Assembly: GCA_017546175.1 (NCBI GenBank)
Contig: JAFYXM010000010.1
Span: 124,001 to 188,000 of the forward strand
Direction of reading: 5' to 3'
DNA length: 64,000 nt
Source of the DNA: Elusimicrobiaceae bacterium
Lineage (GTDB): Bacteria > Elusimicrobiota > Elusimicrobia > Elusimicrobiales > Elusimicrobiaceae
The position numbers and the translations under genes were made by a program. Shown in pieces: positions 1 through 64,000 of the stretch; position 1 is the stretch's first letter, and each line of letters begins with the position of its first letter. Below the pieces are notes generated by a model. That model saw only the letters and a list, made by a program, of their open reading frames with translations, was not told the origin of the DNA and made no database searches.

Positions 1-266
1 ATAGCAGCAGAGTGAGTCATACCGGAGCAGCCCAAGGTTTCTACCAAGGCTTCTTTAATCACGCCGCCTTTGACGTTTAAGGTCAATTTGCAGGCGCCTT
101 GTTGCGGGGCACACCAACCCACACCGTGGGTCAGACCGCTGATATCGCTGATTTGTTTGGCTTTTACCCATTTTCCTTCTTCAGGAATCGGGGCCGGATC
201 GTGCTTAGCGCCTTTGCAAACGCAGCACATTTCCTTTACTTCAGGGGTGCATTTTTCGCAGCTCAT
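1..266 (-). CDS. NifU-like iron-sulfur cluster scaffold protein (partial, C-terminus outside window)
   Basis: The reading frame runs leftward from an ATG at 266 and leaves the window after 88 codons, so only the N-terminal part is visible. It begins with a Cys-rich stretch (MSCEKCTP, then MCCVCKGA) and continues with VKAKQISDISGLTHG, WCAPQQGACKLTLNVK and ETLGCSGMTHSAA. The last blocks are familiar from a short NifU/IscU-type scaffold family that occurs beside GGGtGRT proteins in anaerobes. The proposed role is assembling Fe-S clusters in the cytoplasm. A strong ribosome site (AGGAGAT) precedes the start. The Cys-rich head before the scaffold domain is an extra feature. Family assignment is from motif memory; the partner gene would lie outside the window. 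Confidence 0.75.
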   Translation of the reverse strand, partial: MSCEKCTPEVKEMCCVCKGAKHDPAPIPEEGKWVKAKQISDISGLTHGVGWCAPQQGACKLTLNVKGGVIKEALVETLGCSGMTHSAA

Positions 267-354
267 TTAGATCTCCTATAAAGAATATAAATCTTACCTA
301 TATATTTTACAAAAAATTCAAAGAAGTCGCGTATTTTTCCTTATCAAATTCCCC

Positions 355-383
355 TTGCTTTTTTGAGATAACATTTTTACAAT
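355..383 (+). promoter_or_regulatory. Promoter of the serC-serA operon
   Basis: TTGCTT (355-360), a 17-base spacer and TACAAT (378-383) form a good sigma-70-type promoter about 32 bases before the serC start. The spacing and hexamers resemble the promoter of the DksA-like gene at 3829-3857. Confidence 0.65.
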
Positions 384-415
384 GGGGGTAGATGTACTAA
401 TACCAGGAGAACTAT

Positions 416-1591
416 ATGAGCATAAAAACAAAACTAACCGACTTGCCCACCTCCACTTTTGCCTGCGGCCCCAGCCAAGGGCACCCCGTCTTCAGAGAGA
501 CACCCCTTTGCAATACTTATTTTGAACGCAGCCATCGCGCCAAAGATATTTCTACCGATGGTTTATACAAACAAGCTACCGCTAATTTAAAAAAACTTTT
601 GGACTTGCCTGAAGATTATACCGTTATCTTTTTCATGGGCGGTGCTACACCGGCCTTAGATGCAGTAGCTTGGAGCTTGACCAAAAATTCTATTTCCGGT
701 TTAAGCTTTGGAGCTTTCTCCAAATTATGGTGCAAAAAATTGGCCGCCTGCTTGGAAGATACAGTCACGAAAGATTTCAAAGAACCTGCCGAAGGAGAAA
801 TGTTCCCCTCCCAAAAGCCTGATTACCATGCCAGCTTGGTCGTGCTCACCCCCAACGAAACTTCCACCGGTGTACAAATCTCAAACGAATATTTGGAAGA
901 AGCGTGGAAACTAAAAGGAGAAGATACACTTGTAGCATGGGACTGTACCTCTTGTGCCGGTGGCAGAGATTTACCGAAAAACAAATTTGATGTCATGGTT
1001 TTCTCTATGCAAAAATGTTTCGGTGTAGGCGGCGGCAGCAGTGTAATCATCTTAAGCCCCAAAGCCGTGGCCCGCATTGAAGAAACCAAAAAATTGCGCC
1101 GCATTCCTTATTCTTTGGATCTTTCTTTTGCCGTGGAAAAAGCACAAAGTAAAGTGCAAACCGTCAACACTCCAAGCACCACCAATATATGGCTGTTCAA
1201 CGAAGCCTGCAAATGGATGAATGACAACGGCGGTATCAAAGCCATGGACGCGCTGTGCCGCAAACACGCAGCCTATTTACTCTCTTGGGTAGAAAAGACA
1301 GATTGGCTCAAACCCTTAGTCAAAAACGAAGCCAACCGCTCTTACACCACGTTAACTTTGGAAGTAACCGACCCCAACATTGACGCGGCAGAAATCAGCA
1401 AAGCTTTAAAAGAGACCGGTGCGCCGAATTTGCAAGACGGCATCAAAAAATATTCCGCCGTTAAGCAAAACTCCTTGCGTATTGCCTGCTTCCCCTTTGT
1501 GGATATCAACGGCACCGAACAATACGAAAAACTGACCCGTGCGGTAGATGCCATTGTGGCAGATTTACGCGCCAATCAGGAGGCTAAATAA
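416..1591 (+). CDS. serC: Phosphoserine aminotransferase
   Basis: A 391-residue PLP enzyme that makes 3-phosphoserine from 3-phosphohydroxypyruvate in serine synthesis. The N-terminal FACGPSQGHP block, the FFMGGATPALDA segment around residue 75-90 (cofactor phosphate binding) and FSMQKCFGVGGG around residue 196-207 (Schiff-base lysine) are those of the SerC/class V aminotransferase fold. Length is normal. The ATG at 416 follows AGGAG at a good distance. The stop codon overlaps the next start by one base (TAATG), so translation of serC and serA is coupled, and the two enzymes catalyse consecutive steps of the same pathway. Confidence 0.93.
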   Translation: MSIKTKLTDLPTSTFACGPSQGHPVFRETPLCNTYFERSHRAKDISTDGLYKQATANLKKLLDLPEDYTVIFFMGGATPALDAVAWSLTKNSISGLSFGAFSKLWCKKLAACLEDTVTKDFKEPAEGEMFPSQKPDYHASLVVLTPNETSTGVQISNEYLEEAWKLKGEDTLVAWDCTSCAGGRDLPKNKFDVMVFSMQKCFGVGGGSSVIILSPKAVARIEETKKLRRIPYSLDLSFAVEKAQSKVQTVNTPSTTNIWLFNEACKWMNDNGGIKAMDALCRKHAAYLLSWVEKTDWLKPLVKNEANRSYTTLTLEVTDPNIDAAEISKALKETGAPNLQDGIKKYSAVKQNSLRIACFPFVDINGTEQYEKLTRAVDAIVADLRANQEAK

Positions 1592-2544
1592 TGAAAATAT
1601 TAATTGCCGATAAATTTCCGGCCCATTGGACCCAAGTATTGGCCGAACAAGGACACAGCATTACATCTGAGCCATCTTTGGATGAAAACACTTTGCCGGC
1701 CGCCATCAAAGACCACGAAATTTTAATCGTACGCAGCACCAAGGTACCTGCTGCGGTCATTGATGCAGGGACAAACCTCAAACTCATTATCCGCGCAGGA
1801 GCCGGCACCAATACCATTGACGTCAAACATGCCGCAGAAAAAAATGTGGCCGTGTGCAACTGCCCCGGTACCAATTCCATAGCTGTGGCAGAACTGACCA
1901 TGGGTTTGGTACTGGCCTTGGACCGCCACATTTGCCACAATACGCAAGATTTAAGAAAAGGTGTATGGAACAAGGGAGAATATGGTAAAGCCAAAGGTAT
2001 TTTTGGCCGTACGATTGGTATTATCGGTTTGGGAGCTATCGGCCAAGAAGTAGCCAAACGAGCCGCCGCTTTTGGCATGAAAGTAGTAGGTTATGCCCCT
2101 GCCGCACGCGCAGAAAAAGTGCGTGCTTTGGGCATTACTGCGCAGGAAGATTTATATAAACTGGCAGCCGAGGCCGACGTGATTACCGTCCACTTACCGG
2201 AAAACCCCGAAACAAAAGCAATGTTTAACAAAGCTTTCTTTGACCGCATGAAAGATGGGGCTATTTTCGTCAATGCCGCGCGTGGAGGTTTGGTGGTGAC
2301 GAAAGATTTGGTGGAAGCGGTAAAAAACAAAGGCATTAAGGCCGGTTTGGACGTATATGAAAATGAACCAAAAGCCACCGACAAAACCTTTGACTATTCC
2401 CCCTTTACCGGTGCTGAAAATATTTACGGTACTCATCACATCGGGGCTTCTACGGACCAAGCTCAAGATGCCGTGGCGGAATGTACGGTAAAAATTATAG
2501 CCGAATATGCCGCCAGTGGAAAATTTTTACACAAGGTGAATTAA
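1591..2544 (+). CDS. serA: D-3-phosphoglycerate dehydrogenase
   Basis: A 317-residue NAD-dependent D-2-hydroxyacid dehydrogenase that commits 3-phosphoglycerate to serine. Visible motifs are the Rossmann loop GIIGLGAIGQEVAKRAA near residue 145, NAARGGLV with the conserved Arg near residue 230, and HIGAST containing the catalytic His near residue 286. The protein ends directly after the catalytic domain, so it is the short type without a C-terminal ACT domain and probably lacks serine feedback through that module. The preceding serC overlaps by one base and DUF1015 begins three bases after the stop, making one operon. Confidence 0.93.
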   Translation: MKILIADKFPAHWTQVLAEQGHSITSEPSLDENTLPAAIKDHEILIVRSTKVPAAVIDAGTNLKLIIRAGAGTNTIDVKHAAEKNVAVCNCPGTNSIAVAELTMGLVLALDRHICHNTQDLRKGVWNKGEYGKAKGIFGRTIGIIGLGAIGQEVAKRAAAFGMKVVGYAPAARAEKVRALGITAQEDLYKLAAEADVITVHLPENPETKAMFNKAFFDRMKDGAIFVNAARGGLVVTKDLVEAVKNKGIKAGLDVYENEPKATDKTFDYSPFTGAENIYGTHHIGASTDQAQDAVAECTVKIIAEYAASGKFLHKVN

Positions 2545-2547
2545 TTT

Positions 2548-3780
2548 ATGGCAATCATTAAACCGTTTAGAGGTTTCCGTCCCTCCAAAAAGGCAGAATT
2601 AGTGGCCAGTCCTCCGTACGACGTATTAAATTCAAAAGAAGCACGGGAAATGGCCAAAGGCAATCCCCTCTCTTTTCTGCATATCGTTAAACCGGAAATT
2701 GATCTGCCGGAAAACGTAGATTTATATGATGCGCAGGTGTATGCTAAGGGTCGTGAAAATTTGGATAAATTCATTGCACACGGCACCTTAATGCAAGACA
2801 GAAAACCGTGTCTTTACATCTATGCTCAGACCATGAACGGCCGCACTCAATACGGCCTTGTGGCAGCGGTATCGGCCGAAGAATATGACAAAGGATTGAT
2901 CCGCAAACATGAGCTGACCCGTAAAGACAAAGAGGAAGACCGTACCCGCCACATTGAAACTTTGGGCGCTACTACGGGACCTGCCTTTTTGACTTATCCC
3001 GACCGTAAAGATTTAGACGATAAAATCGCCTCTCTTACCGCCGCTCCGGCTGTATATCATTTCACTACTTCAGACGGAATTACCCACGATTTTTGGGTTA
3101 TACATGAAGATAAAGACATAGAATTTATCTCTGCTATCTTTAAAGATATTGCCGTCTTGTACATTGCAGACGGACACCACCGCTCCGCATCAGCTGCCAA
3201 TGTAGCCCGACGTAAAAAAGCCGAAAATGCCTATCATACCGGTCAAGAAAGTTACAACTATTTTTTGGCGGTCATCTTTCCGGCAGGGCAACTGTACGTG
3301 ATGGACTATAACCGCTTAGTTAAAGATTTAAACGGATTAAGTGAAGAAGAGTTTTTTGGTAAACTGACCGAAAAATTTGATGTAGAAGACAGCGGAAAAG
3401 CCAAACCCGAAAACAGACATGAGTTTGGTATGTACCTAAATAACAAATGGTACACCCTACGCGCAAAACAGGGCATATTTGATGAGCATGACCCCGTAGA
3501 CGCATTGGATGTGAGTATTTTGCAAAAACACGTCCTTGCTCCTATTTTAGGCATTGGAGACCCACGCACCGACAAACGCATTAACTTTGTAGGCGGCATT
3601 CGCGGTTTAAAAGAACTGGAGAAGGAAGTAAACTGCGGTGATTACAAACTGGCATTCTCCATGTATCCCACCTCTATTGAGGAGCTGATTAAAGTGGCCG
3701 ATGCCAATTTAATTATGCCCCCCAAATCTACGTGGTTTGAGCCTAAGCTCCGAAGTGGACTGATTATATATAAGTACTAA
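2548..3780 (+). CDS. DUF1015 family protein, serine-operon member
   Basis: A 410-residue soluble protein of the DUF1015 family. The N-terminal FRGFRPSKKAELVASPPYDV and the central IADGHHRSASAA motif (about residue 205-216) are family hallmarks; the His-His-Arg cluster looks catalytic or ligand-binding. Members recur directly downstream of serA in many anaerobes, which suggests a role tied to serine or phosphoserine, but no reaction is established to my knowledge. The start lies three bases after the serA stop. A strong terminator follows the stop, closing the operon. Confidence 0.88.
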   Translation: MAIIKPFRGFRPSKKAELVASPPYDVLNSKEAREMAKGNPLSFLHIVKPEIDLPENVDLYDAQVYAKGRENLDKFIAHGTLMQDRKPCLYIYAQTMNGRTQYGLVAAVSAEEYDKGLIRKHELTRKDKEEDRTRHIETLGATTGPAFLTYPDRKDLDDKIASLTAAPAVYHFTTSDGITHDFWVIHEDKDIEFISAIFKDIAVLYIADGHHRSASAANVARRKKAENAYHTGQESYNYFLAVIFPAGQLYVMDYNRLVKDLNGLSEEEFFGKLTEKFDVEDSGKAKPENRHEFGMYLNNKWYTLRAKQGIFDEHDPVDALDVSILQKHVLAPILGIGDPRTDKRINFVGGIRGLKELEKEVNCGDYKLAFSMYPTSIEELIKVADANLIMPPKSTWFEPKLRSGLIIYKY

Positions 3781-3783
3781 CTC

Positions 3784-3813
3784 AAAACCCTAGGCCGCAA
3801 TCCTAGGGTTTTT
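3784..3813 (+). terminator. Intrinsic terminator of the serC operon
   Basis: AAAACCCTAGG pairs with CCTAGGGTTTT across a short loop and is followed by T residues, directly after the DUF1015 stop codon. Confidence 0.85.
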
Positions 3814-3828
3814 ATTTATACAAACCCC

Positions 3829-3857
3829 TTGCATTGAGCTTACGGATTTGCTAGATT
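3829..3857 (+). promoter_or_regulatory. Promoter of the DksA-like gene
   Basis: TTGCAT (3829-3834), 17 bases, TAGATT (3852-3857). The start codon lies about 58 bases downstream, giving a conventional leader with an AGAGG ribosome site. Confidence 0.55.
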
Positions 3858-3915
3858 AAACAAACAGCGTGTTTTTTATGCTGAAAAACGATTTGAAAAA
3901 ATAAAGAGGTACCGT

Positions 3916-4293
3916 ATGGTTATCAAGAAAAACACCAAAGACAGCCTGACCGCTGCCGAAATCAAAGAAATCAAAAAGCAACTGGAAGAATTAAAGGCCG
4001 ATGCCGAAAAACGCTTAAAAGAGAAAAAAGATATGGATATGCCGGAAGCAGAAGTGGGTGACCCCATTGATGCGGCAAGCCAAAGCTTGGACAAAGAAAT
4101 TTTATTTGAGCTTTCCGGTAACTCTCACAACACTATCGGCCAAATTGAGGCTGCTTTGCGCAAAATTGAAAAAGGCATTTACGGACGCTGTGAGCTGTGC
4201 CGTCAGCCCATTCCCAAAAAGCGTATTAAAGCTTTGCCCTTTGCTCGTTACTGCGTGCATTGTCAAACCTCTTCTGAAAATAGCCGCGCTTAA
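3916..4293 (+). CDS. DksA/TraR family zinc-finger protein
   Basis: A 125-residue protein with a long charged helix (residues 10-45, KEIKKQLEELKADAEKRLKEKKD), a second helical part, and a C-terminal four-Cys zinc finger: CELC about residue 94, then CVHC about residue 114. This is the DksA/TraR architecture, whose members bind the secondary channel of RNA polymerase and modulate initiation, often with ppGpp. The acidic tip pair typical of E. coli DksA cannot be assigned with certainty, so it may be a TraR/YteA-like relative. It is a single-gene unit with its own promoter and terminator. Confidence 0.85.
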   Translation: MVIKKNTKDSLTAAEIKEIKKQLEELKADAEKRLKEKKDMDMPEAEVGDPIDAASQSLDKEILFELSGNSHNTIGQIEAALRKIEKGIYGRCELCRQPIPKKRIKALPFARYCVHCQTSSENSRA

Positions 4294-4312
4294 GCTTTTT
4301 GCATACAAAGAT

Positions 4313-4345
4313 AAACCCCGACTATTTTGCTCGGGGTTATTTTTA
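4313..4345 (+). terminator. Intrinsic terminator of the DksA-like gene
   Basis: AACCCCG / CGGGGTT stem followed by ATTTTT, just after the stop codon. Confidence 0.8.
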
Positions 4346-4354
4346 GCTCAAAAT

Positions 4355-4382
4355 AAAACCCCCGCTGTCGCGAGGGTTTTTT
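4355..4382. terminator. Hairpin terminator between convergent genes
   Basis: AAAACCC and GGGTTTT arms with flanking T/A tracts on both sides, placed between the DksA-like gene and the converging secreted-protein gene. It probably serves mainly the minus-strand gene ending at 4397. Confidence 0.7.
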
Positions 4383-4396
4383 GATTTGTTAAAAGA

Positions 4397-5305
4397 TTAA
4401 TCTCCACAGAGCCAATCAGTAAACTGTTCCCATTGTTTAGCGAACCAATTACCTACCTCTCTGGCAGTTTCTCCCATAGCTTCACTTTGGAGCATGTAGC
4501 TTTTGGCTTGGCTTTGGTAACCGGCGATGTAATTATCGGTTACATTTTTTTGCCACCAAGCCCCCACTTCTTCAGCCGTTTCATGCATAGCTTCACTTTG
4601 GAGCATGTAGCCTTTGGCTTGGCTTTCATATCCGCTCAAATACGGTTCTACCACATTTTTATGGAACCAACTTTTGGCTTTGGCTTTGGCCGGGGCCACC
4701 ATTTCCGGATTCGGGCAGGTATTCATTGTGCTGGAAAGTCTATCAATTACATTGGAGCAGAAACCCGTGACGGCGCGGCCTTGTTCGGAGTCTGCCGCTT
4801 CCGGATTTTCAATAGAAGCTTCATAAATACCCCAACAATAACCGTAAATTTCAAACGGACTATAAACAATTCCCCAAGGAGAAGTAAAAACGTGAGAGGT
4901 TTTTTCTTCTTGAGTTTTGGCCTCTTGAGCCGCAGCGGCATTGGCTTCTTCAGCAGCTTTATAGAAAGAGGTAGGAAGAGACGGTACATACCCGGCACCA
5001 CCGGTCGTATTCGGATGCACATGCGGCACACCTTGTTGGCATTCTTCGCACCATTCTCTAAAATCATTCAAAGCAGCACTGGAAACAGGAGGCATATAGC
5101 CGCCAGTACCACCGGTAGTTACCGGAGTAGCAGCAGAAGTAGACGGAGTAAAAGCCTTTTTTACTTTTTTAACGACTTTCTTTTGAAACCCGGACGAAGG
5201 AGCAGGAGGAATATATCCGGCTCCGCCTGTCGTACGGGGAGTTTGGGCATACATTACTACGGGTAACAACAAAACTGACAAAGACATCAACAATGCTTTT
5301 TTCAT
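4397..5305 (-). CDS. Secreted repeat protein, unknown function
   Basis: A 302-residue protein with a clear signal peptide (MKKALLMSLSVLLLPVVMYAQ). The N-terminal third holds three copies of a TTGGxGY(I/M/V)P motif separated by Pro/Ser-rich linkers. The middle is Ala/Glu-rich. The C-terminal part carries a 37-residue repeat (GYxSQAKxYMLQSEAMxETAxEVGxW) in two full copies with a partial copy before and after; it is probably helical. The plus strand also carries a 277-codon open frame here, but the signal peptide, SD (AGGAG) and repeat logic support the minus strand. I do not recognise a family. The sequence suggests an exported, possibly surface-associated or self-assembling protein. Upstream boxes at 5370-5422 are shared with the TPR lipoprotein at 24918-25517. 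Confidence 0.75.
   Translation of the reverse strand: MKKALLMSLSVLLLPVVMYAQTPRTTGGAGYIPPAPSSGFQKKVVKKVKKAFTPSTSAATPVTTGGTGGYMPPVSSAALNDFREWCEECQQGVPHVHPNTTGGAGYVPSLPTSFYKAAEEANAAAAQEAKTQEEKTSHVFTSPWGIVYSPFEIYGYCWGIYEASIENPEAADSEQGRAVTGFCSNVIDRLSSTMNTCPNPEMVAPAKAKAKSWFHKNVVEPYLSGYESQAKGYMLQSEAMHETAEEVGAWWQKNVTDNYIAGYQSQAKSYMLQSEAMGETAREVGNWFAKQWEQFTDWLCGD
4475..4627 (-). repeat. 111-bp direct repeat inside the secreted-protein gene
   Basis: Two nearly identical segments start at 4475 and 4586, exactly 111 bases apart, and encode the 37-residue protein repeat. The DNA identity is much higher than the codons require (agcttcactttggagcatg is perfect in both), which suggests a recent duplication or ongoing homogenisation. 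Confidence 0.8.
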
Positions 5306-5340
5306 ATTTATCTCCTATTTTTTTACTACCCTACAACACT

Positions 5341-5422
5341 ACTATAACAGAATCTTGATACGTCAAACAGGGCCTTTGGTCCTAGGTTTATACATCTTTT
5401 GGACCTATATTTTTCTAGGCCC
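5341..5422 (-). promoter_or_regulatory. Promoter and GGNCCTA operator-like boxes of the secreted-protein gene
   Basis: On the minus strand a -10 TATAGT (5346-5341) is preceded by TTTGAC about 15 bases away. Immediately upstream are GGGCCTTTGGTCCTAGG (5370-5386) and an imperfect inverted repeat, GGACCTA then TAGGCCC (5401-5422). Both boxes recur upstream of the lipoprotein at 25517, which makes a shared transcription factor plausible. Confidence 0.45.
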
Positions 5423-5424
5423 TT

Positions 5425-5452
5425 AAAAAGCCCCCTTTTTCAGGGAGCTTTT
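5425..5452 (-). terminator. Terminator of the RDD gene
   Basis: On the minus strand AGCTCCC pairs with GGGGGCT and is followed by TTTTT, directly after the RDD stop codon. Confidence 0.75.
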
Positions 5453-5454
5453 AT

Positions 5455-6300
5455 TCAAAATTCGGGATATGAAACCAAGGTTTTCTTAGCATCTTTGGCT
5501 CGGGCTGTAATTTTATATCCTCCGTCCGTTACGCCGATACGAAAACCTTTATTTTCCAATACTTTTTGTGTATCACGCTGAAATTGTACAGGATCTCCGG
5601 ACAAAATGGACAAACGCAATAAATCGTTGGTGTAATATCCATAATTTAAGCGGTGTACTTCCTCTAAATATCCGATTTTTTCCAAATGATTTTTAGCTTT
5701 AATAATCAAGCGTTTTTGAGCAAAAGACCCCGCTCCGAAAAGCTGTGAATAAAACAAAGAAGAAAAAATAACCAAAAGCACAGATCCGGTTAAGGTAAGG
5801 GCGGCTTTTTCGGCAAAGCTCTTGTCACGAGCCTGCAAAACGATGCTTCCTGCCAAATAATCTTGCAAGGCGCGGTGTTTATCATCAATAAAAGCAAGTA
5901 AAAATCCGCACATTAACAGCAGCGTGCTGAACACATATCCCACGGAGCGAATAAAAGCGCGTACAAAGCTCAAAGGCTCTGCGGTGTATTGGTCCACCAC
6001 TACAATACCTACTAACTTTTTACCCAAGCTGCTGCGCCCGCCGCAAGTGAAAATCGTTTCGTACAAGACAAATGCCGGCACAATGCCCGCCAAACACCAA
6101 TAAATCTGTTCCAAATTCGGCTGCATCAGTCTAAACAAAACAGCCAAAAAGATTTGATAAAGCAACATCACCAGTCCGCCGTCAATCAAAAGCGCCACAA
6201 AACGCTCCATCACACCGGCCAAAACCGGTCCTTCTTGCTCAGGCTGTTGTTCTGCTTGAGGGGCATCTTCCATGATATTAATACGATGTTCTTCGCTCAT
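5455..6300 (-). CDS. RDD family membrane protein with C-terminal extracytoplasmic-type domain
   Basis: A 281-residue protein. The start MSEEHR at 6300 is chosen over the longer frame because AGGAG sits seven bases upstream. The N-terminal 30 residues are acidic and soluble. Residues about 30-160 form an RDD domain (ERFVALLIDGG, then RSSLGKKLVGIVVVDQYTAEPLS, then DDKHRALQDYLAGSIVL) with several membrane helices. A further helix (about 170-185) precedes a C-terminal domain of about 95 residues (NHLEKIGYLEEVHRLNYGYYTNDLLRLS to the end) whose length and spacing recall the globular part of type IV pilins. RDD proteins are often ion or solute carriers, but the function here is unknown. Confidence 0.75.
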   Translation of the reverse strand: MSEEHRINIMEDAPQAEQQPEQEGPVLAGVMERFVALLIDGGLVMLLYQIFLAVLFRLMQPNLEQIYWCLAGIVPAFVLYETIFTCGGRSSLGKKLVGIVVVDQYTAEPLSFVRAFIRSVGYVFSTLLLMCGFLLAFIDDKHRALQDYLAGSIVLQARDKSFAEKAALTLTGSVLLVIFSSLFYSQLFGAGSFAQKRLIIKAKNHLEKIGYLEEVHRLNYGYYTNDLLRLSILSGDPVQFQRDTQKVLENKGFRIGVTDGGYKITARAKDAKKTLVSYPEF

Positions 6301-6359
6301 ACGTTCTCCTAAAAAAACCACTACTTGTATTATAACAAGTTTTTCCCCTCTTGCAATAA

Positions 6360-6391
6360 AAAACCCCGCCCTTTAAACAGGCGGGGTTGTT
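6360..6391 (-). terminator. Terminator of the sodium symporter gene
   Basis: AACCCCGCC / GGCGGGGTT hairpin with a T tract on the minus strand, after the stop at 6404. Confidence 0.8.
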
Positions 6392-6403
6392 AAAAGCAAT
6401 CTA

Positions 6404-8032
6404 CTAAGCCGCAATGCCAAATTTGGAGAAAATGACGTACACGGCAAAAACACACAATACAATGGCTACACTCATCACCACCGCCTTGTTCCAAGGGGTC
6501 GTATCTACTACGTGCAAATCCTTTGTATCATCATATTTATTGGAAGTCGGCGAAAACTTACCCGCCAAATACATAAAGGAAATTGCAATTACAAACAAGA
6601 TTGCCATTACGTGTAAGAAGTGAATGGACGAAAGCCACCCAAGCACGGGAATGGCCTCTTTTCCTGCAAACGGAATTTGCGTAAGCCCATACGCCACAAT
6701 AAAGAAAACAAGCGTAACTTTAGCAGACCAAGCAGGAGCGGTTTTGTTCAACATACCAAAGATAATTAAGGTAAAGATAGGTACATTGTAAAAACCGTTT
6801 ACCATTTGCAAGTAGTTAAATAAGCCTGACGGTGCTTTGGCAATCAAGGGAGCCACACACATGGAGAAAATAGCCAAAATTACCGCCACCACTTTACCGG
6901 CAATAACCACTTGTTTATCGCTGGCATCGGGCTTCATATAAGGCTTGTAAATGTTAAGCATAAACAAAGCCGACGTAGAGTTTAAAGCCGCATTAAAAGA
7001 GCTTAAAATAGCTCCAAACAGCACCGCCGCAAAGAAACCCATCAAGTACCAAGGTAATACTTTATTGACCAGCATCGGGTAGGCCATATCGCCGATTTGC
7101 AACGGATTATCTTGGAAAATGTGGAAGGCCACAATGCCGGGGATAATCAAGTACAGAGGCCCAAACAATTTAAATGTAGCAGCCAAGAGCAAACCTTTTT
7201 GACCTTCTTTGAGGTTTTTGGCAGCCAAGGCGCGCTGAATAATGGTTTGGTTACAACCCCAGTAGAAAAGGTTCACCAAGAACATACCGGTAAACATGGT
7301 TAAAAATGGCACCGGATCACCGGCTTTACCGATGGCGTTAAATTTATCCGGATGGGCATCAATGACGGTTTTCAAACCGCCTATCATATCCCCTTGTCCC
7401 ACATAGAGCAAGGCAAAGATAGGTACCATCAAACCGCCAATAATCAACCCAATACCGTTTAACGTATCAGCAATAGCCATAATGCGCAAACCGCCGGCCA
7501 AAGAGTAAATCACACCCAAAATGCCGATAGCCACCACTACGACCACAATGGCGGTCATGTAATCTACATTAAAGGTACCCATGATATCAAAGATACCGCC
7601 CATACCGATAGCACCCGAATAAAGCACCGTAGGCAGCAAGATGAGCACATAGCCCGCCAAGAACAGGAAGTTGACGATTTGCTTAGTCGTAGCGTCGTAA
7701 CGTTCACCGATAAAATCAGGAATAGTGGCATAGCCCTTTTTGAGGTAACGGGGTAAAAAGAAAAAAGCCACGATGATCAGCGCCAAAGAGGCACCCACTT
7801 CGTAGCCCATGCCGGACATATTAAACATATATCCTTGCCCGTTTAAACCCACCATTTGTTCCGTAGACAGGTTTGTCAGTAGCAGTGAAGCGGCAATTAC
7901 CCAGCCTGTCAGTCCACGCCCAGCCAAGAAATAGCCTTCTTGAGATGAGGTATCGTTCTTGCGTGTAAGGAAATAAGAAATTCCCAACACAAGAGCGGTA
8001 AAACCTACAAACGACACGATTGTAAGTAGCAT
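6404..8032 (-). CDS. Sodium:solute symporter, SGLT-type (probable sugar carrier)
   Basis: A 542-residue inner-membrane carrier of the SSS family with about 14 helices. YFLAGRGLTGWVIAASLLLTNLSTEQMVGLNGQGY, LAGGLRIMAIADTLNG and FYWGCNQTIIQRALAAKNL closely follow the vSGLT/YidK subgroup, where the NLSTEQ segment and the WGCNQ helix line the sugar path. A sodium-coupled monosaccharide is therefore the likely substrate, but the exact sugar cannot be read from sequence. The SD GGAGGATGG precedes the start. A 16-bp palindrome directly upstream of a TATAAA -10 (8063-8089) suggests repressor control. It appears to be a single-gene unit. Confidence 0.85.
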   Translation of the reverse strand: MLLTIVSFVGFTALVLGISYFLTRKNDTSSQEGYFLAGRGLTGWVIAASLLLTNLSTEQMVGLNGQGYMFNMSGMGYEVGASLALIIVAFFFLPRYLKKGYATIPDFIGERYDATTKQIVNFLFLAGYVLILLPTVLYSGAIGMGGIFDIMGTFNVDYMTAIVVVVVAIGILGVIYSLAGGLRIMAIADTLNGIGLIIGGLMVPIFALLYVGQGDMIGGLKTVIDAHPDKFNAIGKAGDPVPFLTMFTGMFLVNLFYWGCNQTIIQRALAAKNLKEGQKGLLLAATFKLFGPLYLIIPGIVAFHIFQDNPLQIGDMAYPMLVNKVLPWYLMGFFAAVLFGAILSSFNAALNSTSALFMLNIYKPYMKPDASDKQVVIAGKVVAVILAIFSMCVAPLIAKAPSGLFNYLQMVNGFYNVPIFTLIIFGMLNKTAPAWSAKVTLVFFIVAYGLTQIPFAGKEAIPVLGWLSSIHFLHVMAILFVIAISFMYLAGKFSPTSNKYDDTKDLHVVDTTPWNKAVVMSVAIVLCVFAVYVIFSKFGIAA

Positions 8033-8062
8033 CCATCCTCCGTAAGAGATAATTTAACAACT

Positions 8063-8089
8063 TTTTATACTACACAGTCCGAGGACTGT
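8063..8089 (-). promoter_or_regulatory. Symporter -10 region with a perfect palindromic operator
   Basis: ACAGTCCGAGGACTGT (8074-8089) is a perfect 16-bp inverted repeat located a few bases upstream of TATAAA (8068-8063) on the minus strand. The position is typical for a repressor site within the promoter. No linked regulator gene is seen. Confidence 0.5.
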
Positions 8090-8210
8090 TTCCTACAAAA
8101 TCTGATTAAAAAACTACTTGCGAAATGAAAAATTAATGGATATACTGTCGGTATACTTTCATTGTAATTATAAAAGTAATATAAGTCAATTTTTTCCAAA
8201 AGGAGGTCTT

Positions 8211-8735
8211 ATGCTGGCTTGGTTTATCTTCGGATTTATGTGTGCTTTGGTGATTTTATGCATATTGGCTTATTTTAAATTTATGTCTTTGCATAAGGCG
8301 GTAAAACGGGCATGGCTTCGCCTAGATGTAAGTTTAAAAAATCGCCGTGATATGCTGCCCAATTTATCATTGATTGCGGCTGCTTTTGATCAAGAGGACC
8401 GTTCTTTTTCGGCAGAGCTTAATATGCTTAAAGAAAAAGTTTTTCTATGCAACAATATAGATTCTCGCATTTCTTGTGAAGAAGAAATTTCCAAACATTT
8501 ACGTCAATTGCTTACCTTGGCATGTAAATCGCCCGATTTTGCCAAAGATGAGCACTTTCAGCACATACGTAAAAAATTATCTTCTTTGGAAGGACGCGTC
8601 CAAAGCTGCAAAAAACGCTACAACAGCGCCGTAAGAGATTTTAATACGTTGGCAGATATTTTTCCTTTAAGTATCATTGCCAAAATATTAGAGTTTGGCA
8701 AATTTACTTATTTTGATTTTGAAAACAGCCTGTAA
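8211..8735 (+). CDS. Divergent LemA-like membrane-anchored protein
   Basis: A 174-residue protein; the ATG at 8211 is chosen because AAAGGAGG precedes it, while the 31 upstream in-frame codons are not protein-like. An N-terminal membrane helix (residues 2-25) is followed by KAVKRAWLRLDVSLKNRRDMLPNL, which matches the LemA signature (VKEAWSDIEVQLKRRYDLIPNL), and a long helical part with NSAVRDFNTLADIFP at the LemA C-terminal position. It differs from the true lemA at 9803-10366 in having several Cys residues and weaker similarity. It converges on the lemA-htpX pair. A role in membrane stress or proteolysis is inferred only from the neighbourhood. Confidence 0.75.
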   Translation: MLAWFIFGFMCALVILCILAYFKFMSLHKAVKRAWLRLDVSLKNRRDMLPNLSLIAAAFDQEDRSFSAELNMLKEKVFLCNNIDSRISCEEEISKHLRQLLTLACKSPDFAKDEHFQHIRKKLSSLEGRVQSCKKRYNSAVRDFNTLADIFPLSIIAKILEFGKFTYFDFENSL

Positions 8736-8764
8736 AAAACTCCCGCTTGAAGCGGGAGTTTTAT
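8736..8764. terminator. Bidirectional terminator
   Basis: AAAACTCCCGCT pairs with AGCGGGAGTTTT over a two-base loop between the convergent LemA-like and htpX genes. Confidence 0.85.
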
Positions 8765-8765
8765 T

Positions 8766-9803
8766 TTAAAGTATCTTTCCACCGTCCATTTCTTGCAAGG
8801 CTCTTACACGGCTGGAAATTGGCGGATGAGTGGACATTAAGCCGGAAACCCAACTAAAAAACCCTAGATGTGAAAGCGGATTGGCAATGCACATCGCAGC
8901 CATACTGGCGCGATTGTCCAAAGCTTCTACACGCGGATCTTCACTGATTTTCTGCAAAGCGCGCGCCAACGCAGCAGGGTTGCGCGTCAGGTAGGCGGCC
9001 GTAGCATCTGCCTGATACTCCCGTGTGCGGGATATGGCCAAACGAATCAGCGGAGCGATAATATAGCCATACACGGCAAAAAAGATGCCCAATGCCAAAA
9101 AGAGCAAAGCCCCGCCCCCCTTATCTTTTCCTCTTGAGCGACTGGAATACAAGGCCGAGCGAAAGCAAATCTCCGACAAAAAGGTAAAGAAAGATATCCC
9201 TGCTACGGTAATAAGCATTAAACGGATATCGCGATTTTGGATATGGGCCAACTCATGGGCTACCACTCCTTCCAGTTCGGCTCGTTCCAACTTTTGCACA
9301 ATACCTTTGGTCAGAGCCACAGAAGCGTGAAAAGGGTCCCTGCCTGTGGCAAAAGCATTTAATGAGGAATCATTTATAATATACACCCGAGGCATGGGCA
9401 AACCGCCGGCAATACATAAATTTTCCACCAATCGGTATATTTCGGGTTGGTCATCGCGATATATTTGCACAGCCCCTACCCCGCTTAAAATCATTTTATC
9501 TCCGCAATAGTAGGAAACGACGATCCATAACACCGCTGCCAACCATAACCAAGGTAAAAATTGTAAGCCTAATTTATTGGCACGATCTATGGCTATTTGA
9601 TTGGCGCTCGGTATTGCTCCGACAGATTGATAATAGGCCTTTTCTTCTGCGGAAATATAAGTAGGCTCAGAGGTCAAGCGAGAAAAGCCAAACAAAAACA
9701 GATAAGCCACCAATACAAAGCTTATCGGAAAAAGCAAAACAAGCAGCCAAGTACGCCGCTTGTTTTGCGCTATAAAATCATACGTAGTCAGAATTTTACT
9801 CAT
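8766..9803 (-). CDS. htpX: HtpX-type membrane zinc metalloprotease (M48)
   Basis: A 345-residue M48 protease. Two membrane helices (residues about 18-40 and 82-100) precede the catalytic domain. VVAHELAHIQNRD holds the HExxH zinc site, SSLNAFATGR is the conserved edge strand, and REYQADATAA supplies the third ligand Glu. A helix pair follows HELAH. HtpX proteins degrade misfolded membrane proteins in the inner membrane. The start overlaps the lemA stop by one base (TAATG), a common lemA-htpX arrangement. Confidence 0.9.
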   Translation of the reverse strand: MSKILTTYDFIAQNKRRTWLLVLLFPISFVLVAYLFLFGFSRLTSEPTYISAEEKAYYQSVGAIPSANQIAIDRANKLGLQFLPWLWLAAVLWIVVSYYCGDKMILSGVGAVQIYRDDQPEIYRLVENLCIAGGLPMPRVYIINDSSLNAFATGRDPFHASVALTKGIVQKLERAELEGVVAHELAHIQNRDIRLMLITVAGISFFTFLSEICFRSALYSSRSRGKDKGGGALLFLALGIFFAVYGYIIAPLIRLAISRTREYQADATAAYLTRNPAALARALQKISEDPRVEALDNRASMAAMCIANPLSHLGFFSWVSGLMSTHPPISSRVRALQEMDGGKIL

Positions 9804-10366
9804 TAAAATTTAACAGACACGACTTTTCGGGCAGCTTGCTCATCTTCGGCCAGTTCAAAAAATTCCTGTTTTTCAAAGTGAAACCACGTAGCTACCATAT
9901 TGCTGGGGAACATTTCTGCCTTGGTGTTATAGGCAAGTACGTTTCCGTTGTAAAAACGGCGAGCCGCTTGAATTTTGTCTTCCGTATCGCGTAATTCGCG
10001 TTGCAATTCCATGAAGTTTTGGTTAGCTTTCAAATCTGGATAGTTTTCCGTCAAAGCAAAGACCGATTTCAAAGCACCCGTCAAGACATTTTCATTTTTG
10101 GATACTTCAGCCATGCTGTTATGCGGGGCCATGGCGGCATTACGCGCTTGAATTACTTTTTCCAAAGTACCGCTTTCATGAGAGGCATACCCTTTTACCG
10201 TTTCTAGCAAATTAGGAATCAAATCATAGCGGCGTTTCATCTGTACTTCTATATCGCTCCACGCCTCTTTTACACGGTTTCTTAAAGTAACAAAACCATT
10301 GTAAGTCACCATAAAATAAATACCAATTACTACAACTATAATCACGGCAATTCCAATTCCACTCAT
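9803..10366 (-). CDS. lemA: LemA family protein
   Basis: A 187-residue protein with one N-terminal membrane helix (GIGIAVIIVVVIGIYFMV) and the LemA helical bundle: RVKEAWSDIEVQMKRRYDLIPNLLETVKGYA, then ENYPDLKANQNFMELQRELRDTEDKI and FYNGNVLAYNTKAEMFPSNMVA. All conserved LemA blocks are present and the length is standard. The protein should be anchored in the inner membrane with a coiled domain outside. It is translationally coupled to htpX. An AAAGGAG ribosome site precedes the start. The molecular role of LemA is not settled; the pairing with HtpX points to envelope quality control. Confidence 0.92.
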   Translation of the reverse strand: MSGIGIAVIIVVVIGIYFMVTYNGFVTLRNRVKEAWSDIEVQMKRRYDLIPNLLETVKGYASHESGTLEKVIQARNAAMAPHNSMAEVSKNENVLTGALKSVFALTENYPDLKANQNFMELQRELRDTEDKIQAARRFYNGNVLAYNTKAEMFPSNMVATWFHFEKQEFFELAEDEQAARKVVSVKF

Positions 10367-10436
10367 TCTTTTCTCCTTTAGAACAATGTTATATTTCCTT
10401 TCTTTTATAATATCAAAAAATTATCTTTCTTGCATT

Positions 10437-10469
10437 AAAAAACCCCGGTCAAAAATCAACCGGGGTTTT
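10437..10469 (-). terminator. Terminator of the secreted Cys-rich protein gene
   Basis: AAAACCCCGGT / ACCGGGGTTTT hairpin following the stop at 10487 on the minus strand. Confidence 0.8.
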
Positions 10470-10486
10470 AATAATACGATTAACTA

Positions 10487-11593
10487 TTAATTACACTTAC
10501 CGGGTTCTTCACATTCACAGTGCATGACGTCGTAATAGTAGAACGTTCTTGTACCATTACCGTTTCCACCGTTAGCTTCAAAACCGCCTTCGTTACAACG
10601 TGCAGATCCTTTCGTACAGACACGTCCTTCAATACTGTCGCTAGAGCAAGAAACTCCGGCAGACCCCACTTCACAAGCCACTTCGCTAGTTCCCGGACAA
10701 GTTGATGGAGTATCATATACTTCTAAAGAACCGTTCATAGAATAATAACACGGCTCAAAAGCACATGTTCCTGAAGTTTTGTACACACCCACAATAGATT
10801 CCTTTCCCTTATTGGTCCAAACATATTTATAAGGGTTGTAACAGCTCAAATCACAGTTTCCGTTTTCCAAGTTGGCAGGATTGAGTGCACTCATGGGACA
10901 ATGTGACGTCAAAATTTGATTGGTAGGACAAGTCAAGGTGTTACATTTGCCGCCTTTCCAATAAGTAGCAGAATCAGCTGTCAAGGAATAAGAACAACAT
11001 TTCTTTTGATTCGGGTTTTCTTCACAGCTTTGTTCCATAGGTCCGTTTCCGCAAATCAAATATACCCCTTGTCTGCCGTCAATGGTCAAATTTTTCCAGT
11101 TGATTTCATTGTCTGTAGCACTACAGGAAGGGATATCCAAAAAGGCCCCGTCTTTTCCGCGCAACGCTACTTGGCGCAAAGTGGCCTCCGTAGCAGAAAG
11201 GCCTTTGATTTTATCTTGGTCTAAAAACTTGTCGGAAATGGACAAATAGTCTTCCACATTAAACCAAGAAGCAGTAGAAAGATCCTCTACATTGCCCACG
11301 TACAAGAAATCTGCCGCAATTTTAGGTGTAGCACCGACAGCCGGATCCAACTTCAATGTGCCGGAATTCACCTGCATTTTGGCTGTTTGGGCCGGATCAG
11401 CAGAATCTACCGTTAAACTTCCCGCCTTCATTTCACATTTACCCAACAAACCAAGATCACACACACCCTCTACTTTCAAATCAGAGTAAGAGGCATACGG
11501 GATAGGGAAGTAGGACACCATTTTAATATTATTGGCGGCCCACCCGTGCACGGCAAAGAACAAACAAGATACTACCCAAATAAATTTTTTCAT
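10487..11593 (-). CDS. Secreted Cys-rich protein, lineage-specific family
   Basis: A 368-residue exported protein. MKKFIW at 11593 is chosen because it begins a signal peptide (MKKFIWVVSCLFFAVHGWAA) and follows GGAGAG; the frame extends 33 codons further without support. After the signal, KMVSYFPIPYASYSDLKVEG is followed by a beta-type low-complexity region (residues 50-130) and a C-terminal half with about 25 Cys, including CCSYS, CNTLTCP, CDLSCYNPY, CAFEPCYY and HCECEEPGKC. This suggests many disulfides and an extracellular or surface location. The protein at 29401-30678 has the same plan. I do not recognise a Pfam-type domain; a surface or appendage protein typical of Elusimicrobia is my best guess. 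Confidence 0.7.
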   Translation of the reverse strand: MKKFIWVVSCLFFAVHGWAANNIKMVSYFPIPYASYSDLKVEGVCDLGLLGKCEMKAGSLTVDSADPAQTAKMQVNSGTLKLDPAVGATPKIAADFLYVGNVEDLSTASWFNVEDYLSISDKFLDQDKIKGLSATEATLRQVALRGKDGAFLDIPSCSATDNEINWKNLTIDGRQGVYLICGNGPMEQSCEENPNQKKCCSYSLTADSATYWKGGKCNTLTCPTNQILTSHCPMSALNPANLENGNCDLSCYNPYKYVWTNKGKESIVGVYKTSGTCAFEPCYYSMNGSLEVYDTPSTCPGTSEVACEVGSAGVSCSSDSIEGRVCTKGSARCNEGGFEANGGNGNGTRTFYYYDVMHCECEEPGKCN

Positions 11594-11631
11594 AAAAACT
11601 CTCCGTGTACATAAGGTATGTATACACCAAA

Positions 11632-11661
11632 AATCTATCAAAAACAAAAAGAAGAAGTCAA
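11632..11661 (-). promoter_or_regulatory. Promoter of the secreted Cys-rich protein
   Basis: Minus-strand TTGACT (11661-11656), an 18-base pyrimidine-rich spacer and TAGATT (11637-11632). The same TTGACT plus T-rich spacer arrangement occurs before other surface-protein genes in this window. Confidence 0.6.
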
Positions 11662-11704
11662 GCTTTTTTTGGCGGAAGTTAATGCGTGACATTTCTTTAT
11701 TTTA

Positions 11705-11716
11705 TATACTGTGTAT
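11705..11716 (+). promoter_or_regulatory. -10 box six bases before the ATG (leaderless-type start)
   Basis: TATACT (11705-11710), six bases, then ATG at 11717. No ribosome site is present. One of nine starts with this fixed geometry in the window. Confidence 0.5.
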
Positions 11717-12454
11717 ATGTTGTGGGCTTATATACAAAGTTTTTGGTTTCCCTCCTATCACCGTTTTTCACGTATCAGCACTTGGAAAACGGCCTTATTT
11801 GCGTTATGGATTTTATTGGTAGGAGTATTGATTTTTAACATTTATTTCATCTTGCAGTTGCGCGCTCAATTGCCGGTGTTTTTGGCTTCTCTGCCTACCG
11901 TTACATTTTCTCAAGGGCAAATGACTGCTCCTCAAAACAGAGTTTCCGTAGATGTGCCCAAAATGGACTACCAAATTGTTTTTGATGCCACCGCCGATAC
12001 TCCGCCCGATTATCAAACATTCTTAGATAATAAAATTATGATGTTTGTTTCTAAGAATCATTTTTCGGTACCGTCCGTATCGGGTGTGCAAACACAACCC
12101 ATTTCAACCGAATGGAATTTAGAGCTTACCCCCCAATGGCTCAAAGAAAATACAAAAGATATTGCTTCTGTGCTGCAAACTATTTTCTTCTTTGCTTCCT
12201 TTTTTGTTTTTGCCTCGTTTTTATTGGGATCTTTTTGTATGGCCTTGGCGGTGGTTTTTCTGTGGCAAGGGCTCAGCCGCAAGCGTGTTCCTCTGCCGGT
12301 GCGTCTGCGTTGGGCCGTTTTTCTGCAAGGGCCGGTGCTGACTTTATGGATTGTCAATTTACTGTTTGGTGTACCTTTATTTTTATTTGCCGTTTTTATT
12401 TTACTAATGATGTACAGCCAACAAATCTATAATACCCTGCCTGACGGGAAATGA
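11717..12454 (+). CDS. DUF1189-like multi-pass membrane protein
   Basis: A 245-residue membrane protein. The N-terminal SFWFPSYHRFSRIS resembles the SFxSPxFYR start of DUF1189 proteins. A first helix (residues about 25-48) is followed by a roughly 100-residue soluble segment containing VDVPKMDYQIVFDAT, and then four hydrophobic helices to the C-terminus. ATG 11717 is preferred over GTG 11711 because a TATACT -10 lies exactly six bases upstream, as in other leaderless-type starts here. The stop overlaps the following queD leader, so the gene may head the queuosine/folate operon. Function unknown. Confidence 0.65.
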   Translation: MLWAYIQSFWFPSYHRFSRISTWKTALFALWILLVGVLIFNIYFILQLRAQLPVFLASLPTVTFSQGQMTAPQNRVSVDVPKMDYQIVFDATADTPPDYQTFLDNKIMMFVSKNHFSVPSVSGVQTQPISTEWNLELTPQWLKENTKDIASVLQTIFFFASFFVFASFLLGSFCMALAVVFLWQGLSRKRVPLPVRLRWAVFLQGPVLTLWIVNLLFGVPLFLFAVFILLMMYSQQIYNTLPDGK

Positions 12455-12462
12455 GGAAAACT

Positions 12463-12807
12463 ATGTTACTTAAAATCATTCGCAAATTCAGCTCTGCACA
12501 CCGCTTGCCGCATTATGACGGCCCGTGCTATCAACTGCACGGACACACGTGGAAAGTGGTGTTTTTGATTGAAGGAGAAGTAAAAGAAAACGGTATGGTG
12601 CATGACTTTAAAGTGCTTAAAAAACTTTTAGACGAGCAACTGCCCGACCACCAATATTTAAACGACTTGGTGGAAAACCCTACCGCCGAAAATTTGGCCC
12701 CTTATTTATATCATAAGGTCAATCAAGCCTTACAGCCTTTAGCCTTAAAACTTAAATCTATTGAACTGTGGGAAAACGAAAATGCAGCAGCCGTGTTTGA
12801 AGGTTAA
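12463..12807 (+). CDS. queD: 6-carboxy-5,6,7,8-tetrahydropterin synthase
   Basis: A 114-residue PTPS-fold enzyme that turns dihydroneopterin triphosphate into carboxytetrahydropterin for queuosine. FSSAHRLPHYDGPCYQLHGHTW contains the zinc histidines (AHR, HGH) and the catalytic Cys four residues before HGH. The LWENENAA segment near the C-terminus carries the conserved pterin-binding Glu. ATG 12463 is chosen because GAGG lies just upstream; an in-frame ATG twelve bases earlier overlaps the preceding stop. The gene overlaps queE by 26 bases and folE, the supplier of its substrate, follows. Confidence 0.92.
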   Translation: MLLKIIRKFSSAHRLPHYDGPCYQLHGHTWKVVFLIEGEVKENGMVHDFKVLKKLLDEQLPDHQYLNDLVENPTAENLAPYLYHKVNQALQPLALKLKSIELWENENAAAVFEG

Positions 12808-13375
12808 CGAAATTTTTTATTCCATTCAAGGGGAAGGCCCGCATACCGGTATGCCTGCCGTGTTCGTGCGTTTGGCAGGATGTAGCATGGGATGTGAATT
12901 TTGTGACACCCGATATGCCTTTGCTCAAGGAGAAGACATGACGGTAGCACAAATCTTGGCTGCCATGAGCCAATACCCCTGTCACAACGTCGTTATCACG
13001 GGCGGAGAACCCACAGAGCAAGACTTTGCTTCCCTGGCCAGTGCCCTAAAAAAACAAGCTTGGAATGTGCACATGGAAACTAACGGCGCTCAAGACGCAG
13101 ATGTATCTGATATTGATTTCTTGGTTGTGTCCCCCAAAAAATATGTCAATCAAGAAATGCTTAAAAAAGCACACGCCATCAAAATAGTGGTCGGACAACA
13201 AACCGATTTGGAAGATTTAAAAAAATATTTTCAATACGCAAACGATCGTACCACCGTTTGCTTACAGCCCGAAAGTAATTTACAGGAGAATATAGACCTA
13301 TGCGTAAATCTCATCAAACAAAATCCGTTTCTAAGACTAAGCCTGCAAACACACAAAATGGCAAATATAAAGTAG
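12782..13375 (+). CDS. queE: 7-carboxy-7-deazaguanine synthase (radical SAM)
   Basis: A 197-residue radical SAM enzyme of the queuosine/7-deazaguanine pathway acting after QueD. FYSIQGEGPHTGMPAVFVRLAGC leads into CSMGCEFCDT, the CX3CX2C motif that binds the 4Fe-4S cluster, and VVITGGEPTEQ is the GGE motif for S-adenosylmethionine. The protein is of the short form. ATG 12782 lies inside the end of queD; a TTG start 21 bases earlier is possible. The 3' end overlaps folE by 76 bases, a dense arrangement. queC is not in the window, so preQ0 formation must be completed elsewhere. Confidence 0.9.
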   Translation: MQQPCLKVNEIFYSIQGEGPHTGMPAVFVRLAGCSMGCEFCDTRYAFAQGEDMTVAQILAAMSQYPCHNVVITGGEPTEQDFASLASALKKQAWNVHMETNGAQDADVSDIDFLVVSPKKYVNQEMLKKAHAIKIVVGQQTDLEDLKKYFQYANDRTTVCLQPESNLQENIDLCVNLIKQNPFLRLSLQTHKMANIK

Positions 13376-13929
13376 CCAAAGTTTCCCAAGAAAAAATCTT
13401 GCAAAATTTGCGCGAAATTTTGGCCTATATCGGTGATGATCCGTCCAGAGAAGGCCTGCAGGAAACCCCCATGCGCATTTTGCGCAGTTGGGACAAACTC
13501 TACGGCGGTTATAAGCAAAAACCGCAAGACGTACTGAAAACCTTTACCGAAGGCTCTTGTGAAGAAATGGTGGTGCTCAAAGATATTGAATTTTATTCCA
13601 CTTGTGAACATCACTTACAGCCGTTCTTCGGCACCATCAGCATCGGTTATTTACCCAAGGACCGCGTACTGGGCATTTCTAAACTGGCGCGCCTTGTAGA
13701 AGTGTATGCGCGCAGATTACAAATCCAAGAAAAACTGGTGGCAGAAATTGCCGACAGTTTGATGGAAACCTTACAACCGCACGGGGTCATGGTGGTGTGC
13801 AAAGCCAAACATATGTGCATCAGCTCGCGCGGCATTGAAAAACACAATGCCGTCATGGTTACCAGTGCCATTCGCGGCGCGTTTAAAAAGCTGGAAGTAC
13901 GCAGCGAATTTTTGGAAATGATTAAATAG
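13300..13929 (+). CDS. folE: GTP cyclohydrolase I
   Basis: A 209-residue enzyme that converts GTP to dihydroneopterin triphosphate, the common precursor of queuosine and folate. YSTCEHHLQPF supplies zinc Cys and His ligands, GISKLARLVEVYARRLQIQEKL is the typical core, and KAKHMCISSRGIEKHNAVMVTSAIRG contains the second zinc Cys and substrate-binding residues. The first ~25 residues are basic and rich in Lys/Ser/Thr, an extension seen in many homologues. The start at 13300 follows GGAG within the end of queE. The following folP starts seven bases after the stop. Confidence 0.94.
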   Translation: MRKSHQTKSVSKTKPANTQNGKYKVAKVSQEKILQNLREILAYIGDDPSREGLQETPMRILRSWDKLYGGYKQKPQDVLKTFTEGSCEEMVVLKDIEFYSTCEHHLQPFFGTISIGYLPKDRVLGISKLARLVEVYARRLQIQEKLVAEIADSLMETLQPHGVMVVCKAKHMCISSRGIEKHNAVMVTSAIRGAFKKLEVRSEFLEMIK

Positions 13930-13936
13930 GATTTCT

Positions 13937-14731
13937 ATGACCGCTAAAATCATGGGCATTGTTAATGCCACTCCGGATTCTTTTTATGATGGAGACCCGC
14001 AGAATAATTTAGACAAACTCATGGCTAAATGCCGCCAACACATTAGTGACGGCGCCAGCATTTTAGATATCGGCGGAGAATCTACCCGCCCGTTTGCCAC
14101 GCCCGTTGAAGCCGAAGAAGAAATTGCCCGCACCTTAGAACTGGTCAAAACCGCGCGTCAAACATGGCCCGAAATTATTTTATCTCAAGACACTTACAAA
14201 ATTCCCGTAGCATTAGAAGCTTTAAAAGCAGGCGCCAATATGATTAATGATGTCAGCGGTACACCGGACCCTGAAATGTTTAAACTGGTGAAAGATTTTA
14301 ACGCGCAAATCGTCATCACCCACAACCGCGGCAACAGCCAAACCATGTATGAACATACGCAATATGAAGATTTAATTTTAGAAGTAAAAGAATTTTTAGC
14401 AAGTAAAATAGAAGAAGCACAAAAGGCCGGTCTGACAATGGAGCAAATCATCATAGACCCCGGGTTTGGCTTTGCTAAAACACGCGAACAAAACTACCGT
14501 TTGTTGGCCCACTGCAGCGAATTTAAAACACTGGGTGCACGTATGCTAATCGGTCTTTCCCACAAAAAATTCTTAAGCCAACCCAACGAAAAACCGCCCA
14601 AACGCAAAACGCAAACCTTGTGTGCCAATTTTGCCGCTTTGTGCGCCGGAGCCGATATTTTGCGCGTACATGACGCCAAAGAAACCCAAAAAGTATTAAA
14701 CTTCTTTCATGAACTGGAGGCCAACTCATGA
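13937..14731 (+). CDS. folP: Dihydropteroate synthase
   Basis: A 264-residue TIM-barrel enzyme that joins hydroxymethyl-dihydropterin pyrophosphate to p-aminobenzoate. GIVNATPDSFYDGD is the first signature (usually SFSDGG), SILDIGGESTRP the second, and NMINDVSGTPDPEMF, DPGFGFAKTREQNYRLL and GLSHKKFL follow in the expected order. The stop overlaps the start of the PTPS paralogue by four bases (ATGA), so it is cotranslated with it. A normal-length enzyme; target of sulfonamides in general. Confidence 0.93.
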   Translation: MTAKIMGIVNATPDSFYDGDPQNNLDKLMAKCRQHISDGASILDIGGESTRPFATPVEAEEEIARTLELVKTARQTWPEIILSQDTYKIPVALEALKAGANMINDVSGTPDPEMFKLVKDFNAQIVITHNRGNSQTMYEHTQYEDLILEVKEFLASKIEEAQKAGLTMEQIIIDPGFGFAKTREQNYRLLAHCSEFKTLGARMLIGLSHKKFLSQPNEKPPKRKTQTLCANFAALCAGADILRVHDAKETQKVLNFFHELEANS

Positions 14732-15078
14732 GCAAAGTGTATTTAACCCAAACAGGCTCTTTCCACGCCAAGCACAGCCACGACGGTTTTTTGGCCGAGC
14801 CTTTGCATGAGCATCTATTCCGCTATGAGGCCACTTTCTACGGAAACATCAACGAAGAACACTTTTTAATTGATTTTCGTCAAATCAGCCAACTCTTTAA
14901 AACCGAACTGGAAAAGAGATTAAACGGAGCAGATTTGGGTACTTTTTTGTCTTTTCCTACGGCTGAAAGCTTGGCTATTTGGATTTATAACCGTGTCAAA
15001 ACCCAAATTCCTCAGCTCTACAGTATTAAAGTAGCAGAAGATGTGGACCGCTGGGTAGAATACAGAGGCGAAGAATAA
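14728..15078 (+). CDS. PTPS-III-like protein, probable substitute for dihydroneopterin aldolase
   Basis: A 116-residue paralogue of QueD. The zinc motif is recognisable as SFHAKHSHDG and PLHEH in place of SxxH and HGH, and WVEYRGEE stands where QueD has its C-terminal pterin-binding Glu. It contains no Cys at all. Where QueD at 12463 has CYQLHGH, this protein has AEPLHEH, with a Glu three residues before the first His. PTPS paralogues with Glu replacing the catalytic Cys are known to make hydroxymethyl-dihydropterin from dihydroneopterin triphosphate and replace FolB in several phyla. Its position between folP and folK, with no folB, supports that role. The HGH to HEH change is unusual and needs checking. 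Confidence 0.75.
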   Translation: MSKVYLTQTGSFHAKHSHDGFLAEPLHEHLFRYEATFYGNINEEHFLIDFRQISQLFKTELEKRLNGADLGTFLSFPTAESLAIWIYNRVKTQIPQLYSIKVAEDVDRWVEYRGEE

Positions 15079-15569
15079 TGCCCCAAGCCATTTTAGCCCT
15101 TGGCAGCAACCAAGCAAACCCTAAAGAAAATTTGGACCGCGCCATTACTGCTTTAAGCGCTTTGGGCACACTCAAAGAAGTGGCCCCTTATATCCTTTCG
15201 GAGCCGGAAGGATATGATACACAACCTGATTTTGTAAATACCGTACTTATTTTATCTACGCCGTACGGTCCCGTAGATTTACTTAGAAAATTAAAAGAAT
15301 TAGAAACCAAACTGGGCCGAGTACCTACTTTTAAAAATGGTCCGAGAGTCATTGATTTGGATATTCTTTTTTATGAAAACCAAGTGATTTTTGATACGGA
15401 CGTCATGCTTTTTGTCCCCCACCCGCGCATACCTGAGCGGGAGTTTGTGTTAAAGCCGTTAAGTTACATTTTGCCAGATTTTATCCATCCTCAGTTGCAA
15501 AAATCTGTCACCCAGCTGTACCGGGAACTCATGCGAAAAAAAGCAAAAGTAACTTGTAAAATTTTGTAG
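15078..15569 (+). CDS. folK: 2-amino-4-hydroxy-6-hydroxymethyldihydropteridine pyrophosphokinase
   Basis: A 163-residue HPPK that activates hydroxymethyl-dihydropterin with ATP for FolP. LALGSNQANPKENLDRAI opens the fold, LGRVPTFKNGPRVIDLDILFY contains the RxxxRxIDxDI signature and magnesium Asp pair, and VPHPRIPEREFVLKPL is the conserved substrate loop. The start overlaps the PTPS stop by one base (TAATG). It ends the operon; the spacer to the OmpA lipoprotein is 34 bases and contains no strong terminator, so read-through is possible. Confidence 0.93.
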   Translation: MPQAILALGSNQANPKENLDRAITALSALGTLKEVAPYILSEPEGYDTQPDFVNTVLILSTPYGPVDLLRKLKELETKLGRVPTFKNGPRVIDLDILFYENQVIFDTDVMLFVPHPRIPEREFVLKPLSYILPDFIHPQLQKSVTQLYRELMRKKAKVTCKIL

Positions 15570-15603
15570 AATATAACCTGTATTTTATGCGGGAGTTTTA
15601 GAA

Positions 15604-16032
15604 ATGAAGAAATTGATGTTTTTAACCGTAGCAGCCTTATTTTTAGTCGCTTGTCACGCGGGCAACATTGAGCCCGGCCGCGTAGGGCATATGTATTTAT
15701 CCACCATATCTTTTGACGTAAACGGAGATGAAATAAAACTTTCCTCTTATAAATTTATAGACGAAGCCGTAAAAGTATATAAGAAAAACCCGTCCGTACA
15801 AATGCAAGTACGCGGCTATACCGACGCCAGCGGAAGTGAAAAAAAGAATTTAGTTTTATCCCAAAAACGCGCCGACAAAGTGGCCCACTCTTTGCAAATT
15901 CGCGGAGTACCGGCAAAAAACATTTCAGCCAAAGGGTATGGCTCTGCAAGTCCGATCGTGTCCAATAATACACCCGAAGGACGCGCTCAAAACCGTCGTG
16001 TGGAAATTGAGTTTCCTTATCCCGGCAACTAA
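15604..16032 (+). CDS. OmpA-family peptidoglycan-binding lipoprotein
   Basis: A 142-residue lipoprotein. MKKLMFLTVAALFLVAC is a lipoprotein signal with the lipobox LVAC, so the mature N-terminus is a lipidated Cys at residue 17. The rest is one OmpA C-terminal domain: ISFDVNGDEIKLSSY, VRGYTDASGSEKKNLVLSQKRADKVAHSL and GYGSASPIVSNNTPEGRAQNRRVEIE, with the Asp and Arg residues that bind diaminopimelate. It is Pal-like in size and should tether the outer membrane to peptidoglycan. The next gene encodes a related protein; together they look like a duplicated pair. Confidence 0.88.
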   Translation: MKKLMFLTVAALFLVACHAGNIEPGRVGHMYLSTISFDVNGDEIKLSSYKFIDEAVKVYKKNPSVQMQVRGYTDASGSEKKNLVLSQKRADKVAHSLQIRGVPAKNISAKGYGSASPIVSNNTPEGRAQNRRVEIEFPYPGN

Positions 16033-16087
16033 TTTGTAATAAAATCCGTGTCAGCAAGAGCGGGTTTTTTATTTTAAAGGAGAGAAC

Positions 16088-16678
16088 ATGAAAAAAGTAG
16101 CCCTCGTATGTGCCGCCGCCTTATGTTTGACGGCTTGTCATTGTGAAAGAAGAACCACCGGTACCCCGTGCCGCAAAGCCTCCTGCTCTGCTACTTCCGT
16201 GGCAAATCAGAACGCTCAAAAAGAAACCGCCGCCAAAAAGGCCGCCGCACAAAAAGCCGCCGCCGAAAAAAAAGCTGCCGAACAGGCCACCGATTTGACC
16301 TCTGTGGGCAATGCTACGCGTGAAGGAAATGTGATTTCTTTGAAATTTAAAGAACCCATTCACTTTGCTTATAACAGCGATAAAATTGCCGCTTCTTCCA
16401 ATCAAAATTTAGAAGCCACCGCCAATGTACTCAAAAAATATCCCAACAACAAAGTAACCGTAAAAGGATATACCGACTCTTTGGGTGATCCGCTGTATAA
16501 TATTGACCTCTCTCAACGACGTGCCCAAGCCGTGGCCAATGCCTTAGTTGAACGCGGTGTAAAAGCCGAAAATGTAACCGCCGTCGGTTTTGGTTCCGCT
16601 AACCCGATTGCCACTAACAAAACCTCTGCCGGCCGCGCTCAAAACCGCCGCGTAGAATTGCAAATTGAAGTAAAATAA
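16088..16678 (+). CDS. OmpA-family lipoprotein with Ala/Lys linker
   Basis: A 196-residue lipoprotein with signal MKKVALVCAAALCLTAC (lipobox LTAC). After a Cys-rich short stretch it has a 35-residue Ala/Lys/Glu linker, probably helical or coiled, that could span part of the periplasm. The OmpA domain follows: KEPIHFAYNSDKIAASSNQNL, VKGYTDSLGDPLYNIDLSQRRAQAVANAL and GFGSANPIATNKTSAGRAQNRRVELQ. It differs from the preceding lipoprotein in the linker and may reach peptidoglycan at a different distance. GGAGAG precedes the start and a strong terminator follows. Confidence 0.88.
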   Translation: MKKVALVCAAALCLTACHCERRTTGTPCRKASCSATSVANQNAQKETAAKKAAAQKAAAEKKAAEQATDLTSVGNATREGNVISLKFKEPIHFAYNSDKIAASSNQNLEATANVLKKYPNNKVTVKGYTDSLGDPLYNIDLSQRRAQAVANALVERGVKAENVTAVGFGSANPIATNKTSAGRAQNRRVELQIEVK

Positions 16679-16696
16679 AGAGTTTCAAAGACGTAT

Positions 16697-16725
16697 AAAA
16701 AACCCCGCATCATGCGGGGTTTTTT
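16697..16725. terminator. Bidirectional terminator between OmpA lipoprotein and era
   Basis: AAAAAACCCCGCAT pairs with ATGCGGGGTTTTTT; T tracts occur on both strands. Confidence 0.85.
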
Positions 16726-16738
16726 AATGAATCATAAA

Positions 16739-17659
16739 CTATTTGTCCCGTTCTATATAACCAAACTTTTCCAAAAGTTTACTGTCATTTCTCCAATCGG
16801 GGCTAACCACCACTTGTAACTCTAATCGGTACTGACGACCCAAAAACTCAGCAATGCGCTTTTGCGCTTTTTTACGAAGCTCCGCTATCGCTGCGCCACC
16901 TTTACCGATAATAATAGGTTTTTGGCTTTCGCGTTCTACGTGAATAACGGCGCGAATAAAATTTTTATCTCCCAAATCTTCGGTAAACTTTTCAATCTCC
17001 ACTTGTGTGCTGTAAGGAATTTCTTTTTTGTAAAGCTTAAAAATTTGCTCACGGATAAATTCCGCCGCATAGAAACGTTCCCAGCGGTCCGTCCATTGTC
17101 CAAGCGGAAAATAGGCAGGGCTTACAGGCATAGCTTGCGCCACGGCCGATTTAAGCTGTTCCACCCCTTCAGATTTGGGCGCACACACCGTAAATACTTT
17201 AGAAATATTCGGCAAAGATTTTTTAATTTCTTCTTCCAACACCGTCACGGCAGCCGAGTCTTTGACCAAGTCCGTTTTGGTAAGCACTAAATAGACGGGG
17301 CAAAATACTTTGGAAATCTTTTCAAACAAGACTTGATGAGCCGGCAAATCAGGATTGGCCGCGTCTACCAAAAGAAGCACCAAATCTGCATCTTCACTGA
17401 CGGCGCGATCTACACAAGCAGCCATGGTTTGCTGCAGTTTATAACGCGGACGCAAAAAGCCCGGCGTATCTACAAATATAACCTGAAAATTGTCCCCTTC
17501 AATAATGGCCAGAATATTTTGGCGCGTAGTTTGCGGCTTATCCGTTACGGCAGACAAAAGCCCCCCCGCCAACGCATTAAGTAGCGTAGATTTACCCGCA
17601 TTGGGCAAACCGGAAAGCACTGCAAAACCGCTATGGAAATTTTCTGTTTGTGTAGTCAT
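16739..17659 (-). CDS. era: GTPase Era
   Basis: A 306-residue ribosome-assembly GTPase. G1 is GLPNAGKST, switch I lies in KPQTTRQNI, G3 is DTPG, G4 is TKTD. A C-terminal KH domain is visible as IHVERESQKPIIIGKGGAAIAELRKKAQKRI, which binds 16S rRNA. The frame is open 43 codons further upstream, but that part is not protein-like. ATG 17659 gives the normal length and has TACAAT exactly six bases upstream with no ribosome site, suggesting a leaderless mRNA. Confidence 0.92.
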   Translation of the reverse strand: MTTQTENFHSGFAVLSGLPNAGKSTLLNALAGGLLSAVTDKPQTTRQNILAIIEGDNFQVIFVDTPGFLRPRYKLQQTMAACVDRAVSEDADLVLLLVDAANPDLPAHQVLFEKISKVFCPVYLVLTKTDLVKDSAAVTVLEEEIKKSLPNISKVFTVCAPKSEGVEQLKSAVAQAMPVSPAYFPLGQWTDRWERFYAAEFIREQIFKLYKKEIPYSTQVEIEKFTEDLGDKNFIRAVIHVERESQKPIIIGKGGAAIAELRKKAQKRIAEFLGRQYRLELQVVVSPDWRNDSKLLEKFGYIERDK

Positions 17660-17671
17660 AGATATATTGTA
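17660..17671 (-). promoter_or_regulatory. -10 box six bases before the era ATG
   Basis: Minus-strand TACAAT (17671-17666), six bases, ATG. Same geometry as the MFS gene at 29328, where the sequence is TACAATatatac. Confidence 0.5.
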
Positions 17672-17740
17672 CTTGATTTTAGAAAACTTCCGCTTAAATT
17701 TATGAAAAAAACTTATTTTTAGGGACACACAAAAACAGTT

Positions 17741-17932
17741 AACCGAAGATGCCGTTCGCAACATCTGAAAAATAAATGCTCGTAGCATGATTTTTCAGAT
17801 TTATGATTTATTGGCTCCGCTAGTTGCCAAGGCAAGTACTGTTAGGTACAGCGCAGGCAAGGTGGAGTCAAGAAACTTAAATATGAGAAATTGTTTGCAC
17901 ACACAAAGCCAAGCAACCGAAGATGCCGTTAT
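17741..17932. repeat. Long-hairpin element, copy A
   Basis: Non-coding element between era and rex. Direct repeats of accgaagatgccgtt (about 17742 and 17917) flank an imperfect hairpin. Pairing segments are TTGGCTCC (17811-17818) with GGAGTCAA (17864-17871), TTGCC (17824-17828) with GGCAA (17856-17860), and GTACT (17836-17840) with GGTAC (17845-17849) around a GTTA loop. Outer arms also pair: tttttcag near 17791 with gagaaa near 17885. Copy B at 54338-54526 has the same plan and copy C at 44057-44157 a related one. The right-hand direct repeat ends only a few bases from the rex stop codon. Confidence 0.6.
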
Positions 17933-17935
17933 TAT

Positions 17936-18574
17936 CTAATTGCTCTTTAGTTTGGCGCACAACTCCGCCAGCCCCGCCGCAATATCTTCCTGCTGCACAG
18001 CCACATCTTCAGGCACGGAAAGCTTAACAGAAGCAAAATTCCAAATAGCTTTAACGCCACACTCTACCAAAGTATCGGTAATGCCTTGCACCACAGAATC
18101 AGGCACAGTCAGCACGGCAATTTTTAGTTTTTTAGAGCGAATAACGCTTTTTAGTTGTGCGGTATGATATACATGCACACCGTGTATTTCTTGGCCCACC
18201 ATCTCGGGGTTGGTATCAAAAGCGGCCACAATTTCTAGCCCGTGATTTTGAAAACCGGAAAACCCCAGCAGTGCCGAGCCCAAATGCCCCGCCCCGACTA
18301 AAAAAGCTTTGTTTAAATTATCCCACCCCAAAAAGTCTTCAATAGCCTCTATCGTACCGGCCACCTTAAAGCCGGCTCTGAGTTTCGTCGGCGCGCCTAC
18401 AGCCTGCAAATCTTTTTTAATCACAATAGGCAAAAGGCCCGTCTCAGCGGCTAAGTCGGTAGAAGACACCAAAGAACGCCCATAAGCATGCAAGTCGTAA
18501 AACACACGCAAATACTGCGGTAAACGGCGAATGGTTTGTTTGCTGATAGAATTTTTGGCTAAATTTGAACGCAT
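17936..18574 (-). CDS. rex: Redox-sensing transcriptional repressor Rex
   Basis: A 212-residue NADH-responsive repressor. The N-terminal winged helix includes SKQTIRRLPQYLRVFYDL and VSSTDLAAETGLLPIVIKKDLQAVG. The Rossmann domain has FLVGAGHLGSALLGF (GxGxxG) and AAFDTNPEMVGQ. In other bacteria Rex represses alcohol dehydrogenase and fermentation genes until NADH rises. It lies divergent to adhE, an expected target. Its own promoter has TTGACA with a 14-bp palindrome downstream (18604-18617), which may be an autoregulatory site although it does not match the usual TTGTGA-type operator. Confidence 0.92.
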   Translation of the reverse strand: MRSNLAKNSISKQTIRRLPQYLRVFYDLHAYGRSLVSSTDLAAETGLLPIVIKKDLQAVGAPTKLRAGFKVAGTIEAIEDFLGWDNLNKAFLVGAGHLGSALLGFSGFQNHGLEIVAAFDTNPEMVGQEIHGVHVYHTAQLKSVIRSKKLKIAVLTVPDSVVQGITDTLVECGVKAIWNFASVKLSVPEDVAVQQEDIAAGLAELCAKLKSN

Positions 18575-18603
18575 ATTTCAACATCTCTCTTCTGAAAAAT
18601 CTG

Positions 18604-18650
18604 GATATTACAATATCTATATATTATTTTATCTTATCCTTATTTGTCAA
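18604..18650 (-). promoter_or_regulatory. rex promoter with palindrome GATATTACAATATC
   Basis: Minus-strand TTGACA (18650-18645) is followed about 17 bases later by an AT-rich -10 region. The perfect inverted repeat GATATT-AC-AATATC (18604-18617) lies just downstream, a plausible repressor position in the leader. Confidence 0.45.
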
Positions 18651-18678
18651 CTGCCTTTTTTCCACTACCGTCTATAAT

Positions 18679-18711
18679 TTGACAGGGGTTTTGCAAATAA
18701 TGTATCATTAT
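18679..18711 (+). promoter_or_regulatory. adhE promoter with palindrome over the -10
   Basis: TTGACA (18679-18684), 18 bases, TATCAT (18703-18708). ATAATG-TAT-CATTAT (18697-18711) is an inverted repeat covering the -10, so a bound repressor such as Rex would block initiation. Confidence 0.55.
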
Positions 18712-18769
18712 AGATATAAAAATATCCACACATCAAAAATGTGCTGGAAATCTAAAAGGAGAGTTCGCT

Positions 18770-21415
18770 ATGGCGGATAAGAAAAAAACCGCGCCGGCTG
18801 CAGTAGCCACCGAAGAAGAATTGTCTATGTTAGACAATGTAGTCAACTCGGTCAAAGCTGCCCAGCGCAAATATGCAACCTACACCCAAGAACAAGTAGA
18901 TAAAATTTTCCGTGCCGCAGCCATCGCTGCTGCGCAAAACCGCATTCCCTTGGCCAAAATGGCCGTGGCCGAAAGCGGTATGGGCATCATGGAAGATAAG
19001 GTAATCAAAAACCAATTCGCTTCCGAATACATTTATAACCAATATAAAGACACCAAAACCTGCGGCACCCTCTCTGATGATGATGCCTTCGGTTATCGTC
19101 AAGTGGCTGAACCTATCGGCGTAATTGCCGGTGTTATTCCCACCACCAACCCGACCTCTACGGCTATTTTCAAAAGCTTGCTCGCTTTGAAAACCCGCAA
19201 CGGTATCGTATTTTCTCCGCACCCGCGTGCCAAAAAATGCACCATTGAAGCGGCCAAAATCGTATTGAAAGCTGCGGTGGAAGCCGGCGCTCCGGAAGGT
19301 ATTATCAGCTGGGTAGAAAACCCGACCATGCCGCTTTCCAACGCTTTGATGCACCACCCCAACATTAACTTAATCTTGGCTACCGGCGGCCCCGGTATGG
19401 TAAAAGCTGCCTACTCCTCCGGTAAACCGGCTATCGGCGTAGGCGCCGGAAACACCCCGGCCGTGATTGATGCTACCGCCGATATCAAAATGGCTGTCAG
19501 CTCTATCATCATGAGTAAAACCTTTGATAACGGTATGATCTGCGCCAGTGAACAATCTGTAGTGGCCGAAGATGCCGTTTACGAAGAAGTAAAGAAAGAA
19601 TTTATTGCCCGCGGTTGTCACTTTGTGACCGGTAAAGACCGCAAAAAATTGGCCGACACCGTAGTAGTAGACGGCAAATTGAACTCCGGTATCGTAGGTC
19701 AAACCGCTGTAAAAATCGCTGAAATGGCCGGTATCAAAGTACCCCTCGGCACCAAAATTTTGATTGCCGAAGCCAGCGAAGTCAGCGACAATGAAGTCTT
19801 TGCCCGCGAAAAATTGTCCCCCGTCTTGGGTTTCTACCGCGCCAAAGATTTCAACCATGCCGTAGAGCTTGCCCGTGATTTGATCTTATACGGCGGCGCC
19901 GGTCATACCTCTGTGCTTTATACCCATGAAGCCAATGAAGAACACATTGAAATCTTCAAAGATATGCCCACGGCTCGTACCTTAATCAACATCCCGTCTT
20001 CTCAGGGTGCTATCGGCGACGTGTACAACTTCAAGCTCGCCCCTTCGTTGACCTTAGGCTGCGGCTCTTGGGGCGGTAACTCTGTCAGCGAAAATATCGG
20101 AGTAAAACACCTTATGAACGTAAAATCCGTCGCGGAACGCCGCGAAAATATGTACTGGTACAAAGTACCTTCCAAAATCTACTTCAAACGCGGTGCCTTG
20201 TCTCATGCTTTGTCTGAGTTGGCCGGTAAACAACGCGCTTACATCATTACCGACAAAACCATGGAACAATTGGGCCATGTCCGCACGGTAACCGATGTTT
20301 TGGAAAACTTGAACATTAAATATCGCGTCTTCTCCAACGTATTGCCCGATCCGAACATTGCCAACGTATCTGAAGCCTTGCAAATTGCCAATTCTTGGCA
20401 GCCGGACCTTATCATCGCTTTGGGCGGCGGATCTGCTATGGACGAAGCCAAAATGGTGTGGCTGATGTATGAAAACCCCACCACCAGCTTTGAAGATATC
20501 GCCATGCGCTTTATGGATATCCGCAAACGTATTTATGCCGCTCCGGACTTGGGTAAAAAAGCTACCATGGTAGCCATTCCCACCACCTCCGGTACCGGTT
20601 CTGAAGTAACCCCGTTCACCATCATCACCGATGAAAAAACGGATACCAAATACGCTATTACGGACTATGCCTTAACGCCGGATATGGCTATCGTAGACCC
20701 CGAATTCGTACTCGGTATGCCCAAGAGCTTAACGGCTTTCTCCGGCTTGGACGTATTGACCCACGCCATTGAAGCCTATACCTCCGTGTTCTCCACCAAC
20801 TTCACGGAAGGTCAAGCCTTAGAAGCTATCCGCTTGGTATTTAAATACTTAAAGAGCTCTTACGAAAAAGGCGCCCAAGACATCAACGCCCGCGAAAAAA
20901 TGCACTATGCCGCTACCATCGCCGGTATGGCTTTTGCTAACGCTTTCTTGGGTCTGTCTCACTCCATGGCTCACAAACTCGGTGCTATGTACCACATTCC
21001 GCACGGTTTGGCCAATGCCTTGTTGCTCTCTTACGTCATTGAATTCAACGCTACGGATAAACCGACCAAACAAGGTCTGTTCCCGCAATATAAATATCCG
21101 TTCGTGAAAGGCCGCTATGCTAAGATTGTGGACTTCATTGCCCCCAGCAGCGAATTGGGCGATGACAAAGACGCCAAAGTCCAAAAATTGATCAACATGG
21201 TTGAACAGCTCAAAGCTGACTTGAATATCCCGAAATCTATCAAAGAATACGGTATTCCTGAAAAAGAGTTCTTGGCCAATTTGGATAAATTGTCCGAGCT
21301 CGCCTTTGACGATCAGTGCACCGGCGGTAACGCCCGCTATCCGCTCGTGAGCGAAATCAAGGAATTGTACTTGAAAGCTTACTACGGCGAACCCGTCAAG
21401 CACTCCAAAAAATAA
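18770..21415 (+). CDS. adhE: Bifunctional acetaldehyde-CoA/alcohol dehydrogenase
   Basis: An 881-residue fusion that reduces acetyl-CoA to ethanol using two NADH. The N-terminal aldehyde dehydrogenase part (to about residue 440) has GVIPTTNPTSTAIFKS and NGMICASEQS with the catalytic Cys. The C-terminal iron alcohol dehydrogenase part has ALGGGSAMDEAK, TSGTGSEVTPF, GLDVLTHAIEAYTS and GLSHSMAHKLG with iron-binding His residues. Length and order match AdhE, which forms cytoplasmic filaments (spirosomes). AAGGAG precedes the start. Codon use is strongly biased, consistent with high expression. It is divergent to rex and ends in a strong terminator. Confidence 0.96.
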   Translation: MADKKKTAPAAVATEEELSMLDNVVNSVKAAQRKYATYTQEQVDKIFRAAAIAAAQNRIPLAKMAVAESGMGIMEDKVIKNQFASEYIYNQYKDTKTCGTLSDDDAFGYRQVAEPIGVIAGVIPTTNPTSTAIFKSLLALKTRNGIVFSPHPRAKKCTIEAAKIVLKAAVEAGAPEGIISWVENPTMPLSNALMHHPNINLILATGGPGMVKAAYSSGKPAIGVGAGNTPAVIDATADIKMAVSSIIMSKTFDNGMICASEQSVVAEDAVYEEVKKEFIARGCHFVTGKDRKKLADTVVVDGKLNSGIVGQTAVKIAEMAGIKVPLGTKILIAEASEVSDNEVFAREKLSPVLGFYRAKDFNHAVELARDLILYGGAGHTSVLYTHEANEEHIEIFKDMPTARTLINIPSSQGAIGDVYNFKLAPSLTLGCGSWGGNSVSENIGVKHLMNVKSVAERRENMYWYKVPSKIYFKRGALSHALSELAGKQRAYIITDKTMEQLGHVRTVTDVLENLNIKYRVFSNVLPDPNIANVSEALQIANSWQPDLIIALGGGSAMDEAKMVWLMYENPTTSFEDIAMRFMDIRKRIYAAPDLGKKATMVAIPTTSGTGSEVTPFTIITDEKTDTKYAITDYALTPDMAIVDPEFVLGMPKSLTAFSGLDVLTHAIEAYTSVFSTNFTEGQALEAIRLVFKYLKSSYEKGAQDINAREKMHYAATIAGMAFANAFLGLSHSMAHKLGAMYHIPHGLANALLLSYVIEFNATDKPTKQGLFPQYKYPFVKGRYAKIVDFIAPSSELGDDKDAKVQKLINMVEQLKADLNIPKSIKEYGIPEKEFLANLDKLSELAFDDQCTGGNARYPLVSEIKELYLKAYYGEPVKHSKK

Positions 21416-21428
21416 GTTGCTTTGACAC

Positions 21429-21460
21429 AAAAACCCCCGCTTTCAGAGCGGGGGTTTTTT
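21429..21460 (+). terminator. Terminator of adhE
   Basis: AAAAACCCCCGCT pairs with AGCGGGGGTTTTT and ends in TTTTTT. Confidence 0.9.
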
Positions 21461-21478
21461 ATATGTGCAAAAAAGAAA

Positions 21479-21604
21479 CTACCTTGCCTCTGCCAAGCGC
21501 GCTTTTTCCACCGCGACGGTGTACTGCGGCAAAGCCACCGCCGACAAGATACCGATAATCAAGACTACTACTAATAGTTCAATCAAGGTAAAACCTTTTT
21601 TCAT
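21479..21604 (-). pseudogene. Truncated type IV pilin (41 codons, N-terminal helix only)
   Basis: From an ATG at 21604 the frame encodes [18 protein letters not shown], then [23 protein letters not shown] and TAG. This is the prepilin peptidase site (KG-F) and the hydrophobic alpha-1 helix of a pseudopilin, with Glu5 of the mature protein. The globular domain is absent: the stop is followed by the adhE terminator on the other strand. A ribosome site (AAGGAG) and promoter-like boxes remain, so a short peptide could still be made. It looks like a remnant cut by rearrangement next to adhE. The intact relative is at 53540-54004. Confidence 0.8.
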
Positions 21605-21642
21605 ATACATCTCCTTTTTATATAATTTTTCCGTCTGAAAAA

Positions 21643-21668
21643 ATTGTAGTTAAAAAAAAATTAGTCAA
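21643..21668 (-). promoter_or_regulatory. Promoter-like boxes of the pilin remnant, short spacer
   Basis: Minus-strand TTGACT (21668-21663), a 14-base spacer containing nine T, and TACAAT (21648-21643). In the intact pilin at 53540 the same boxes are 16 apart with twelve T. Confidence 0.5.
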
Positions 21669-21752
21669 GTCTCAGCGCGCTTTCCCCATAGAAGAAACCA
21701 TACTAAAAAATAATTTTTGTATAATAAAGTATCTCAAGTAAGGAGAAATAAA

Positions 21753-22214
21753 ATGAAAAAATTTTTACTATTAGCCATCTGTTCCTTTTCCGCACCGGCA
21801 TTGTTGGCAGCGTCCACCTGTGTCAGCCGCGTGGATAAAAACTTAGACAAAAGCACCGCAGAAAAAATTGACTTCTGCTTGACCGAAGAAGTGGACTTAA
21901 CGGAAGAAACCCCAGTTACGGAAGTGATTTATTCCGATACGCAATCGGTGCAATACCCCAGACCCAAAACAAAAAGACAACAGAAATCTTCCAACAAACA
22001 ACAAACCACCAAGGTTTATACCACGGCACCCGTTTCTTTGGAATATTTTAACAGAGAGGAATATCCCGCCTTCCGCAATGACACGCTGCCCAGCATCAAT
22101 GCAGACAGCGCCCATGAAACCGCTTTAGAAGCTTTGCGCGGAGAAAAAAAGTCCGCACAAAAAGCGACCACAAAACCCAAACGTACCGTCAAAAAACATC
22201 TAAACAAAAAGTAG
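21753..22214 (+). CDS. Secreted Lys/Thr-rich protein, 5' part of a frameshifted gene
   Basis: The ATG at 21753 follows AAGGAG and begins a signal peptide (MKKFLLLAICSFSAPALLAAS). The mature part has a single Cys pair region (STCVSR, DFCLTEE), an acidic stretch, then a basic Lys/Thr/Gln-rich stretch (RPKTKRQQKSSNKQQTTK), and ends at residue 153 in KRTVKKHLNKK. The stop comes directly after a run of six A (22191-22196). Shifting frame at this run restores another 70 codons of similar composition (see next entry), so this product is probably truncated. No family is recognised. It is exported, by its signal. Confidence 0.65.
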   Translation: MKKFLLLAICSFSAPALLAASTCVSRVDKNLDKSTAEKIDFCLTEEVDLTEETPVTEVIYSDTQSVQYPRPKTKRQQKSSNKQQTTKVYTTAPVSLEYFNREEYPAFRNDTLPSINADSAHETALEALRGEKKSAQKATTKPKRTVKKHLNKK

Positions 22215-22408
22215 CCGCCCCTGCCGCACAGGCCAAGCCCGCCCAAACTCCTTCCGCCGAAGTTGCTCAGGCACAAGCTTTGCAAAATGGCCCCTTAGCT
22301 CAGGATAACACAGCCGACGGCACTGTACCGCCCGATTTTTTAGATGATGGAGTGCTGGGAAGTGATAATTTTGGCTATAACGCCACCGACCCTGCTTTTC
22401 AACCGTAA
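22190..22408 (+). pseudogene. 3' part of the frameshifted secreted-protein gene
   Basis: In the -1 frame relative to the upstream part, the sequence reads KTSKQKVAAPAAQAKPAQTP and continues through Ala/Gln-rich residues to DFLDDGVLGSDNFGYN and ATDPAFQP before TAA at 22406. There is no start codon or ribosome site of its own and the composition continues that of the 5' part. One extra A in the run at 22191-22196 would join the two into a protein of about 218 residues. A sequencing error, a slippage-based switch or a real pseudogene are all possible. Confidence 0.65.
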
Positions 22409-22414
22409 AAACAG

Positions 22415-22449
22415 TTGACATTCCCCTTTAAGAAGATTAAAATAAACTT
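22415..22449 (+). promoter_or_regulatory. Consensus promoter placing +1 at the start codon
   Basis: TTGACA (22415-22420), 17 bases, TAAAAT (22438-22443), six bases, ATG at 22450. The best example in the window of a leaderless-type start because both hexamers are near consensus. Confidence 0.7.
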
Positions 22450-22749
22450 ATGAATAAATTACATTCTTTTTTCGTTAAGCCGTTTGCGGCTAAGGGTTTT
22501 TTATGGGGTGTGGTAGATTTGATCGTTAAAATCATCACCGTTTCCGTGTGGGTATATTTGATGTGTATCTTGGGCTCATTGATTTGGCAGTCCATTCAGT
22601 TAGATTATAACCCGCTTAACCAACTTTGGTGGTTCTCTTATTCCTTTTTGATGTTCTTTGGTGCTTCGCTCTTGGCGTACATTTTGCTTTTTGTACGCGA
22701 TTACAATGAGTATGAGTACGAAGAAGAATTGGAAGAATCAGCCGAATAA
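22450..22749 (+). CDS. Small two-helix membrane protein, unknown
   Basis: A 99-residue protein with two strong membrane helices (residues about 20-47 and 62-83) and a highly acidic C-terminal tail (YNEYEYEEELEESAE). There is no ribosome site; a near-consensus promoter ends six bases before the ATG, so the message is probably leaderless. It is followed by a strong terminator, making a single-gene unit. I do not recognise the family. The small size and acidic tail would suit an accessory or adaptor membrane subunit, but that is a guess. Confidence 0.7.
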   Translation: MNKLHSFFVKPFAAKGFLWGVVDLIVKIITVSVWVYLMCILGSLIWQSIQLDYNPLNQLWWFSYSFLMFFGASLLAYILLFVRDYNEYEYEEELEESAE

Positions 22750-22761
22750 AATTTTGACTGT

Positions 22762-22791
22762 AAAAAACCCGCTCTTAAGAGCGGGTTTTTT
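22762..22791. terminator. Bidirectional terminator
   Basis: AAAAAACCCGCTC / GAGCGGGTTTTTT between convergent genes ending at 22749 and 22799. Confidence 0.85.
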
Positions 22792-22798
22792 GTTTTGT

Positions 22799-23470
22799 TT
22801 AGTAAACTTTCTTTAAAGTCAGCACACCGTCTTCAAAGAACCATTCTTCAATCAGTTCTCCCGTTTCGCTAAACTTTTTGGTTACCCCATTGGGTTTTCC
22901 GTCTTTGTGAGGAGAAATCAGCGCGATAGTGCCGTTGGGGTGGTAAATGATTTTATCTCCGATAATTTTATCGGCTTTGTAGGTACATTCGGAGCGCAAG
23001 TCTCCATCTTGCGTATAAATGCGGCATAAACCGTTTAAATAGCCTTTTTTGTACTCCGCCACCTCTAGTATCTTTCCGGAGGGATAATACTTCGTTTGGC
23101 GGCCTTCTTGGCAGTCTGCCACATAGCTCATTTCTTTATGCAAACGTCCAGTAGGCTGATAGACACGAGCGGTTCCTTGCAAAAGGCCGTTATCATAAAA
23201 TTTCTCAATGCTTACTTTTCCGTTGTCAAAGTAAATGCGACAGCGGCCGTTGCGCAAGCCTTTTTTAAATTCACATTCAAAATAAACTTTTCCGTTTTCA
23301 AAAAATTCTTTCACCGTGCCGTCAGGCAAAGAGCCTTCCTTTTTCACGATGTCTAAATTTTTATCCAACGTTTCCCGATACACTTCTTTTCCGTCCACCA
23401 AATAAGTGCGGACAAACCCCACATGCAACGGGTCATTCAAACTGGCTGTTTTACGTACGATTTCTGCCAT
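22799..23470 (-). CDS. MORN-repeat (YwqK-like) protein
   Basis: A 223-residue protein made of about seven MORN_2-type repeats of roughly 22 residues, each with a core such as EFFENGKVYFECEFKKGLRNG, IYFDNGKVSIEKFYDNGLLQG or YYPSGKILEVAEYKKGYLNG. The fold should be an elongated beta sheet. No signal peptide is seen, so it is probably cytoplasmic or exported by another route. Related proteins are often labelled as YwqK-type antitoxins, but no toxin partner is adjacent. An AGGAG site precedes the start, three bases after the flavoprotein stop, so both genes are cotranscribed. Confidence 0.8.
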   Translation of the reverse strand: MAEIVRKTASLNDPLHVGFVRTYLVDGKEVYRETLDKNLDIVKKEGSLPDGTVKEFFENGKVYFECEFKKGLRNGRCRIYFDNGKVSIEKFYDNGLLQGTARVYQPTGRLHKEMSYVADCQEGRQTKYYPSGKILEVAEYKKGYLNGLCRIYTQDGDLRSECTYKADKIIGDKIIYHPNGTIALISPHKDGKPNGVTKKFSETGELIEEWFFEDGVLTLKKVY

Positions 23471-23473
23471 ACT

Positions 23474-24700
23474 TTACTCCTCCGGCATTGCCTTGGCGGC
23501 TACGTATCCGCACCCCCAAGCAAAATGTAAATTAAATCCTCCGCTGCGCCCGTCCACATTTAAAAGTTCCCCTAAAATGTACAAGCCACCGCAACGCAAC
23601 GACTCTAATGTATTATAGTTTATTTCGGCACAATTTACACCCCCCGCCGCCACCATAGCTTCCGTCCACGGCCTTAAAGACAATACCGTAAAAGGCCATG
23701 CACCGAGGGTTTTTGATACGTTTTTAATTACGTTTTCCGTCCAATCTTGTACCAAAACATTTTTCTTAATACCGCAAAAATCAATCAGTAAATTGGCTAT
23801 ATTCTCATGCAGCATACCCGCAAAAAAATCTTTTGCTTTTCGCGCAGGAAAACGTTTTATTCTCTCTTCAATAAAAGATTGTATATCTTGAATTTGCGGA
23901 AAAAAATTAATTTCTATACTTACCGGCCCTTTAGAAAGTGCTTTTCCGATAACACCGCTAAGGTTTAGCACCGCAGGACCGGAAAGACCATAATTAGTAA
24001 ATAAAATTTCTCCGTCAGTGCGAATTTCTTTGTCCGTACCGCGCCCCAAAACAGTTTGCACCTGTGCGCGAATGCCTTGCAAGCGGCTAACAGCCTTTTC
24101 TTTGACATTTAATGCCGATAAAGACGGGGTAAGCGGTATAATGTGATGACCTAAAGACTGGGCCAATTGATATCCATTCTCCGTTCCCCCCACTTGCGGA
24201 TACGCTTTTGACCCGCAAGCCAATACGGCATATTTGGAAATAAATTTTTCACCGCTTTGCAAAGAAACCAAAAAATGCTTTTTCTTTTCTATTTTTTTTA
24301 CTTCGCTTCCAAGGCGTATTTCCACACCATTTTCCACACAAGCCACGCGCAAAGCTTCCACCACTGCACTAGATTTACCCGTCAACGGAAAAACGCGGCC
24401 AAGTCCTTCCTCTTGCGTAAGTACCCCCAACTCATGAAAAAAAGCCATACAATCTTGAAAAGAAAATTGATGAAGGACGGACTGTGCCAACTGTGGTGTG
24501 CCAAAATAATCACTCACGCAGACATGAGCATTGGTCAAATTACAGCGCCCGTTGCCACTGACCAATACTTTACGGGCCACTTGCTGTTCTTTTTCTAGCA
24601 ACAGCACTTTTTTACCGCGACGGGCACACTGCAGCGCACACACCAGTCCGCTGGCACCTGCACCGACGATAATAACATCATAAAGAGAAGGTGTATTCAT
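23474..24700 (-). CDS. BaiN/HI0933 family NAD(P)/FAD-dependent oxidoreductase
   Basis: A 408-residue flavoprotein. VIIVGAGASGLVCALQCARRGKKVLLLEKE is the FAD-binding Rossmann motif; ARKVLVSGNGRCNLTNAHV is the hallmark of the HI0933/YhiN/BaiN family. A middle domain is followed by AGGVNCAEINYNTLESLRCGGLYILGELLNVDGRSGGFN and an FAD-contacting C-terminus ending in AWGCGYVAAKAM. Most members have no proven substrate, so the reaction is open. No ribosome site; minus-strand TATAGT lies seven bases before the ATG, another leaderless-type start with one base more than the usual six. Confidence 0.87.
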   Translation of the reverse strand: MNTPSLYDVIIVGAGASGLVCALQCARRGKKVLLLEKEQQVARKVLVSGNGRCNLTNAHVCVSDYFGTPQLAQSVLHQFSFQDCMAFFHELGVLTQEEGLGRVFPLTGKSSAVVEALRVACVENGVEIRLGSEVKKIEKKKHFLVSLQSGEKFISKYAVLACGSKAYPQVGGTENGYQLAQSLGHHIIPLTPSLSALNVKEKAVSRLQGIRAQVQTVLGRGTDKEIRTDGEILFTNYGLSGPAVLNLSGVIGKALSKGPVSIEINFFPQIQDIQSFIEERIKRFPARKAKDFFAGMLHENIANLLIDFCGIKKNVLVQDWTENVIKNVSKTLGAWPFTVLSLRPWTEAMVAAGGVNCAEINYNTLESLRCGGLYILGELLNVDGRSGGFNLHFAWGCGYVAAKAMPEE

Positions 24701-24737
24701 TCTTTTTACTATAGCAAATTTAGAGGGTAAACAAAAG

Positions 24738-24768
24738 AAAAAGGCCCTTCTGAAGAAGGGCCTTAAAA
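24738..24768 (-). terminator. Terminator of tRNA-Met
   Basis: AAGGCCCTTCT / AGAAGGGCCTT hairpin followed by TTTTT on the minus strand, directly after the tRNA CCA end. Confidence 0.85.
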
Positions 24769-24845
24769 TGGTGTCACCGGGTGGGCTCGAACCACCGACC
24801 TAGCGCTTATGAAACGCTCGCTCTAACCAACTGAGCTACGGTGAC
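24769..24845 (-). tRNA. tRNA-Met (CAT), CCA encoded
   Basis: Read on the minus strand, GTCACCG pairs with CGGTGAC in the acceptor stem; the D arm is GCTC-AGTTGGTTA-GAGC; the anticodon arm is AGCGT-TTCATAA-GCGCT with anticodon CAT; the T arm has GGTTCGAGCC-type loop bases. The discriminator A and CCA are genomic. The loop TTCATAA and an acceptor stem that begins with a normal G-C pair fit elongator Met; a lysidine-modified tRNA-Ile with CAT cannot be fully excluded. Confidence 0.93.
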
Positions 24846-24917
24846 GTAAATTCAACATAAATATTATATCAAATGAATACACAATGTTGCAATAAATTAT
24901 TTTTCTCGTCGTAAAAT

Positions 24918-25517
24918 TTAATCTATCATAGTGTAATCATTTAACTTTTGCGGCACTTGATCGCTTTGGGCAGCCGCAAAGTCTGCCTCGGCTTTTTCTT
25001 TTTCTCCCATTTGTAAATAAGCCGCTCCGCGTGCATTATATACATCCGCTGCCGGACGGATTTTAAGCACATAGCTGTAATCTTGTACGGCTTGGTCGTA
25101 TTTTCCCAACATAAAATTAATACCGCCTCTGGAGAAAAAGGTTTCCGGTTTATTCGGTGCCAATATCAATGCCGTATTAAGCATTTTCAAAGCTTCTTCA
25201 TAAGCCCCTTGGGCCGCCAAAGCAGAACCAAGCGCCGTATATCCGTCTGCCTGATAGGGATTAATTTCCAACACTTTTATAAAATCAGCTTGAGCGGCCG
25301 GATAATCTCCCGCAAAAAAATAGGCCGCTCCGCGGGAAGCATAAACAGCGGCATTTTGGTCATTTAATTTCCATGCACGGTTATAGGCTTTTAAGGCCTG
25401 CGCCGTTTTGCCGTCTTTTAAATATCCGTCTCCGCGCGCTAACCATTCTGACGATGTAGGCAAGGTCTGACAGGCACAAAAAAGCAAAGGCAAAAAAGAG
25501 TAAAAAATTTTTTTCAT
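24918..25517 (-). CDS. TPR-repeat lipoprotein
   Basis: A 199-residue protein. MKKIFYSFLPLLFCAC is a lipoprotein signal with lipobox LFCAC; the mature Cys is at residue 16. The rest is about five tetratricopeptide repeats (for example AVYASRGAAYFFAGDYPAAQ, then DGYTALGSALAAQGAYEEAL), a protein-protein interaction solenoid. It should be anchored in the periplasm. A TATAAT -10 and GGAGG site lie just upstream, and the -35 region is covered by an inverted repeat shared with the gene at 4397-5305. Confidence 0.85.
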   Translation of the reverse strand: MKKIFYSFLPLLFCACQTLPTSSEWLARGDGYLKDGKTAQALKAYNRAWKLNDQNAAVYASRGAAYFFAGDYPAAQADFIKVLEINPYQADGYTALGSALAAQGAYEEALKMLNTALILAPNKPETFFSRGGINFMLGKYDQAVQDYSYVLKIRPAADVYNARGAAYLQMGEKEKAEADFAAAQSDQVPQKLNDYTMID

Positions 25518-25538
25518 AACTCCTCCATAACTTCCAAA

Positions 25539-25604
25539 ATTATATCACAAAAGGCCTATTTTCTTCTAGGTCCAAAAACTAACCTCTCTTAGGCCCAAAG
25601 ACCC
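25539..25604 (-). promoter_or_regulatory. Promoter and GGNCCTA operator-like boxes of the TPR lipoprotein
   Basis: Minus-strand TATAAT (25544-25539) gives a leader of about 15 bases. The inverted repeat AGGCCTA then TAGGTCC (25552-25573) covers the -35 region, and CTTAGGCCCAAAGACCC follows (25588-25604). Both correspond to boxes at 5370-5422, with 17 of 22 and 14 of 17 bases identical by eye. Confidence 0.5.
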
Positions 25605-25639
25605 TTTTTCTACCGATATAGAACTGTTAAACTAAGTAT

Positions 25640-25735
25640 ATAGAAAAGATTTATTCCCTGACCGCTGTAGTCCCAAACCCTGCTGCAGCGGTTCCCATTT
25701 AAACCCCCTGTTACTCCTCAAGGGGGTTTTTATTT
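25640..25735 (+). ncRNA. Possible small RNA ending in an orphan terminator
   Basis: ACCGCTG (25661-25667) pairs with CAGCGGT (25686-25692), and AAACCCCCT (25701-25709) pairs with AGGGGGTTT (25721-25729) followed by TTATTTT, a good plus-strand intrinsic terminator. No plus-strand gene lies upstream for it to terminate; the neighbours are all on the minus strand. TATATA at 25637-25642 could be a -10, but no convincing -35 is seen. No family is recognised. Confidence 0.35.
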
Positions 25736-25744
25736 TCTGCATCG

Positions 25745-25774
25745 TAAAAAACGCCCCTTTCGGAGCGTTTTTTT
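25745..25774 (-). terminator. Terminator of the flavin reductase gene
   Basis: AAAAAACGC / GCGTTTTTT hairpin at the stop codon of the minus-strand gene. Confidence 0.75.
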
Positions 25775-26279
25775 ATTCAGTTACATAGCAGGCCGTAATT
25801 TCACCAAAATAAAAAGTGTGGTAATCGTCGGGCATTTTTTCATACCATGTTTCTCGGACGATTTCTTCCACTAAAGGACGCTGCATTTCCATCTTGCACA
25901 ACACCTTACATTCATATTGAAAACCGCGGCAGGCAATCAGCGGTACGTCTACCGTTTGGGCGGACAAAAGGCTAAAGCCGCACGCTTTTATTTTATCGGT
26001 TTGCAAACCGGACTTGGCACCACAAAAGGCAAGTTCCTTACTTAAATCTTCTTGCGGCAAGGTAACGGTAAATTGGCCGTTTTTATCCAAGAGATTATGA
26101 GTATAGCGATTGTGACGCACCATTACGCCAAATACGGGTTTTCTCCAAGAATAACCCAAATACCCCCACCCGATGGTCATAGTATTGGTCTTACCGTCAG
26201 CATGAGTCGTTAAAAACGCACCCTTTTGTAAAATTTCTAACACTTCTTTAGCATGTTCGTTATATTTTATTTCTTTCAT
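25773..26279 (-). CDS. Flavin reductase-like (FMN-binding split-barrel) protein
   Basis: A 168-residue protein. MKEIKYNEHAKEVLEILQKG, the FLTTHADGKTNTMTIGWGYLGYSWRKPVFGVMVRHNRYTHNLL block and FTVTLPQEDLSKELAFCGAKSG belong to the flavin reductase-like domain, which binds FMN as a dimer. ATG 26279 is chosen because AGGGGGAA precedes it; the frame is open 14 codons further. Small members of this kind in anaerobes act as NAD(P)H:flavin reductases or flavoredoxins. The gene is separated from trxB by a terminator. The electron partner is unknown. Confidence 0.82.
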   Translation of the reverse strand: MKEIKYNEHAKEVLEILQKGAFLTTHADGKTNTMTIGWGYLGYSWRKPVFGVMVRHNRYTHNLLDKNGQFTVTLPQEDLSKELAFCGAKSGLQTDKIKACGFSLLSAQTVDVPLIACRGFQYECKVLCKMEMQRPLVEEIVRETWYEKMPDDYHTFYFGEITACYVTE

Positions 26280-26306
26280 AATTTTCCCCCTTTGCATAAG
26301 TCTAGT

Positions 26307-26337
26307 AAAAAAGCGCACCAAAAAAGTGCGCTTTTTT
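26307..26337 (-). terminator. Terminator downstream of trxB
   Basis: AAAAAAGCGCAC / GTGCGCTTTTTT hairpin on the minus strand after the trxB stop. Confidence 0.85.
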
Positions 26338-26347
26338 AGGTTATATT

Positions 26348-27274
26348 CTAGCGGTGTAAATTAATAAAAGATGCCGCCGAAATACCTGCCTTGGCACCGC
26401 TTCCGGCCGCCACGATGGCTTGCCTAAATTCAGGTTCCGTACAGTCGCCAGCGGCAAAAATACCTGATACATTGGTCTGTTGATGTGCATCTACTTGCAC
26501 AAGGCCGTTTTCGGTTAATTTTACGGCAGATTCTTTGAGCCAGTCCGTCTGCGGCACGGCTCCCACCGCTACAAAAATACCGTCGCAAGAAAGGGTTGTT
26601 TTTTCTTGTGTTTTTACATTACGCAGTATGGCTGCCGTCACTTTTTCTTGACCGATTACCTCGTCAATCACACAATTTAACATCATAGAAATATTGGGCG
26701 TGTTTTTCACTTTTTCCACGGTCACGGCATCCGCGCGGAAACCTTCGCGGCGGTGGACCAAGGTAACTTTGGGACAAAATTGAGATAAAAACAAGGCATC
26801 TTCAAAAGCGGTGTTTCCGCCGCCGACAACCACCACTTCTTTACCGCGAAAGAAAAAACCGTCACAGGTAGCACAGGCAGACACGCCGTGTCCTTTTAAT
26901 TTTTCTTCTCCGCTGACCCCCAACCAACGGGCACTGGCACCGGCTGCAATAATTACAGCCATACTTTCATACTGTTCTCCGCTTTCGGCGGTCAAAATAA
27001 ACGGGGTTTTTTCTCCTTCAATTTTGACAATTTTATCCGTCAAAATTTCCACTCCCAATCGTTTACACTGCTTATGCATAGCAGTCATAAGCTCAAAACC
27101 GCCGACGGGATTTTCAAAACCGGGATAATTTTCTAAATCATTGGTTTGCAGTAATTGTCCCCCCGGCATAGCACCTCCGGCAATCATGGTTTTCACACCG
27201 CTGCGAACGGCATAAATAGCGGCACTGCATCCGGCAGGACCTGCACCGATAATCATTAAATCTGTTTTTATCAT
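26348..27274 (-). CDS. trxB: Thioredoxin reductase
   Basis: A 308-residue FAD enzyme that reduces thioredoxin with NADPH. GAGPAGCSAAIYAVRSG is the FAD site, SACATCDGFFFRGKEV holds the redox CxxC pair, VVGGGNTAFEDALFLSQ is the NADPH site, and GIFAAGDCTEPEFRQAIVAAGSGAKAG the second FAD block. Length is standard. The start overlaps the maf stop by four bases (ATGA), so it is coupled to maf in a DUF4321-maf-trxB operon. Confidence 0.93.
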   Translation of the reverse strand: MIKTDLMIIGAGPAGCSAAIYAVRSGVKTMIAGGAMPGGQLLQTNDLENYPGFENPVGGFELMTAMHKQCKRLGVEILTDKIVKIEGEKTPFILTAESGEQYESMAVIIAAGASARWLGVSGEEKLKGHGVSACATCDGFFFRGKEVVVVGGGNTAFEDALFLSQFCPKVTLVHRREGFRADAVTVEKVKNTPNISMMLNCVIDEVIGQEKVTAAILRNVKTQEKTTLSCDGIFVAVGAVPQTDWLKESAVKLTENGLVQVDAHQQTNVSGIFAAGDCTEPEFRQAIVAAGSGAKAGISAASFINLHR

Positions 27275-27825
27275 TTTGAAAACTCCTTAAACATTTTTTG
27301 AAATAATTCTACCGGAAACCCCACCACATTAGTACGGCTTCCTTTCATTTTTTCTATAAATTGGTCATCACTATCTTGCACGGCATAGGCACCGGCTTTA
27401 TCCATGTGTTTTCCGGCCATTTCTTTTAGTTCTTGGGCCGCAAGTTTACGCGCTTTACAAGCGGTCTTATCCACCCCTTGCAAAAAAGTATGGCTGTTTA
27501 AATGAATCAGCGTCACGCCTGTATATACGGTTTGCCAAGTACCGTTTAGCTTATTTAAAATGCGCAAAGCGTCTTTTTTATCCTTCGGTTTTCCGATTAC
27601 TTCTCCGGCGCAATACACCAGTGTATCAGCTCCGATGACGCACGCATCAGGGTATTTCTGCGCCACTTCCAAAGCCTTTTTGGCAGATAAATCAGCCACT
27701 TGCAAATGAGGTCTTTTGTAAGAAGTATCCTCCGCCAACTCAGACGGACAAACCTTAAAAGAAAAACCTAATTCTTTTAAAATTTGTATCCGACGCGGAG
27801 ATTTGGAAGCCAAGATAATTTTCAT
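27271..27825 (-). CDS. maf: Maf-type nucleotide pyrophosphatase
   Basis: A 184-residue house-cleaning enzyme. ILASKSPRRIQILKELGF is the Maf N-terminal signature; IGADTLVYCAGEVIGKPKDKKDALRIL and KAGAYAVQDSDDQFIEKMKGSRTNVVGFPVE contain the conserved active-site Asp, Lys and Arg/Gln residues. Members hydrolyse non-canonical or specific NTPs (dTTP/UTP or m7GTP) and affect septum formation. The gene follows DUF4321 with a one-base gap and precedes trxB with a four-base overlap. Confidence 0.92.
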   Translation of the reverse strand: MKIILASKSPRRIQILKELGFSFKVCPSELAEDTSYKRPHLQVADLSAKKALEVAQKYPDACVIGADTLVYCAGEVIGKPKDKKDALRILNKLNGTWQTVYTGVTLIHLNSHTFLQGVDKTACKARKLAAQELKEMAGKHMDKAGAYAVQDSDDQFIEKMKGSRTNVVGFPVELFQKMFKEFSK

Positions 27826-27826
27826 A

Positions 27827-28045
27827 TTATTTTTTCACAAATTTAGAAATGATGATGTAACCAAAAATCACACCCAAAATACCGCAAATATTAATGTGTA
27901 CAGACAACGGATGAATACCGACGGAATAAACTTTAAGCAACGCACCCGCCATTTGTCCCGGCAAAAAAGCAGCCAACCATTCCAACCCCAAGGCAATCAG
28001 CCCGCCTACAATCAAAGTTAAAACGGCAAAAATAATTCCTCTCAT
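27827..28045 (-). CDS. DUF4321 small membrane protein
   Basis: A 72-residue protein with two membrane helices (residues about 3-28 and 48-70) separated by PGQMAGALLKVYSVGIHPLSVHINICG. The GLEWLAAFLPG and HPLSVHINICGILGVIFGY segments resemble DUF4321, a short family in Firmicutes and related anaerobes. Function unknown. An AAGGAG site precedes the start; maf follows almost at once, so it heads the operon. Confidence 0.72.
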   Translation of the reverse strand: MRGIIFAVLTLIVGGLIALGLEWLAAFLPGQMAGALLKVYSVGIHPLSVHINICGILGVIFGYIIISKFVKK

Positions 28046-28083
28046 ATTTTTCTCCTTTCTTTTATGGTAATAAATCTAAAGGG

Positions 28084-29328
28084 TCAGTGCAAAGTAACCG
28101 TGTCTTTTTTAACAGGAACGGGCACATTATATTTTCCGTCTTGCTCATCAGTCAAATCTCTGCGCAAGCGTAAAAACCCGATACCTGCCAACAAGCCCAC
28201 TGCTCCGATAATGAGCCACGGTCCTGCCAAAAATACGGAGGCAACATATTGCCCCAGCCACCCCGCGGCAAAAAACCCCACCGAAGACCCCAAATTATAA
28301 AACACCATAATCATGCCCAAATACCGCCCACGAGTGCGCGAATCAGCGATATTGGAAGTAATGGTTTGCTCGGCAGGGTTGACGATTAGTTCCCCCACGG
28401 AAGCTAAAAACACCCCAAAAGCGATAGGCAAGAAAGTATCAAAAAAACCGACCGATCCATACCCCACCGCGTACAGCAAACAGCCTAAAAACAAAGCGGT
28501 GGAAAGGCGCATTTTTTCCATCATTTTACTGGCGGGATATTGCAGCAAAATCGTGGCCAGTCCGTTAATAGTGAAAAACCAACCAATATAATATTCCGGC
28601 ATATTTAAATAAGTGTGACAATGCACCGAAAGCCCCACCACCAACTGAGAATTAACTGCCGTAATGAGCAACACATAAAAGCAAATTTTAGCCAGCTTAC
28701 TGTCTTTAAGCGAAGTGACCAAAGACACAAAATTAGGACGTCTGCTTTGCCCCGTAGCGGCAGATTTATCCTGCAGCGTACGTTGCACATACAGCACCGT
28801 CAATGCGTAGGCCAAAGCCGTAAAATAAAAGGCATAACTATAAGAATAGCGCACCAAAAAACCGCCCACGGCAGGCCCTAAAGCCCAGCCCAAATTAACC
28901 CCGATGCGAATAATGCCAAAAGCTTCTACGCGCTGTTTGGGGGTGGTATTGTCGCTCACCCAAGCATTGGAAGCAGGGCGAAAAGCAGCTCCCAAAAATG
29001 CGGTCAAAAAATAAGTCACCAAAATCCAACCCAAATGCGCATTATGCTCTATGCACAGGGCAAGGCCCAGCATAGCCGCCACTTCCAACCCCAACCCCCA
29101 CAACATAATGTTTTTGCGTCCAAACGCGTCAGACAGTTCCCCCGCCAAAGCGCTGGAAAAACTGCGGCTCAAAGAAGACAGCGCAATAATCAGCCCCGCC
29201 CAAGAGGCACTCATTCCCTTTTGGCTAATCAAATAAACGGTAAAAAATGGCAAAGAAAGACCGTAGCCAAAGAGCAACAGCCCATTGGCTACGGATAATA
29301 AAATCATGGCACGGCGGGTAGCATTCAT
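28084..29328 (-). CDS. Major facilitator superfamily transporter
   Basis: A 414-residue carrier with twelve predicted helices. The MFS loop motif appears as GELSDAFGRKNIMLWGLGLEV after helix 2 and LGWALGPAVGGFL in helix 5, the latter resembling the antiporter motif of drug exporters. The sequence resembles DHA1-type multidrug efflux proteins (MdtG/YceL type); the substrate cannot be read. No ribosome site; TACAAT is exactly six bases before the ATG, a leaderless-type start. Confidence 0.85.
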   Translation of the reverse strand: MNATRRAMILLSVANGLLLFGYGLSLPFFTVYLISQKGMSASWAGLIIALSSLSRSFSSALAGELSDAFGRKNIMLWGLGLEVAAMLGLALCIEHNAHLGWILVTYFLTAFLGAAFRPASNAWVSDNTTPKQRVEAFGIIRIGVNLGWALGPAVGGFLVRYSYSYAFYFTALAYALTVLYVQRTLQDKSAATGQSRRPNFVSLVTSLKDSKLAKICFYVLLITAVNSQLVVGLSVHCHTYLNMPEYYIGWFFTINGLATILLQYPASKMMEKMRLSTALFLGCLLYAVGYGSVGFFDTFLPIAFGVFLASVGELIVNPAEQTITSNIADSRTRGRYLGMIMVFYNLGSSVGFFAAGWLGQYVASVFLAGPWLIIGAVGLLAGIGFLRLRRDLTDEQDGKYNVPVPVKKDTVTLH

Positions 29329-29340
29329 GTATATATTGTA
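29329..29340 (-). promoter_or_regulatory. -10 box six bases before the MFS ATG
   Basis: Minus-strand TACAAT (29340-29335), six bases, ATG at 29328. Confidence 0.5.
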
Positions 29341-29353
29341 TTAAATAAAAAAC

Positions 29354-29385
29354 AAACAGGCCAAGGAATCCTTGGCCTGTTTTTA
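29354..29385 (-). terminator. Hairpin between the secreted-protein stop and the MFS gene
   Basis: AAACAGGCCAAGG pairs with CCTTGGCCTGTTT over a three-base loop. On the minus strand it lies after the stop of the gene ending at 29401 and just before the MFS -10. Confidence 0.85.
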
Positions 29386-29400
29386 TTAAAACGTCATTTC

Positions 29401-30678
29401 TTATTCGTACCAGAATTTCCAAATACGTTCTTTCATATCGTGTTTAGGACTTTTCTTAGTACAATCCAACTGAATTTTCAAATAATACGAACCTGTTTGG
29501 CCAGATTTGGAACAGGAGGCTCCCGGAGAATAATAGACGAAACTTCCCTTTTCCGTATCACCAGAACCACTAAATCCACAACCCAAATCACCGTAACCGG
29601 CGGGAGTGTAAACTTGAGAACAAGCGGTCGAAGCTTTCCCCGGCGACATACTATGAGATTTTACCCAACTTGCAAAGTTAATATTCCCTTGGTCAGTAGG
29701 ATTGGTAGGTCGCTCATAGCTAAGATAACAATTGCTATAACCGCTATATTGCGAAGGCCATGAAGATAATTCCTCATAACTTCCGTACCAATATCCCGTC
29801 ATACCACCACCACCATTGCAGCCAATGGAATAATAGTCCGTACACATTCCTTTAGACACCATGGAATCGGAACACTTCCCATTAAATTCTGTGGGATTTC
29901 CGTCACAAGTATCTTGGTTAACAAAGTAGGAAACATCCTCCGCCGTAAAATCTCTTTGAGATGAAAGACTAACCATACATTTCTTAGCAGTAGTATTATC
30001 ACAGCCCACATCGCAACCAACGTCACAACCCACGTCACAACCCAAAACTTTATAGTTGCTGGAAGTGGCGCTATCGTAGCGGCTGTACCAAGATAAAGAA
30101 CGGCAACCGCGGCCACTGCCAAGATCTTCCGGCACAGGGATCACGTTTCCACCCAATCTAATACCGCCAAAACTGTCAGCAGAGTTATTGAAAACAGGTA
30201 CATATTTTCCGTTAATCTTTAAGGCATGGCTCCCCATCTCCAAAATACCGGCCTTTACCCATAAAGGAATGGCACAGCCCACATCACCCGTAGTGCTGCC
30301 AGATCCCACACCGCCGGATCCTACGCTGCCATCACAACCAAAATCTAAACCAGATTGCAGGCTGGCTCTCTTTGTTTTTAAAGCACCACCCATCAAGTAC
30401 ACAGACGGGGAATACACGTCCGCTTGCGGCATATCAACGGTTTTCGCTTTGGCTGATCCGATGTCTATATCTCCGTAAGTGCTCAACGTTACAGACTCAT
30501 TGGAATCTGCATTAAACAAAACTGTTTCCGCAGAACCGATGGTGCTGAGCGTATCGGATATTTTTAAATTTTTATAACGGCCCAAACGCGCAGGGTTAAA
30601 GCTCACGCTATCAATCACTTCTGCCGTGGCCGCGCCGACCAACAAACTCACAAAAACAAGTAAAAATAATTTTTTCAT
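29401..30678 (-). CDS. Secreted Cys-rich protein with GCDV tandem repeat, lineage-specific family
   Basis: A 425-residue exported protein; MKKLFL at 30678 follows AGGAGG and starts the signal MKKLFLLVFVSLLVGAATA. SVSFNPARLGRYKNLKISDTLST matches the position and pattern of SYFPIPYASYSDLKVEG in the protein at 10487-11593. A beta-type region follows, with Gly-rich SVGSGGVGSGSTTGD near residue 150, then the tandem GCDVGCDVGCDVGCD, and a C-terminal half with many Cys (CNGGG, CSDSMVSKGMC, CSQVY, CSKSG). Its promoter resembles that of the other family member. Function unknown; probably a disulfide-rich surface protein. Confidence 0.7.
   Translation of the reverse strand: MKKLFLLVFVSLLVGAATAEVIDSVSFNPARLGRYKNLKISDTLSTIGSAETVLFNADSNESVTLSTYGDIDIGSAKAKTVDMPQADVYSPSVYLMGGALKTKRASLQSGLDFGCDGSVGSGGVGSGSTTGDVGCAIPLWVKAGILEMGSHALKINGKYVPVFNNSADSFGGIRLGGNVIPVPEDLGSGRGCRSLSWYSRYDSATSSNYKVLGCDVGCDVGCDVGCDNTTAKKCMVSLSSQRDFTAEDVSYFVNQDTCDGNPTEFNGKCSDSMVSKGMCTDYYSIGCNGGGGMTGYWYGSYEELSSWPSQYSGYSNCYLSYERPTNPTDQGNINFASWVKSHSMSPGKASTACSQVYTPAGYGDLGCGFSGSGDTEKGSFVYYSPGASCSKSGQTGSYYLKIQLDCTKKSPKHDMKERIWKFWYE
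29999..30044 (-). repeat. 12-bp tandem repeat encoding GCDV units
   Basis: Four consecutive 12-base units (plus strand: tcacagcccaca, tcgcaaccaacg, tcacaacccacg, tcacaaccca) encode GCDVGCDVGCDVGCD. In-frame unit gain or loss by slippage would change the number of Cys-Asp units without a frameshift. Confidence 0.85.
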
Positions 30679-30707
30679 AGATATACCTCCTAGGCACCTA
30701 TACAAGC

Positions 30708-30737
30708 ACTCTATCATAAAAAAAAAGAAAGAGTCAA
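30708..30737 (-). promoter_or_regulatory. Promoter of the GCDV-repeat secreted protein
   Basis: Minus-strand TTGACT (30737-30732), an 18-base T-rich spacer and TAGAGT (30713-30708). It has the same spacing as the promoter at 11632-11661. Confidence 0.55.
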
Positions 30738-30786
30738 GCGAAAATTATCATTTTTTTACAATTTCCAATCTAACCCTTTTTTTTAC

Positions 30787-30924
30787 TTGCCAAATGAGGC
30801 TCCCCTGTTATATCTTACTTATAGAGAAAACGCTTTGCACGCAGGCCCTCATCCCTGCGTGTACTACGTCGGACAAATCCGACGGACCCGATGCGGCGGT
30901 GGAATTTTTCCGTCGCCGCATCGG
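30787..30924 (+). other. Promoter and three GC-rich hairpins upstream of hydG
   Basis: TTGCCA (30787-30792), 16 bases and TATATC (30809-30814) could start a transcript near 30821. Three hairpins follow: CACGCAGG/CCTGCGTG (30838-30861), CGTCGG/CCGACG (30867-30884) and a 17-bp stem CCGATGCGGCG...CGCCGCATCGG (30888-30924, two G-T pairs, loop TTT). None ends in a T tract, so they are not ordinary terminators. They stand out against an AT-rich spacer. They could form a hydG leader or a separate small RNA, because a second -10 lies directly before the ATG. Confidence 0.5.
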
Positions 30925-30935
30925 TTAAAAAGTGC

Positions 30936-30947
30936 TATGATATAAAT
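30936..30947 (+). promoter_or_regulatory. -10 box six bases before the hydG ATG
   Basis: TATGAT (30936-30941), six bases, ATG at 30948; no ribosome site. Confidence 0.45.
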
Positions 30948-32330
30948 ATGATTATTGATGATGAGAAACTGCAACGAACCTTGGAAAAAGCCAAATCCCA
31001 CACGGATGCCGAGGTGACGGAAATCTTAACCAAAGCCAAAGAACTCAAAGGCTTAACCCTTGAGCAAGCTGCCGTCTTACTAAATGTTACAGACGAAAAA
31101 CTACTGCAAGAATTATTCCATACAGCTAAATACGTTAAAGAAGAAATTTACGGCAATCGCATTGTACTTTTTGCCCCCCTTTATATTTCTAACATTTGTA
31201 CTAATGAGTGCGTTTATTGTGCCTTTCGCAAAAGCAACACCTCTTTAAAACGCCATGCCAGCACACGAGCGGAAATCAATCAAGAGGTTACCGCCCTTTT
31301 ACAGCAAGGCCACAAACGTATTTTGATGGTAGCGGGCGAAGCTTACCCCGGTGGTACTTTGCAATATGTCTATGACAGCATCAAAGCCATTTACGATACC
31401 CGTTGGAACGGGCAAAATATTCGCCGCGTCAACGTAAATATCGCTCCTCTGGTGCAAGAAGAATTTGAAGAGCTTAAAAAATGCAATATCGGTACTTATC
31501 AGCTTTTCCAAGAAACTTACCATAAAGAAACCTATGAAAAATTGCATTTAGAAGGTGCCAAAAAAGATTATCAGTTCCGCCTAGACGCCATGGACCGCGC
31601 TTTAAAAGCCGGCATTAATGATGTAGGCATCGGGCCTCTGTTGGGGCTGTATGATTATAAGTACGAAATTTTGGCCACGCTGGAGCATGCCTTTTATTTA
31701 GACAAAACCTACGGTGTCGGTCCGCATACCATTTCTATTCCGCGCATTGAGCCTGCCGAAGGGTCCGACTTTAGCTTGCACCCGCCGTATCAACTGACTG
31801 ATACCGATTTCAAGAAAGTGGTGGCTGTCCTGCGTTTGGCAGTTCCGTACACGGGCATTATTTTAAGCACGCGCGAAAGCGCACAACTGCGCACCGAATG
31901 TATGGAGCTGGGCGTATCGCAGATTTCTGCCGCCAGCCGCGTCAACCCCGGCGGATATTCCTATGATAAAGAGAACGGCAGTCAGTTCACTTTAACCGAT
32001 GAGCGTACTTTGGCCGAAGTGATTGATGCGCTGGCCGATGCCAAACACATGCCGTCTTTCTGCACGGGTTGCTACCGCTTGGGGCGCGTGGGTAAAGACT
32101 TTATGGATTTGGCAAAACCGGGCCTGATCAAAAAGCATTGTTTGCCCAATGCCATGTTCACCTTTGCAGAATATTTAGAAGATTTTGCTCCTGCCTCGCT
32201 CAAAGCCAAAGGCTACGCGCTGATTGAAAGCACGACCAAAGAAAACTTTGAAGAGGGCGGCGCTATCCGTAAAATGATAGAGACTAATTTAGCCAACATC
32301 AAAAACGGAAAACGAGATTTATATTTCTAA
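30948..32330 (+). CDS. hydG: [FeFe]-hydrogenase maturase HydG (tyrosine lyase)
   Basis: A 460-residue radical SAM enzyme that cleaves tyrosine to give the CO and cyanide ligands of the hydrogenase H-cluster. NICTNECVYCAFRK holds the CX3CX2C cluster motif; MVAGEAYPGG is the SAM-binding region. The C-terminal FCTGCYRLGR ... KKHCLPNAMFTFAEYL shows the CX2CX22C site of the auxiliary iron-sulfur cluster, which is specific for HydG and absent from ThiH. ATG 30948 gives the expected length; the frame extends 19 codons upstream through the hairpin region. hydE, hydF and the hydrogenase are not in the window. Confidence 0.93.
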   Translation: MIIDDEKLQRTLEKAKSHTDAEVTEILTKAKELKGLTLEQAAVLLNVTDEKLLQELFHTAKYVKEEIYGNRIVLFAPLYISNICTNECVYCAFRKSNTSLKRHASTRAEINQEVTALLQQGHKRILMVAGEAYPGGTLQYVYDSIKAIYDTRWNGQNIRRVNVNIAPLVQEEFEELKKCNIGTYQLFQETYHKETYEKLHLEGAKKDYQFRLDAMDRALKAGINDVGIGPLLGLYDYKYEILATLEHAFYLDKTYGVGPHTISIPRIEPAEGSDFSLHPPYQLTDTDFKKVVAVLRLAVPYTGIILSTRESAQLRTECMELGVSQISAASRVNPGGYSYDKENGSQFTLTDERTLAEVIDALADAKHMPSFCTGCYRLGRVGKDFMDLAKPGLIKKHCLPNAMFTFAEYLEDFAPASLKAKGYALIESTTKENFEEGGAIRKMIETNLANIKNGKRDLYF

Positions 32331-32342
32331 ACCGTTCTATTG

Positions 32343-32374
32343 AAAACACCCGCTGTAAAAAGCGGGTGTTTTTT
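32343..32374 (+). terminator. Terminator of hydG
   Basis: AAAACACCCGCT pairs with AGCGGGTGTTTT and ends in TTTTTT. Confidence 0.9.
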
Positions 32375-32447
32375 GGAAAAAAAATTTTCCTTTTTGCTTT
32401 TGTTTTTTGTAAAATATAAAAAAGACGGACTTTTATTTTTGTACTTT

Positions 32448-32535
32448 TTGGTGCGCACTGCGGCACCAACCCTACAGGGCCCTATGGTATCGGTTCTCCG
32501 ACAGCCGGGTGGTACAGAGGTAAAAGCCCGTTTTT
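32448..32535 (+). promoter_or_regulatory. Structured leader of the first YfcC carrier, riboswitch- or T-box-like
   Basis: Between the hydG terminator and the carrier gene lie consecutive stems: TTGGTGC/GCACCAA (32448-32469), CCC/GGG (32470-32479), TCGG/CCGA (32490-32501). GGGTGGTAC (32507-32515) resembles the T-box core that reads the tRNA CCA end. CGGG (32506-32509) can pair with CCCG (32527-32530), which is followed by TTTTTATTTT, a terminator-like unit just before the ribosome site. No clear specifier loop or known aptamer core was identified, so the class is open. Confidence 0.45.
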
Positions 32536-32573
32536 ATTTTGTAAATAAAATATTCGGAGGAAGAAAAAAGAAA

Positions 32574-34040
32574 ATGAAACTGTTGAAGTTTAAATTGCCG
32601 CAATTTAACACGTTAAGCATTATCTTTGCCATTATTTTATTGGTAACGGCTATGACGTGGATTGTGCCCAGCGGATCTTATGACCGCGTATTGACCGATG
32701 GCAGAGAAGTGGTAGTAGCAGGTACCTACCATGCCGTAGAAGCCAACCCGCAGGGTGTTTTTGATGTGCTCAAAGCCCCGATTACAGGCTTTGAAAATAC
32801 GGCCCTAGTGATTGCTTTCTTGCTGATTATCGGTGGTGTATTGGCCGTCGTGGAAAAAACAGGTGCCATTACAGCAGGCATTAAAGAAGCCAGCAATTTT
32901 TTTGGCAAGAAACCTCAGTTTAAATTTCTTTTTATCCCCATGGGAATTATCATTTTCTCTTTGTGCGGTGCCACATTCGGCATGTGCGAAGAAACTTTGA
33001 TTTTTATTCCTATTTTAATTCCTTTGGCTCTTTCCTTGGGGTATGACTCCGCTATCGGTACAGCTATTCCCTTTGTAGGTGCCGGAGTCGGTTTTGCTGC
33101 CGCCTTTACCAATCCGTTTACGGTAGGTATTGCCCAAGGTATTGCCCAAGTACCCTTGTACTCCGGCTTGGGGTACCGGTTGATTGTGTGGGCCGTCTGC
33201 ACTGCGGTCGTCATTACATTTTTAATGCTTTACGCGCGCAAAATTACCAAGGATCCGACCAAAAGCTTGACCTACGAATATGACCAAGCCAAACGCAAAG
33301 AACTGGGCATGAACAATGACAGCCAAAAAATCACCACTCGTCAAAAATTGGTTTTAATTGCTTTCGGTCTTGGCATGATTACGCTGGTTTGCGGCGTTTT
33401 AAAACCGCAACTGTGCGACTTTATCAAAGGATTTACCGGCCTTGATTTGATGACGCTTTTACACCTTGAAAACAGCGGTTGGTACATTACCGAAATTGCC
33501 GCTTTATTCTTGGGAGTAGGCTTTTTGGCTGCCATTTTGGGCGGGCTGAACATGAGCCAATTTACCGATAGTTTCTTTGACGGTGTACGCGGTATGGCTT
33601 CCATTGCTATTACTTTATGTTTTGCCCAAGCCATTGTACTCATTGCCCAAAACGGACAAATCTTAGATACACTGCTTAATTTTATGTCTAAAGGCATTTC
33701 TAAACTGCACCCGATTTGTGCCTCTTGGGCGGCCATGATATTGCAAACGGTCATAGATTTCTTTATCCCGTCCGGTTCCAGCAAAGCCGTATTGACCATG
33801 CCTATTTTGGCTCCGTTAGCTGATTTAATCGGCATTACGCGCCAAACCATGGTACTTTCGTTCCAATTGGGCGGCAGCTGGCTGAATATGATTTTCCCCA
33901 CCGATCCGGTAACGATTGCCGCTATTGGTTTTGCCAATATTGCTTTTGCCAAATGGCTTAAGTGGTTGGCCCCGTTATTGATTGTGATGTATCTGCTTTC
34001 TTTTGCGGCTTTAGTTCCGCCGTATTTTATGAACTGGTAA
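32574..34040 (+). CDS. YfcC family (DcuC-related) basic amino acid or dicarboxylate carrier
   Basis: A 488-residue inner-membrane protein with about 12 helices. It opens with PQFNTLSIIFAIILLVTAMTWIVPSGSYDR and contains FSLCGATFGMCEETLIFIPILIPLALSLGYD, TNPFTVGIAQ and IDFFIPSGSSKAVLTMPILAPLADLIG, all typical of YfcC proteins. Members are annotated variously as arginine/ornithine or C4-dicarboxylate carriers, and the substrate here is unknown. ATG 32574 is used; GGAGG lies 14 bases upstream, somewhat far. The structured leader before it suggests ligand-dependent control. A paralogue follows directly. Confidence 0.85.
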   Translation: MKLLKFKLPQFNTLSIIFAIILLVTAMTWIVPSGSYDRVLTDGREVVVAGTYHAVEANPQGVFDVLKAPITGFENTALVIAFLLIIGGVLAVVEKTGAITAGIKEASNFFGKKPQFKFLFIPMGIIIFSLCGATFGMCEETLIFIPILIPLALSLGYDSAIGTAIPFVGAGVGFAAAFTNPFTVGIAQGIAQVPLYSGLGYRLIVWAVCTAVVITFLMLYARKITKDPTKSLTYEYDQAKRKELGMNNDSQKITTRQKLVLIAFGLGMITLVCGVLKPQLCDFIKGFTGLDLMTLLHLENSGWYITEIAALFLGVGFLAAILGGLNMSQFTDSFFDGVRGMASIAITLCFAQAIVLIAQNGQILDTLLNFMSKGISKLHPICASWAAMILQTVIDFFIPSGSSKAVLTMPILAPLADLIGITRQTMVLSFQLGGSWLNMIFPTDPVTIAAIGFANIAFAKWLKWLAPLLIVMYLLSFAALVPPYFMNW

Positions 34041-34052
34041 GTATTTTAAAAG

Positions 34053-34096
34053 ACCTTCCGCCGCATTTTATTTTGTTTGAGCCGGCGGAAGGTTTT
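34053..34096 (+). terminator. Terminator between the tandem YfcC genes
   Basis: ACCTTCCGCCG pairs with CGGCGGAAGGT (34083-34093) over a 19-base loop, followed by TTT and AT-rich sequence. Confidence 0.75.
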
Positions 34097-34118
34097 GATT
34101 TAAAAGAGGAAAACAAAA

Positions 34119-35522
34119 ATGAAAAAATTTCTTTCCAAATTCTGCAACACCTATTTCTTAATTTTCTGCATTATGTTGGCCGTTACGGCCCTCACGTGGG
34201 TTATTCCCTCCGGAGAATATGATCGCATAGAGCAAGACGGCCGCACGATTGCCGTGGCAGGCTCTTATCATGCGGTAGCAGCCAGCCCGCAAGGCTTGGG
34301 CCAAGCCTTGCAAGCTCCTATCCAAGGGTTTCATCAATGCGCTGAAATCATTGCCTTTATTTTGGTGGTAGGTGCTTTGTTTACCGTGATAGAACGTACA
34401 GGGGCCGTCAGCACGGTGGTTAAAAAGGTAAGTTTTTATTTTGCCAAACACCCCAAACACCGTATCTTTTTTATCCCTACCTGTATGTTTTTATTTTCGT
34501 TGTGCGGAGCGGTGTTCGGTATGGAAGAAGAAACACTTATCTTTATCCCTATTTTTATTCCGCTTGCGCTCTCTTTGGGATATGATACGTTGGTAGGCAT
34601 GGCTATTCCGTTTATCGGCGCTTTTACGGGGTTTTCTTCGGCCTTTGTCAATCCGTTTACCGTTGGCATTGCGCAAACCATTGCACAACTGCCCATGTAC
34701 TCCGGCTGGCAATACCGCGTACTGGTATGGTTTATTTTCACCTCAGTGATAGCTGCTTTTTTTACTTGGTACGGAGAAAAAATTCGCAAGCACCCCAGCA
34801 AAAGTTTAACTTGTAAAATGGACGTTGTCAGACGAGCCGAGCTCAATATTGTCAATGATGTGGTGGTAGATGAATCTTTCCGCCTGACACGCGCACACAA
34901 ATTGGTGCTTTTGGCCTTTCTAATCGGTATGGGGGTGCTGTTTTACGGTATCATAAAATACCAATGGTATATGACGGAAATTGCCGCCGTATTTTTAGGC
35001 GTTACGATTGCTGCGGCTTACTTTGGCAAACTCAAACTGGACCAGACCACCGATGCTATCTTAGCCGGTGCGCAAAGCATGATAGGCGTGTGTATTTTGA
35101 TGGCTTTGGCGCGCTCTATCGTCATCATTGCAACACAAGGTCATATTTTAGATACGGTGCTGCATGCCATGACCCAAAGTTTAGGGTCTTTGCACCCCAT
35201 TTTGGCTTCTCAAGCCATGTTCTTTGTGCAGACGATTTTGAACTTTTTTATCGCATCAGGTTCGGGCCAAGCCGTACTGACCATGCCTATTATGATTCCG
35301 TTGGGAGACTTGGTACATGTATCGCGCCAGACGGTCATTTTGGCCTATCAGTTTGGCGAAGGCTGGGGCAACCCCATTATTCCCACGGCTCCGGTTACGA
35401 TGGGAGCGTTGGCCTTGGCGGGTATCTCTTACGGAGCATGGGTAAAATGGTTTATAAAACTGGAAGTAATTTTAATTACGCTGTCTTTGCTGTTGCTGAT
35501 ACCGGCATATTATATTTGGTAA
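34119..35522 (+). CDS. YfcC family carrier, second tandem copy
   Basis: A 467-residue paralogue of the preceding gene, with the same order of blocks: MLAVTALTWVIPSGEYDRIEQDGR, FSLCGAVFGMEEETLIFIPIFIPLALSLGYD, VNPFTVGIAQ and FFIASGSGQAVLTMPIMIPLGDLV. It lacks the ~20-residue insertion near residue 285 of the first copy. Two carriers in tandem separated by a terminator suggest a related but distinct substrate or mode of control; this copy has no structured leader. AGAGG precedes the start. Confidence 0.85.
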   Translation: MKKFLSKFCNTYFLIFCIMLAVTALTWVIPSGEYDRIEQDGRTIAVAGSYHAVAASPQGLGQALQAPIQGFHQCAEIIAFILVVGALFTVIERTGAVSTVVKKVSFYFAKHPKHRIFFIPTCMFLFSLCGAVFGMEEETLIFIPIFIPLALSLGYDTLVGMAIPFIGAFTGFSSAFVNPFTVGIAQTIAQLPMYSGWQYRVLVWFIFTSVIAAFFTWYGEKIRKHPSKSLTCKMDVVRRAELNIVNDVVVDESFRLTRAHKLVLLAFLIGMGVLFYGIIKYQWYMTEIAAVFLGVTIAAAYFGKLKLDQTTDAILAGAQSMIGVCILMALARSIVIIATQGHILDTVLHAMTQSLGSLHPILASQAMFFVQTILNFFIASGSGQAVLTMPIMIPLGDLVHVSRQTVILAYQFGEGWGNPIIPTAPVTMGALALAGISYGAWVKWFIKLEVILITLSLLLLIPAYYIW

Positions 35523-35525
35523 AAT

Positions 35526-35552
35526 AAAAAGGCCCCAACAAGGGGCCTTTTT
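35526..35552 (+). terminator. Terminator after the second YfcC gene
   Basis: AAAAAGGCCCC / GGGGCCTTTTT hairpin over a five-base loop. Confidence 0.88.
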
Positions 35553-35562
35553 CAGATTAAAA

Positions 35563-36978
35563 ATGCTTACTAAACTAAAAATTATTTCTTATCTTTCTGC
35601 GGCAGATTGGTGGGTATTCGGCATAGTACTGGTGCTGACTTTTGCCGTGGCTATCTATGGCCACTACCGCCAAAAAAAACCGCAAAATACCGCCTTAGAT
35701 TACCTGCTCATGGGCCGTCAGTTGACCTTGCCTTTATTTGTAGCTACGTTAGTCGCTACATGGTACGGGGGCATTTTCGGTGTCAATGAAATTACGTTTA
35801 ATTACGGCATTTACAATTTTGTGACGCAGGGATTTTTCTGGTATGTGGCCTATATTATTTTTGCCTTTTTTATTGCTGAAAGAGTGGCCAAATATCAGTC
35901 CGTTACCCTGCCTGATTTAGCGCAAAATATGTTCGGCCCCAAAGCAGGAAAAGTGGCAGCAGTGTTTACTTTCTTTTATATTACACCCGTGGCCTATGTG
36001 TTGAGTTTGGGGCTTTTTTTGAATATGATTTTTGGAATCGGGGTCCTAAACGGCATGATTATCGGCACCGTTTTTACCTGTTTATACACGGCATGGGGCG
36101 GCTTTAAAGCGGTGGTATTTTCGGACTTGGTGCAATTTTTCGTCATGTGCAGTGCGGTACTTTTGGTGGTGCTTTTTTCCGTGCAGGACTTTGGAGGTCT
36201 TTCTTTTCTAAAAGCAAATCTCCCCCCCTCCCACTTTAGTTTAACGGGCGGAAACGGGGTACTAAACACGCTGATTTGGGGGTTTATTGCCTTGGCCACC
36301 CTAATAGACCCCAGCTTTTACCAACGCTGTTTTGCAGCCAAAAGCCCGCAAATTGTTAAAAAAGGCGTGCTCATCTCCACTTTTATCTGGTTTTGCTTTG
36401 ATATATGCACCACATTAGGCTCTTTGTATGCGCGCGCCTTACTGCCTGCGGCAGAGCCGGCAGAGGCATATTTCTTTTATGCGGTGCAGCTGTTGCCGAC
36501 GGGACTGAAAGGATTTTTTGTAGCGGGAATTTTGGCTATCATCTTATCTACACTTAATTCATTTTTATTCATTGCTTCCAATACCCTTAGTTATGATTTA
36601 CTGAAAAACCGCTTTAAAAATATTGTCTTTTCCAACCGAATCTCACTTTTTGTCGTTGGTGCTTTAGCCATTGTAATGGCGATGTTACTTAACGGCAGTT
36701 TTAAAGAAATTTGGATTACGCTGGGTTCTTACTTTTCGGCCTGTTTGCTCGTTCCTATTTTGGTAGGATATATTTATCCCAAACGCATCAGCGACAATTT
36801 GTTTGTCTGCAGCGCACTTTGCAGTGCGGGGGTAGTGACGGTGTGGAAACTTTGGCCGCTTAGCGGAGTGTGGGCGCAAATAGACGGGTTTTACATTGGG
36901 GTAAGCACAAGTATTTTAATTTTAGTTTTCAGCAAAACAAAGGCAACAAAACATGTCAAAAGCACTACTGATTTGTAA
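35563..36978 (+). CDS. SSS-family sodium symporter linked to thiN (ThiV-like candidate)
   Basis: A 471-residue carrier with about 13 helices. DYLLMGRQLTLPLFVATLVATWYGGIFG is the SSS helix 1-2 region, FTCLYTAWGGFKAVVFSDLVQFF the helix 5-6 region and FFVAGILAIILSTLNSFLFIASNTLSYDL the conserved sodium-site helix 9 region. It is not of the sugar subtype seen at 6404. Its last 26 bases overlap thiN, so the two are cotranslated. ThiV, an SSS protein predicted earlier to import thiamine, is a precedent, so thiamine or a precursor is the favoured substrate by inference. No ribosome site is seen before ATG 35563. Confidence 0.75.
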   Translation: MLTKLKIISYLSAADWWVFGIVLVLTFAVAIYGHYRQKKPQNTALDYLLMGRQLTLPLFVATLVATWYGGIFGVNEITFNYGIYNFVTQGFFWYVAYIIFAFFIAERVAKYQSVTLPDLAQNMFGPKAGKVAAVFTFFYITPVAYVLSLGLFLNMIFGIGVLNGMIIGTVFTCLYTAWGGFKAVVFSDLVQFFVMCSAVLLVVLFSVQDFGGLSFLKANLPPSHFSLTGGNGVLNTLIWGFIALATLIDPSFYQRCFAAKSPQIVKKGVLISTFIWFCFDICTTLGSLYARALLPAAEPAEAYFFYAVQLLPTGLKGFFVAGILAIILSTLNSFLFIASNTLSYDLLKNRFKNIVFSNRISLFVVGALAIVMAMLLNGSFKEIWITLGSYFSACLLVPILVGYIYPKRISDNLFVCSALCSAGVVTVWKLWPLSGVWAQIDGFYIGVSTSILILVFSKTKATKHVKSTTDL

Positions 36979-37567
36979 CGGTGAAAAGCCCAAAAAATGG
37001 CTTAAAAAATGGGCACAAAAAGTAGATTTCGTGTTGGCTGCTGACGGTGGGGCAGACGGTGCGCTGACGGCCGGTATTATGCCCGATGCCGTCATCGGAG
37101 ATTTAGATTCCGCCTCCTCCCGCGCTCGTCAAACCTTTAAAAATATCCCTTTTATTCATGTTAAGCGCCAAGATAATACAGACTTGGAAAAGGCCTTAGA
37201 CTGGCTGACCCTACAACAATTTGACGAGTGTTTTATCGTCGGAGCAACGGGAGGCCGGTTAGATTTTACGCTGGGTAATTTTTTATCCGTTTTACCCTAT
37301 CTTTCAAAAATCAAAATCACTTTCATCGGTGAAAATTGGCGCATTTTTCCGCTCACAAAATCTTTTGTTTTTTCTGCGCGCAAAGGGGCCCGCATGAGTA
37401 TTATACCGCTGACGTCTTGCCAAAACATTACTTTAAAAGGCGTCAAATATCGTCTAAACGGTGTAGAATGGCAGCTGGGGCAAACAGGCATTTCCAATGT
37501 CATTACCGCACAAAAAACCGAAGTCTTATTTGAGAGTGGTTATATGTTGTTGTATTTGGAAGATTAA
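36953..37567 (+). CDS. thiN: Thiamine pyrophosphokinase
   Basis: A 204-residue enzyme that converts thiamine to thiamine diphosphate with ATP. LAADGGADGAL, DAVIGDLDSAS with the magnesium Asp pair, KRQDNTDLEKALDWL and VGATGGRLDFTLGN follow the TPK catalytic domain in order; the C-terminal beta domain (GARMSIIPLTSCQNITLKGVKYRLNG) binds the substrate. The gene begins inside the end of the SSS carrier. This is a salvage enzyme, matching an uptake role for its neighbour. Confidence 0.92.
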   Translation: MSKALLICNGEKPKKWLKKWAQKVDFVLAADGGADGALTAGIMPDAVIGDLDSASSRARQTFKNIPFIHVKRQDNTDLEKALDWLTLQQFDECFIVGATGGRLDFTLGNFLSVLPYLSKIKITFIGENWRIFPLTKSFVFSARKGARMSIIPLTSCQNITLKGVKYRLNGVEWQLGQTGISNVITAQKTEVLFESGYMLLYLED

Positions 37568-37621
37568 TTTTCCGCTATTAAAAAGCAGCTGAAATCATAT
37601 AGAAAATTATCCCTTCATTAA

Positions 37622-37645
37622 AAAACCGCCCTTTCGGGCGGTTTT
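37622..37645. terminator. Bidirectional terminator thiN / pilin
   Basis: AAAACCGCCC-TTTC-GGGCGGTTTT between convergent genes. Confidence 0.85.
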
Positions 37646-37675
37646 GTCAAAAAAGTATTTTTAATTAATGGGTGG

Positions 37676-38146
37676 CTAAGGAGTGGCGGTTGTATAAATG
37701 CCCAAAGATTTACAAATACCAATACCCGCTTTATTAGCAGAGCTGCAGGCCAACGTACGTTTGCCCGATTCCGTGGTAGCATACGGGTTCCAAATCTGAT
37801 ATCCTCCGCCAATTCTGTTGGCCACTACTCCGCCGCACAAAGTACCGGGGATGGGCGCACCCGCCGCGGCATTTAAATAATACTCAAAATATTTCCCGAC
37901 AATCTTATATTGGGCTGTTTGTTCTCCCGGAATGGAAATCAAAATTTTTCTCCAATTATCCGGACATTTATTTCTTTCCGCCGCATAAGCATATACGGCA
38001 TCATTGGCGGCTTTGATGGTGTTCATCGCCTCGGTAGCACGTGTTTTTTCAATACTTCTTTTATAATTAGGCAAAGCAACCGATGTCAAAATGCCGATAA
38101 TCAATACCACTACCAATACTTCTACTAATGTGAAACCTTTCTTCAT
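37676..38146 (-). CDS. Type IV pilin-like protein
   Basis: A 156-residue pseudopilin. [20 protein letters not shown] carries the prepilin peptidase site after Gly4 and Glu5 of the mature helix; SVALPNYKRSIEKTRATEAMNTIKAANDAVYAYAAERNKCP completes alpha-1. The C-terminal domain has a Cys pair arrangement (CPDN, LCGG, LACSS, GICKS) that may form disulfides. It starts ten bases after the dapL stop, with AGGAGG between, so it appears to be cotranscribed with the dapF-dapL pair rather than from its own surface-protein promoter. Confidence 0.87.
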   Translation of the reverse strand: MKKGFTLVEVLVVVLIIGILTSVALPNYKRSIEKTRATEAMNTIKAANDAVYAYAAERNKCPDNWRKILISIPGEQTAQYKIVGKYFEYYLNAAAGAPIPGTLCGGVVANRIGGGYQIWNPYATTESGKRTLACSSANKAGIGICKSLGIYTTATP

Positions 38147-38155
38147 ATATCCTCC

Positions 38156-39382
38156 TTATTTTAAGTTTAAAATACGTTGGGCCGCTTTCTGCGTAAGTTC
38201 AGCCGTATTAAAAGCTGTCAAACGGAAATACCCTTCCCCGCTGTGGCCAAAACCGGAACCGGGGGTACCTACAATTTGCAATTTTTCAAGCATATAGTCA
38301 AAAAATTGCCAAGAGTTCATTCCTTGCGGAGTTTTCAGCCAAATATACGGAGCATTCTGACCGCCAAATACTTCCAAACCCGTCTCTTTCAGTGCGCTGT
38401 AAATCACACGGGCATTGGCTAAATATCCGTCTATAATTTCTTTTGTTTGGCGTAGTCCTTCTTCGGAATATACCGCTTCGGCACCGCGTTGGATAATGTA
38501 AGGGACTCCGTTAAACTTGGTACTTTGGCGGCGCATCCACAAAGCATTGGCTTTGTGGGCATTGCCTAAATCATCATAAATTTCCAAGGCTTTGGGCACC
38601 ACACAATAAGCGCAGCGCGTACCGGTAAAACCGGCCGTCTTGGAAAAAGAGCGAAACTCCACCGCACACTTTTCTGCTCCTTCCACTTCAAAAATACTGT
38701 GCGGTACGTTTTCCTCACGGATGAATGCTTCATAGGCGCTGTCGTATAAAATGACGGCCTTATGCTCCAAGGCCCAATCTACCCATTTTTTCAGTTCTTC
38801 ACGGCTCATCACAGATCCGGTGGGGTTATTGGGCGAGCAAAGATACACTAAGTCCGCATGTTCTTGGGGCAAGTCGGGAGAAAAATTATTTTCTGACGTA
38901 CAAGGCAAGTAAATAATATTTTTAAATTGTCCGTTTTCAAATCTTCCGCTACGCCCTGCCATGACGTTGGTATCTAAATAAACAGGATATACAGGATCCT
39001 GCAATGCTACGCGGCTATGAACAGAAAACAATTCTTGGAAATTGGCCACGTCACTTTTAGCACCGTCACTGACGAAAATTTCATCTTCGGCAATGTTTAC
39101 TCCACGCGCTTGATAATCATATTTTGCAATAGCTTTACGCAAAAAGTCATACCCTTCGTAGGGGCCGTATCCGCGGAAAGTGCCCGGTTGGCCCATTTCG
39201 TCGCAGGCTTTTTTCATGGCGTCCACCACCGCAGGTACCAGCGGTTGGCTTACATCTCCAATGCCTAAGCTGATGACTTCTTGGGTGAGATTGGCAGCCT
39301 TATAAGCGGCCGTGCGTTTGGCTACTTCGGCAAACAAATAACTGCCTTGCAAATTTAAATAGTTTTCATTTATTTTCGTCAT
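38156..39382 (-). CDS. dapL: LL-diaminopimelate aminotransferase
   Basis: A 408-residue PLP enzyme that makes LL-diaminopimelate from tetrahydrodipicolinate in one step. ISLGIGDVSQPLVPAVVDAMKKA, FRGYGPYEGYDFLRKAIA, YLCSPNNPTGSVMSREELKKWVDWA and SFSKTAGFTGTRCAYCVVP (Schiff-base Lys) are those of DapL. It feeds DapF, encoded directly upstream with a four-base overlap (ATGA). The presence of DapL implies that the acyl-DAP branches are not needed. Confidence 0.92.
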   Translation of the reverse strand: MTKINENYLNLQGSYLFAEVAKRTAAYKAANLTQEVISLGIGDVSQPLVPAVVDAMKKACDEMGQPGTFRGYGPYEGYDFLRKAIAKYDYQARGVNIAEDEIFVSDGAKSDVANFQELFSVHSRVALQDPVYPVYLDTNVMAGRSGRFENGQFKNIIYLPCTSENNFSPDLPQEHADLVYLCSPNNPTGSVMSREELKKWVDWALEHKAVILYDSAYEAFIREENVPHSIFEVEGAEKCAVEFRSFSKTAGFTGTRCAYCVVPKALEIYDDLGNAHKANALWMRRQSTKFNGVPYIIQRGAEAVYSEEGLRQTKEIIDGYLANARVIYSALKETGLEVFGGQNAPYIWLKTPQGMNSWQFFDYMLEKLQIVGTPGSGFGHSGEGYFRLTAFNTAELTQKAAQRILNLK

Positions 39383-40212
39383 AACTCTTGTACAAATTCT
39401 CCTTCAAAAACTTTTTGCGCAGGGCCCGTCATGCGTACGTGTGCGCACCCCGTCCAATCTATTTCCAGCTCTCCGCCGTCTAAAATCACACGTACCGTTT
39501 CTTCCGTTCGGCCCGTCAGCAGCGCTGCCACCGCCGTGGCACAAGAGCCCGTACCGCAAGCAGCCGTAATGCCGGCACCGCGCTCCCACACGCGCATACG
39601 CAAGGTATGATTGTCTAATTTTTGGACAAATTCCACATTGGTTTTTTTGGGGAAGAATGCATGTTTTTCAATTTCAGGACCTACGTGAGCAATATCTATC
39701 AAATCAATATTCGGCACAAAAATCACAAAATGCGGATTACCCATAGATACGGCCGTACCGCGCCATTCTTGACCGCCGGCCGTTAGCGCCACTTCCACAG
39801 CACGTTCGGCAGGATTACCGCTCATCGGGATTTCCCCCCTCGTCAGTCTGGGCGCGCCCATATCTACAGACACAAGCCCTTTCTCCCAGTCTTTCACGTG
39901 GGTTTTAATCGGCCCGGCCAAGGTTTCCAGCAGCATTTCATCGCCGTTTAGCAAGCCCAATTTCTTGCAGAAAAGCGGCGCACAGCGCGAGGCATTTCCG
40001 CACATTTCAGCTTCACTGCCGTCGGAATTGATAATGCGCATGCGTGCGTCGGCTGTAGCGGAGGGTGATATTAAAATCAGCCCGTCCGCCCCCACACCAA
40101 AGCGGCGGTCACACAAAATTTGTGCCGCGCGGGAAACATCTTTAAATTTTACGTTGCGCTCGTCAACAAATACAAAATCATTGCCGAGCCCTTGATATTT
40201 TACAAAGTGCAT
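39379..40212 (-). CDS. dapF: Diaminopimelate epimerase
   Basis: A 277-residue cofactor-free epimerase converting LL- to meso-diaminopimelate for peptidoglycan and lysine. KYQGLGNDFVFVDE opens the fold; EMCGNASRC and ITAACGTGSCATAVAAL carry the two catalytic Cys residues. GNPHFVIFV and FFPKKTNVEFVQ are conserved contacts. No ribosome site; minus-strand TAAAAT is exactly six bases before the ATG, another leaderless-type start. It heads the dapF-dapL-pilin unit and is divergent to uppS. Confidence 0.93.
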   Translation of the reverse strand: MHFVKYQGLGNDFVFVDERNVKFKDVSRAAQILCDRRFGVGADGLILISPSATADARMRIINSDGSEAEMCGNASRCAPLFCKKLGLLNGDEMLLETLAGPIKTHVKDWEKGLVSVDMGAPRLTRGEIPMSGNPAERAVEVALTAGGQEWRGTAVSMGNPHFVIFVPNIDLIDIAHVGPEIEKHAFFPKKTNVEFVQKLDNHTLRMRVWERGAGITAACGTGSCATAVAALLTGRTEETVRVILDGGELEIDWTGCAHVRMTGPAQKVFEGEFVQEL

Positions 40213-40284
40213 ATTTGTATTTTATAAAAACAAAACCCCTTATGCTAGCTTTATCTAAGTCTTTTAATTAAGTAAAATAAAAGT
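40213..40284. promoter_or_regulatory. Divergent leaderless-type promoters of dapF and uppS
   Basis: In a 72-base spacer, minus-strand TAAAAT (40224-40219) lies six bases before the dapF ATG, and plus-strand TAAAAT (40273-40278) six bases before the uppS ATG. Neither gene has a ribosome site. The -35 regions are weak on both sides. Confidence 0.55.
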
Positions 40285-40980
40285 ATGACAAGTACAGAAA
40301 ATCCCGCTCCTAAGCATATCGCTATCATCATGGACGGCAACGGTCGTTGGGCTGCTGCGCGTAATTTGCCGCGTTCTGCAGGGCATAAAGAGGGCGCACA
40401 AGCCGTGCGTCGCGTGATAGAGGCCGCAACGGAGCTGGGGATTGAATTTGTGACTTTGTACGCCTTTTCCACTGAAAACTGGTCCCGCCCGAAAGAAGAA
40501 ATTGACACATTGATGAATCTTTTGGAAAAAACCTTAGACGAATATCAAAAATCAGCCGAAAAGAAAAATCTGCGCATTTGGGTCAGCGGAGAAAGAGAAC
40601 CCTTGCCGCCACAAATTTTGCAAAAAATTGATAAACTGGTACAAAGCACCGCCGCGCACACGGGTCTGACGGTAAATTTGGCCCTAAACTACGGTGCCCA
40701 ACAAGAAATCACTTATGCGGTCAATCAACTTTTGGCTCAAGGAAAAACACAAATTTCCGCGCAAGACATCACCGCACACCTCTATCAACCTCTATTGCCT
40801 GCACCGGAGCTGATTATCCGCACCTCAGGCGAGCAACGACTCTCTAACTTTTTACTGTGGCAGGCGGCATATAGTGAGTTTTATTTTACCCCCGTCTTGT
40901 GGCCTGACTTTGACAAAGAAGAACTAAAAAAAGCGGTGCTGGAATATCAGCACCGCCACAGAAGATTCGGTGGAATTTAA
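40285..40980 (+). CDS. uppS: Undecaprenyl diphosphate synthase
   Basis: A 231-residue cis-prenyltransferase that makes the lipid carrier for peptidoglycan and LPS. HIAIIMDGNGRWAAARNLPRSAGHKEGAQAVRR contains the catalytic Asp and diphosphate-binding Arg residues; TLYAFSTENWSRPKEEID, LALNYGAQQEI and ELIIRTSGEQRLSNFLLWQAAYSEFYF are the other family blocks. It is slightly short but complete. The leaderless-type start lies at 40285. Confidence 0.93.
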   Translation: MTSTENPAPKHIAIIMDGNGRWAAARNLPRSAGHKEGAQAVRRVIEAATELGIEFVTLYAFSTENWSRPKEEIDTLMNLLEKTLDEYQKSAEKKNLRIWVSGEREPLPPQILQKIDKLVQSTAAHTGLTVNLALNYGAQQEITYAVNQLLAQGKTQISAQDITAHLYQPLLPAPELIIRTSGEQRLSNFLLWQAAYSEFYFTPVLWPDFDKEELKKAVLEYQHRHRRFGGI

Positions 40981-40984
40981 CCAT

Positions 40985-41015
40985 AAAAAAAGAGTCCAAA
41001 AAAGACTCTTTTTTT
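40985..41015. terminator. Bidirectional terminator uppS / NHL gene
   Basis: AAAAAAAGAGTC / GACTCTTTTTTT hairpin between convergent genes. Confidence 0.85.
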
Positions 41016-41032
41016 ATAATTGAAAAAAGCCG

Positions 41033-42274
41033 TCAATTTCCGCTTTGCAGTCTTTCCTTTTGCGGAGCAAAAAGTACCTCTACAAAATTGCGGCTATCTA
41101 CCGCTTGCGCGGCCTGCCCGAAAGCAGAATAACTGGTAGGCGGACGCACGCGGGAAATGGCTTGCACACGGCGGAGAACATTATTGCCCGTATCCAAGAA
41201 ATACAACATATCAAGCGGAGAAATAAACATCGCTCCCGGATAAGCCAAAGACGCGTCCCACGCGTTCATATTGGCCCCGTTATAACCTCTGGATCCGTTG
41301 CCCACCACAGTTTCGGCCTCGCCGCGGCGTTCCTTGAGATTTATATTAATACGGCGAATGCGTTGGTTGTCCGTATCCGCTACGTACAAGCGTCCCATGC
41401 GGTCAAGGGCCAACCCAGTCGGGTCATTAAAGCAAATATCGTCCAGCCTGCCGTAATTATTATCTCCGCAAAAACCGGAGCGTCCGCGGCCTGCAAAGGT
41501 AAAAATTAAATTTTTCACATGGTCCACAAAGCGGATCTTGTGATTTTTGGTATCGGCAATAAACAAGTTATCATGTTTATCAAAAATAATGGCACTGGGC
41601 TTATTTAAAAGGGCATTTCCGGCAAGCCCAAAATCGCCGTCATCTCCGGCATATCCTTTCCCCACCACCGTGGTTAAAATGCCTGTAGTGCGGTCTATTT
41701 TGCGAATGCGATGGTTTCCTGTATCTGCAATAAAAATTTCCCCTCTGCTGTTCACAGCCACCCCCGTGGGCGCATTTAAAGCCGTACTTTTAGCACGAGA
41801 GCCCTCTCCCTCATAACCGCGGGTACCGTTGCCCGCGATGGTATGCAAATATCCTTTAGGGGTTAACATACGAATGCGGTGGTTGCCCGTATCGGCAATA
41901 TACAAATTGCCGAGGCTGTCCATAGCCAGCCCTGTCGGTCCGCGCAGGCCCGCCATATCAGCATTACCGCCGTCATTAAAAAACCCTGCCTTGCCCGTAC
42001 CTGCCACCGTATAAATACGGCCCGTGCGAGCATTAATATATCGGATACGGTGGTTCAAAGTATCGGCAATATAAATGTTATTCCATCTATCCACTACCAT
42101 GCCCAATGGGCTGGCTAAACGAGCTTCTGTAGCGTCGCTGCTATCGCCTGAAAACCCGCGCTTGCCTGCAACACCGGCAATATTTTCAATGGCCCCCGGC
42201 CCCGTCAGTTCTACGGCCGCATATAGGGAAGCCGTAAAAAATAAGATAAAAAATATAAAAGTAATTTTTCTCAT
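41033..42274 (-). CDS. Secreted NHL-repeat beta-propeller protein
   Basis: A 413-residue protein. MRKITF at 42274 follows GAGGAGA and begins a signal peptide (MRKITFIFFILFFTASLYAA). The body holds about six NHL repeats, each with a pattern like GPTGLAMDSLGNLYIADTGNHRIRML, alternating with TVAGTGKAGFFNDGG-type strands, forming one propeller. Such periplasmic or surface propellers usually bind proteins or glycans; the ligand here is unknown. The C-terminal 50 residues are not repetitive. Confidence 0.85.
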   Translation of the reverse strand: MRKITFIFFILFFTASLYAAVELTGPGAIENIAGVAGKRGFSGDSSDATEARLASPLGMVVDRWNNIYIADTLNHRIRYINARTGRIYTVAGTGKAGFFNDGGNADMAGLRGPTGLAMDSLGNLYIADTGNHRIRMLTPKGYLHTIAGNGTRGYEGEGSRAKSTALNAPTGVAVNSRGEIFIADTGNHRIRKIDRTTGILTTVVGKGYAGDDGDFGLAGNALLNKPSAIIFDKHDNLFIADTKNHKIRFVDHVKNLIFTFAGRGRSGFCGDNNYGRLDDICFNDPTGLALDRMGRLYVADTDNQRIRRININLKERRGEAETVVGNGSRGYNGANMNAWDASLAYPGAMFISPLDMLYFLDTGNNVLRRVQAISRVRPPTSYSAFGQAAQAVDSRNFVEVLFAPQKERLQSGN

Positions 42275-42426
42275 AAATATTCTCCTCTGTTTTAATGGTA
42301 ACAAAAAGAAATTTCTCTGGCAACCTCGCCCATTGGCTTTCAATTTGTTACAATAGAGGGGAAGTCTTTTATTTTATCCTTCTTGCGCACGCGCGCAGGA
42401 CCGAAATCTAACAAGAGGTATATTAC

Positions 42427-43779
42427 ATGATTATTCTGTTTCTCAACTGCGGCAGTTCGTCTGTCAAATACAGCGTGTATGACTGGGAGAAAAAACGCAG
42501 TTTAGCCGCCGGCGGTGTAGAACGTATCGGCATTGCGGGTTCTTTTATCACCCATGAACGTCCGGGGCAAGCTGCTTATGAATTGCAACAAGATTGCAAA
42601 GATCACAAAGATGCTATCAATTTAGTTATCAGCACTTTAACGCATAAAGAACACGGCGTCATTGAAAACATCAATATGATTTCTGCCGTTGGTCACCGCA
42701 TTGTACACGGCGGTAAATTTACCAAATCTGTAGAAGCTACGCCCGAAGTAATTGCAGAACTTAAAAACATTTCCGATTTAGCTCCCCTGCACAATCCGGC
42801 CCACATCATGGGTATTGAAGCGGCCAAATCTATTTTACCCAACGTCAAACACGTTTGTGTAATGGATACCGCTTTCCACCAAACCATGCCGGCTTTTGCC
42901 TATATGTATGCTTTGCCGCGTGAATGGTACACCGATTACAGCATGCGCCGCTTTGGTGCGCACGGAACGTCTGTAATGTACTGTTCCCGTCGTGCAGCGG
43001 TGCTCTTGGGTAAAAATGTAGAAGACACTAACACCATTATCTGCCACATCGGCAACGGTGCCAGCTGTACCGCCGTGAAAAACGGTCAATGCTATGACAC
43101 CAGCATGGGTTTGACCCCCTTAGAGGGCTTAATCATGGGTACGCGCAGCGGCGATATTGACCCGTCTATTTGTTTTCACATGATGAAAAAGCTTAACATG
43201 GCTCCCGAAGAAATGTATCGCATTTTAAATCGTGAAAGCGGTGTAAAAGCCATCACGGGCGGCCGCTTTGCCGACAGACGCGACATTGAAATCAATGCGC
43301 AAAAAGGCGATGAATTGTGCAAATTGGCTATTGCTATGGAAAGCTATCGCATTAAAAAATACATCGGCTCTTACATGGCTGCTTTGGGCCGCGTGGACGC
43401 GATTGTATTTACCGCCGGCGTGGGTGAAAGAGGCCCCGTAGTGCGCGGTAAGAGTGTGGAAGGATTGGAAAATTATGGCATCATTTTAGACCAGCAGAAA
43501 AACCGCGAATCTGTCACTAAAAATGCAGAAACCTGCATTTCTGCGGCGGACTCTAAAGTAAAAATCTTTGTGGTGCCGACCGACGAAGAAATCGTGGGTG
43601 TGCAGGATATCGTGGCTATTCAAGCCGGTACGTATGATGTATATACCAAGTTCCACTATATCTTCCAAGACCCCGAATACCGCAATGCCTTGCGTGATGA
43701 AGCGTTTGTAGAAGAAGTAAAGAAGAAACCCTTCCTCTTAAACGTAGCGGTCAACCTGCCGGAAGAATTGAAAAAATAA
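42427..43779 (+). CDS. ackA: Acetate kinase
   Basis: A 450-residue enzyme that makes ATP and acetate from acetyl phosphate. LNCGSSSVKYSVYD is the N-terminal signature, VGHRIVHGGKF and CVMDTAFHQTMP carry substrate residues (including the catalytic Asp), CHIGNGASCTAVKNG is the nucleotide-binding block, and DAIVFTAGVGERGPVVR the adenosine site. About 45 extra residues at the C-terminus (KFHYIFQDPEYRNALRDEAF to the end) exceed typical E. coli AckA. An AGAGG site precedes the start; pta is not adjacent. It works with AdhE in fermentation. Confidence 0.93.
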   Translation: MIILFLNCGSSSVKYSVYDWEKKRSLAAGGVERIGIAGSFITHERPGQAAYELQQDCKDHKDAINLVISTLTHKEHGVIENINMISAVGHRIVHGGKFTKSVEATPEVIAELKNISDLAPLHNPAHIMGIEAAKSILPNVKHVCVMDTAFHQTMPAFAYMYALPREWYTDYSMRRFGAHGTSVMYCSRRAAVLLGKNVEDTNTIICHIGNGASCTAVKNGQCYDTSMGLTPLEGLIMGTRSGDIDPSICFHMMKKLNMAPEEMYRILNRESGVKAITGGRFADRRDIEINAQKGDELCKLAIAMESYRIKKYIGSYMAALGRVDAIVFTAGVGERGPVVRGKSVEGLENYGIILDQQKNRESVTKNAETCISAADSKVKIFVVPTDEEIVGVQDIVAIQAGTYDVYTKFHYIFQDPEYRNALRDEAFVEEVKKKPFLLNVAVNLPEELKK

Positions 43780-43787
43780 GTTTCACT

Positions 43788-43820
43788 AAAAAACACCCCG
43801 CTTACCGCGGGGTGTTTTTT
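43788..43820 (+). terminator. Terminator of ackA
   Basis: AAAAACACCCCGC / GCGGGGTGTTTTTT hairpin. Confidence 0.88.
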
Positions 43821-43821
43821 A

Positions 43822-43917
43822 TCAGCAACACCAACAATCTTCGTTTTCTGGGATATTGAGCATTTTTAATACATCCCAATCAGGTGGATTAATACAGTCC
43901 CCTGCAAGACCAGAAAG
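43822..43917 (-). pseudogene. C-terminal scar of a secreted or pilin-like gene
   Basis: On the minus strand a frame reads SGLAGDCINPPDWDVLKMLN and IPENEDCWCC before TGA at 43822. It has no start codon; directly upstream (43919-43924) is TTGACT, the -35 box used by the pilin at 53540, and a 70-base repeat shared with that locus. The natural reading is a deletion that fused promoter sequence to the last ~30 codons of a Cys-containing pilin-like protein. Confidence 0.5.
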
Positions 43918-43918
43918 A

Positions 43919-43988
43919 AGTCAAGTCTTTTCTTTTCCACCAACAAAGATAATGTTCTTTTTTACATTGCTAAAAAAGAACCAAAAAA
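43919..43988. repeat. 70-bp upstream repeat, copy 1
   Basis: Nearly identical to 54074-54143, with about three differences. It begins with agtcaagtcttttcttttcc and contains a hairpin GTTCTTTTTT/AAAAAAGAAC (43954-43981) with the loop ACATTGCT. The two copies are both on the upstream side of pilin-type genes on the minus strand. The 43985-44056 stretch that follows is AT-rich with a weak ACAAAC/GTTTGT stem and no gene. Confidence 0.75.
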
Positions 43989-44056
43989 GCCAACAAACAA
44001 AAATAGGATATTTTGTCGTTTGTAACAAATGAAAAATTCGTATTGCTTTATTCTGA

Positions 44057-44157
44057 TTTTTCAAATAGAAGATAATTTTGAGGGATTTAGTTTGTGCGCG
44101 GTGTAGCGTTAGCTACATAAGCACAAAGAGACATCAAAAGGACTTAAATTTGAAAAA
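44057..44157. repeat. Long-hairpin element, copy C
   Basis: TTTTTCAAAT (44057-44066) pairs with ATTTGAAAAA (44148-44157), TTTTGA (44076-44081) with TCAAAA (44134-44139), TTTGTGC (44091-44097) with GCACAAA (44121-44127), and TGTAGC (44102-44107) with GCTACA (44112-44117) around a GTTA loop. The plan matches copies A and B although most stem bases differ. It lacks the flanking ccgaagatgccg direct repeats of A and B. Confidence 0.55.
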
Positions 44158-44180
44158 TGGTTGAGCATAAAAACAACACA

Positions 44181-44203
44181 GGGTAAAACTTTGCGTTTTA
44201 CCC
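44181..44203 (-). terminator. Probable terminator of the TPR gene
   Basis: GGGTAAAAC / GTTTTACCC hairpin over a five-base loop; on the minus strand it is followed by TGTGTTGTTTTT. Downstream of the stop at 44239. Confidence 0.55.
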
Positions 44204-44238
44204 CATGTGCGAAATCTTAATAACTGAATAAGTCGTTA

Positions 44239-45402
44239 CTACTTATACATCACGGCTCTAAATTCCGCCGTCTTATTGATATTATTAAACATCCACCCTT
44301 TCTTTTCTTGGTCATACAAAGCATCAAAATCTCTAAACCCGCGCTTTAATGCTTGATCCAAATAGCGGTAGACATTGCGGCGGTCTTTTTTTTGCAGCCA
44401 ATACGTTCCTGCCAAATTGATGTACGGCGTGGGAAGCGTATTGTCCAACTCAATGGCTTTTTCAAAATCTTTTTTAGCGAGGTTATAATTTTTTTGCTTT
44501 AAATGCACATAACCGCGGTTATTGTAAGCAATGGGCCATTTAGGCGAAACTTCGATCGTTTTGTTGTAATCAGACAATGCTTTATCCAGTTCCCCCATTT
44601 CCTCATACACCAGGCCGCGACGGTTATAAAAAATATCTTCCGGTGCAAACTCCAACAAACGGCCGTAATCATCAGCTGCGGCTTGCAGCTCTCCCATGTC
44701 TTTAAAAGCAGAAGCACGGTAACGATAAGCTTGAGCCATGTCTTCTTGGCGGTTAATGGCTTTGCTGTAATAAGACACAGCCTCATCCAAACGCCCCTGA
44801 TTATAGCGAATGCGGCCCAATCCCAAATACAGTTCTGCCCAGTCTTCATTCTCCGCAAGCAGGGCCGTCAGTTCTTTTTCTGCCTCATCGTATTTATACG
44901 TATGGAAATAAGCTCTTGCCAAGTCAAAAGAAATATTCGTTGTAGCTTGGTGACGGGTTAAATATTTTTTGTAATCTTTGATAGCGGCGGCATATTTTTC
45001 CAAGGCCATATTAGCTTTGGCACGGGCTAAATAAAAGTCCAGATAATCTTTTTTTAAAGAAATCGCCTTACTTAAATCTTGCACAGCCAAAACATATTTT
45101 TCCATATCCATATAGGCCAAAGCGCGCGCATAATAGCGAAAGGCATCTTTGGGGGTCAGCTCAATTGCTTGTGTGTAATCAGAAACAGCTTTTTTATACT
45201 TTTTGAGCTGACGATAGGCATCGGCTCTGTGATGCCATGCCGCGGCATATTTGGGTGATTTTTTGACCGCTTGAGTGAGCAGGGCTACACGCGCGGCAGG
45301 GTCGGTTTCTTTTTTAGAGCGGCTCACTAAGCTGGACGCACTTTGGGCAAATCCTCCCATCGCCAAAGCCAATATAGAAATAAGCAAAATAATTTTTCTC
45401 AT
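44239..45402 (-). CDS. Secreted TPR-repeat protein
   Basis: A 387-residue protein with signal peptide MRKIILLISILALAMGGFAQ. Residues 30-365 form about nine tetratricopeptide repeats (for example AAWHHRADAYRQLKKYKKAVSDYTQAIELTP), ending in a short non-repeat tail (RDFDALYDQEKKGWMFNNI). It should be a periplasmic scaffold for protein complexes. The start lies almost directly after the stop of the membrane protein gene upstream, so both are in one unit. Distinct from the short TPR lipoprotein at 24918. Confidence 0.85.
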   Translation of the reverse strand: MRKIILLISILALAMGGFAQSASSLVSRSKKETDPAARVALLTQAVKKSPKYAAAWHHRADAYRQLKKYKKAVSDYTQAIELTPKDAFRYYARALAYMDMEKYVLAVQDLSKAISLKKDYLDFYLARAKANMALEKYAAAIKDYKKYLTRHQATTNISFDLARAYFHTYKYDEAEKELTALLAENEDWAELYLGLGRIRYNQGRLDEAVSYYSKAINRQEDMAQAYRYRASAFKDMGELQAAADDYGRLLEFAPEDIFYNRRGLVYEEMGELDKALSDYNKTIEVSPKWPIAYNNRGYVHLKQKNYNLAKKDFEKAIELDNTLPTPYINLAGTYWLQKKDRRNVYRYLDQALKRGFRDFDALYDQEKKGWMFNNINKTAEFRAVMYK

Positions 45403-45403
45403 A

Positions 45404-46126
45404 TTAAAAAATTAACCATATATTTAAAATAAGAGTCAAAAGGCCTAACGCGTACAACATCCACAACACCAGTACCGCCAACCAACGTAAATTCAAAAAC
45501 AAAGCTCCTACCAAAGTGGCTCTGCTGGCAAATACGGCAGAAAACTGCACTGTACTGGTGGTTAAGCGTGCCAAACGCGCCAAAAATACCGAGCGCGTAA
45601 CAAACGTCAATGCGGAAACCAACACCAAGGCCGCCACTTTGGGAGCGGAATTTAAGCGATAGGTTTTCAGCGGAGCCAATACTTCACTTACACTGTTTTC
45701 CAAAATTACTTTAGCCTGTTGTTTGGGTAGTCCTTCGTCCATGTCATTGATTTTAGAGCGCACCTTGTCTTTGACGGAGGCAAACAACTCGTATAAAAAA
45801 TCTTCCACTTGCCCGGCCGCCGTTTTGACCCCAAACACCAAAGACAAAACTACCGCATATCCAAAAGCCAAAGCCCCGTAAAAACCAAAAGCCAAAAAGA
45901 GCAAGACCCAAGAAAGCGGCGCCGGTAAAAAACCGATAAAATGATGATACAAGGCAAATATTGCCACCACCAACAGCACCAAAGAAATCCCTAAATACGG
46001 CAAAAAAATGGTACGCAGTGCCGTCAGCATACCGCCCAACAAAAGCAAAAACCCCGCCTGCAGCCTTTGCGCGGCGGCGGAAACAAAACTTTCCTTTTCG
46101 GGTGCGGGAGAAAGTTTAATGTTCAT
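45404..46126 (-). CDS. Multi-pass membrane protein, unknown
   Basis: A 240-residue protein from ATG 46126; a GTG at 46138 is an alternative. After a soluble ~25-residue head it has two to three membrane helices (residues about 27-95), a charged middle segment (AAGQVEDFLYELFASVKDKVRSKINDMDEGLPKQQAK) and helices from about 160 to the C-terminus. The middle would face one side as a helical loop. The start overlaps the end of the small Cys-rich gene by 11 bases. No family recognised; the downstream TPR gene is likely cotranscribed. Confidence 0.65.
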   Translation of the reverse strand: MNIKLSPAPEKESFVSAAAQRLQAGFLLLLGGMLTALRTIFLPYLGISLVLLVVAIFALYHHFIGFLPAPLSWVLLFLAFGFYGALAFGYAVVLSLVFGVKTAAGQVEDFLYELFASVKDKVRSKINDMDEGLPKQQAKVILENSVSEVLAPLKTYRLNSAPKVAALVLVSALTFVTRSVFLARLARLTTSTVQFSAVFASRATLVGALFLNLRWLAVLVLWMLYALGLLTLILNIWLIF

Positions 46127-46259
46127 GGCAGCAGCCACAGCATCCGCCGCAGGGGCCCGTATGGCCTTTTTTGGCGGTGGAAGGCACCTGAGAAGACACC
46201 TTAATCACTTTTCCCGTTTTCGGGTCGTATTTATACGTACCGGTATTATTTTCTTTCAT
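46116..46259 (-). CDS. Small protein with Cys-rich metal-binding-like tail
   Basis: A 47-residue protein, MKENNTGTYKYDPKTGKVIKVSS to a tail GPCGGCCGCCHEH. Five Cys and two His within 13 residues strongly suggest metal or cluster binding. The start at 46259 has GATAAT exactly six bases upstream and no ribosome site. It sits eight bases after the lpxK stop and overlaps the next gene. The KYDPKTGKVIKVS segment resembles FmdB-like or small regulatory ribbons only loosely, so I assign no function. Confidence 0.6.
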   Translation of the reverse strand: MKENNTGTYKYDPKTGKVIKVSSQVPSTAKKGHTGPCGGCCGCCHEH

Positions 46260-46266
46260 AGTTTTA

Positions 46267-47370
46267 TTATCTGCGCATTTTGGAAAATTTCGGATACAGC
46301 GCATCTGTAAACTTATTAAATTCTTCTTCGCCACCGCGAATTTTCAGATTCACGGACAAGACATACACGCCCGAGGTTAAAATTTCGCGCCAGTTGTCGG
46401 GAAATTTCACAAAGTCCTTAAACGTGGTAATCAAAGGCAGGCCGTTGCGCGTTTGCTCAAAGGTACGCAAGTTATCTTGCGTGTAATGCTCATGGTCGGG
46501 AAATCTCCAGACTTGTTTTAAGCTAAGGCCCAAACCTTTTAAGGTGTTTTCAAAAGTTTCGGGGTGCCCCAAAGCACTAAAGCAAGCCACTTCGCCTTTG
46601 ATATCTTTCAGCTCCACTTTTTGCCCTTTGCAAACGTCCATATAATATTCGGGCTCGTGTACACTTTCCACAATTTCCGGCAAATCGTTGTACTCACGGA
46701 TCGTATCTTTCACTTCTTCCAGTTCTCGCTCGGTCACCTGTTCACAATGTGTCAGTACAAACAAAGCGCCTCTTTGCAAAGCGGTTAACGGCTCACGCAA
46801 ATTCCCCAACGGCAACAAATGTCCGCCGCCAAACGGATTTTTGGCATCAATCAAAATCACATTGGCGTCCCGTTTTAAGCGGTGATGTTGCAACCCGTCA
46901 TCAAGCAAAATAATTTGACTTTTAAAACGGCGTAAAGCTTCGGTAGCGGCTCTAGCACGGTCTTGGCAAATGACAATAGGTACTTTGTACTGGCTGAGCA
47001 CGCGACTCATCATGTACGGCTCATCGCCGGCTAAGCGCCAATCGGCATCGGGGTTATCAAACAAAACGACTACTTCATCTTTTTCTTTTTGCTGACGTTT
47101 ATACCCGCGCGAAACAATCGCCACGCGAATGCCCTCTTTAGCCAAGGTGGTGGCGGCTAAAAGCACGGCTGTCGTTTTCCCCGTACCGCCTGCGGTAATA
47201 TTACCTATACAGACCACGCGAGAATTGACAGATTTGACGGCTTGCCAGCCGTTTTCGTGGCTGATACGGTCCAGCCAAACACCTGCACCATATAATTTGC
47301 TGGCGGCCAACAATACCAAGCGGCCGGCCCAATTTTTCTTCATTTTTTCACGCAAAGTCAAAACGTCCAT
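46267..47370 (-). CDS. lpxK: Tetraacyldisaccharide 4'-kinase
   Basis: A 367-residue inner-membrane kinase that phosphorylates the lipid A precursor at the 4' position. VCIGNITAGGTGKTTAVLLAATTLA is the LpxK Walker A block, RVAIVSRGYKR the following strand and ILLDDGLQHHRLKRDANVILIDA the hallmark segment with catalytic Asp/His. An N-terminal helix (about residues 14-30) anchors it. ATG 47370 is chosen since GAGGG precedes it; the frame extends 25 codons upstream. It shows that lipid A is made. lpxL-like and core genes lie just across a divergent promoter. Confidence 0.92.
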   Translation of the reverse strand: MDVLTLREKMKKNWAGRLVLLAASKLYGAGVWLDRISHENGWQAVKSVNSRVVCIGNITAGGTGKTTAVLLAATTLAKEGIRVAIVSRGYKRQQKEKDEVVVLFDNPDADWRLAGDEPYMMSRVLSQYKVPIVICQDRARAATEALRRFKSQIILLDDGLQHHRLKRDANVILIDAKNPFGGGHLLPLGNLREPLTALQRGALFVLTHCEQVTERELEEVKDTIREYNDLPEIVESVHEPEYYMDVCKGQKVELKDIKGEVACFSALGHPETFENTLKGLGLSLKQVWRFPDHEHYTQDNLRTFEQTRNGLPLITTFKDFVKFPDNWREILTSGVYVLSVNLKIRGGEEEFNKFTDALYPKFSKMRR

Positions 47371-47467
47371 AAGTACCCTCTGCAAAATAAATTTGATATA
47401 TTTTAGCATTTTACGGGCACTCTTTTTGTAGTGCTTAAAATTCACGGGGAAAAGTGATTAAAATTAG

Positions 47468-47478
47468 TATAATAAGGT
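47468..47478 (+). promoter_or_regulatory. -10 box five bases before the acyltransferase ATG
   Basis: TATAAT (47468-47473), five bases, ATG at 47479. AAGG within the gap is a poor ribosome site. Confidence 0.45.
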
Positions 47479-48414
47479 ATGAGATTTCAAAAATCACCCT
47501 CCTACTTTGCCCAATACATAGGATTGCAAAGCGTTTGTTGCTTATTACGCTGCTTGCCTTACGGGGCCGCCATCTCCGTCGGACGTTTTGCCACGGGGCT
47601 AGCCAGCAAAGTAGCCCGTAAACGTTTTGCGCGCAACGTGCGCGATATTTCCTTGGCTTTCCCCGACAAATCTCCCCAAGAAGTCCGTGAAATTGCCTTT
47701 AAATCTTGGCAAAACATGGGGCAAATTTTGGCTGAAGTGGTCAAGCTGACCTCTTATTCCAAAGAAGAGTTTAGAAAGCACGTAGAGATCTGCGGTTTGG
47801 AAAAAATTCAAGAAAACCAAAAAAACAAAACCGGCGGCATCATTCACATCGGGCATTTGACCAACTGGGAAGCCTTCGGGCTGGCCGTATCGGTGGAAGG
47901 AATAGACAAAGCAGTACTGGCACAAAGAATGGACAACCCCTATGTGGACGAAGAAACCAACCGTCTGCGCAATATCTTCGGAGGAAATACCTTTCACAGC
48001 AATCACGATGCCAACCCTTTTATCGCTTGTGTGCGTTGGATCAAAAAAGGAAAAATGATTGGTATCTTGACCGATCAAAACATTTTATCAACCGATTTTT
48101 TTATGAAGTTTTTAGGCCGTCCGGCGGCCATGTCGCCCATTACGGCACTGTTATCTATTCGTTTGCAAGTGCCCGTTTTTCCGGTGTTGGTTACCAGAGA
48201 AAACGGCAAAATCATTTGTACGGTACAAGACCCTCTTTTACCGCCGACGGAGTATAGCCCCGAAAATATCCGCAAATTTATGCGTGAGTTAACCGATATT
48301 TATGAAAATTGGATTCGCCAAAACCCTGAAAATTGGCTTTGGGCGCATAACCGTTGGAAAAGAGAAGGGGACGCTGCAAAATGGCTCTCGGAGAATCCGC
48401 AATGCATTCAATAA
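47479..48414 (+). CDS. LpxL/HtrB-type lipid A acyltransferase
   Basis: A 311-residue lysophospholipid acyltransferase. IIHIGHLTNWEAFGLAV contains the catalytic HX4E, AQRMDNPYVDEETNRLRNIFG and KKGKMIGILTDQN continue the fold, and ENWLWAHNRWKREGD is the typical C-terminal LpxL motif. It adds a secondary acyl chain to lipid A at the inner membrane. Whether it corresponds to LpxL or LpxM cannot be decided. It starts a run of LPS genes in which each overlaps the next. Confidence 0.88.
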   Translation: MRFQKSPSYFAQYIGLQSVCCLLRCLPYGAAISVGRFATGLASKVARKRFARNVRDISLAFPDKSPQEVREIAFKSWQNMGQILAEVVKLTSYSKEEFRKHVEICGLEKIQENQKNKTGGIIHIGHLTNWEAFGLAVSVEGIDKAVLAQRMDNPYVDEETNRLRNIFGGNTFHSNHDANPFIACVRWIKKGKMIGILTDQNILSTDFFMKFLGRPAAMSPITALLSIRLQVPVFPVLVTRENGKIICTVQDPLLPPTEYSPENIRKFMRELTDIYENWIRQNPENWLWAHNRWKREGDAAKWLSENPQCIQ

Positions 48415-48959
48415 AGGCTATCTTTTTTGACCGTGACGGCACTTTAATTCACGAAAAACCGGGTACTTATTTAAGCGACCCCGCCAAAGTGCGCCTGTAT
48501 GCCCCCGTCAAGAAAGCTTTGCAAAAACTTGCCAAGGCAGGTTTTTCCTTTTTTATCGTTTCCAATCAATCTGGCATCGGCCGCGGTTACTTTACCGCCA
48601 AGGAAGTAAATGCTGTGCATGCACGGTTGCAGGAGCTTCTAAAACCTGTGGTAATACAAGAAATTGTCTTCTGTCCGCACGCACCCGAAGAAAAATGCAA
48701 TTGCCGCAAACCCAATACAGAGCTGGGTAAAAATTTAATCACCAAATACAACATTGATCCGGCCCGCTCATTTATGGTGGGAGATAAAAAAGCCGATGTG
48801 CTTTTCGGCCACGGACTTGGTCTTCGCTCCGTGTTAATGACAACGGCCAACGGAAAAACGCATTTGCGCAAATATCCAGATTTAAGACCCGACTTTATAG
48901 CCCAAGATATGGCCGCCGCCGCACGTTATATTTTAAGAGAGGACAGCGCAGATGAATAA
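48402..48959 (+). CDS. gmhB: D-glycero-D-manno-heptose 1,7-bisphosphate 7-phosphatase
   Basis: A 185-residue HAD phosphatase. AIFFDRDGTLIHEKPGTYLSDP holds the DxD nucleophile pair, FFIVSNQSGIGRGYF motif II, CPHAPEEKCNCRKPNTEL the Cys-His zinc loop specific for GmhB/HisB-N, and FMVGDKKADVLFG motif IV. ATG 48402 follows GGAG; it overlaps the acyltransferase by 13 bases. With the heptose kinase at 50054 it makes the ADP-heptose precursor for LPS core. HisB-N is the alternative, but the context favours GmhB. Confidence 0.88.
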   Translation: MHSIKAIFFDRDGTLIHEKPGTYLSDPAKVRLYAPVKKALQKLAKAGFSFFIVSNQSGIGRGYFTAKEVNAVHARLQELLKPVVIQEIVFCPHAPEEKCNCRKPNTELGKNLITKYNIDPARSFMVGDKKADVLFGHGLGLRSVLMTTANGKTHLRKYPDLRPDFIAQDMAAAARYILREDSADE

Positions 48960-50031
48960 ACGCCAAGCTGCGATTATTTCTCTTGCTTTTTTGCTGGCCG
49001 CCTGCCATGCGGCGCAACCTCTTCCCTCCTCTGAAAATTCTTCTTTACCCAAAACGGCCGTCCAAGAAAACCAAACAACGGCAGAAAAAACGGAAAATAA
49101 CCTGCCTATTGTTGAAGAAAAAGAAACAGAAGCTGTACCCCCATCTGTTTCACAAACGCCCAAAATTGAAGTAAAAAAAGAAATTGAGCCTGCCGCAACA
49201 CAAGAAGTTACTTTTCCTTCCGAGCCGGCTGCGGACAGAGCTATTTTTGACGGCGAAGATTTAATTGACTTCTCAGAGCGCAGCTTGCACCCTTATGCAG
49301 GTTTGGTGCCTAACGTCAATGCCACTCAAAAAGCCCCTTGGGCCTATGAGCAGCTTAAATACGGCATTTATTACACCTTTGTCAAAGCGGGTACCGCCTA
49401 TATTAAAAACCGCGGCTTGGTCAGCCTGCATGGGCGGCCTGTGTATCTTTTGCAAACTACCGCTTTTTCCGCACCCGTAATTGATGCGGTATTTAAAGTA
49501 CGTGATGTCAACCAATCTTGGTTAGATGCGCAAGAGTTTTATTCTTTAGGATACGGGCAAAGCGTACGTGAAGGCCGCTATATCCGAGATGAGTGGGTTA
49601 CTTTTGATTACGACAATCACCAATATATCGGTCAATCTAAAAAGAAAGCCGAGCCCAAACAGGTCCAAGGTCCTTTGGATATAAAGGTATTAGATATGTT
49701 GTCCTCTCTTTACTATGTTCGCAGCCAAAAATTGGAAGTGGGTAAAGATTTAGTATTTGATATCGTCAACCGTAGCAAGCAATATCCGCTTATCGTAAAA
49801 GTGTTAAAAAAAGAAAAAGTAAAAACCGAAGCAGGTACCTTTAACACCATTGTGGTGGAGCCGCAAATACGCGGAGAAGGAATTTTCGTTTCCAAAGGAA
49901 AGAGCCTGAAGGTCTGGCTGACTGACGATAAATATAAGATGCCTGTTAAAATGACGGTGGAAGTGTTTATCGGCTCGGTTTCTGCCGAACTTTTGGAGTA
50001 TAAAAGACAAGCTCCTGAAAATATTTTATAA
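48952..50031 (+). CDS. DUF3108 lipoprotein
   Basis: A 359-residue lipoprotein with signal MNKRQAAIISLAFLLAAC (lipobox LAAC). A Pro/Glu/Thr-rich linker spans residues 20-115. The C-terminal ~220 residues (KYGIYYTFVKAGTAYIKNRGLVSLHGRPVYLL, then LDMLSSLYYVRSQKL, then VKTEAGTFNTIVVEP) match DUF3108, a periplasmic beta-rich fold. The gene overlaps gmhB by eight bases and precedes the heptose kinase, so a role in LPS or outer-membrane handling is likely, though DUF3108 has no proven function that I know of. Confidence 0.82.
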   Translation: MNKRQAAIISLAFLLAACHAAQPLPSSENSSLPKTAVQENQTTAEKTENNLPIVEEKETEAVPPSVSQTPKIEVKKEIEPAATQEVTFPSEPAADRAIFDGEDLIDFSERSLHPYAGLVPNVNATQKAPWAYEQLKYGIYYTFVKAGTAYIKNRGLVSLHGRPVYLLQTTAFSAPVIDAVFKVRDVNQSWLDAQEFYSLGYGQSVREGRYIRDEWVTFDYDNHQYIGQSKKKAEPKQVQGPLDIKVLDMLSSLYYVRSQKLEVGKDLVFDIVNRSKQYPLIVKVLKKEKVKTEAGTFNTIVVEPQIRGEGIFVSKGKSLKVWLTDDKYKMPVKMTVEVFIGSVSAELLEYKRQAPENIL

Positions 50032-50053
50032 TCTTAGATTATAAGAGGTGTTT

Positions 50054-51043
50054 ATGCAAACCATATCCAGCAAAAGACTAAAAGAAATTTTACGTTCGTT
50101 TAAAAACAAAGAAATGATTGTGGTGGGCGATATTATGTTGGACCATTTTATCAAAGGGTCCGTCAGCCGTATTTCTCCCGAAGCCCCCGTACCCGTAGTA
50201 GCCGTAAATAAAGAATTTTTCGTAGCCGGCGGTGCCGGAAACGTGGCCGTCAATTTGGCCGCTTTGGGGGCTAGACCGACTTTGGTTTCCGTGGTAGGCA
50301 CCGACGCAGGCGGCGAACTTTTGAAAGATTTTCTGAAAACTAAAAATGTTAATATTACCGGTATTGCCGAAGATGAAGGACGCCCCACTACGCAAAAAAT
50401 CCGCGTCATGGCAGAGCAACAACAAATCGTCCGCTACGATAGAGAAAGCAAACACCCCGTAGCCCATGATGTAGCCGGAGAATGTATGAAAAGTTTTGAG
50501 ACTGCCTTAAAAACGGCCAAAGGGGTCATTTTATCCGACTATGCCAAAGGTATGCTGACAGACAAAAACATTAAAGCCTTGATTGAAGCTTGCCGCAAGA
50601 AAAAAATTCCCGTCTGTGTGGACCCCAAAATTGACAATTTCAAAAAATATAAAAATATTACCTGCATGACCCCCAACACCAAAGAAGCCTGGGAAGGAGC
50701 GGGTTTATCCCCCAAATCTGGCGAAGAAGCCATAGAAAACTTGGGTTGGAAAATCTTAAAAATGCTTAATGCAGATTCTATTTTAATCACTCGCAGTGCC
50801 GACGGTATGAGCCTGTTTGAAAAAGGCAAAGAGAAATCTGTTACCGTCAAAGCCACTGCCAGAGAAGTATTTGACGTTACGGGCGCAGGCGATACGGTGA
50901 TTTCCGTATTTACCTTAGCCCTTGCTTGCGGTGCAAAATTGCATGAAGCGGCCGTCTTGGCCAACTATGCAGCCGGCATCGTAGTTGCCAAATCCGGCAC
51001 AGCCACCGTCACGCCGGAAGAAATTATTAAGGAACTTCCATGA
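50054..51043 (+). CDS. rfaE1: D-glycero-beta-D-manno-heptose-7-phosphate kinase (RfaE domain I)
   Basis: A 329-residue PfkB-family kinase. VVGDIMLDHFIKGSVSRISPEAPVPVV and FVAGGAGNVAVNLAALGA are the HldE domain I blocks, VLSDYAKGMLT the middle, CVDPKIDNFKKYKN follows, and FDVTGAGDTVISVFTLALA contains the catalytic DTxGAGD-type motif. The nucleotidyltransferase domain of bifunctional HldE is absent, so a separate second-domain gene must exist elsewhere. ATG 50054 follows AAGAGG. The stop overlaps kdsB by four bases. Confidence 0.9.
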   Translation: MQTISSKRLKEILRSFKNKEMIVVGDIMLDHFIKGSVSRISPEAPVPVVAVNKEFFVAGGAGNVAVNLAALGARPTLVSVVGTDAGGELLKDFLKTKNVNITGIAEDEGRPTTQKIRVMAEQQQIVRYDRESKHPVAHDVAGECMKSFETALKTAKGVILSDYAKGMLTDKNIKALIEACRKKKIPVCVDPKIDNFKKYKNITCMTPNTKEAWEGAGLSPKSGEEAIENLGWKILKMLNADSILITRSADGMSLFEKGKEKSVTVKATAREVFDVTGAGDTVISVFTLALACGAKLHEAAVLANYAAGIVVAKSGTATVTPEEIIKELP

Positions 51044-51777
51044 GCGATATTTTAATTGTTATCCCTGCTCGTTACGGCTCTACCCGTCTGCCCGCCAAAG
51101 CCTTGAAACTTTTAGGCGGAAAACCTGTAGTGCAACATGTCTATGAAGCTTGCCAAAAGGCCAATGTAGGCGAAGTGCTGATTGCTACGGAAAACCAAAT
51201 TGTGGTAGATGCGGTAGCTCAGTTTGGGGCCAAAGGCGTACTGACCAGCGAGGCCTGCCAAAGCGGTACTGACCGCGTGTATGAAGCCGCCAAAGGCCGC
51301 AGCGAAAAATTTATTATTAATGTACAAGGCGATGAGCCGTTTTTAAACCCGACGACGGTGCAAAAAATTGCCGAAATGTTGCAAAACGACCCTTCTTGTG
51401 ATATTGCCACGGCTGCCGCGCCGACGTTAGATGAAGAAAAAATTAATAACCCCAACTGCGTCAAAGCTGTGCTTAACAAAGACGGAAAAGCCCTGTATTT
51501 TTCGCGCTCTGCCGTGCCGTACAAACGCGAAATTACCGAAGAGAATAAAAACGTGCCTTACTGGCAGCATTGTGGTATTTACGGCTACCGCCGTGAAGCG
51601 TTGGAACGCTTTGTCAGCTTGCCGCCCAGCCCGTTGGAACAGTTGGAAAAACTGGAGCAGTTACGTGCATTGGAGGACGGCCTGACTATCAAATGCGTGG
51701 CTATAGACGCAGCCGGCCCCGCCATAGACACCGCTCGTGACCTGCAAGAAGCCGAAGAATATTTAAAGAAGATTTAA
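51040..51777 (+). CDS. kdsB: 3-deoxy-manno-octulosonate cytidylyltransferase
   Basis: A 245-residue enzyme that activates Kdo as CMP-Kdo for the LPS inner core. IVIPARYGSTRLPAKALKLLGGKPVVQHVYE is the nucleotide-binding signature, SGTDRVYEA and NVQGDEPFLNP carry conserved Ser/Asp residues, and WQHCGIYGYRREALERF and PLEQLEKLEQLRALE complete the family blocks. It closes the LPS operon and is followed by a terminator. Confidence 0.93.
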   Translation: MSDILIVIPARYGSTRLPAKALKLLGGKPVVQHVYEACQKANVGEVLIATENQIVVDAVAQFGAKGVLTSEACQSGTDRVYEAAKGRSEKFIINVQGDEPFLNPTTVQKIAEMLQNDPSCDIATAAAPTLDEEKINNPNCVKAVLNKDGKALYFSRSAVPYKREITEENKNVPYWQHCGIYGYRREALERFVSLPPSPLEQLEKLEQLRALEDGLTIKCVAIDAAGPAIDTARDLQEAEEYLKKI

Positions 51778-51784
51778 AGCGAAG

Positions 51785-51816
51785 AACTCCCGCTCCGGCG
51801 GGAGTTCCCCTTTTTT
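51785..51816 (+). terminator. Terminator of the LPS operon
   Basis: AACTCCCGC-TCC-GGCGGGAGTT hairpin followed by CCCC and TTTTTT. Confidence 0.85.
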
Positions 51817-51889
51817 AGCATTTGGCGCTACCAATACGCGCCATTGAAAAACCGTATATATAAATTTATTTTTTAAGGAGAAAAAACAT

Positions 51890-53482
51890 ATGTCAAAATT
51901 CATTATCATCACCGGCGGTGTGGTAAGTTCTTTAGGGAAAGGAATTTCCGGCGCCAGCATCGGCAAACTTTTGCAATTGCACGGCCTGAAGGTCAACATG
52001 ATTAAATGTGACCCTTATATCAATGTAGACCCCGGCACCATGAGCCCTTACCAACACGGCGAAGTATTTGTAACCGTGGACGGCGCGGAAGCTGACTTGG
52101 ACCTTGGCTATTACGAACGCTTTTTAGATGTGAACATGACCAAAGCCAATACCAATACCGCCGGCAGCATTTACCAAACAGTTATTGACAAAGAACGCCG
52201 CGGTGAATATTTGGGTGCTACCGTGCAGGTCATTCCGCACATTACCAATGAAATCAAAAAACGCTTTTGCGCGTTTGAAAAAGAATGTGATGTATCTATC
52301 ATTGAAATCGGCGGAACGGTGGGCGATATAGAATCTTTGCCGTTCTTGGAAGCGGCGCGCCAGCTGCGCCTTGAAAGAGGAGCCAAAAACGTCATCTGTA
52401 TCCACGTTACTTTGCTCCCTTATATTGCCGTAGCTCAAGAGCTTAAAACCAAACCCAGCCAACATTCCGTCAACAAACTGCGCGAAGTAGGCATTGAGCC
52501 CAGCATGCTTATTTGCCGTACGGAAAAACCGCTGTCTGAAGGCATTAAAAACAAGCTTTCCTTGTTCTGCAATGTCCCTGCGCAGGCCGTGATTGAATGT
52601 GCTGATGCCAAATCTATTTACGAAGTACCGCGCAATTTCTACAACCAAAAAGTAGATGAGCAAGTATTAGACTTCTTGGGCATTACCCCCACCCAACCGA
52701 TTGACGAAAACTGGTTTAAATTCTTTGAAAAAGCATTAAACCCCAGCCAAAAAGTGAAAATTGCCATCGCGGGGAAATACTCCGAATTGCAAGATGCTTA
52801 TAAATCTGTCAACGAAGCTTTGCGCCATGCCGGCATGAATAATGATGCTAAGGTGGAAATTACCTACATCAACACCGAAAAAGATGATGTGGTAACCAAA
52901 CTCAAAGAAGTCGACGGTATTTTGATCCCCGGCGGATTCGGTACGCGCGGCATTGAGGGAAAAATTGAAACCGTACGCTACGCGCGCGAAAACAAAGTGC
53001 CTTTCTTGGGCATTTGCGTGGGCATGCAATGTGCCGTGATTGAAGCAGCGCGCAATTTATGCGGTTTGACCGACGCCAACTCTACCGAATTTGACGACCA
53101 AACCAAAGATCCGGTGGTAGATTTAACCCCGCAACAGCAAAACGTACAATATAAAGGCGGCACCATGCGCTTGGGTCATTATACGGCAGATTTAGCCAAA
53201 GGATCTTTGGCTCACAAGCTCTATGGGCAAGACCAAATTTTGGAGCGCCACCGCCACCGCTACGAGTTCAACCCCAAATATGTAGCTCAGTTGGAAAAAG
53301 TGGGGCTGAAAGTGTCGGGTTGGCATGAGGGAGTATTGCCCGAAATCGTGGAGCGTGAGGACCACCCGTATTTTATAGCGGGCCAGTTCCACCCTGAGTT
53401 CGGCTCCCGTCCGTTGCGCCCGCATCCGCTGTTTGACGGACTAATCAAAGCCAGTTTAAAAAATAAAGAAAGTAAGAAATAA
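51890..53482 (+). CDS. pyrG: CTP synthase
   Basis: A 530-residue amidotransferase that makes CTP from UTP, ATP and glutamine. The synthetase part starts FIIITGGVVSSLGKGISGASIGKLL, with KCDPYINVDPGTMSPYQHGEVFVT and EIGGTVGDIESLPFLEAARQLR. The glutaminase part has PFLGICVGMQ with the catalytic Cys and FIAGQFHPEFGSRP with the His-Glu pair. AAGGAG precedes the start. It directly follows the CMP-Kdo gene kdsB, which uses CTP, with a terminator between. Confidence 0.95.
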   Translation: MSKFIIITGGVVSSLGKGISGASIGKLLQLHGLKVNMIKCDPYINVDPGTMSPYQHGEVFVTVDGAEADLDLGYYERFLDVNMTKANTNTAGSIYQTVIDKERRGEYLGATVQVIPHITNEIKKRFCAFEKECDVSIIEIGGTVGDIESLPFLEAARQLRLERGAKNVICIHVTLLPYIAVAQELKTKPSQHSVNKLREVGIEPSMLICRTEKPLSEGIKNKLSLFCNVPAQAVIECADAKSIYEVPRNFYNQKVDEQVLDFLGITPTQPIDENWFKFFEKALNPSQKVKIAIAGKYSELQDAYKSVNEALRHAGMNNDAKVEITYINTEKDDVVTKLKEVDGILIPGGFGTRGIEGKIETVRYARENKVPFLGICVGMQCAVIEAARNLCGLTDANSTEFDDQTKDPVVDLTPQQQNVQYKGGTMRLGHYTADLAKGSLAHKLYGQDQILERHRHRYEFNPKYVAQLEKVGLKVSGWHEGVLPEIVEREDHPYFIAGQFHPEFGSRPLRPHPLFDGLIKASLKNKESKK

Positions 53483-53491
53483 CTTCATCAT

Positions 53492-53527
53492 AAAAATACC
53501 CCAATCGCGAGCGACTGGGGTATTTTT
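53492..53527. terminator. Bidirectional terminator pyrG / pilin
   Basis: AAAAATACCCCA / TGGGGTATTTTT hairpin between convergent genes. Confidence 0.85.
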
Positions 53528-53539
53528 ATCCCATTAAAT

Positions 53540-54004
53540 TTACCAATTATCTGAATATCTCCAACCGTGTGTCTTCCCCAAGTAATGGCAAATATATTCT
53601 CCCATTTTTTCGCCTGGATTATATTTGCAATAATGATCATAAGTTCCAGAGGTGCTATCATAGTAATTTAAAAAGAAATAATCTGCGGTTAAACTTTCTA
53701 TAGTGTATCCCGTTAAATTTGCGGAATAGGTAAATTTATCAGTTTTACAAGAAGATTCGTCACATTCAATGGGAAGATCAATACTTAATCCACCACAAGT
53801 TGTTCTCAAACAACAAGTTTCGTTCGTACCTCCTTCCATTCGGCAGATATCTAATGCCTTTTCCAAAGTAGAGGCATGAATCAAGGCTTCCGTCAAACGT
53901 GCTCTTTCCACCGCTTTGGTATATTGCGGAAGGGCTACCGCTGACAAAATGCCGATGATGAGTACTACCACTAAAAGTTCTATCAAAGTAAAACCTTTCT
54001 TCAT
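53540..54004 (-). CDS. Type IV pilin-like protein
   Basis: A 154-residue pseudopilin with prepilin site [20 protein letters not shown] and a long alpha-1 ([34 protein letters not shown]). The globular part has CRMEGGTNETCCLRTTCGG and CDESSCKTDKFTYSANL, probable disulfides, and ends YICHYLGKTHGWRYSDNW. AAGGAG precedes the start. Its promoter has a twelve-T spacer, and a 70-base repeat and hairpin elements lie upstream. Assembly genes for the pilus are not in the window. Confidence 0.9.
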   Translation of the reverse strand: MKKGFTLIELLVVVLIIGILSAVALPQYTKAVERARLTEALIHASTLEKALDICRMEGGTNETCCLRTTCGGLSIDLPIECDESSCKTDKFTYSANLTGYTIESLTADYFFLNYYDSTSGTYDHYCKYNPGEKMGEYICHYLGKTHGWRYSDNW

Positions 54005-54051
54005 TTCTTTCTCCTTATTTTAGTTTTTGCTACATTTTTTCCGTCCGAAAA

Positions 54052-54079
54052 ATTGTAGCAAAAAAAAAAAACCAGTCAA
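54052..54079 (-). promoter_or_regulatory. Pilin promoter with a 12-T tract in the spacer
   Basis: Minus-strand TTGACT (54079-54074), a 16-base spacer (GG, twelve T, GC) and TACAAT (54057-54052). Homopolymers of this length slip easily and would change -35/-10 spacing. Confidence 0.6.
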
Positions 54080-54143
54080 GTCTTTTCTTTTCCACCGACG
54101 AAGATAATGTTCTTTTTTACATTGCTCAAAAAGAACCAAAAAA
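54074..54143. repeat. 70-bp upstream repeat, copy 2
   Basis: Matches 43919-43988 with about three substitutions. It includes GTTCTTTTTT (54109-54118) pairing with AAAAAGAAC (54128-54136). It starts at the pilin -35 box and extends upstream. Confidence 0.75.
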
Positions 54144-54165
54144 ACTAGAGGGTAGCACAAAGCAA

Positions 54166-54248
54166 AATACCTGCTTTTTAGGCTGTTTTGTGAAATCATA
54201 AAAAACTACTCAAACATACAAAACAGTTTTTCCTAAAAAGCAGGTATT
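54166..54248. repeat. Large perfect inverted repeat
   Basis: AATACCTGCTTTTTAGG (54166-54182) and CCTAAAAAGCAGGTATT (54232-54248) are perfect reverse complements of 17 bp; inside, CTGTTTTGT (54183-54191) pairs with ACAAAACAG (54218-54226). Together they give 26 bp of stem with a five-T bulge and a 26-base loop. GCTGTTAACAGC at 54270-54281 is a further 12-bp palindrome. No coding frame is seen in 54005-54532. Confidence 0.8.
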
Positions 54249-54337
54249 CTGACTACGTTTGTAATATCGGCTGTTAACAGCAAAATTTATTGCCGTTCCT
54301 AATAACTGGAAAATGGTTTGCCCACACCAAAACAATC

Positions 54338-54526
54338 AACCGAAGATGCCGTGCGCAACATCTGAAGATTAATTGCTCATAGCATGATTTTTCAGTTTTG
54401 GGAATTATTTGTTCCGTAAGTTACCCGAGGCAAGTAGTGCCAACTACGGCGAGCGGTAAGGCGGAACAAAGAAACCCAAAAATGGAAAATGGTTTGCCCA
54501 CACAAAGATACACGACCGAAGATGCC
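54338..54526. repeat. Long-hairpin element, copy B
   Basis: Direct repeats of accgaagatgccgt (about 54339 and 54513) flank a hairpin. TTTTGGG (54396-54402) pairs with CCCAAAA (54475-54481), GTTCCG (54411-54416) with CGGAAC (54462-54467), TTACC (54421-54425) with GGTAA (54455-54459), and GTAGT (54434-54438) with ACTAC (54443-54447) around GCCA. Flanks such as tagcatgatttttcag are shared with copy A. The right direct repeat ends next to the stop codon of the kinase gene. Confidence 0.65.
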
Positions 54527-54532
54527 GTTATA

Positions 54533-55483
54533 TTATATCTCAAAGGCCGACGGATCTACCGGTATCCTAAACCACAAAAGTGCCCCTTGTCCCAGTCCTG
54601 CACTCTGCACGCCGATTTCCCCATTGTGCGCATTAATAATTTCCTGCGCAATGGAAAGCCCCAACCCCCAGCCCTGTTTTTTGGCAGAGCGCTCTGTATC
54701 GGCTTGGTGGAACTTTTGGAAAATTTTATTTTGCTCGGCATAAGAAATTCCAGGTCCTTCGTCGGCAATATAGCAGACCAACCAACCGTCCTGCAAAAAA
54801 TAACGCAGCTCAATGCGCCCCCCTTGCGGGGAAAACTTAATCGCATTTCCTAATAAGTTATTAAGCACCTGCGAGATGCGGAAGCGGTCTGCATATACCG
54901 TCACATCATGAGGATATTCATAACGCACTAAAAACAAACCTTTTTTCTGGGCATTAACTTGCTGTAAAGCATACACGTCGTTGATGAGTTGATTAAAAGT
55001 AAAATGTTTAAAGTCCATTTTAAACTTACCCGATTCTATCATGGAAATATCCATCAAATCGGCCATCAGTTGGTTCATGTTATCGGTGGCTTTTAAAATA
55101 TTATTTAAGGCCAGTTGGTCTTCGTTTCCGCTGCCTTGCACTCCGTCCATCATCAACACGGAGGTAAAGCCTTGAATAGAGGTAAGCGGTTGGCGCAAAT
55201 CATGCGCTACAATAGACATAAACTTGGAGCGTATTTCGTTTAAACGGTTTAACTCTTGGTTGGAAAGCTGTAGTTTTTCCACCATGCTTTCTAACATATT
55301 CACTTTACCGGAAAGTTGCACCTGCAAAGCAGCTATTTGCTGCTGATAGTTATGCTCTGCTTTCATGACGACGCGTTTCATTTTATGCAACGAAAAACGA
55401 CGCGTAATCCAATAAGTTAATAAGACAAGCGGCACCGCTAAAACAATGTAATAAAGCACATGATGAGCAAGTAGAGATTTCAT
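54533..55483 (-). CDS. Membrane-bound histidine kinase without a sensor domain
   Basis: A 316-residue kinase. One membrane helix (residues about 8-25) is followed by a coiled coil (35-85), the HisKA domain with FMSIVAHDLRQPLTSIQGF (phospho-His near residue 94) and the HATPase domain with NNLLGNAIKFSPQGG (N box), DEGPGI (G1) and GWGLGLSIAQ (G2). No periplasmic sensor or PAS domain is present, so the input is probably membrane state or a partner protein. No response regulator gene is adjacent. It follows tsaC by three bases in a rsmI-tsaC-kinase unit. Confidence 0.87.
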   Translation of the reverse strand: MKSLLAHHVLYYIVLAVPLVLLTYWITRRFSLHKMKRVVMKAEHNYQQQIAALQVQLSGKVNMLESMVEKLQLSNQELNRLNEIRSKFMSIVAHDLRQPLTSIQGFTSVLMMDGVQGSGNEDQLALNNILKATDNMNQLMADLMDISMIESGKFKMDFKHFTFNQLINDVYALQQVNAQKKGLFLVRYEYPHDVTVYADRFRISQVLNNLLGNAIKFSPQGGRIELRYFLQDGWLVCYIADEGPGISYAEQNKIFQKFHQADTERSAKKQGWGLGLSIAQEIINAHNGEIGVQSAGLGQGALLWFRIPVDPSAFEI

Positions 55484-55486
55484 ATT

Positions 55487-56113
55487 TTATTTCACCTTTA
55501 ACCCTAATATTTTTTCAATTTCTTGCCGGAAAATAGCACCCTCACGCAACAAGGCAGGTTCGGAAGATAAATCTATCACCGTAGAAGCCAACGCAGAACA
55601 CTTTCCTCCCAGTAAAATAATATCAGCTTTTCCTTCAAAAAACTCCAACAAAATTTTTTCTTCGGTAATAACGGGCATTGCGTGTTTATTGGCACTGGTG
55701 GATGCGAGCGGATTTTGCATCATAGTCAATATTTCCGCCAATTTAGCATGCGCCGGCACTCTCAGCCCTAACCCTGCAAATCCGCGCAACAGAGGGGTGC
55801 CCTTTTCATTGACAGGCAAAATCATGGTCAGTCCCCCCGGCCAAAAAGCTTGCGCCAGTTTTTCCGCCGCATCGGGCCAAGTAACCACTTTTTTGGCTTG
55901 TTCTACGCTGCCTACTAAAATTTGCAAAGCTGCCGCTGCCGGGCGCTCTTTCAGGGCGTAAATACGGCCGATAGACTCTTCGCAAAAAGCATTCGTTCCG
56001 ATTCCGTATACTGTATCGGTAGGAAATACAGCCACCGCACCGGCATCTATCTGTGCCGCTACAAAGGCCACTTCCTGCGCGGTCATTTCATCAATACGGA
56101 AAATCTGACTCAT
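55487..56113 (-). CDS. tsaC: L-threonylcarbamoyladenylate synthase
   Basis: A 208-residue YrdC-fold enzyme that makes the TC-AMP intermediate for the t6A37 tRNA modification from threonine, bicarbonate and ATP. AGAVAVFPTDTVYGIGTNAF and YALKERPAAAALQILV carry the nucleotide and Lys/Arg sites; LRVPAHAKLAEILTM and PLASTSANKHAMPV are the family motifs. The Sua5 C-terminal domain is absent, so it is the short TsaC/YrdC type. It overlaps rsmI by 23 bases. Confidence 0.88.
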   Translation of the reverse strand: MSQIFRIDEMTAQEVAFVAAQIDAGAVAVFPTDTVYGIGTNAFCEESIGRIYALKERPAAAALQILVGSVEQAKKVVTWPDAAEKLAQAFWPGGLTMILPVNEKGTPLLRGFAGLGLRVPAHAKLAEILTMMQNPLASTSANKHAMPVITEEKILLEFFEGKADIILLGGKCSALASTVIDLSSEPALLREGAIFRQEIEKILGLKVK

Positions 56114-56798
56114 GTTCCTCTTCTTCCTGCGTTTCGGGTAGACCGATTACTACGACAAATTCGCCTTGCACTTTCTTGCGACTCTGCAACTCTTGGGCCA
56201 CTTCTGTGGTGCTGCCACGCAGCCATTCTTCGTACACCTTAGAAATTTCACGCGCCGCTACTACAGGCGTGTCTGCCCCCAAAGTCTTTCCGATAAGTTC
56301 CAAAAGTTTTACTATCCGATACGGAGATTCATATACAATCACGGGGTGCTTTTGGCTATAGGCGGCGGCTAAAAGCTTGGCGGCTTTGCCTGCTTTGCGC
56401 GGCAGAAAACCTAAAAAAGTAAAAGCTCCTCCCGTAAAGCCGGCCCCTGCCAACGCACAAGCGGCCGCACTGGGGCCGGGAAGCGAAGTAATAGGCAGTT
56501 TTTCTTTGGCCGCTTCGCGCACCAGTTTCCAACCGGGGTCAGAAATACACGGAGTACCGCAATCAGACACCAAGGCACAATGCTTGCCGCCTCTTAACAA
56601 ATCTAAACAACGGCGCACGGAAAAATCGTCATTTTCATTATAACGCACCGTCGGTTTAGAAATGCCAAAATGCGTCAATAAAATTTGGGTGCGGCGCGTA
56701 TCTTCACACAATACAAAATCCGCACTTTTCAACGTCTCTAAAGCGCGAAGCGTAATATCTTGCAAATTACCCAAAGGGGTAGGAACAATTGATAACAT
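56091..56798 (-). CDS. rsmI: 16S rRNA (cytidine-1402-2'-O)-methyltransferase
   Basis: A 235-residue tetrapyrrole-methylase fold enzyme that modifies C1402 in the ribosomal P site. IVPTPLGNLQDITLRALETLKSADFVLCEDTRRTQILL is the RsmI N-terminal signature (often with GNLxD), CALVSDCGTPCISDPG the central loop and LPGPSAAACALAGAGF and FLGFLPRKAGK follow. Length slightly short of E. coli. TATACT lies exactly six bases before the ATG and there is no ribosome site; a leaderless-type start. Confidence 0.92.
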   Translation of the reverse strand: MLSIVPTPLGNLQDITLRALETLKSADFVLCEDTRRTQILLTHFGISKPTVRYNENDDFSVRRCLDLLRGGKHCALVSDCGTPCISDPGWKLVREAAKEKLPITSLPGPSAAACALAGAGFTGGAFTFLGFLPRKAGKAAKLLAAAYSQKHPVIVYESPYRIVKLLELIGKTLGADTPVVAAREISKVYEEWLRGSTTEVAQELQSRKKVQGEFVVVIGLPETQEEEEHESDFPY

Positions 56799-56829
56799 AG
56801 AACTAGTATATAAAATTACGCGCGCGTAA
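56799..56829. promoter_or_regulatory. rsmI -10 box and a CG-rich palindrome in the divergent spacer
   Basis: Minus-strand TATACT (56810-56805) lies six bases before the rsmI ATG. TTACGCGCGCGTAA (56816-56829) is a perfect 14-bp palindrome between rsmI and rsfS and would cover the rsmI upstream promoter region. Confidence 0.5.
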
Positions 56830-56904
56830 GGGTGCTATATAGTAAAAACCCTGCTAAAAATGCTATCATTTTCTATATATAGAATTAAGCAAGAGGTGCA
56901 AAGT

Positions 56905-57453
56905 ATGCAAAATAAAGAAATCGCCATTTTGGCCGCCCGTTACGCAGACGATAAAAAGGCCGAAAACATTAAACTGATTGATTTGAAAGGACTGTCTTCT
57001 TTGTGCGAATATATTTTAATCGCTACCGTCACGTCTAAGCCGCATATGGAAGCGGTGGAAGATGAAATAAGCACCCAGCTTAAACAAATCGGTGTGTATA
57101 AATCTAACAGAGACGGCGGCGAAAGCATGACTTGGCGCGTGGCCGATTACGGCTCTTTCTTGGTACACATCATGACCCAAGAAGCACGCGATTTTTACGC
57201 TTTGGATAAAATTTTTAGCTTTGGTACCGAAATTAAATACCAAAAACCTAAAGCCGTGAAAAAGACCGTAAAGAAAACGGCCAAAAAAGCTACTGTCAAA
57301 AAAGTTACCAAAAAAGCAGCCGCTAAAAAAACGGTCAAAAAAGTGGTCGTCAAAAAAGAAACCAAAACCACAACTAAAAAAACCACCAAAAAAGTAACCG
57401 CCAAAAAGGCCGTCAAAACCACTAAAAAAACTACTAAGAAGGCGGCTAAATAA
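56905..57453 (+). CDS. rsfS: Ribosome silencing factor with histone-H1-like tail
   Basis: A 182-residue protein. Residues 1-112 form the RsfS domain (LIDLKGLSSLCEYILIATVTSKPHMEAVEDEI, ESMTWRVADYGSFLVHIMTQEARDFYALDKIF), which binds L14 and blocks subunit joining. Residues about 113-182 are an extra tail of KK-T/A-K-K-A/V units, almost only Lys, Thr, Ala and Val, like bacterial histone H1-type tails. Typical RsfS ends at the domain. The tail should bind RNA or DNA. ATG 56905 follows AGAGGTG. argS begins two bases after the stop. Confidence 0.9.
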   Translation: MQNKEIAILAARYADDKKAENIKLIDLKGLSSLCEYILIATVTSKPHMEAVEDEISTQLKQIGVYKSNRDGGESMTWRVADYGSFLVHIMTQEARDFYALDKIFSFGTEIKYQKPKAVKKTVKKTAKKATVKKVTKKAAAKKTVKKVVVKKETKTTTKKTTKKVTAKKAVKTTKKTTKKAAK

Positions 57454-57455
57454 AT

Positions 57456-59048
57456 ATGTTTGCATACCTGAAAAAAGAAATTGAACTTAAACTCTCCAGC
57501 ACCCCCGCTTTTGAAGGGGTAGAATTGCCGAAAGTGGACTTTTCCCCCGCGCCGGAACATACCGGAGCTGATTTATCGTTGAACTGGGCCATGGCTGCCG
57601 CCAAAGTATTGCGCAAAAACCCGATGGAAATTGCCAAACAAACGGCTGTCTTGTTAAGAGAAGTCAACGGTATCGCCGATGCTACGGCTGCCGCACCCGG
57701 TTTTATTAATTTGCATTTGGAAGACAAATTAATCATCACTTCCGCCCTAGACCGCCGCATTAAAGAAAACAGCACGGTCGGAAACAGTAAGCACAAGATT
57801 TTAATTGAGTTTGTTTCAGCTAACCCCACAGGCCCCCTGCATGTGGCCTCCGGCCGCGGAGCGGCTTTGGGTGACAGCTTGGTGCGCATTCACCGCGCTT
57901 TGGGCCATAGCTGTGACAGCGAATATTATGTTAATGATGCCGGCAACCAAGCCCAACTGCTTGCCGAATCTTTAAAAGCTCGTATCCAAGGTAAAGAACC
58001 GCCGGAGAACGGATACCACGGTGAATATTTGGCTGAAATGGCCAAAGTAGCCCCGAAAGATTTAAAAGAAGAAGATTATGGACGTTGGGCCATGGAATAT
58101 TTAATCAAAACCCAACAAGAAGATATGGAATCCTTCCGCGTGCAATTTACACGTTGGTTCCGAGAATCGGAACTTCACAAAGAAGGCGCTGTAGAAGCTG
58201 CTTTGAAAACCTTGGAAGAAAACGGCTATGCTTATAAAAAAGATGATGCTGTGTGGTTTGGCTCTTCTAAAGATTCCGTCGCTAAAGACGATAAAGACCG
58301 CGTACTTGTACGTACTGACGGTCGCCCGACCTATTTCTTGGCCGATATCGCCTATCATAAAAACAAATTTGACCGAGGTTATGACAATTTGGTTGATATT
58401 TGGGGGGCCGATCACCACGGCTATGTGCCCCGCATGAAAGCGGCCGTCCATGCTTTGGGTAAAGAAGAAAAAGCTTTTACCCCCATCATTCACCAGCTCA
58501 TTCACTTGCTTGATAATGGCGAACAGGTCAAAATGTCCAAACGCGCCGGAAAATTTATTACCTTGCGCGAGCTGACTAACGAGGTAGGTGCTGATGCCTG
58601 TCGTTTCTTCTTTGCCAGCCGTACGCCCAATGCCCAAATGACTTTTGACATTGAATTGGCCAAAAAGCAATCTAATGAAAACCCTGTCTTTTATGTGCAG
58701 TACGTACACGCGCGCATCAACTCCATTTTTGCCGCCGCTGCCGAAAAAGGCATTGAAGCCGGAGAGATTTTAAGTCCTCTTACTGCGCAGGAAAGAGCCT
58801 TGCTCTTAAAACTCATTTGGTTTAAACCCGTTTTGCAAAACTGCTTAAACGACTTAAGCCCGCACCATTTAACTACCTACTTAATGGAGCTGGCCGGTTT
58901 ATTCCACTCTTTCTACGATCATTGCCGCGTCTTAGACGAAGCAAATTTGCCGCTTACGCAATCTCGCTTGGTCATCTGCCAGCGCGTTGCCGAGCGCATT
59001 AAGAAAGGTCTAGAGTTTTTGGGTGTGAGCGCACCGGAAAAGATGTAA
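57456..59048 (+). CDS. argS: Arginyl-tRNA synthetase
   Basis: A 530-residue class I synthetase. The N-terminal Add1 domain leads to FVSANPTGPLHVASGRGAALGDSL (HIGH-like), then DIWGADHHGYVPRMKAAVHAL, the KMSKR loop QVKMSKRAGKFITLRELTNEVG and the C-terminal DALR-type anticodon domain (HARINSIFAAAAEKG to SRLVICQRVAERIKKGLEFLGV). Length is slightly shorter than E. coli but complete. Coupled to rsfS; a hairpin terminator follows. Confidence 0.95.
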   Translation: MFAYLKKEIELKLSSTPAFEGVELPKVDFSPAPEHTGADLSLNWAMAAAKVLRKNPMEIAKQTAVLLREVNGIADATAAAPGFINLHLEDKLIITSALDRRIKENSTVGNSKHKILIEFVSANPTGPLHVASGRGAALGDSLVRIHRALGHSCDSEYYVNDAGNQAQLLAESLKARIQGKEPPENGYHGEYLAEMAKVAPKDLKEEDYGRWAMEYLIKTQQEDMESFRVQFTRWFRESELHKEGAVEAALKTLEENGYAYKKDDAVWFGSSKDSVAKDDKDRVLVRTDGRPTYFLADIAYHKNKFDRGYDNLVDIWGADHHGYVPRMKAAVHALGKEEKAFTPIIHQLIHLLDNGEQVKMSKRAGKFITLRELTNEVGADACRFFFASRTPNAQMTFDIELAKKQSNENPVFYVQYVHARINSIFAAAAEKGIEAGEILSPLTAQERALLLKLIWFKPVLQNCLNDLSPHHLTTYLMELAGLFHSFYDHCRVLDEANLPLTQSRLVICQRVAERIKKGLEFLGVSAPEKM

Positions 59049-59078
59049 GCCTTTTTTACAACAAATATTGCTACAATA

Positions 59079-59121
59079 AAAGAAAATCTCTTTCACGTCA
59101 ACGTAAAAGAGATTTTCTTTA
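59079..59121 (+). terminator. Terminator of argS
   Basis: AAAGAAAATCTCTTT pairs with AAAGAGATTTTCTTT; the last bases supply the T-rich end. Confidence 0.8.
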
Positions 59122-59136
59122 TCTATGGAGGACTCC

Positions 59137-62100
59137 ATGAAAAAATTATCCCTACTTATCGCTTTGTTTTTTCCCTTTCAATTAAATGCGCTGGACACAT
59201 TTCAACTAGCGGAAGATGCTTATAAAAAGGCTGATTTTACCCAATCTCTAAAGCTCTATAAGCAAGTGGCACAAACGTCCTCCGCCTCTACTCTTTACCA
59301 ATCGCAGCTGCGTATCATAGCCAGTCAATACATGCTAGGCCAATACCTTAATGCCGCTAAAAGCGCCTACAGCTTTGACCTGCCCCAAGAAGAACTGTGG
59401 AAAGCGCGCTTCTTGATTTATCGCATTTCTACGGCCCAACAGGTCCAATCAGCATACAGACCCATCTCGCCCAAAAATTCCCAAGATAATGCTTCTTTGG
59501 AAAATTTAAGCCAAGCTCAATGGAATGAAAAAATTACCCAAGATTTTGAAGAGTTATGGAAATTAAAATCTACTTTGTTAAATGCTCCCATAACGCAAGA
59601 AAACATTATTTTAAATATCAAAGATACCGACACCAAAACCATCCCTACTTTATTTGATTATGTGGTATTGAACTGGACAGATTTTTTGCTTTCTCAGTCA
59701 GAGCCTATCGCTTTGTCTGCTGCTGCGGCTTGGCAAGATTTTTCTACCGAAAATACAAATCATAAAACCCAAAAGGCCCTCTTTTTGATGCAAGAGGCCA
59801 GCCGCCTAGACGGCAAAAACCGTGCCGACGCGCGCATTATTTGGCAAGCCAAAGCATGGCTCTTGCCTTTTAAGCGCCCCTATTTGTTTAGTTTTGAAGA
59901 CCAAAAATCTCAGTATGTCCATGCAGCCGAACTTTTGCAGGGACTTACGGGATACCCGAAAGAAAAAACTTCTTGGTGGAACAAATGGAAAGAACTTTTG
60001 CAAAACAAACCCAAATACGCTCAAGCCTATGCCGCCTATGAAGCGGCCGTGCTCTTGGAGCAGGCTCAGAAGTATCAACAGTCCTTAGAACTATGCCAAT
60101 GGGCCAAAGAAAATTTGGGAAATAATTTTTACGCTTGCGATGCCTGTGCGCAATTAATCCAAGGTATTACCGCACCCGTGTTTGATTTAGCCAATTTATC
60201 TTTACCGCAAGACCCTTCTGTTTTTACGATTTCTTTTACCGCGCGTAATATTGACGCCGTGTATATACGCATTTATCGCACAGAGGAAGCAGAACTGAAA
60301 AAGCTAAACGGTACCGCCGCTTACGGTCCGTGGAATTATTTAAAAGATAGCAATAAAAAATTGATGGAAGCCTTTTTAGCTCGTACTCCTTACAAAACAC
60401 ACTCTCAAAAAATATCTTATCCCTATCCTTATGCCTATCAAGAAGATAAACTTAGGTTGCCTGCCTTGCACGAGAGCGGATTTTATGTGGTATTAATCAG
60501 CCATGGCGAAAACTTTGACCCCCACGCTGCCCCCGTGCAAGCTTTCGTCTTAAATCAAACCGATTTGGCCCTGTTTGCCGCCGCCGCTATAGATGCCTCC
60601 CCTGACAAAGCATGGGCAGAGAAAAGCTTCACGGCGGACGTATTTCGTCTATACACCCTCAACTTAAAAACGGGGGAACCGGTCTCAGATGCTGACATCA
60701 CCTATTTTTTGCAAGATAAAAAACAACAAAGACAAGGAAAAACAAATGAAAACGGTGTTTTAAGTATTGCACAAACAATGGCTCCACAAAATTCAAAAAA
60801 CTTTCAAATTGCGCCCAAAGCACAAAAAGACGGACATACGGCTTTTTTATCCGGCTGGTTTAACTTTTATTATCGCCCGCCTCAACTGCATAAAATTTAT
60901 CTGGAGACGGACTTGGCTCTTTACCGCCCCGCTCAGAAAGTGCGTTTAGCCGTGTACGGATTTAAAAACACAGCCAGAGGTTTTGTGGCCTTACCCAAAG
61001 ACCACAAAATAGAAGTAACCGTGCGTGACCCCAATTATGAAGAAATCTACAAGCAAACCCTTTCTACCAATGATTACGGTACCGCGGAAGCAGAATTTGT
61101 ACTGCCGGAAACGGGGCTTTTGGGGAATTATCAAATGACGGCCTCTTTAAATGGAAAAAATCTCTCTCATCACTCTTTTAGAGTAGAAGAATATAAACGC
61201 CCCGAATATGAAGTCAGCTTAAATACTCAGGCTCAAATAGCATTGGGCAAAAAAGCCGAAATTACCGGCCACGCACAGTATTATTTCGGCACCGCTTTGG
61301 ATAATGCCGTCGTTTCATATAAAATAACCCAAACAGCTTTTCAGCCGCGTTTCTGCTGGTGGTGCCCGCCTGTAAGCGGCGAAACAAAAATCATAGCTCA
61401 AGGCGAAACAAAAACCGATAAAGAGGGTAATTTCTCCTTTACTTTTCAAGCACCGCAAAAGGCAGATTCTCCCCTCTCCTTCTTGGCGCAAGTCTATGTG
61501 CGCGACGCTTCCGGCAGAGAGATAGAAACTTCTCATATTTATAAACTCAGTCCCAATCCTTACTTTTTTGATGTTCGTTTCAGCCAAGGGTTTTATGATG
61601 CACAAACTCCGCAAACCTTAGCCGATATTGCATTGAGCGATATCAATCAAACCCCGATAAAAGGAAAAGTAACGGTAGAAATTTTTGAGTTGGAAAATGT
61701 ACTCACGGAAACGGAAGAAAATAATTCCTACCGTCAAAACTCCTTGGAAAATTTATACGCTAAAAACAAAGAAATACGCAAAGTAAAGGCAGAAACCCTT
61801 TCCATAAACGCTAAACCCGTTTCCGTACAAATTCCAGCCTTGAGTGAAGGCATTTATAAGCTTAAACTGCACCACAAACAAGCCGGTACTCAGGAGCTGG
61901 TTTTCTTGGTGGCGGACCGACACAGCCGACTTGCCTTGCCCGAAACAGCACTGCTGCAAAAAGACACTTACGCACCTAAAGAGCAGGCCAAAATCTTAAT
62001 CGGGGCGCAAAAGCTCAAGGGTAAAAAACGGGTGGAAATCAGTCAGGGGCAATTCCTCTTTTCCCGTCAATTAATAGACGGTGGAGTCAGCGTATATCAT

Positions 62101-64000
62101 TTGCCGATTCCTGCAGACACCTTAGGCAATTTACGCTTACAGTGGTTTGGTGCCAGCGATTATAAAATTTACGCTAAAAATGTAACGATTCCCATACACC
62201 CCAAGGAAAAAGAACTTTCTTTGGAAATAGCGGTCCCCGAGGTGGTAAAACCGGCAGAAAAAATCAACTGGCAAGCACGCGTAAAAGATGCGCTCGGGCG
62301 CTTAGTGCCATCTCAAATTTCCACTACAATATACGATAAATCTTTAGATTATTATCAAAAAAACAACCTCTTAGATTTCACCAATTTATGGAAAGAAACA
62401 TTAAGCGGAAGTGCTTATTTTGACGAAAGCGAGTTTTCCGTTTATGCGCGCACCTTAGACCAGGTGGAAAAAGAAGAAAGAGATTACCAACCGCAGCCTG
62501 CGCTGCCTTCTATTAATTTGAGTTGGCGTCCTATGCGCTACGGCATGATGAAAAGCCGCTCCCTCAATGCTCTAACCGCGCCCAAAGCCGTAGCCGGTGC
62601 CGCATTTGCCACCGCAGATATGGCCATAGCCGAAGAAGGAGCCATACAGCAAACCGCCCTCGCCGCAGGCGCAGTAAATAGCTCAGCAGAAAACACGCCC
62701 GAAGCACCACGCAGTGATTTCTCGGAAACAGCCTACTTTAATGCGCGCCTGTCTGTACCCAACGGCACGGCGAAGCTGCAATTTACCATGCCGCAAAGCT
62801 TGAGCGCGTGGAACATCTTGGCCTTGGCTTTTACCAAAAATGCCGATTTTGGCACTTTTACCGCCCAAACTGTTACCAGAAAAGACCTCATGGTCCGCCT
62901 TGCGCTGCCGCGGTTTTATAGAGAGGGAGATACCGGCACCATTGTGGTCCAAGCCACCAATGTCACCGCCAAAAAACGCAGCGCCCAAATAACCTTATCC
63001 GTACTTTTAGACGGTCAAGACATTTCTAAAGAAATTACTTTAGAGAAATTGACCCGGTCTGTCACTATTGCCAGTGGAGGCACGGCAGACCTTGTTTGGC
63101 CCATCACTCTCCCCGAAAAAGTGGGTGTATTGGCCGTTTCCGCCAGTTTGCGTGCCGGGGAAGACAAAGACGCTGAATTGCGCCAAATTGCGCTTTTACC
63201 GGCGGCCGAACGTTTGTCCGAAAGCACCACGGCAGCCTTAGAAAACGGCAGTGCTGTATTAAGCTTAAAAAATCTGCTGACAGCCGATGATACGCGCCGC
63301 GTCTCTACCGTTAATTTACGCATAGACCCTGGTCTTCTTTTAAGTGTATTTAATGCCATGCCGCAGCTGTTACAGCCCTATCATCAGGACGTTATGAGCC
63401 TGACGGACCGATACGTACCGTTGGCAGTGGTACACGGGCTTTATCAAAAGTATCCCATTTTGCAACAAGCGGTAGCTAAACTACCCAAACGCAACACGGC
63501 TACCCCTGCTTGGGCCGACAATCAAGACCCGGCCCGTTTAATGCTGTTGGAAGAGACCCCTTGGCTGCGCCAAGCGCAAGGCGGCGCGGAAAGACAGAAA
63601 TTCCTGACAGATTTATTTAATGCCAAACTGGTGGCACAAACCCGCCAGCAAACGGAAAAAGAACTCTCCTCTTATCAAACTTCCGGCGGCGGATTTAGCT
63701 GGCTCAGCGGCGGAGATGCCAATGCCTATTTGACCTTAAACGTATTGGCAGGTTTTGCCCAAATTTTACGCTACGGCGGAGAAATACCGCAAGATAAAGC
63801 CCAAAAAGCCCTTGTCTATTTGGCCCCGAAAATTGAAGAATATTTATCGGAAAAAGAGCCCTCTTATTCAGCAGTGGCGCATGCTTTGTATGCGGCGTAC
63901 GTTTTCAGCACTTTCCCGAAAGAATGGAAAGAAGTTTCCTCTGCGCCCGTGAAAAAGTGGCTTGATTACGCAGATAAGCATGCCGCTTTTATGACGCCCT
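59137..64000 (+). CDS. Alpha-2-macroglobulin-like protein without thioester motif (partial, open at right edge)
   Basis: From ATG 59137 (TGGAGG upstream) the frame is open for at least 1621 codons. A signal peptide (MKKLSLLIALFFPFQLNALD) is followed by a helical, TPR-like N-terminal part (residues 20-330). LETDLALYRPAQKVRLAVYGF begins the MG2-type domain and SLSAWNILALAFTKNADFGTFTA and LMVRLALPRFYREGDTGTIVVQATN belong to the A2M core. In the usual thioester region the protein reads PYHQDVMSLTDRYVPLA, without the CxEQ motif, so covalent trapping is unlikely. Periplasmic bacterial members of this type protect the cell envelope from proteases. The pbpC partner, if present, lies beyond the window. 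Confidence 0.88.
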   Translation, partial: MKKLSLLIALFFPFQLNALDTFQLAEDAYKKADFTQSLKLYKQVAQTSSASTLYQSQLRIIASQYMLGQYLNAAKSAYSFDLPQEELWKARFLIYRISTAQQVQSAYRPISPKNSQDNASLENLSQAQWNEKITQDFEELWKLKSTLLNAPITQENIILNIKDTDTKTIPTLFDYVVLNWTDFLLSQSEPIALSAAAAWQDFSTENTNHKTQKALFLMQEASRLDGKNRADARIIWQAKAWLLPFKRPYLFSFEDQKSQYVHAAELLQGLTGYPKEKTSWWNKWKELLQNKPKYAQAYAAYEAAVLLEQAQKYQQSLELCQWAKENLGNNFYACDACAQLIQGITAPVFDLANLSLPQDPSVFTISFTARNIDAVYIRIYRTEEAELKKLNGTAAYGPWNYLKDSNKKLMEAFLARTPYKTHSQKISYPYPYAYQEDKLRLPALHESGFYVVLISHGENFDPHAAPVQAFVLNQTDLALFAAAAIDASPDKAWAEKSFTADVFRLYTLNLKTGEPVSDADITYFLQDKKQQRQGKTNENGVLSIAQTMAPQNSKNFQIAPKAQKDGHTAFLSGWFNFYYRPPQLHKIYLETDLALYRPAQKVRLAVYGFKNTARGFVALPKDHKIEVTVRDPNYEEIYKQTLSTNDYGTAEAEFVLPETGLLGNYQMTASLNGKNLSHHSFRVEEYKRPEYEVSLNTQAQIALGKKAEITGHAQYYFGTALDNAVVSYKITQTAFQPRFCWWCPPVSGETKIIAQGETKTDKEGNFSFTFQAPQKADSPLSFLAQVYVRDASGREIETSHIYKLSPNPYFFDVRFSQGFYDAQTPQTLADIALSDINQTPIKGKVTVEIFELENVLTETEENNSYRQNSLENLYAKNKEIRKVKAETLSINAKPVSVQIPALSEGIYKLKLHHKQAGTQELVFLVADRHSRLALPETALLQKDTYAPKEQAKILIGAQKLKGKKRVEISQGQFLFSRQLIDGGVSVYHLPIPADTLGNLRLQWFGASDYKIYAKNVTIPIHPKEKELSLEIAVPEVVKPAEKINWQARVKDALGRLVPSQISTTIYDKSLDYYQKNNLLDFTNLWKETLSGSAYFDESEFSVYARTLDQVEKEERDYQPQPALPSINLSWRPMRYGMMKSRSLNALTAPKAVAGAAFATADMAIAEEGAIQQTALAAGAVNSSAENTPEAPRSDFSETAYFNARLSVPNGTAKLQFTMPQSLSAWNILALAFTKNADFGTFTAQTVTRKDLMVRLALPRFYREGDTGTIVVQATNVTAKKRSAQITLSVLLDGQDISKEITLEKLTRSVTIASGGTADLVWPITLPEKVGVLAVSASLRAGEDKDAELRQIALLPAAERLSESTTAALENGSAVLSLKNLLTADDTRRVSTVNLRIDPGLLLSVFNAMPQLLQPYHQDVMSLTDRYVPLAVVHGLYQKYPILQQAVAKLPKRNTATPAWADNQDPARLMLLEETPWLRQAQGGAERQKFLTDLFNAKLVAQTRQQTEKELSSYQTSGGGFSWLSGGDANAYLTLNVLAGFAQILRYGGEIPQDKAQKALVYLAPKIEEYLSEKEPSYSAVAHALYAAYVFSTFPKEWKEVSSAPVKKWLDYADKHAAFMTP

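What the first reader, a model, noticed from the sequence alone, without database searches (positions are those of the whole stretch)
14728..15078. Cys-less PTPS paralogue in the folate operon, likely bypass of FolB
Seen: between folP and folK sits a second PTPS-fold protein with no Cys; QueD in the same operon has C-Y-Q-L-H-G-H, this one A-E-P-L-H-E-H. No folB-like gene is in the cluster. Known: PTPS-III proteins with Glu at or near the Cys position convert dihydroneopterin triphosphate to hydroxymethyl-dihydropterin and replace FolB in several phyla. The extra G to E change inside HGH is not something I recall in that family and may alter zinc binding or catalysis.
Basis: partly seen in the sequence, partly recalled or inferred. 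Interest (0 to 1): 0.6.

Follow-up and report, generated by a model that had tools for sequence, protein, structure and literature searches.

The report
Folate-operon PTPS paralogue replacing missing FolB
A gut bacterium of the Elusimicrobiaceae that has no recognisable folB carries, inside its folate operon, a modified copy of a pterin enzyme that almost certainly does the missing step; this bypass is known from malaria parasites and other bacteria, but here with an unusually altered active-site motif.

Summary
Window 14728-15078 (+) encodes a 116-aa, cysteine-free PTPS-fold protein (Pfam E 1e-14, AlphaFold pLDDT 94), translationally coupled between folP and folK. Its motif A-E-P-L-H-E-H puts the Glu exactly where the published PTPS-III signature (ExxHGH) wants it. 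No FolB is found in this genome or in about 90 sampled genomes of its family. Across the phylum, all 32 FolK+ genomes with FolB have PTPS without this Glu, and 137 of 141 FolK+ genomes without FolB have a PTPS with it. In one subclade the gene is fused to folK. The FolB-bypass reading is therefore well supported, though not biochemically tested. The Gly-to-Glu change is not a special innovation of this genome: in 70 distinct orthologues Glu24 and all three zinc-ligand His are invariant, while the residue between the two His takes 12 identities, Gly included. Its side chain is predicted to point away from the zinc. Verdict: a divergent, PTPS-III-like variant of a known kind.

The parts
14728..15078 (+). 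Cys-less PTPS paralogue (called PTPSx here), PTPS-III-like, predicted to make 6-hydroxymethyl-7,8-dihydropterin in place of FolB
   Evidence: Pfam PTPS 1.1e-14; AlphaFold model pLDDT 93.8, best PDB matches QueD/PTPS with Z 16-18; conserved operon position
14794..14799 (+). codons of Ala23 (position of the PTPS/QueD catalytic Cys) and Glu24 (PTPS-III Glu of ExxHxH)
   Evidence: Glu24 invariant in 70/70 distinct orthologues; position 23 is A, N, S, D or G, never C
14806..14814 (+). codons of His27-Glu28-His29: two predicted zinc ligands flanking the variable residue that is Gly in HGH
   Evidence: H27 and H29 70/70; position 28 has 12 residue types (E20 T14 D10 S6 P5 K4 A3 R3 G2 L1 Q1 N1)
14773..14781 (+). 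codons of His16 (third predicted zinc ligand) and His18 (clade-specific invariant His)
   Evidence: both 70/70; His18 has no conserved counterpart in QueD or the hybrid PTPS
15037..15039 (+). codon of Glu104, predicted pterin-anchoring Glu
   Evidence: invariant in all 32 aligned PTPS of the phylum and 70/70 orthologues
15078..15569 (+). folK, next enzyme of the pathway; fused to PTPSx in some relatives
   Evidence: TIGR01498 E 1.2e-33, above cut-off; fusion ORFs L101, L106, L108, L110 read out, L100
13937..14731 (+). folP, dihydropteroate synthase
   Evidence: TIGR01496 E 4.8e-83
13300..13929 (+). folE, GTP cyclohydrolase I, supplies dihydroneopterin triphosphate
   Evidence: TIGR00063 E 1.7e-67
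12451..12807 (+). queD, Cys-bearing paralogue without the Glu (CYQLHGH)
   Evidence: best NCBIfam match TIGR03367 8.2e-24, 83.8 bits against a cut-off of 89.25
12761..13375 (+). queE (start codon uncertain), rest of the queuosine part of the operon
   Evidence: best NCBIfam match QueE, TIGR04322 3.8e-39, below its cut-off

Best explanation
PTPSx is a divergent PTPS-III-like enzyme that supplies FolK with 6-hydroxymethyl-7,8-dihydropterin, most likely directly from dihydroneopterin triphosphate made by FolE, so that the cell needs no FolB. Shown here: the fold, the conserved Glu24, His16/27/29, Thr78, Glu80 and Glu104, the absence of a recognisable FolB, the operon and the fusions to FolK. Inferred: zinc binding by the three His, Glu24 as the base that steers the reaction to side-chain cleavage (as Glu-38 does in Plasmodium falciparum PTPS), the triphosphate as substrate, and folate rather than another pterin as end product. 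The residue between the two zinc His is dispensable in this clade; the PTPS Asp-His relay has been lost. The QueD paralogue keeps the Cys and does only the queuosine step. The two jobs thus sit on two genes here, whereas related lineages without FolB have one CExxHGH protein that could do both.
For: Signature: PTPS-III is ExxHGH, QueD is CxxxHGH, and CExxHGH hybrids serve both pathways (PMC5041015). In P. falciparum, E38C or E38L abolishes 6HMDP formation (PMC2229834). Own genome: no FolB, no archaeal-type DHNA, two PTPS only, folE/folP/folK/folC present. Phylum: FolK+ genomes with FolB: 0 of 32 have Glu-type PTPS; without FolB: 137 of 141 do. Within the family, 0 FolB in any genome sampled, including a single-contig genome. 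Genera G070 and G089 lack PTPSx and instead have one CExxHGH protein (CERLHGH, CEALHGH). Two orthologues in genus g2 carry the literal ExxHGH (NEGAHGH, NESAHGH). Fusion PTPSx-FolK in several MAGs of one subclade. Profile of the clade matches best a Cys-less ExxHGH archaeal protein in the PDB, 2dj6.
Against: No activity or complementation data. The clade has lost the Asp-His pair that the Cys-bearing PTPS and the archaeal ExxHGH protein 2dj6 keep, so the chemistry may not be identical to characterised PTPS-III. The phylum-wide association is partly shared ancestry: on strongly supported branches only 3 independent pairs inform it, all in the expected direction, too few for significance. Four FolK+ genomes have neither FolB nor Glu-PTPS (G136, G275 and two about 80% complete), so at least one further solution may exist. 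The genome is 93% complete, so an undetected folB is formally possible.
Confidence: 0.87

Rival explanations
1. PTPSx is a DHNA-bypass enzyme but with a different substrate or a rebuilt mechanism: it acts on dihydroneopterin monophosphate or dephosphorylated dihydroneopterin, with His18 and other clade-specific residues in place of the Asp-His relay.
For: Asp-His lost and His18, Asn42, Glu44, Arg51 invariant in the clade; archaeal PTPS-III may use the monophosphate (PMC5041015).
Against: Gene order and Glu position fit ordinary PTPS-III; the canonical Cys-less PTPS-III-like proteins of family f4 have also lost the His of Asp-His (DYKN, NYKN), so that relay may simply be unneeded.
Confidence: 0.25
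2. PTPSx is a second queuosine-pathway enzyme or makes another pterin such as biopterin.
For: Same fold, same operon as queD and queE.
Against: The catalytic Cys and Asp-His required for QueD/PTPS chemistry are absent while a normal QueD is present next door; the gene sits between folP and folK and is fused to folK in relatives.
Confidence: 0.03
3. PTPSx is a non-catalytic or degenerate paralogue, for example a pterin-binding partner of FolK.
For: Loss of Cys, Asp-His and the Gly of HGH.
Against: dN/dS 0.03-0.07; zinc His, Glu24, Thr78, Glu80 and Glu104 invariant in 70 orthologues; otherwise no enzyme for the step in a genome with folE, folP, folK, folC.
Confidence: 0.05

Closest known systems
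PTPS-III (COG0720 subfamily; Plasmodium falciparum PFF1360w; bacterial FolB replacements)
   Same: fold, Glu in ExxHxH at the Cys position, three His, pterin-site Glu, clustering with folate genes, organism without FolB
   Different: literal HGH replaced by HxH, Asp-His pair lost, shortened loop between the first His and the HxH, clade-specific invariant His18
PTPS-I/QueD (6-carboxytetrahydropterin synthase, E. coli 4ntk)
   Same: fold (Z 17.7, rmsd 1.5 over 113 residues) and zinc His
   Different: no Cys, no Asp-His; Glu at Cys+1
PTPS-I/III hybrid (CExxHGH)
   Same: carries the Glu; present as the sole PTPS in related FolB-less lineages of the phylum
   Different: one bifunctional protein instead of two specialised paralogues
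SulD, bifunctional FolB-FolK of Streptococcus pneumoniae (2cg8)
   Same: fusion of the enzyme that makes the FolK substrate with FolK, as in PTPSx-FolK
   Different: FolB family, not PTPS family

Membership tests
PTPS / COG0720 superfamily | PTPS domain and T-fold | tested here: met
   PF01242 1.1e-14; model pLDDT 93.8 and top matches all PTPS/QueD
PTPS / COG0720 superfamily | three His zinc ligands | tested here: met
   H16, H27, H29 invariant in 70/70; metal itself not tested
PTPS-I (QueD) / PTPS-II, catalytic type | catalytic Cys plus Asp-His | tested here: not met
   Cys is Ala23; Asp-His replaced
PTPS-III | Glu three residues before the first His of the HxH motif (ExxH) | tested here: met
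   E24, 70/70; signature from PMC5041015
PTPS-III | literal HGH in ExxHGH | tested here: not met
   window protein has HEH; 68/70 orthologues deviate, two in genus g2 have HGH
PTPS-III | genome with folate genes but no FolB | tested here: met
PTPS-III | physical clustering with folate genes | tested here: met
   folE-folP-PTPSx-folK, conserved in the family, and fused to folK in some
PTPS-III | converts dihydroneopterin triphosphate to 6-hydroxymethyl-dihydropterin / complements a folB mutant | not testable with these tools
   needs enzyme assay or complementation
QueD (TIGR03367) | CxxxHGH and score over the curated cut-off | tested here: not met
   31.1 bits against 89.25; no Cys
FolB (PF02152) | FolB profile match | tested here: not met
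   no FolB match anywhere in the genome, this locus included

The most novel reading that the evidence does not exclude
The Elusimicrobiaceae clade is a mechanistically distinct DHNA-bypass enzyme: it has dropped the Cys, the Asp-His relay and the Gly of HGH and built a new acid-base set (Glu24, His18 and further clade-specific residues), and delivers its product to FolK, in some species within one polypeptide.
Probability: 0.2. Interest if true: 0.55.

Novelty: new variant of a known kind. Interest (0 to 1): 0.42.

Why it matters
It fills the missing folate step in a whole family of gut bacteria and gives a natural test of which residues PTPS-III really needs: the Glu and the His, but apparently neither the Gly between the His nor the Asp-His pair. 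The published motif ExxHGH would miss nearly all members of this clade, so annotation should use ExxHxH. The phylum also shows several solutions to one step: FolB, one hybrid CExxHGH protein, or separate QueD and Glu-type paralogues.

Tried and rejected
Zinc-site geometry could not be measured: no model coordinates were available. The origin of PTPSx (duplication inside the family or from a separate PTPS-III lineage) stays open: a 137-column tree puts the family's PTPSx in one clade (SH-aLRT 100) on a long branch, without a supported sister. A G261 Glu-type protein was labelled PTPSx in that run by my pattern; it lies outside the clade and its record is partly masked. A first run of the association test mis-scored genomes whose two paralogues share a locus; one search is the corrected run. 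(a short invented probe peptide) was useless and is not used. Promoter and terminator scans found no more than shuffled sequence gives. A genome-contig scan found 10 close relatives, with record titles naming Elusimicrobiaceae, Elusimicrobiales, uncultured Elusimicrobium and Candidatus Avelusimicrobium (one 'uncultured bacterium'), so it gave taxonomy but no distant members. No paper in the held library mentions both Elusimicrobi- and dihydroneopterin aldolase. The primary bacterial PTPS-III paper (tried by a DOI from memory) was not held. Whether a non-Gly HxH occurs in PTPS-III outside this phylum was not surveyed.

Full report
What is there. The ORF at 14728-15078 (+) is 116 aa long and free of Cys. 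It is a PTPS-fold protein by Pfam (1.1e-14) and by structure: an AlphaFold model from 32 aligned phylum sequences has mean pLDDT 93.8, and its best matches are QueD and PTPS structures (Z 16-18, rmsd 1.3-1.8 over 110-115 residues). It lies in a tight operon: DUF1189 protein, queD, queE, folE, folP, this gene, folK. It overlaps folP by 4 bases and its stop overlaps the folK start.

Motif. The published signatures are CxxxHGH for QueD, ExxHGH for PTPS-III and CExxHGH for hybrids (PMC5041015). The window protein reads A-E-P-L-H-E-H, so its Glu is exactly at the PTPS-III position. In P. falciparum PTPS this Glu is essential for making the FolK substrate (PMC2229834). Among 70 distinct orthologues of the family, Glu24, His16, His18, His27, His29, Thr78, Glu80 and Glu104 are invariant; position 23 is never Cys; and position 28, the Gly of HGH, takes 12 residue types, mostly polar. 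Note that the set was picked with a pattern that requires the H-x-H and E-x-x-H-x-H letters, so the invariance of those letters is partly built in; but nearly every family genome with the operon supplied a member, and the independent protein search and reading of the loci show no member without them. Two orthologues in a sister genus still have HGH. On the predicted strand 24-40 residue 28 alternates with the two zinc His, so its side chain should face away from the metal (inference from strand geometry). A larger departure is the loss of the Asp-His pair (DHxxLN in QueD, in the hybrids and in the archaeal ExxHGH protein 2dj6) in the whole clade. The separate EPLHGH proteins of family f4 have lost the His as well (DYKN, NYKN). 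Purifying selection is strong (dN/dS 0.03-0.07, with dS near saturation).

Is FolB missing? The whole genome has no FolB, no archaeal-type DHNA, two PTPS and a FolC. None of the sampled genomes of the family has FolB, including a 1,643,562-base single-contig genome, G067 (size; from memory this is the size of Elusimicrobium minutum, not verified).

Comparative test. FolK+ FolB+: 32 genomes, none with a Glu-type PTPS. FolK+ FolB-: 137 with, 4 without. FolK- FolB-: 11 without, 3 with (FolK- status of six of these genomes is inferred from their absence in the list of matches). Fisher's test gives p 8e-31 but ignores kinship; on supported branches of a PTPS tree only three independent pairs are informative, all in the expected direction. 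The pattern is therefore strong as a rule but rests on few independent events. Two of the four exceptions are about 80% complete genomes; G136 and G275 (family f6) remain unexplained. Three of the 32 FolB calls (family f5) are weak matches below the curated cut-off.

Division of labour. Other lineages of the phylum without FolB (f2, f15, f16 and more) have a single CExxHGH protein. Within the window's own family, G070 and G089 lack PTPSx and keep such a hybrid; genera with PTPSx have a QueD that has lost the Glu. G089's hybrid lies inside the family's QueD clade. This fits a split of a bifunctional protein into two specialists, though the origin of the PTPSx lineage is not resolved by the tree.

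Fusions. In several MAGs of one subclade PTPSx and FolK form a single ORF of 285-334 codons with a variable linker (ORFs of L101, L106, L108, L110 read; L100). This mirrors the FolB-FolK protein SulD of Streptococcus pneumoniae (2cg8 appears) and argues that PTPSx makes what FolK uses.

Conclusion. PTPSx most likely replaces FolB by the PTPS-III reaction. It works like PTPS-III; by strict signature it is not a literal member (HGH not met), so I file it as a new variant. Substrate, metal and activity are inferred, not shown.

Noticed in passing
L100, L101, L106, L108, L110: PTPSx and FolK fused in one ORF with linkers of variable length in one subclade of the window's genus.
   Followed up: yes
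L180 8287-10138, L188 2619-4470, L184 767-2783: In family f2 FolK is the N-terminal part of long ORFs (about 617-672 codons) whose C-terminal part looks like FolC (e.g. HVAGTNGKGSVAAM in L184), i.e. apparent FolK-FolC fusions.
   Followed up: no
L266 (G136), L261 (G275): FolK-positive genomes of family f6 with neither FolB nor a Glu-type PTPS; PTPS motif RCRHLHGHS / RCHHLHGHS. The dihydroneopterin aldolase step is unexplained there.
   Followed up: partly
L199 (G131), L198 (G203), L197 (G219): Family f5 genomes have only a weak, truncated FolB-like match (E about 1e-4, below the cut-off) right next to the PTPS gene.
   Followed up: no
L115 (G069), L172 (G245), L181 (G249), L175 (G255), L186 (G256), L178 (G263): Genomes without FolK and FolB also lack the Glu in their QueD, as expected if the Glu is kept only for folate synthesis.
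   Followed up: partly
window 11711-12454: A DUF1189 membrane protein heads the queuosine-folate operon and keeps that place across the family; role unknown.
   Followed up: no
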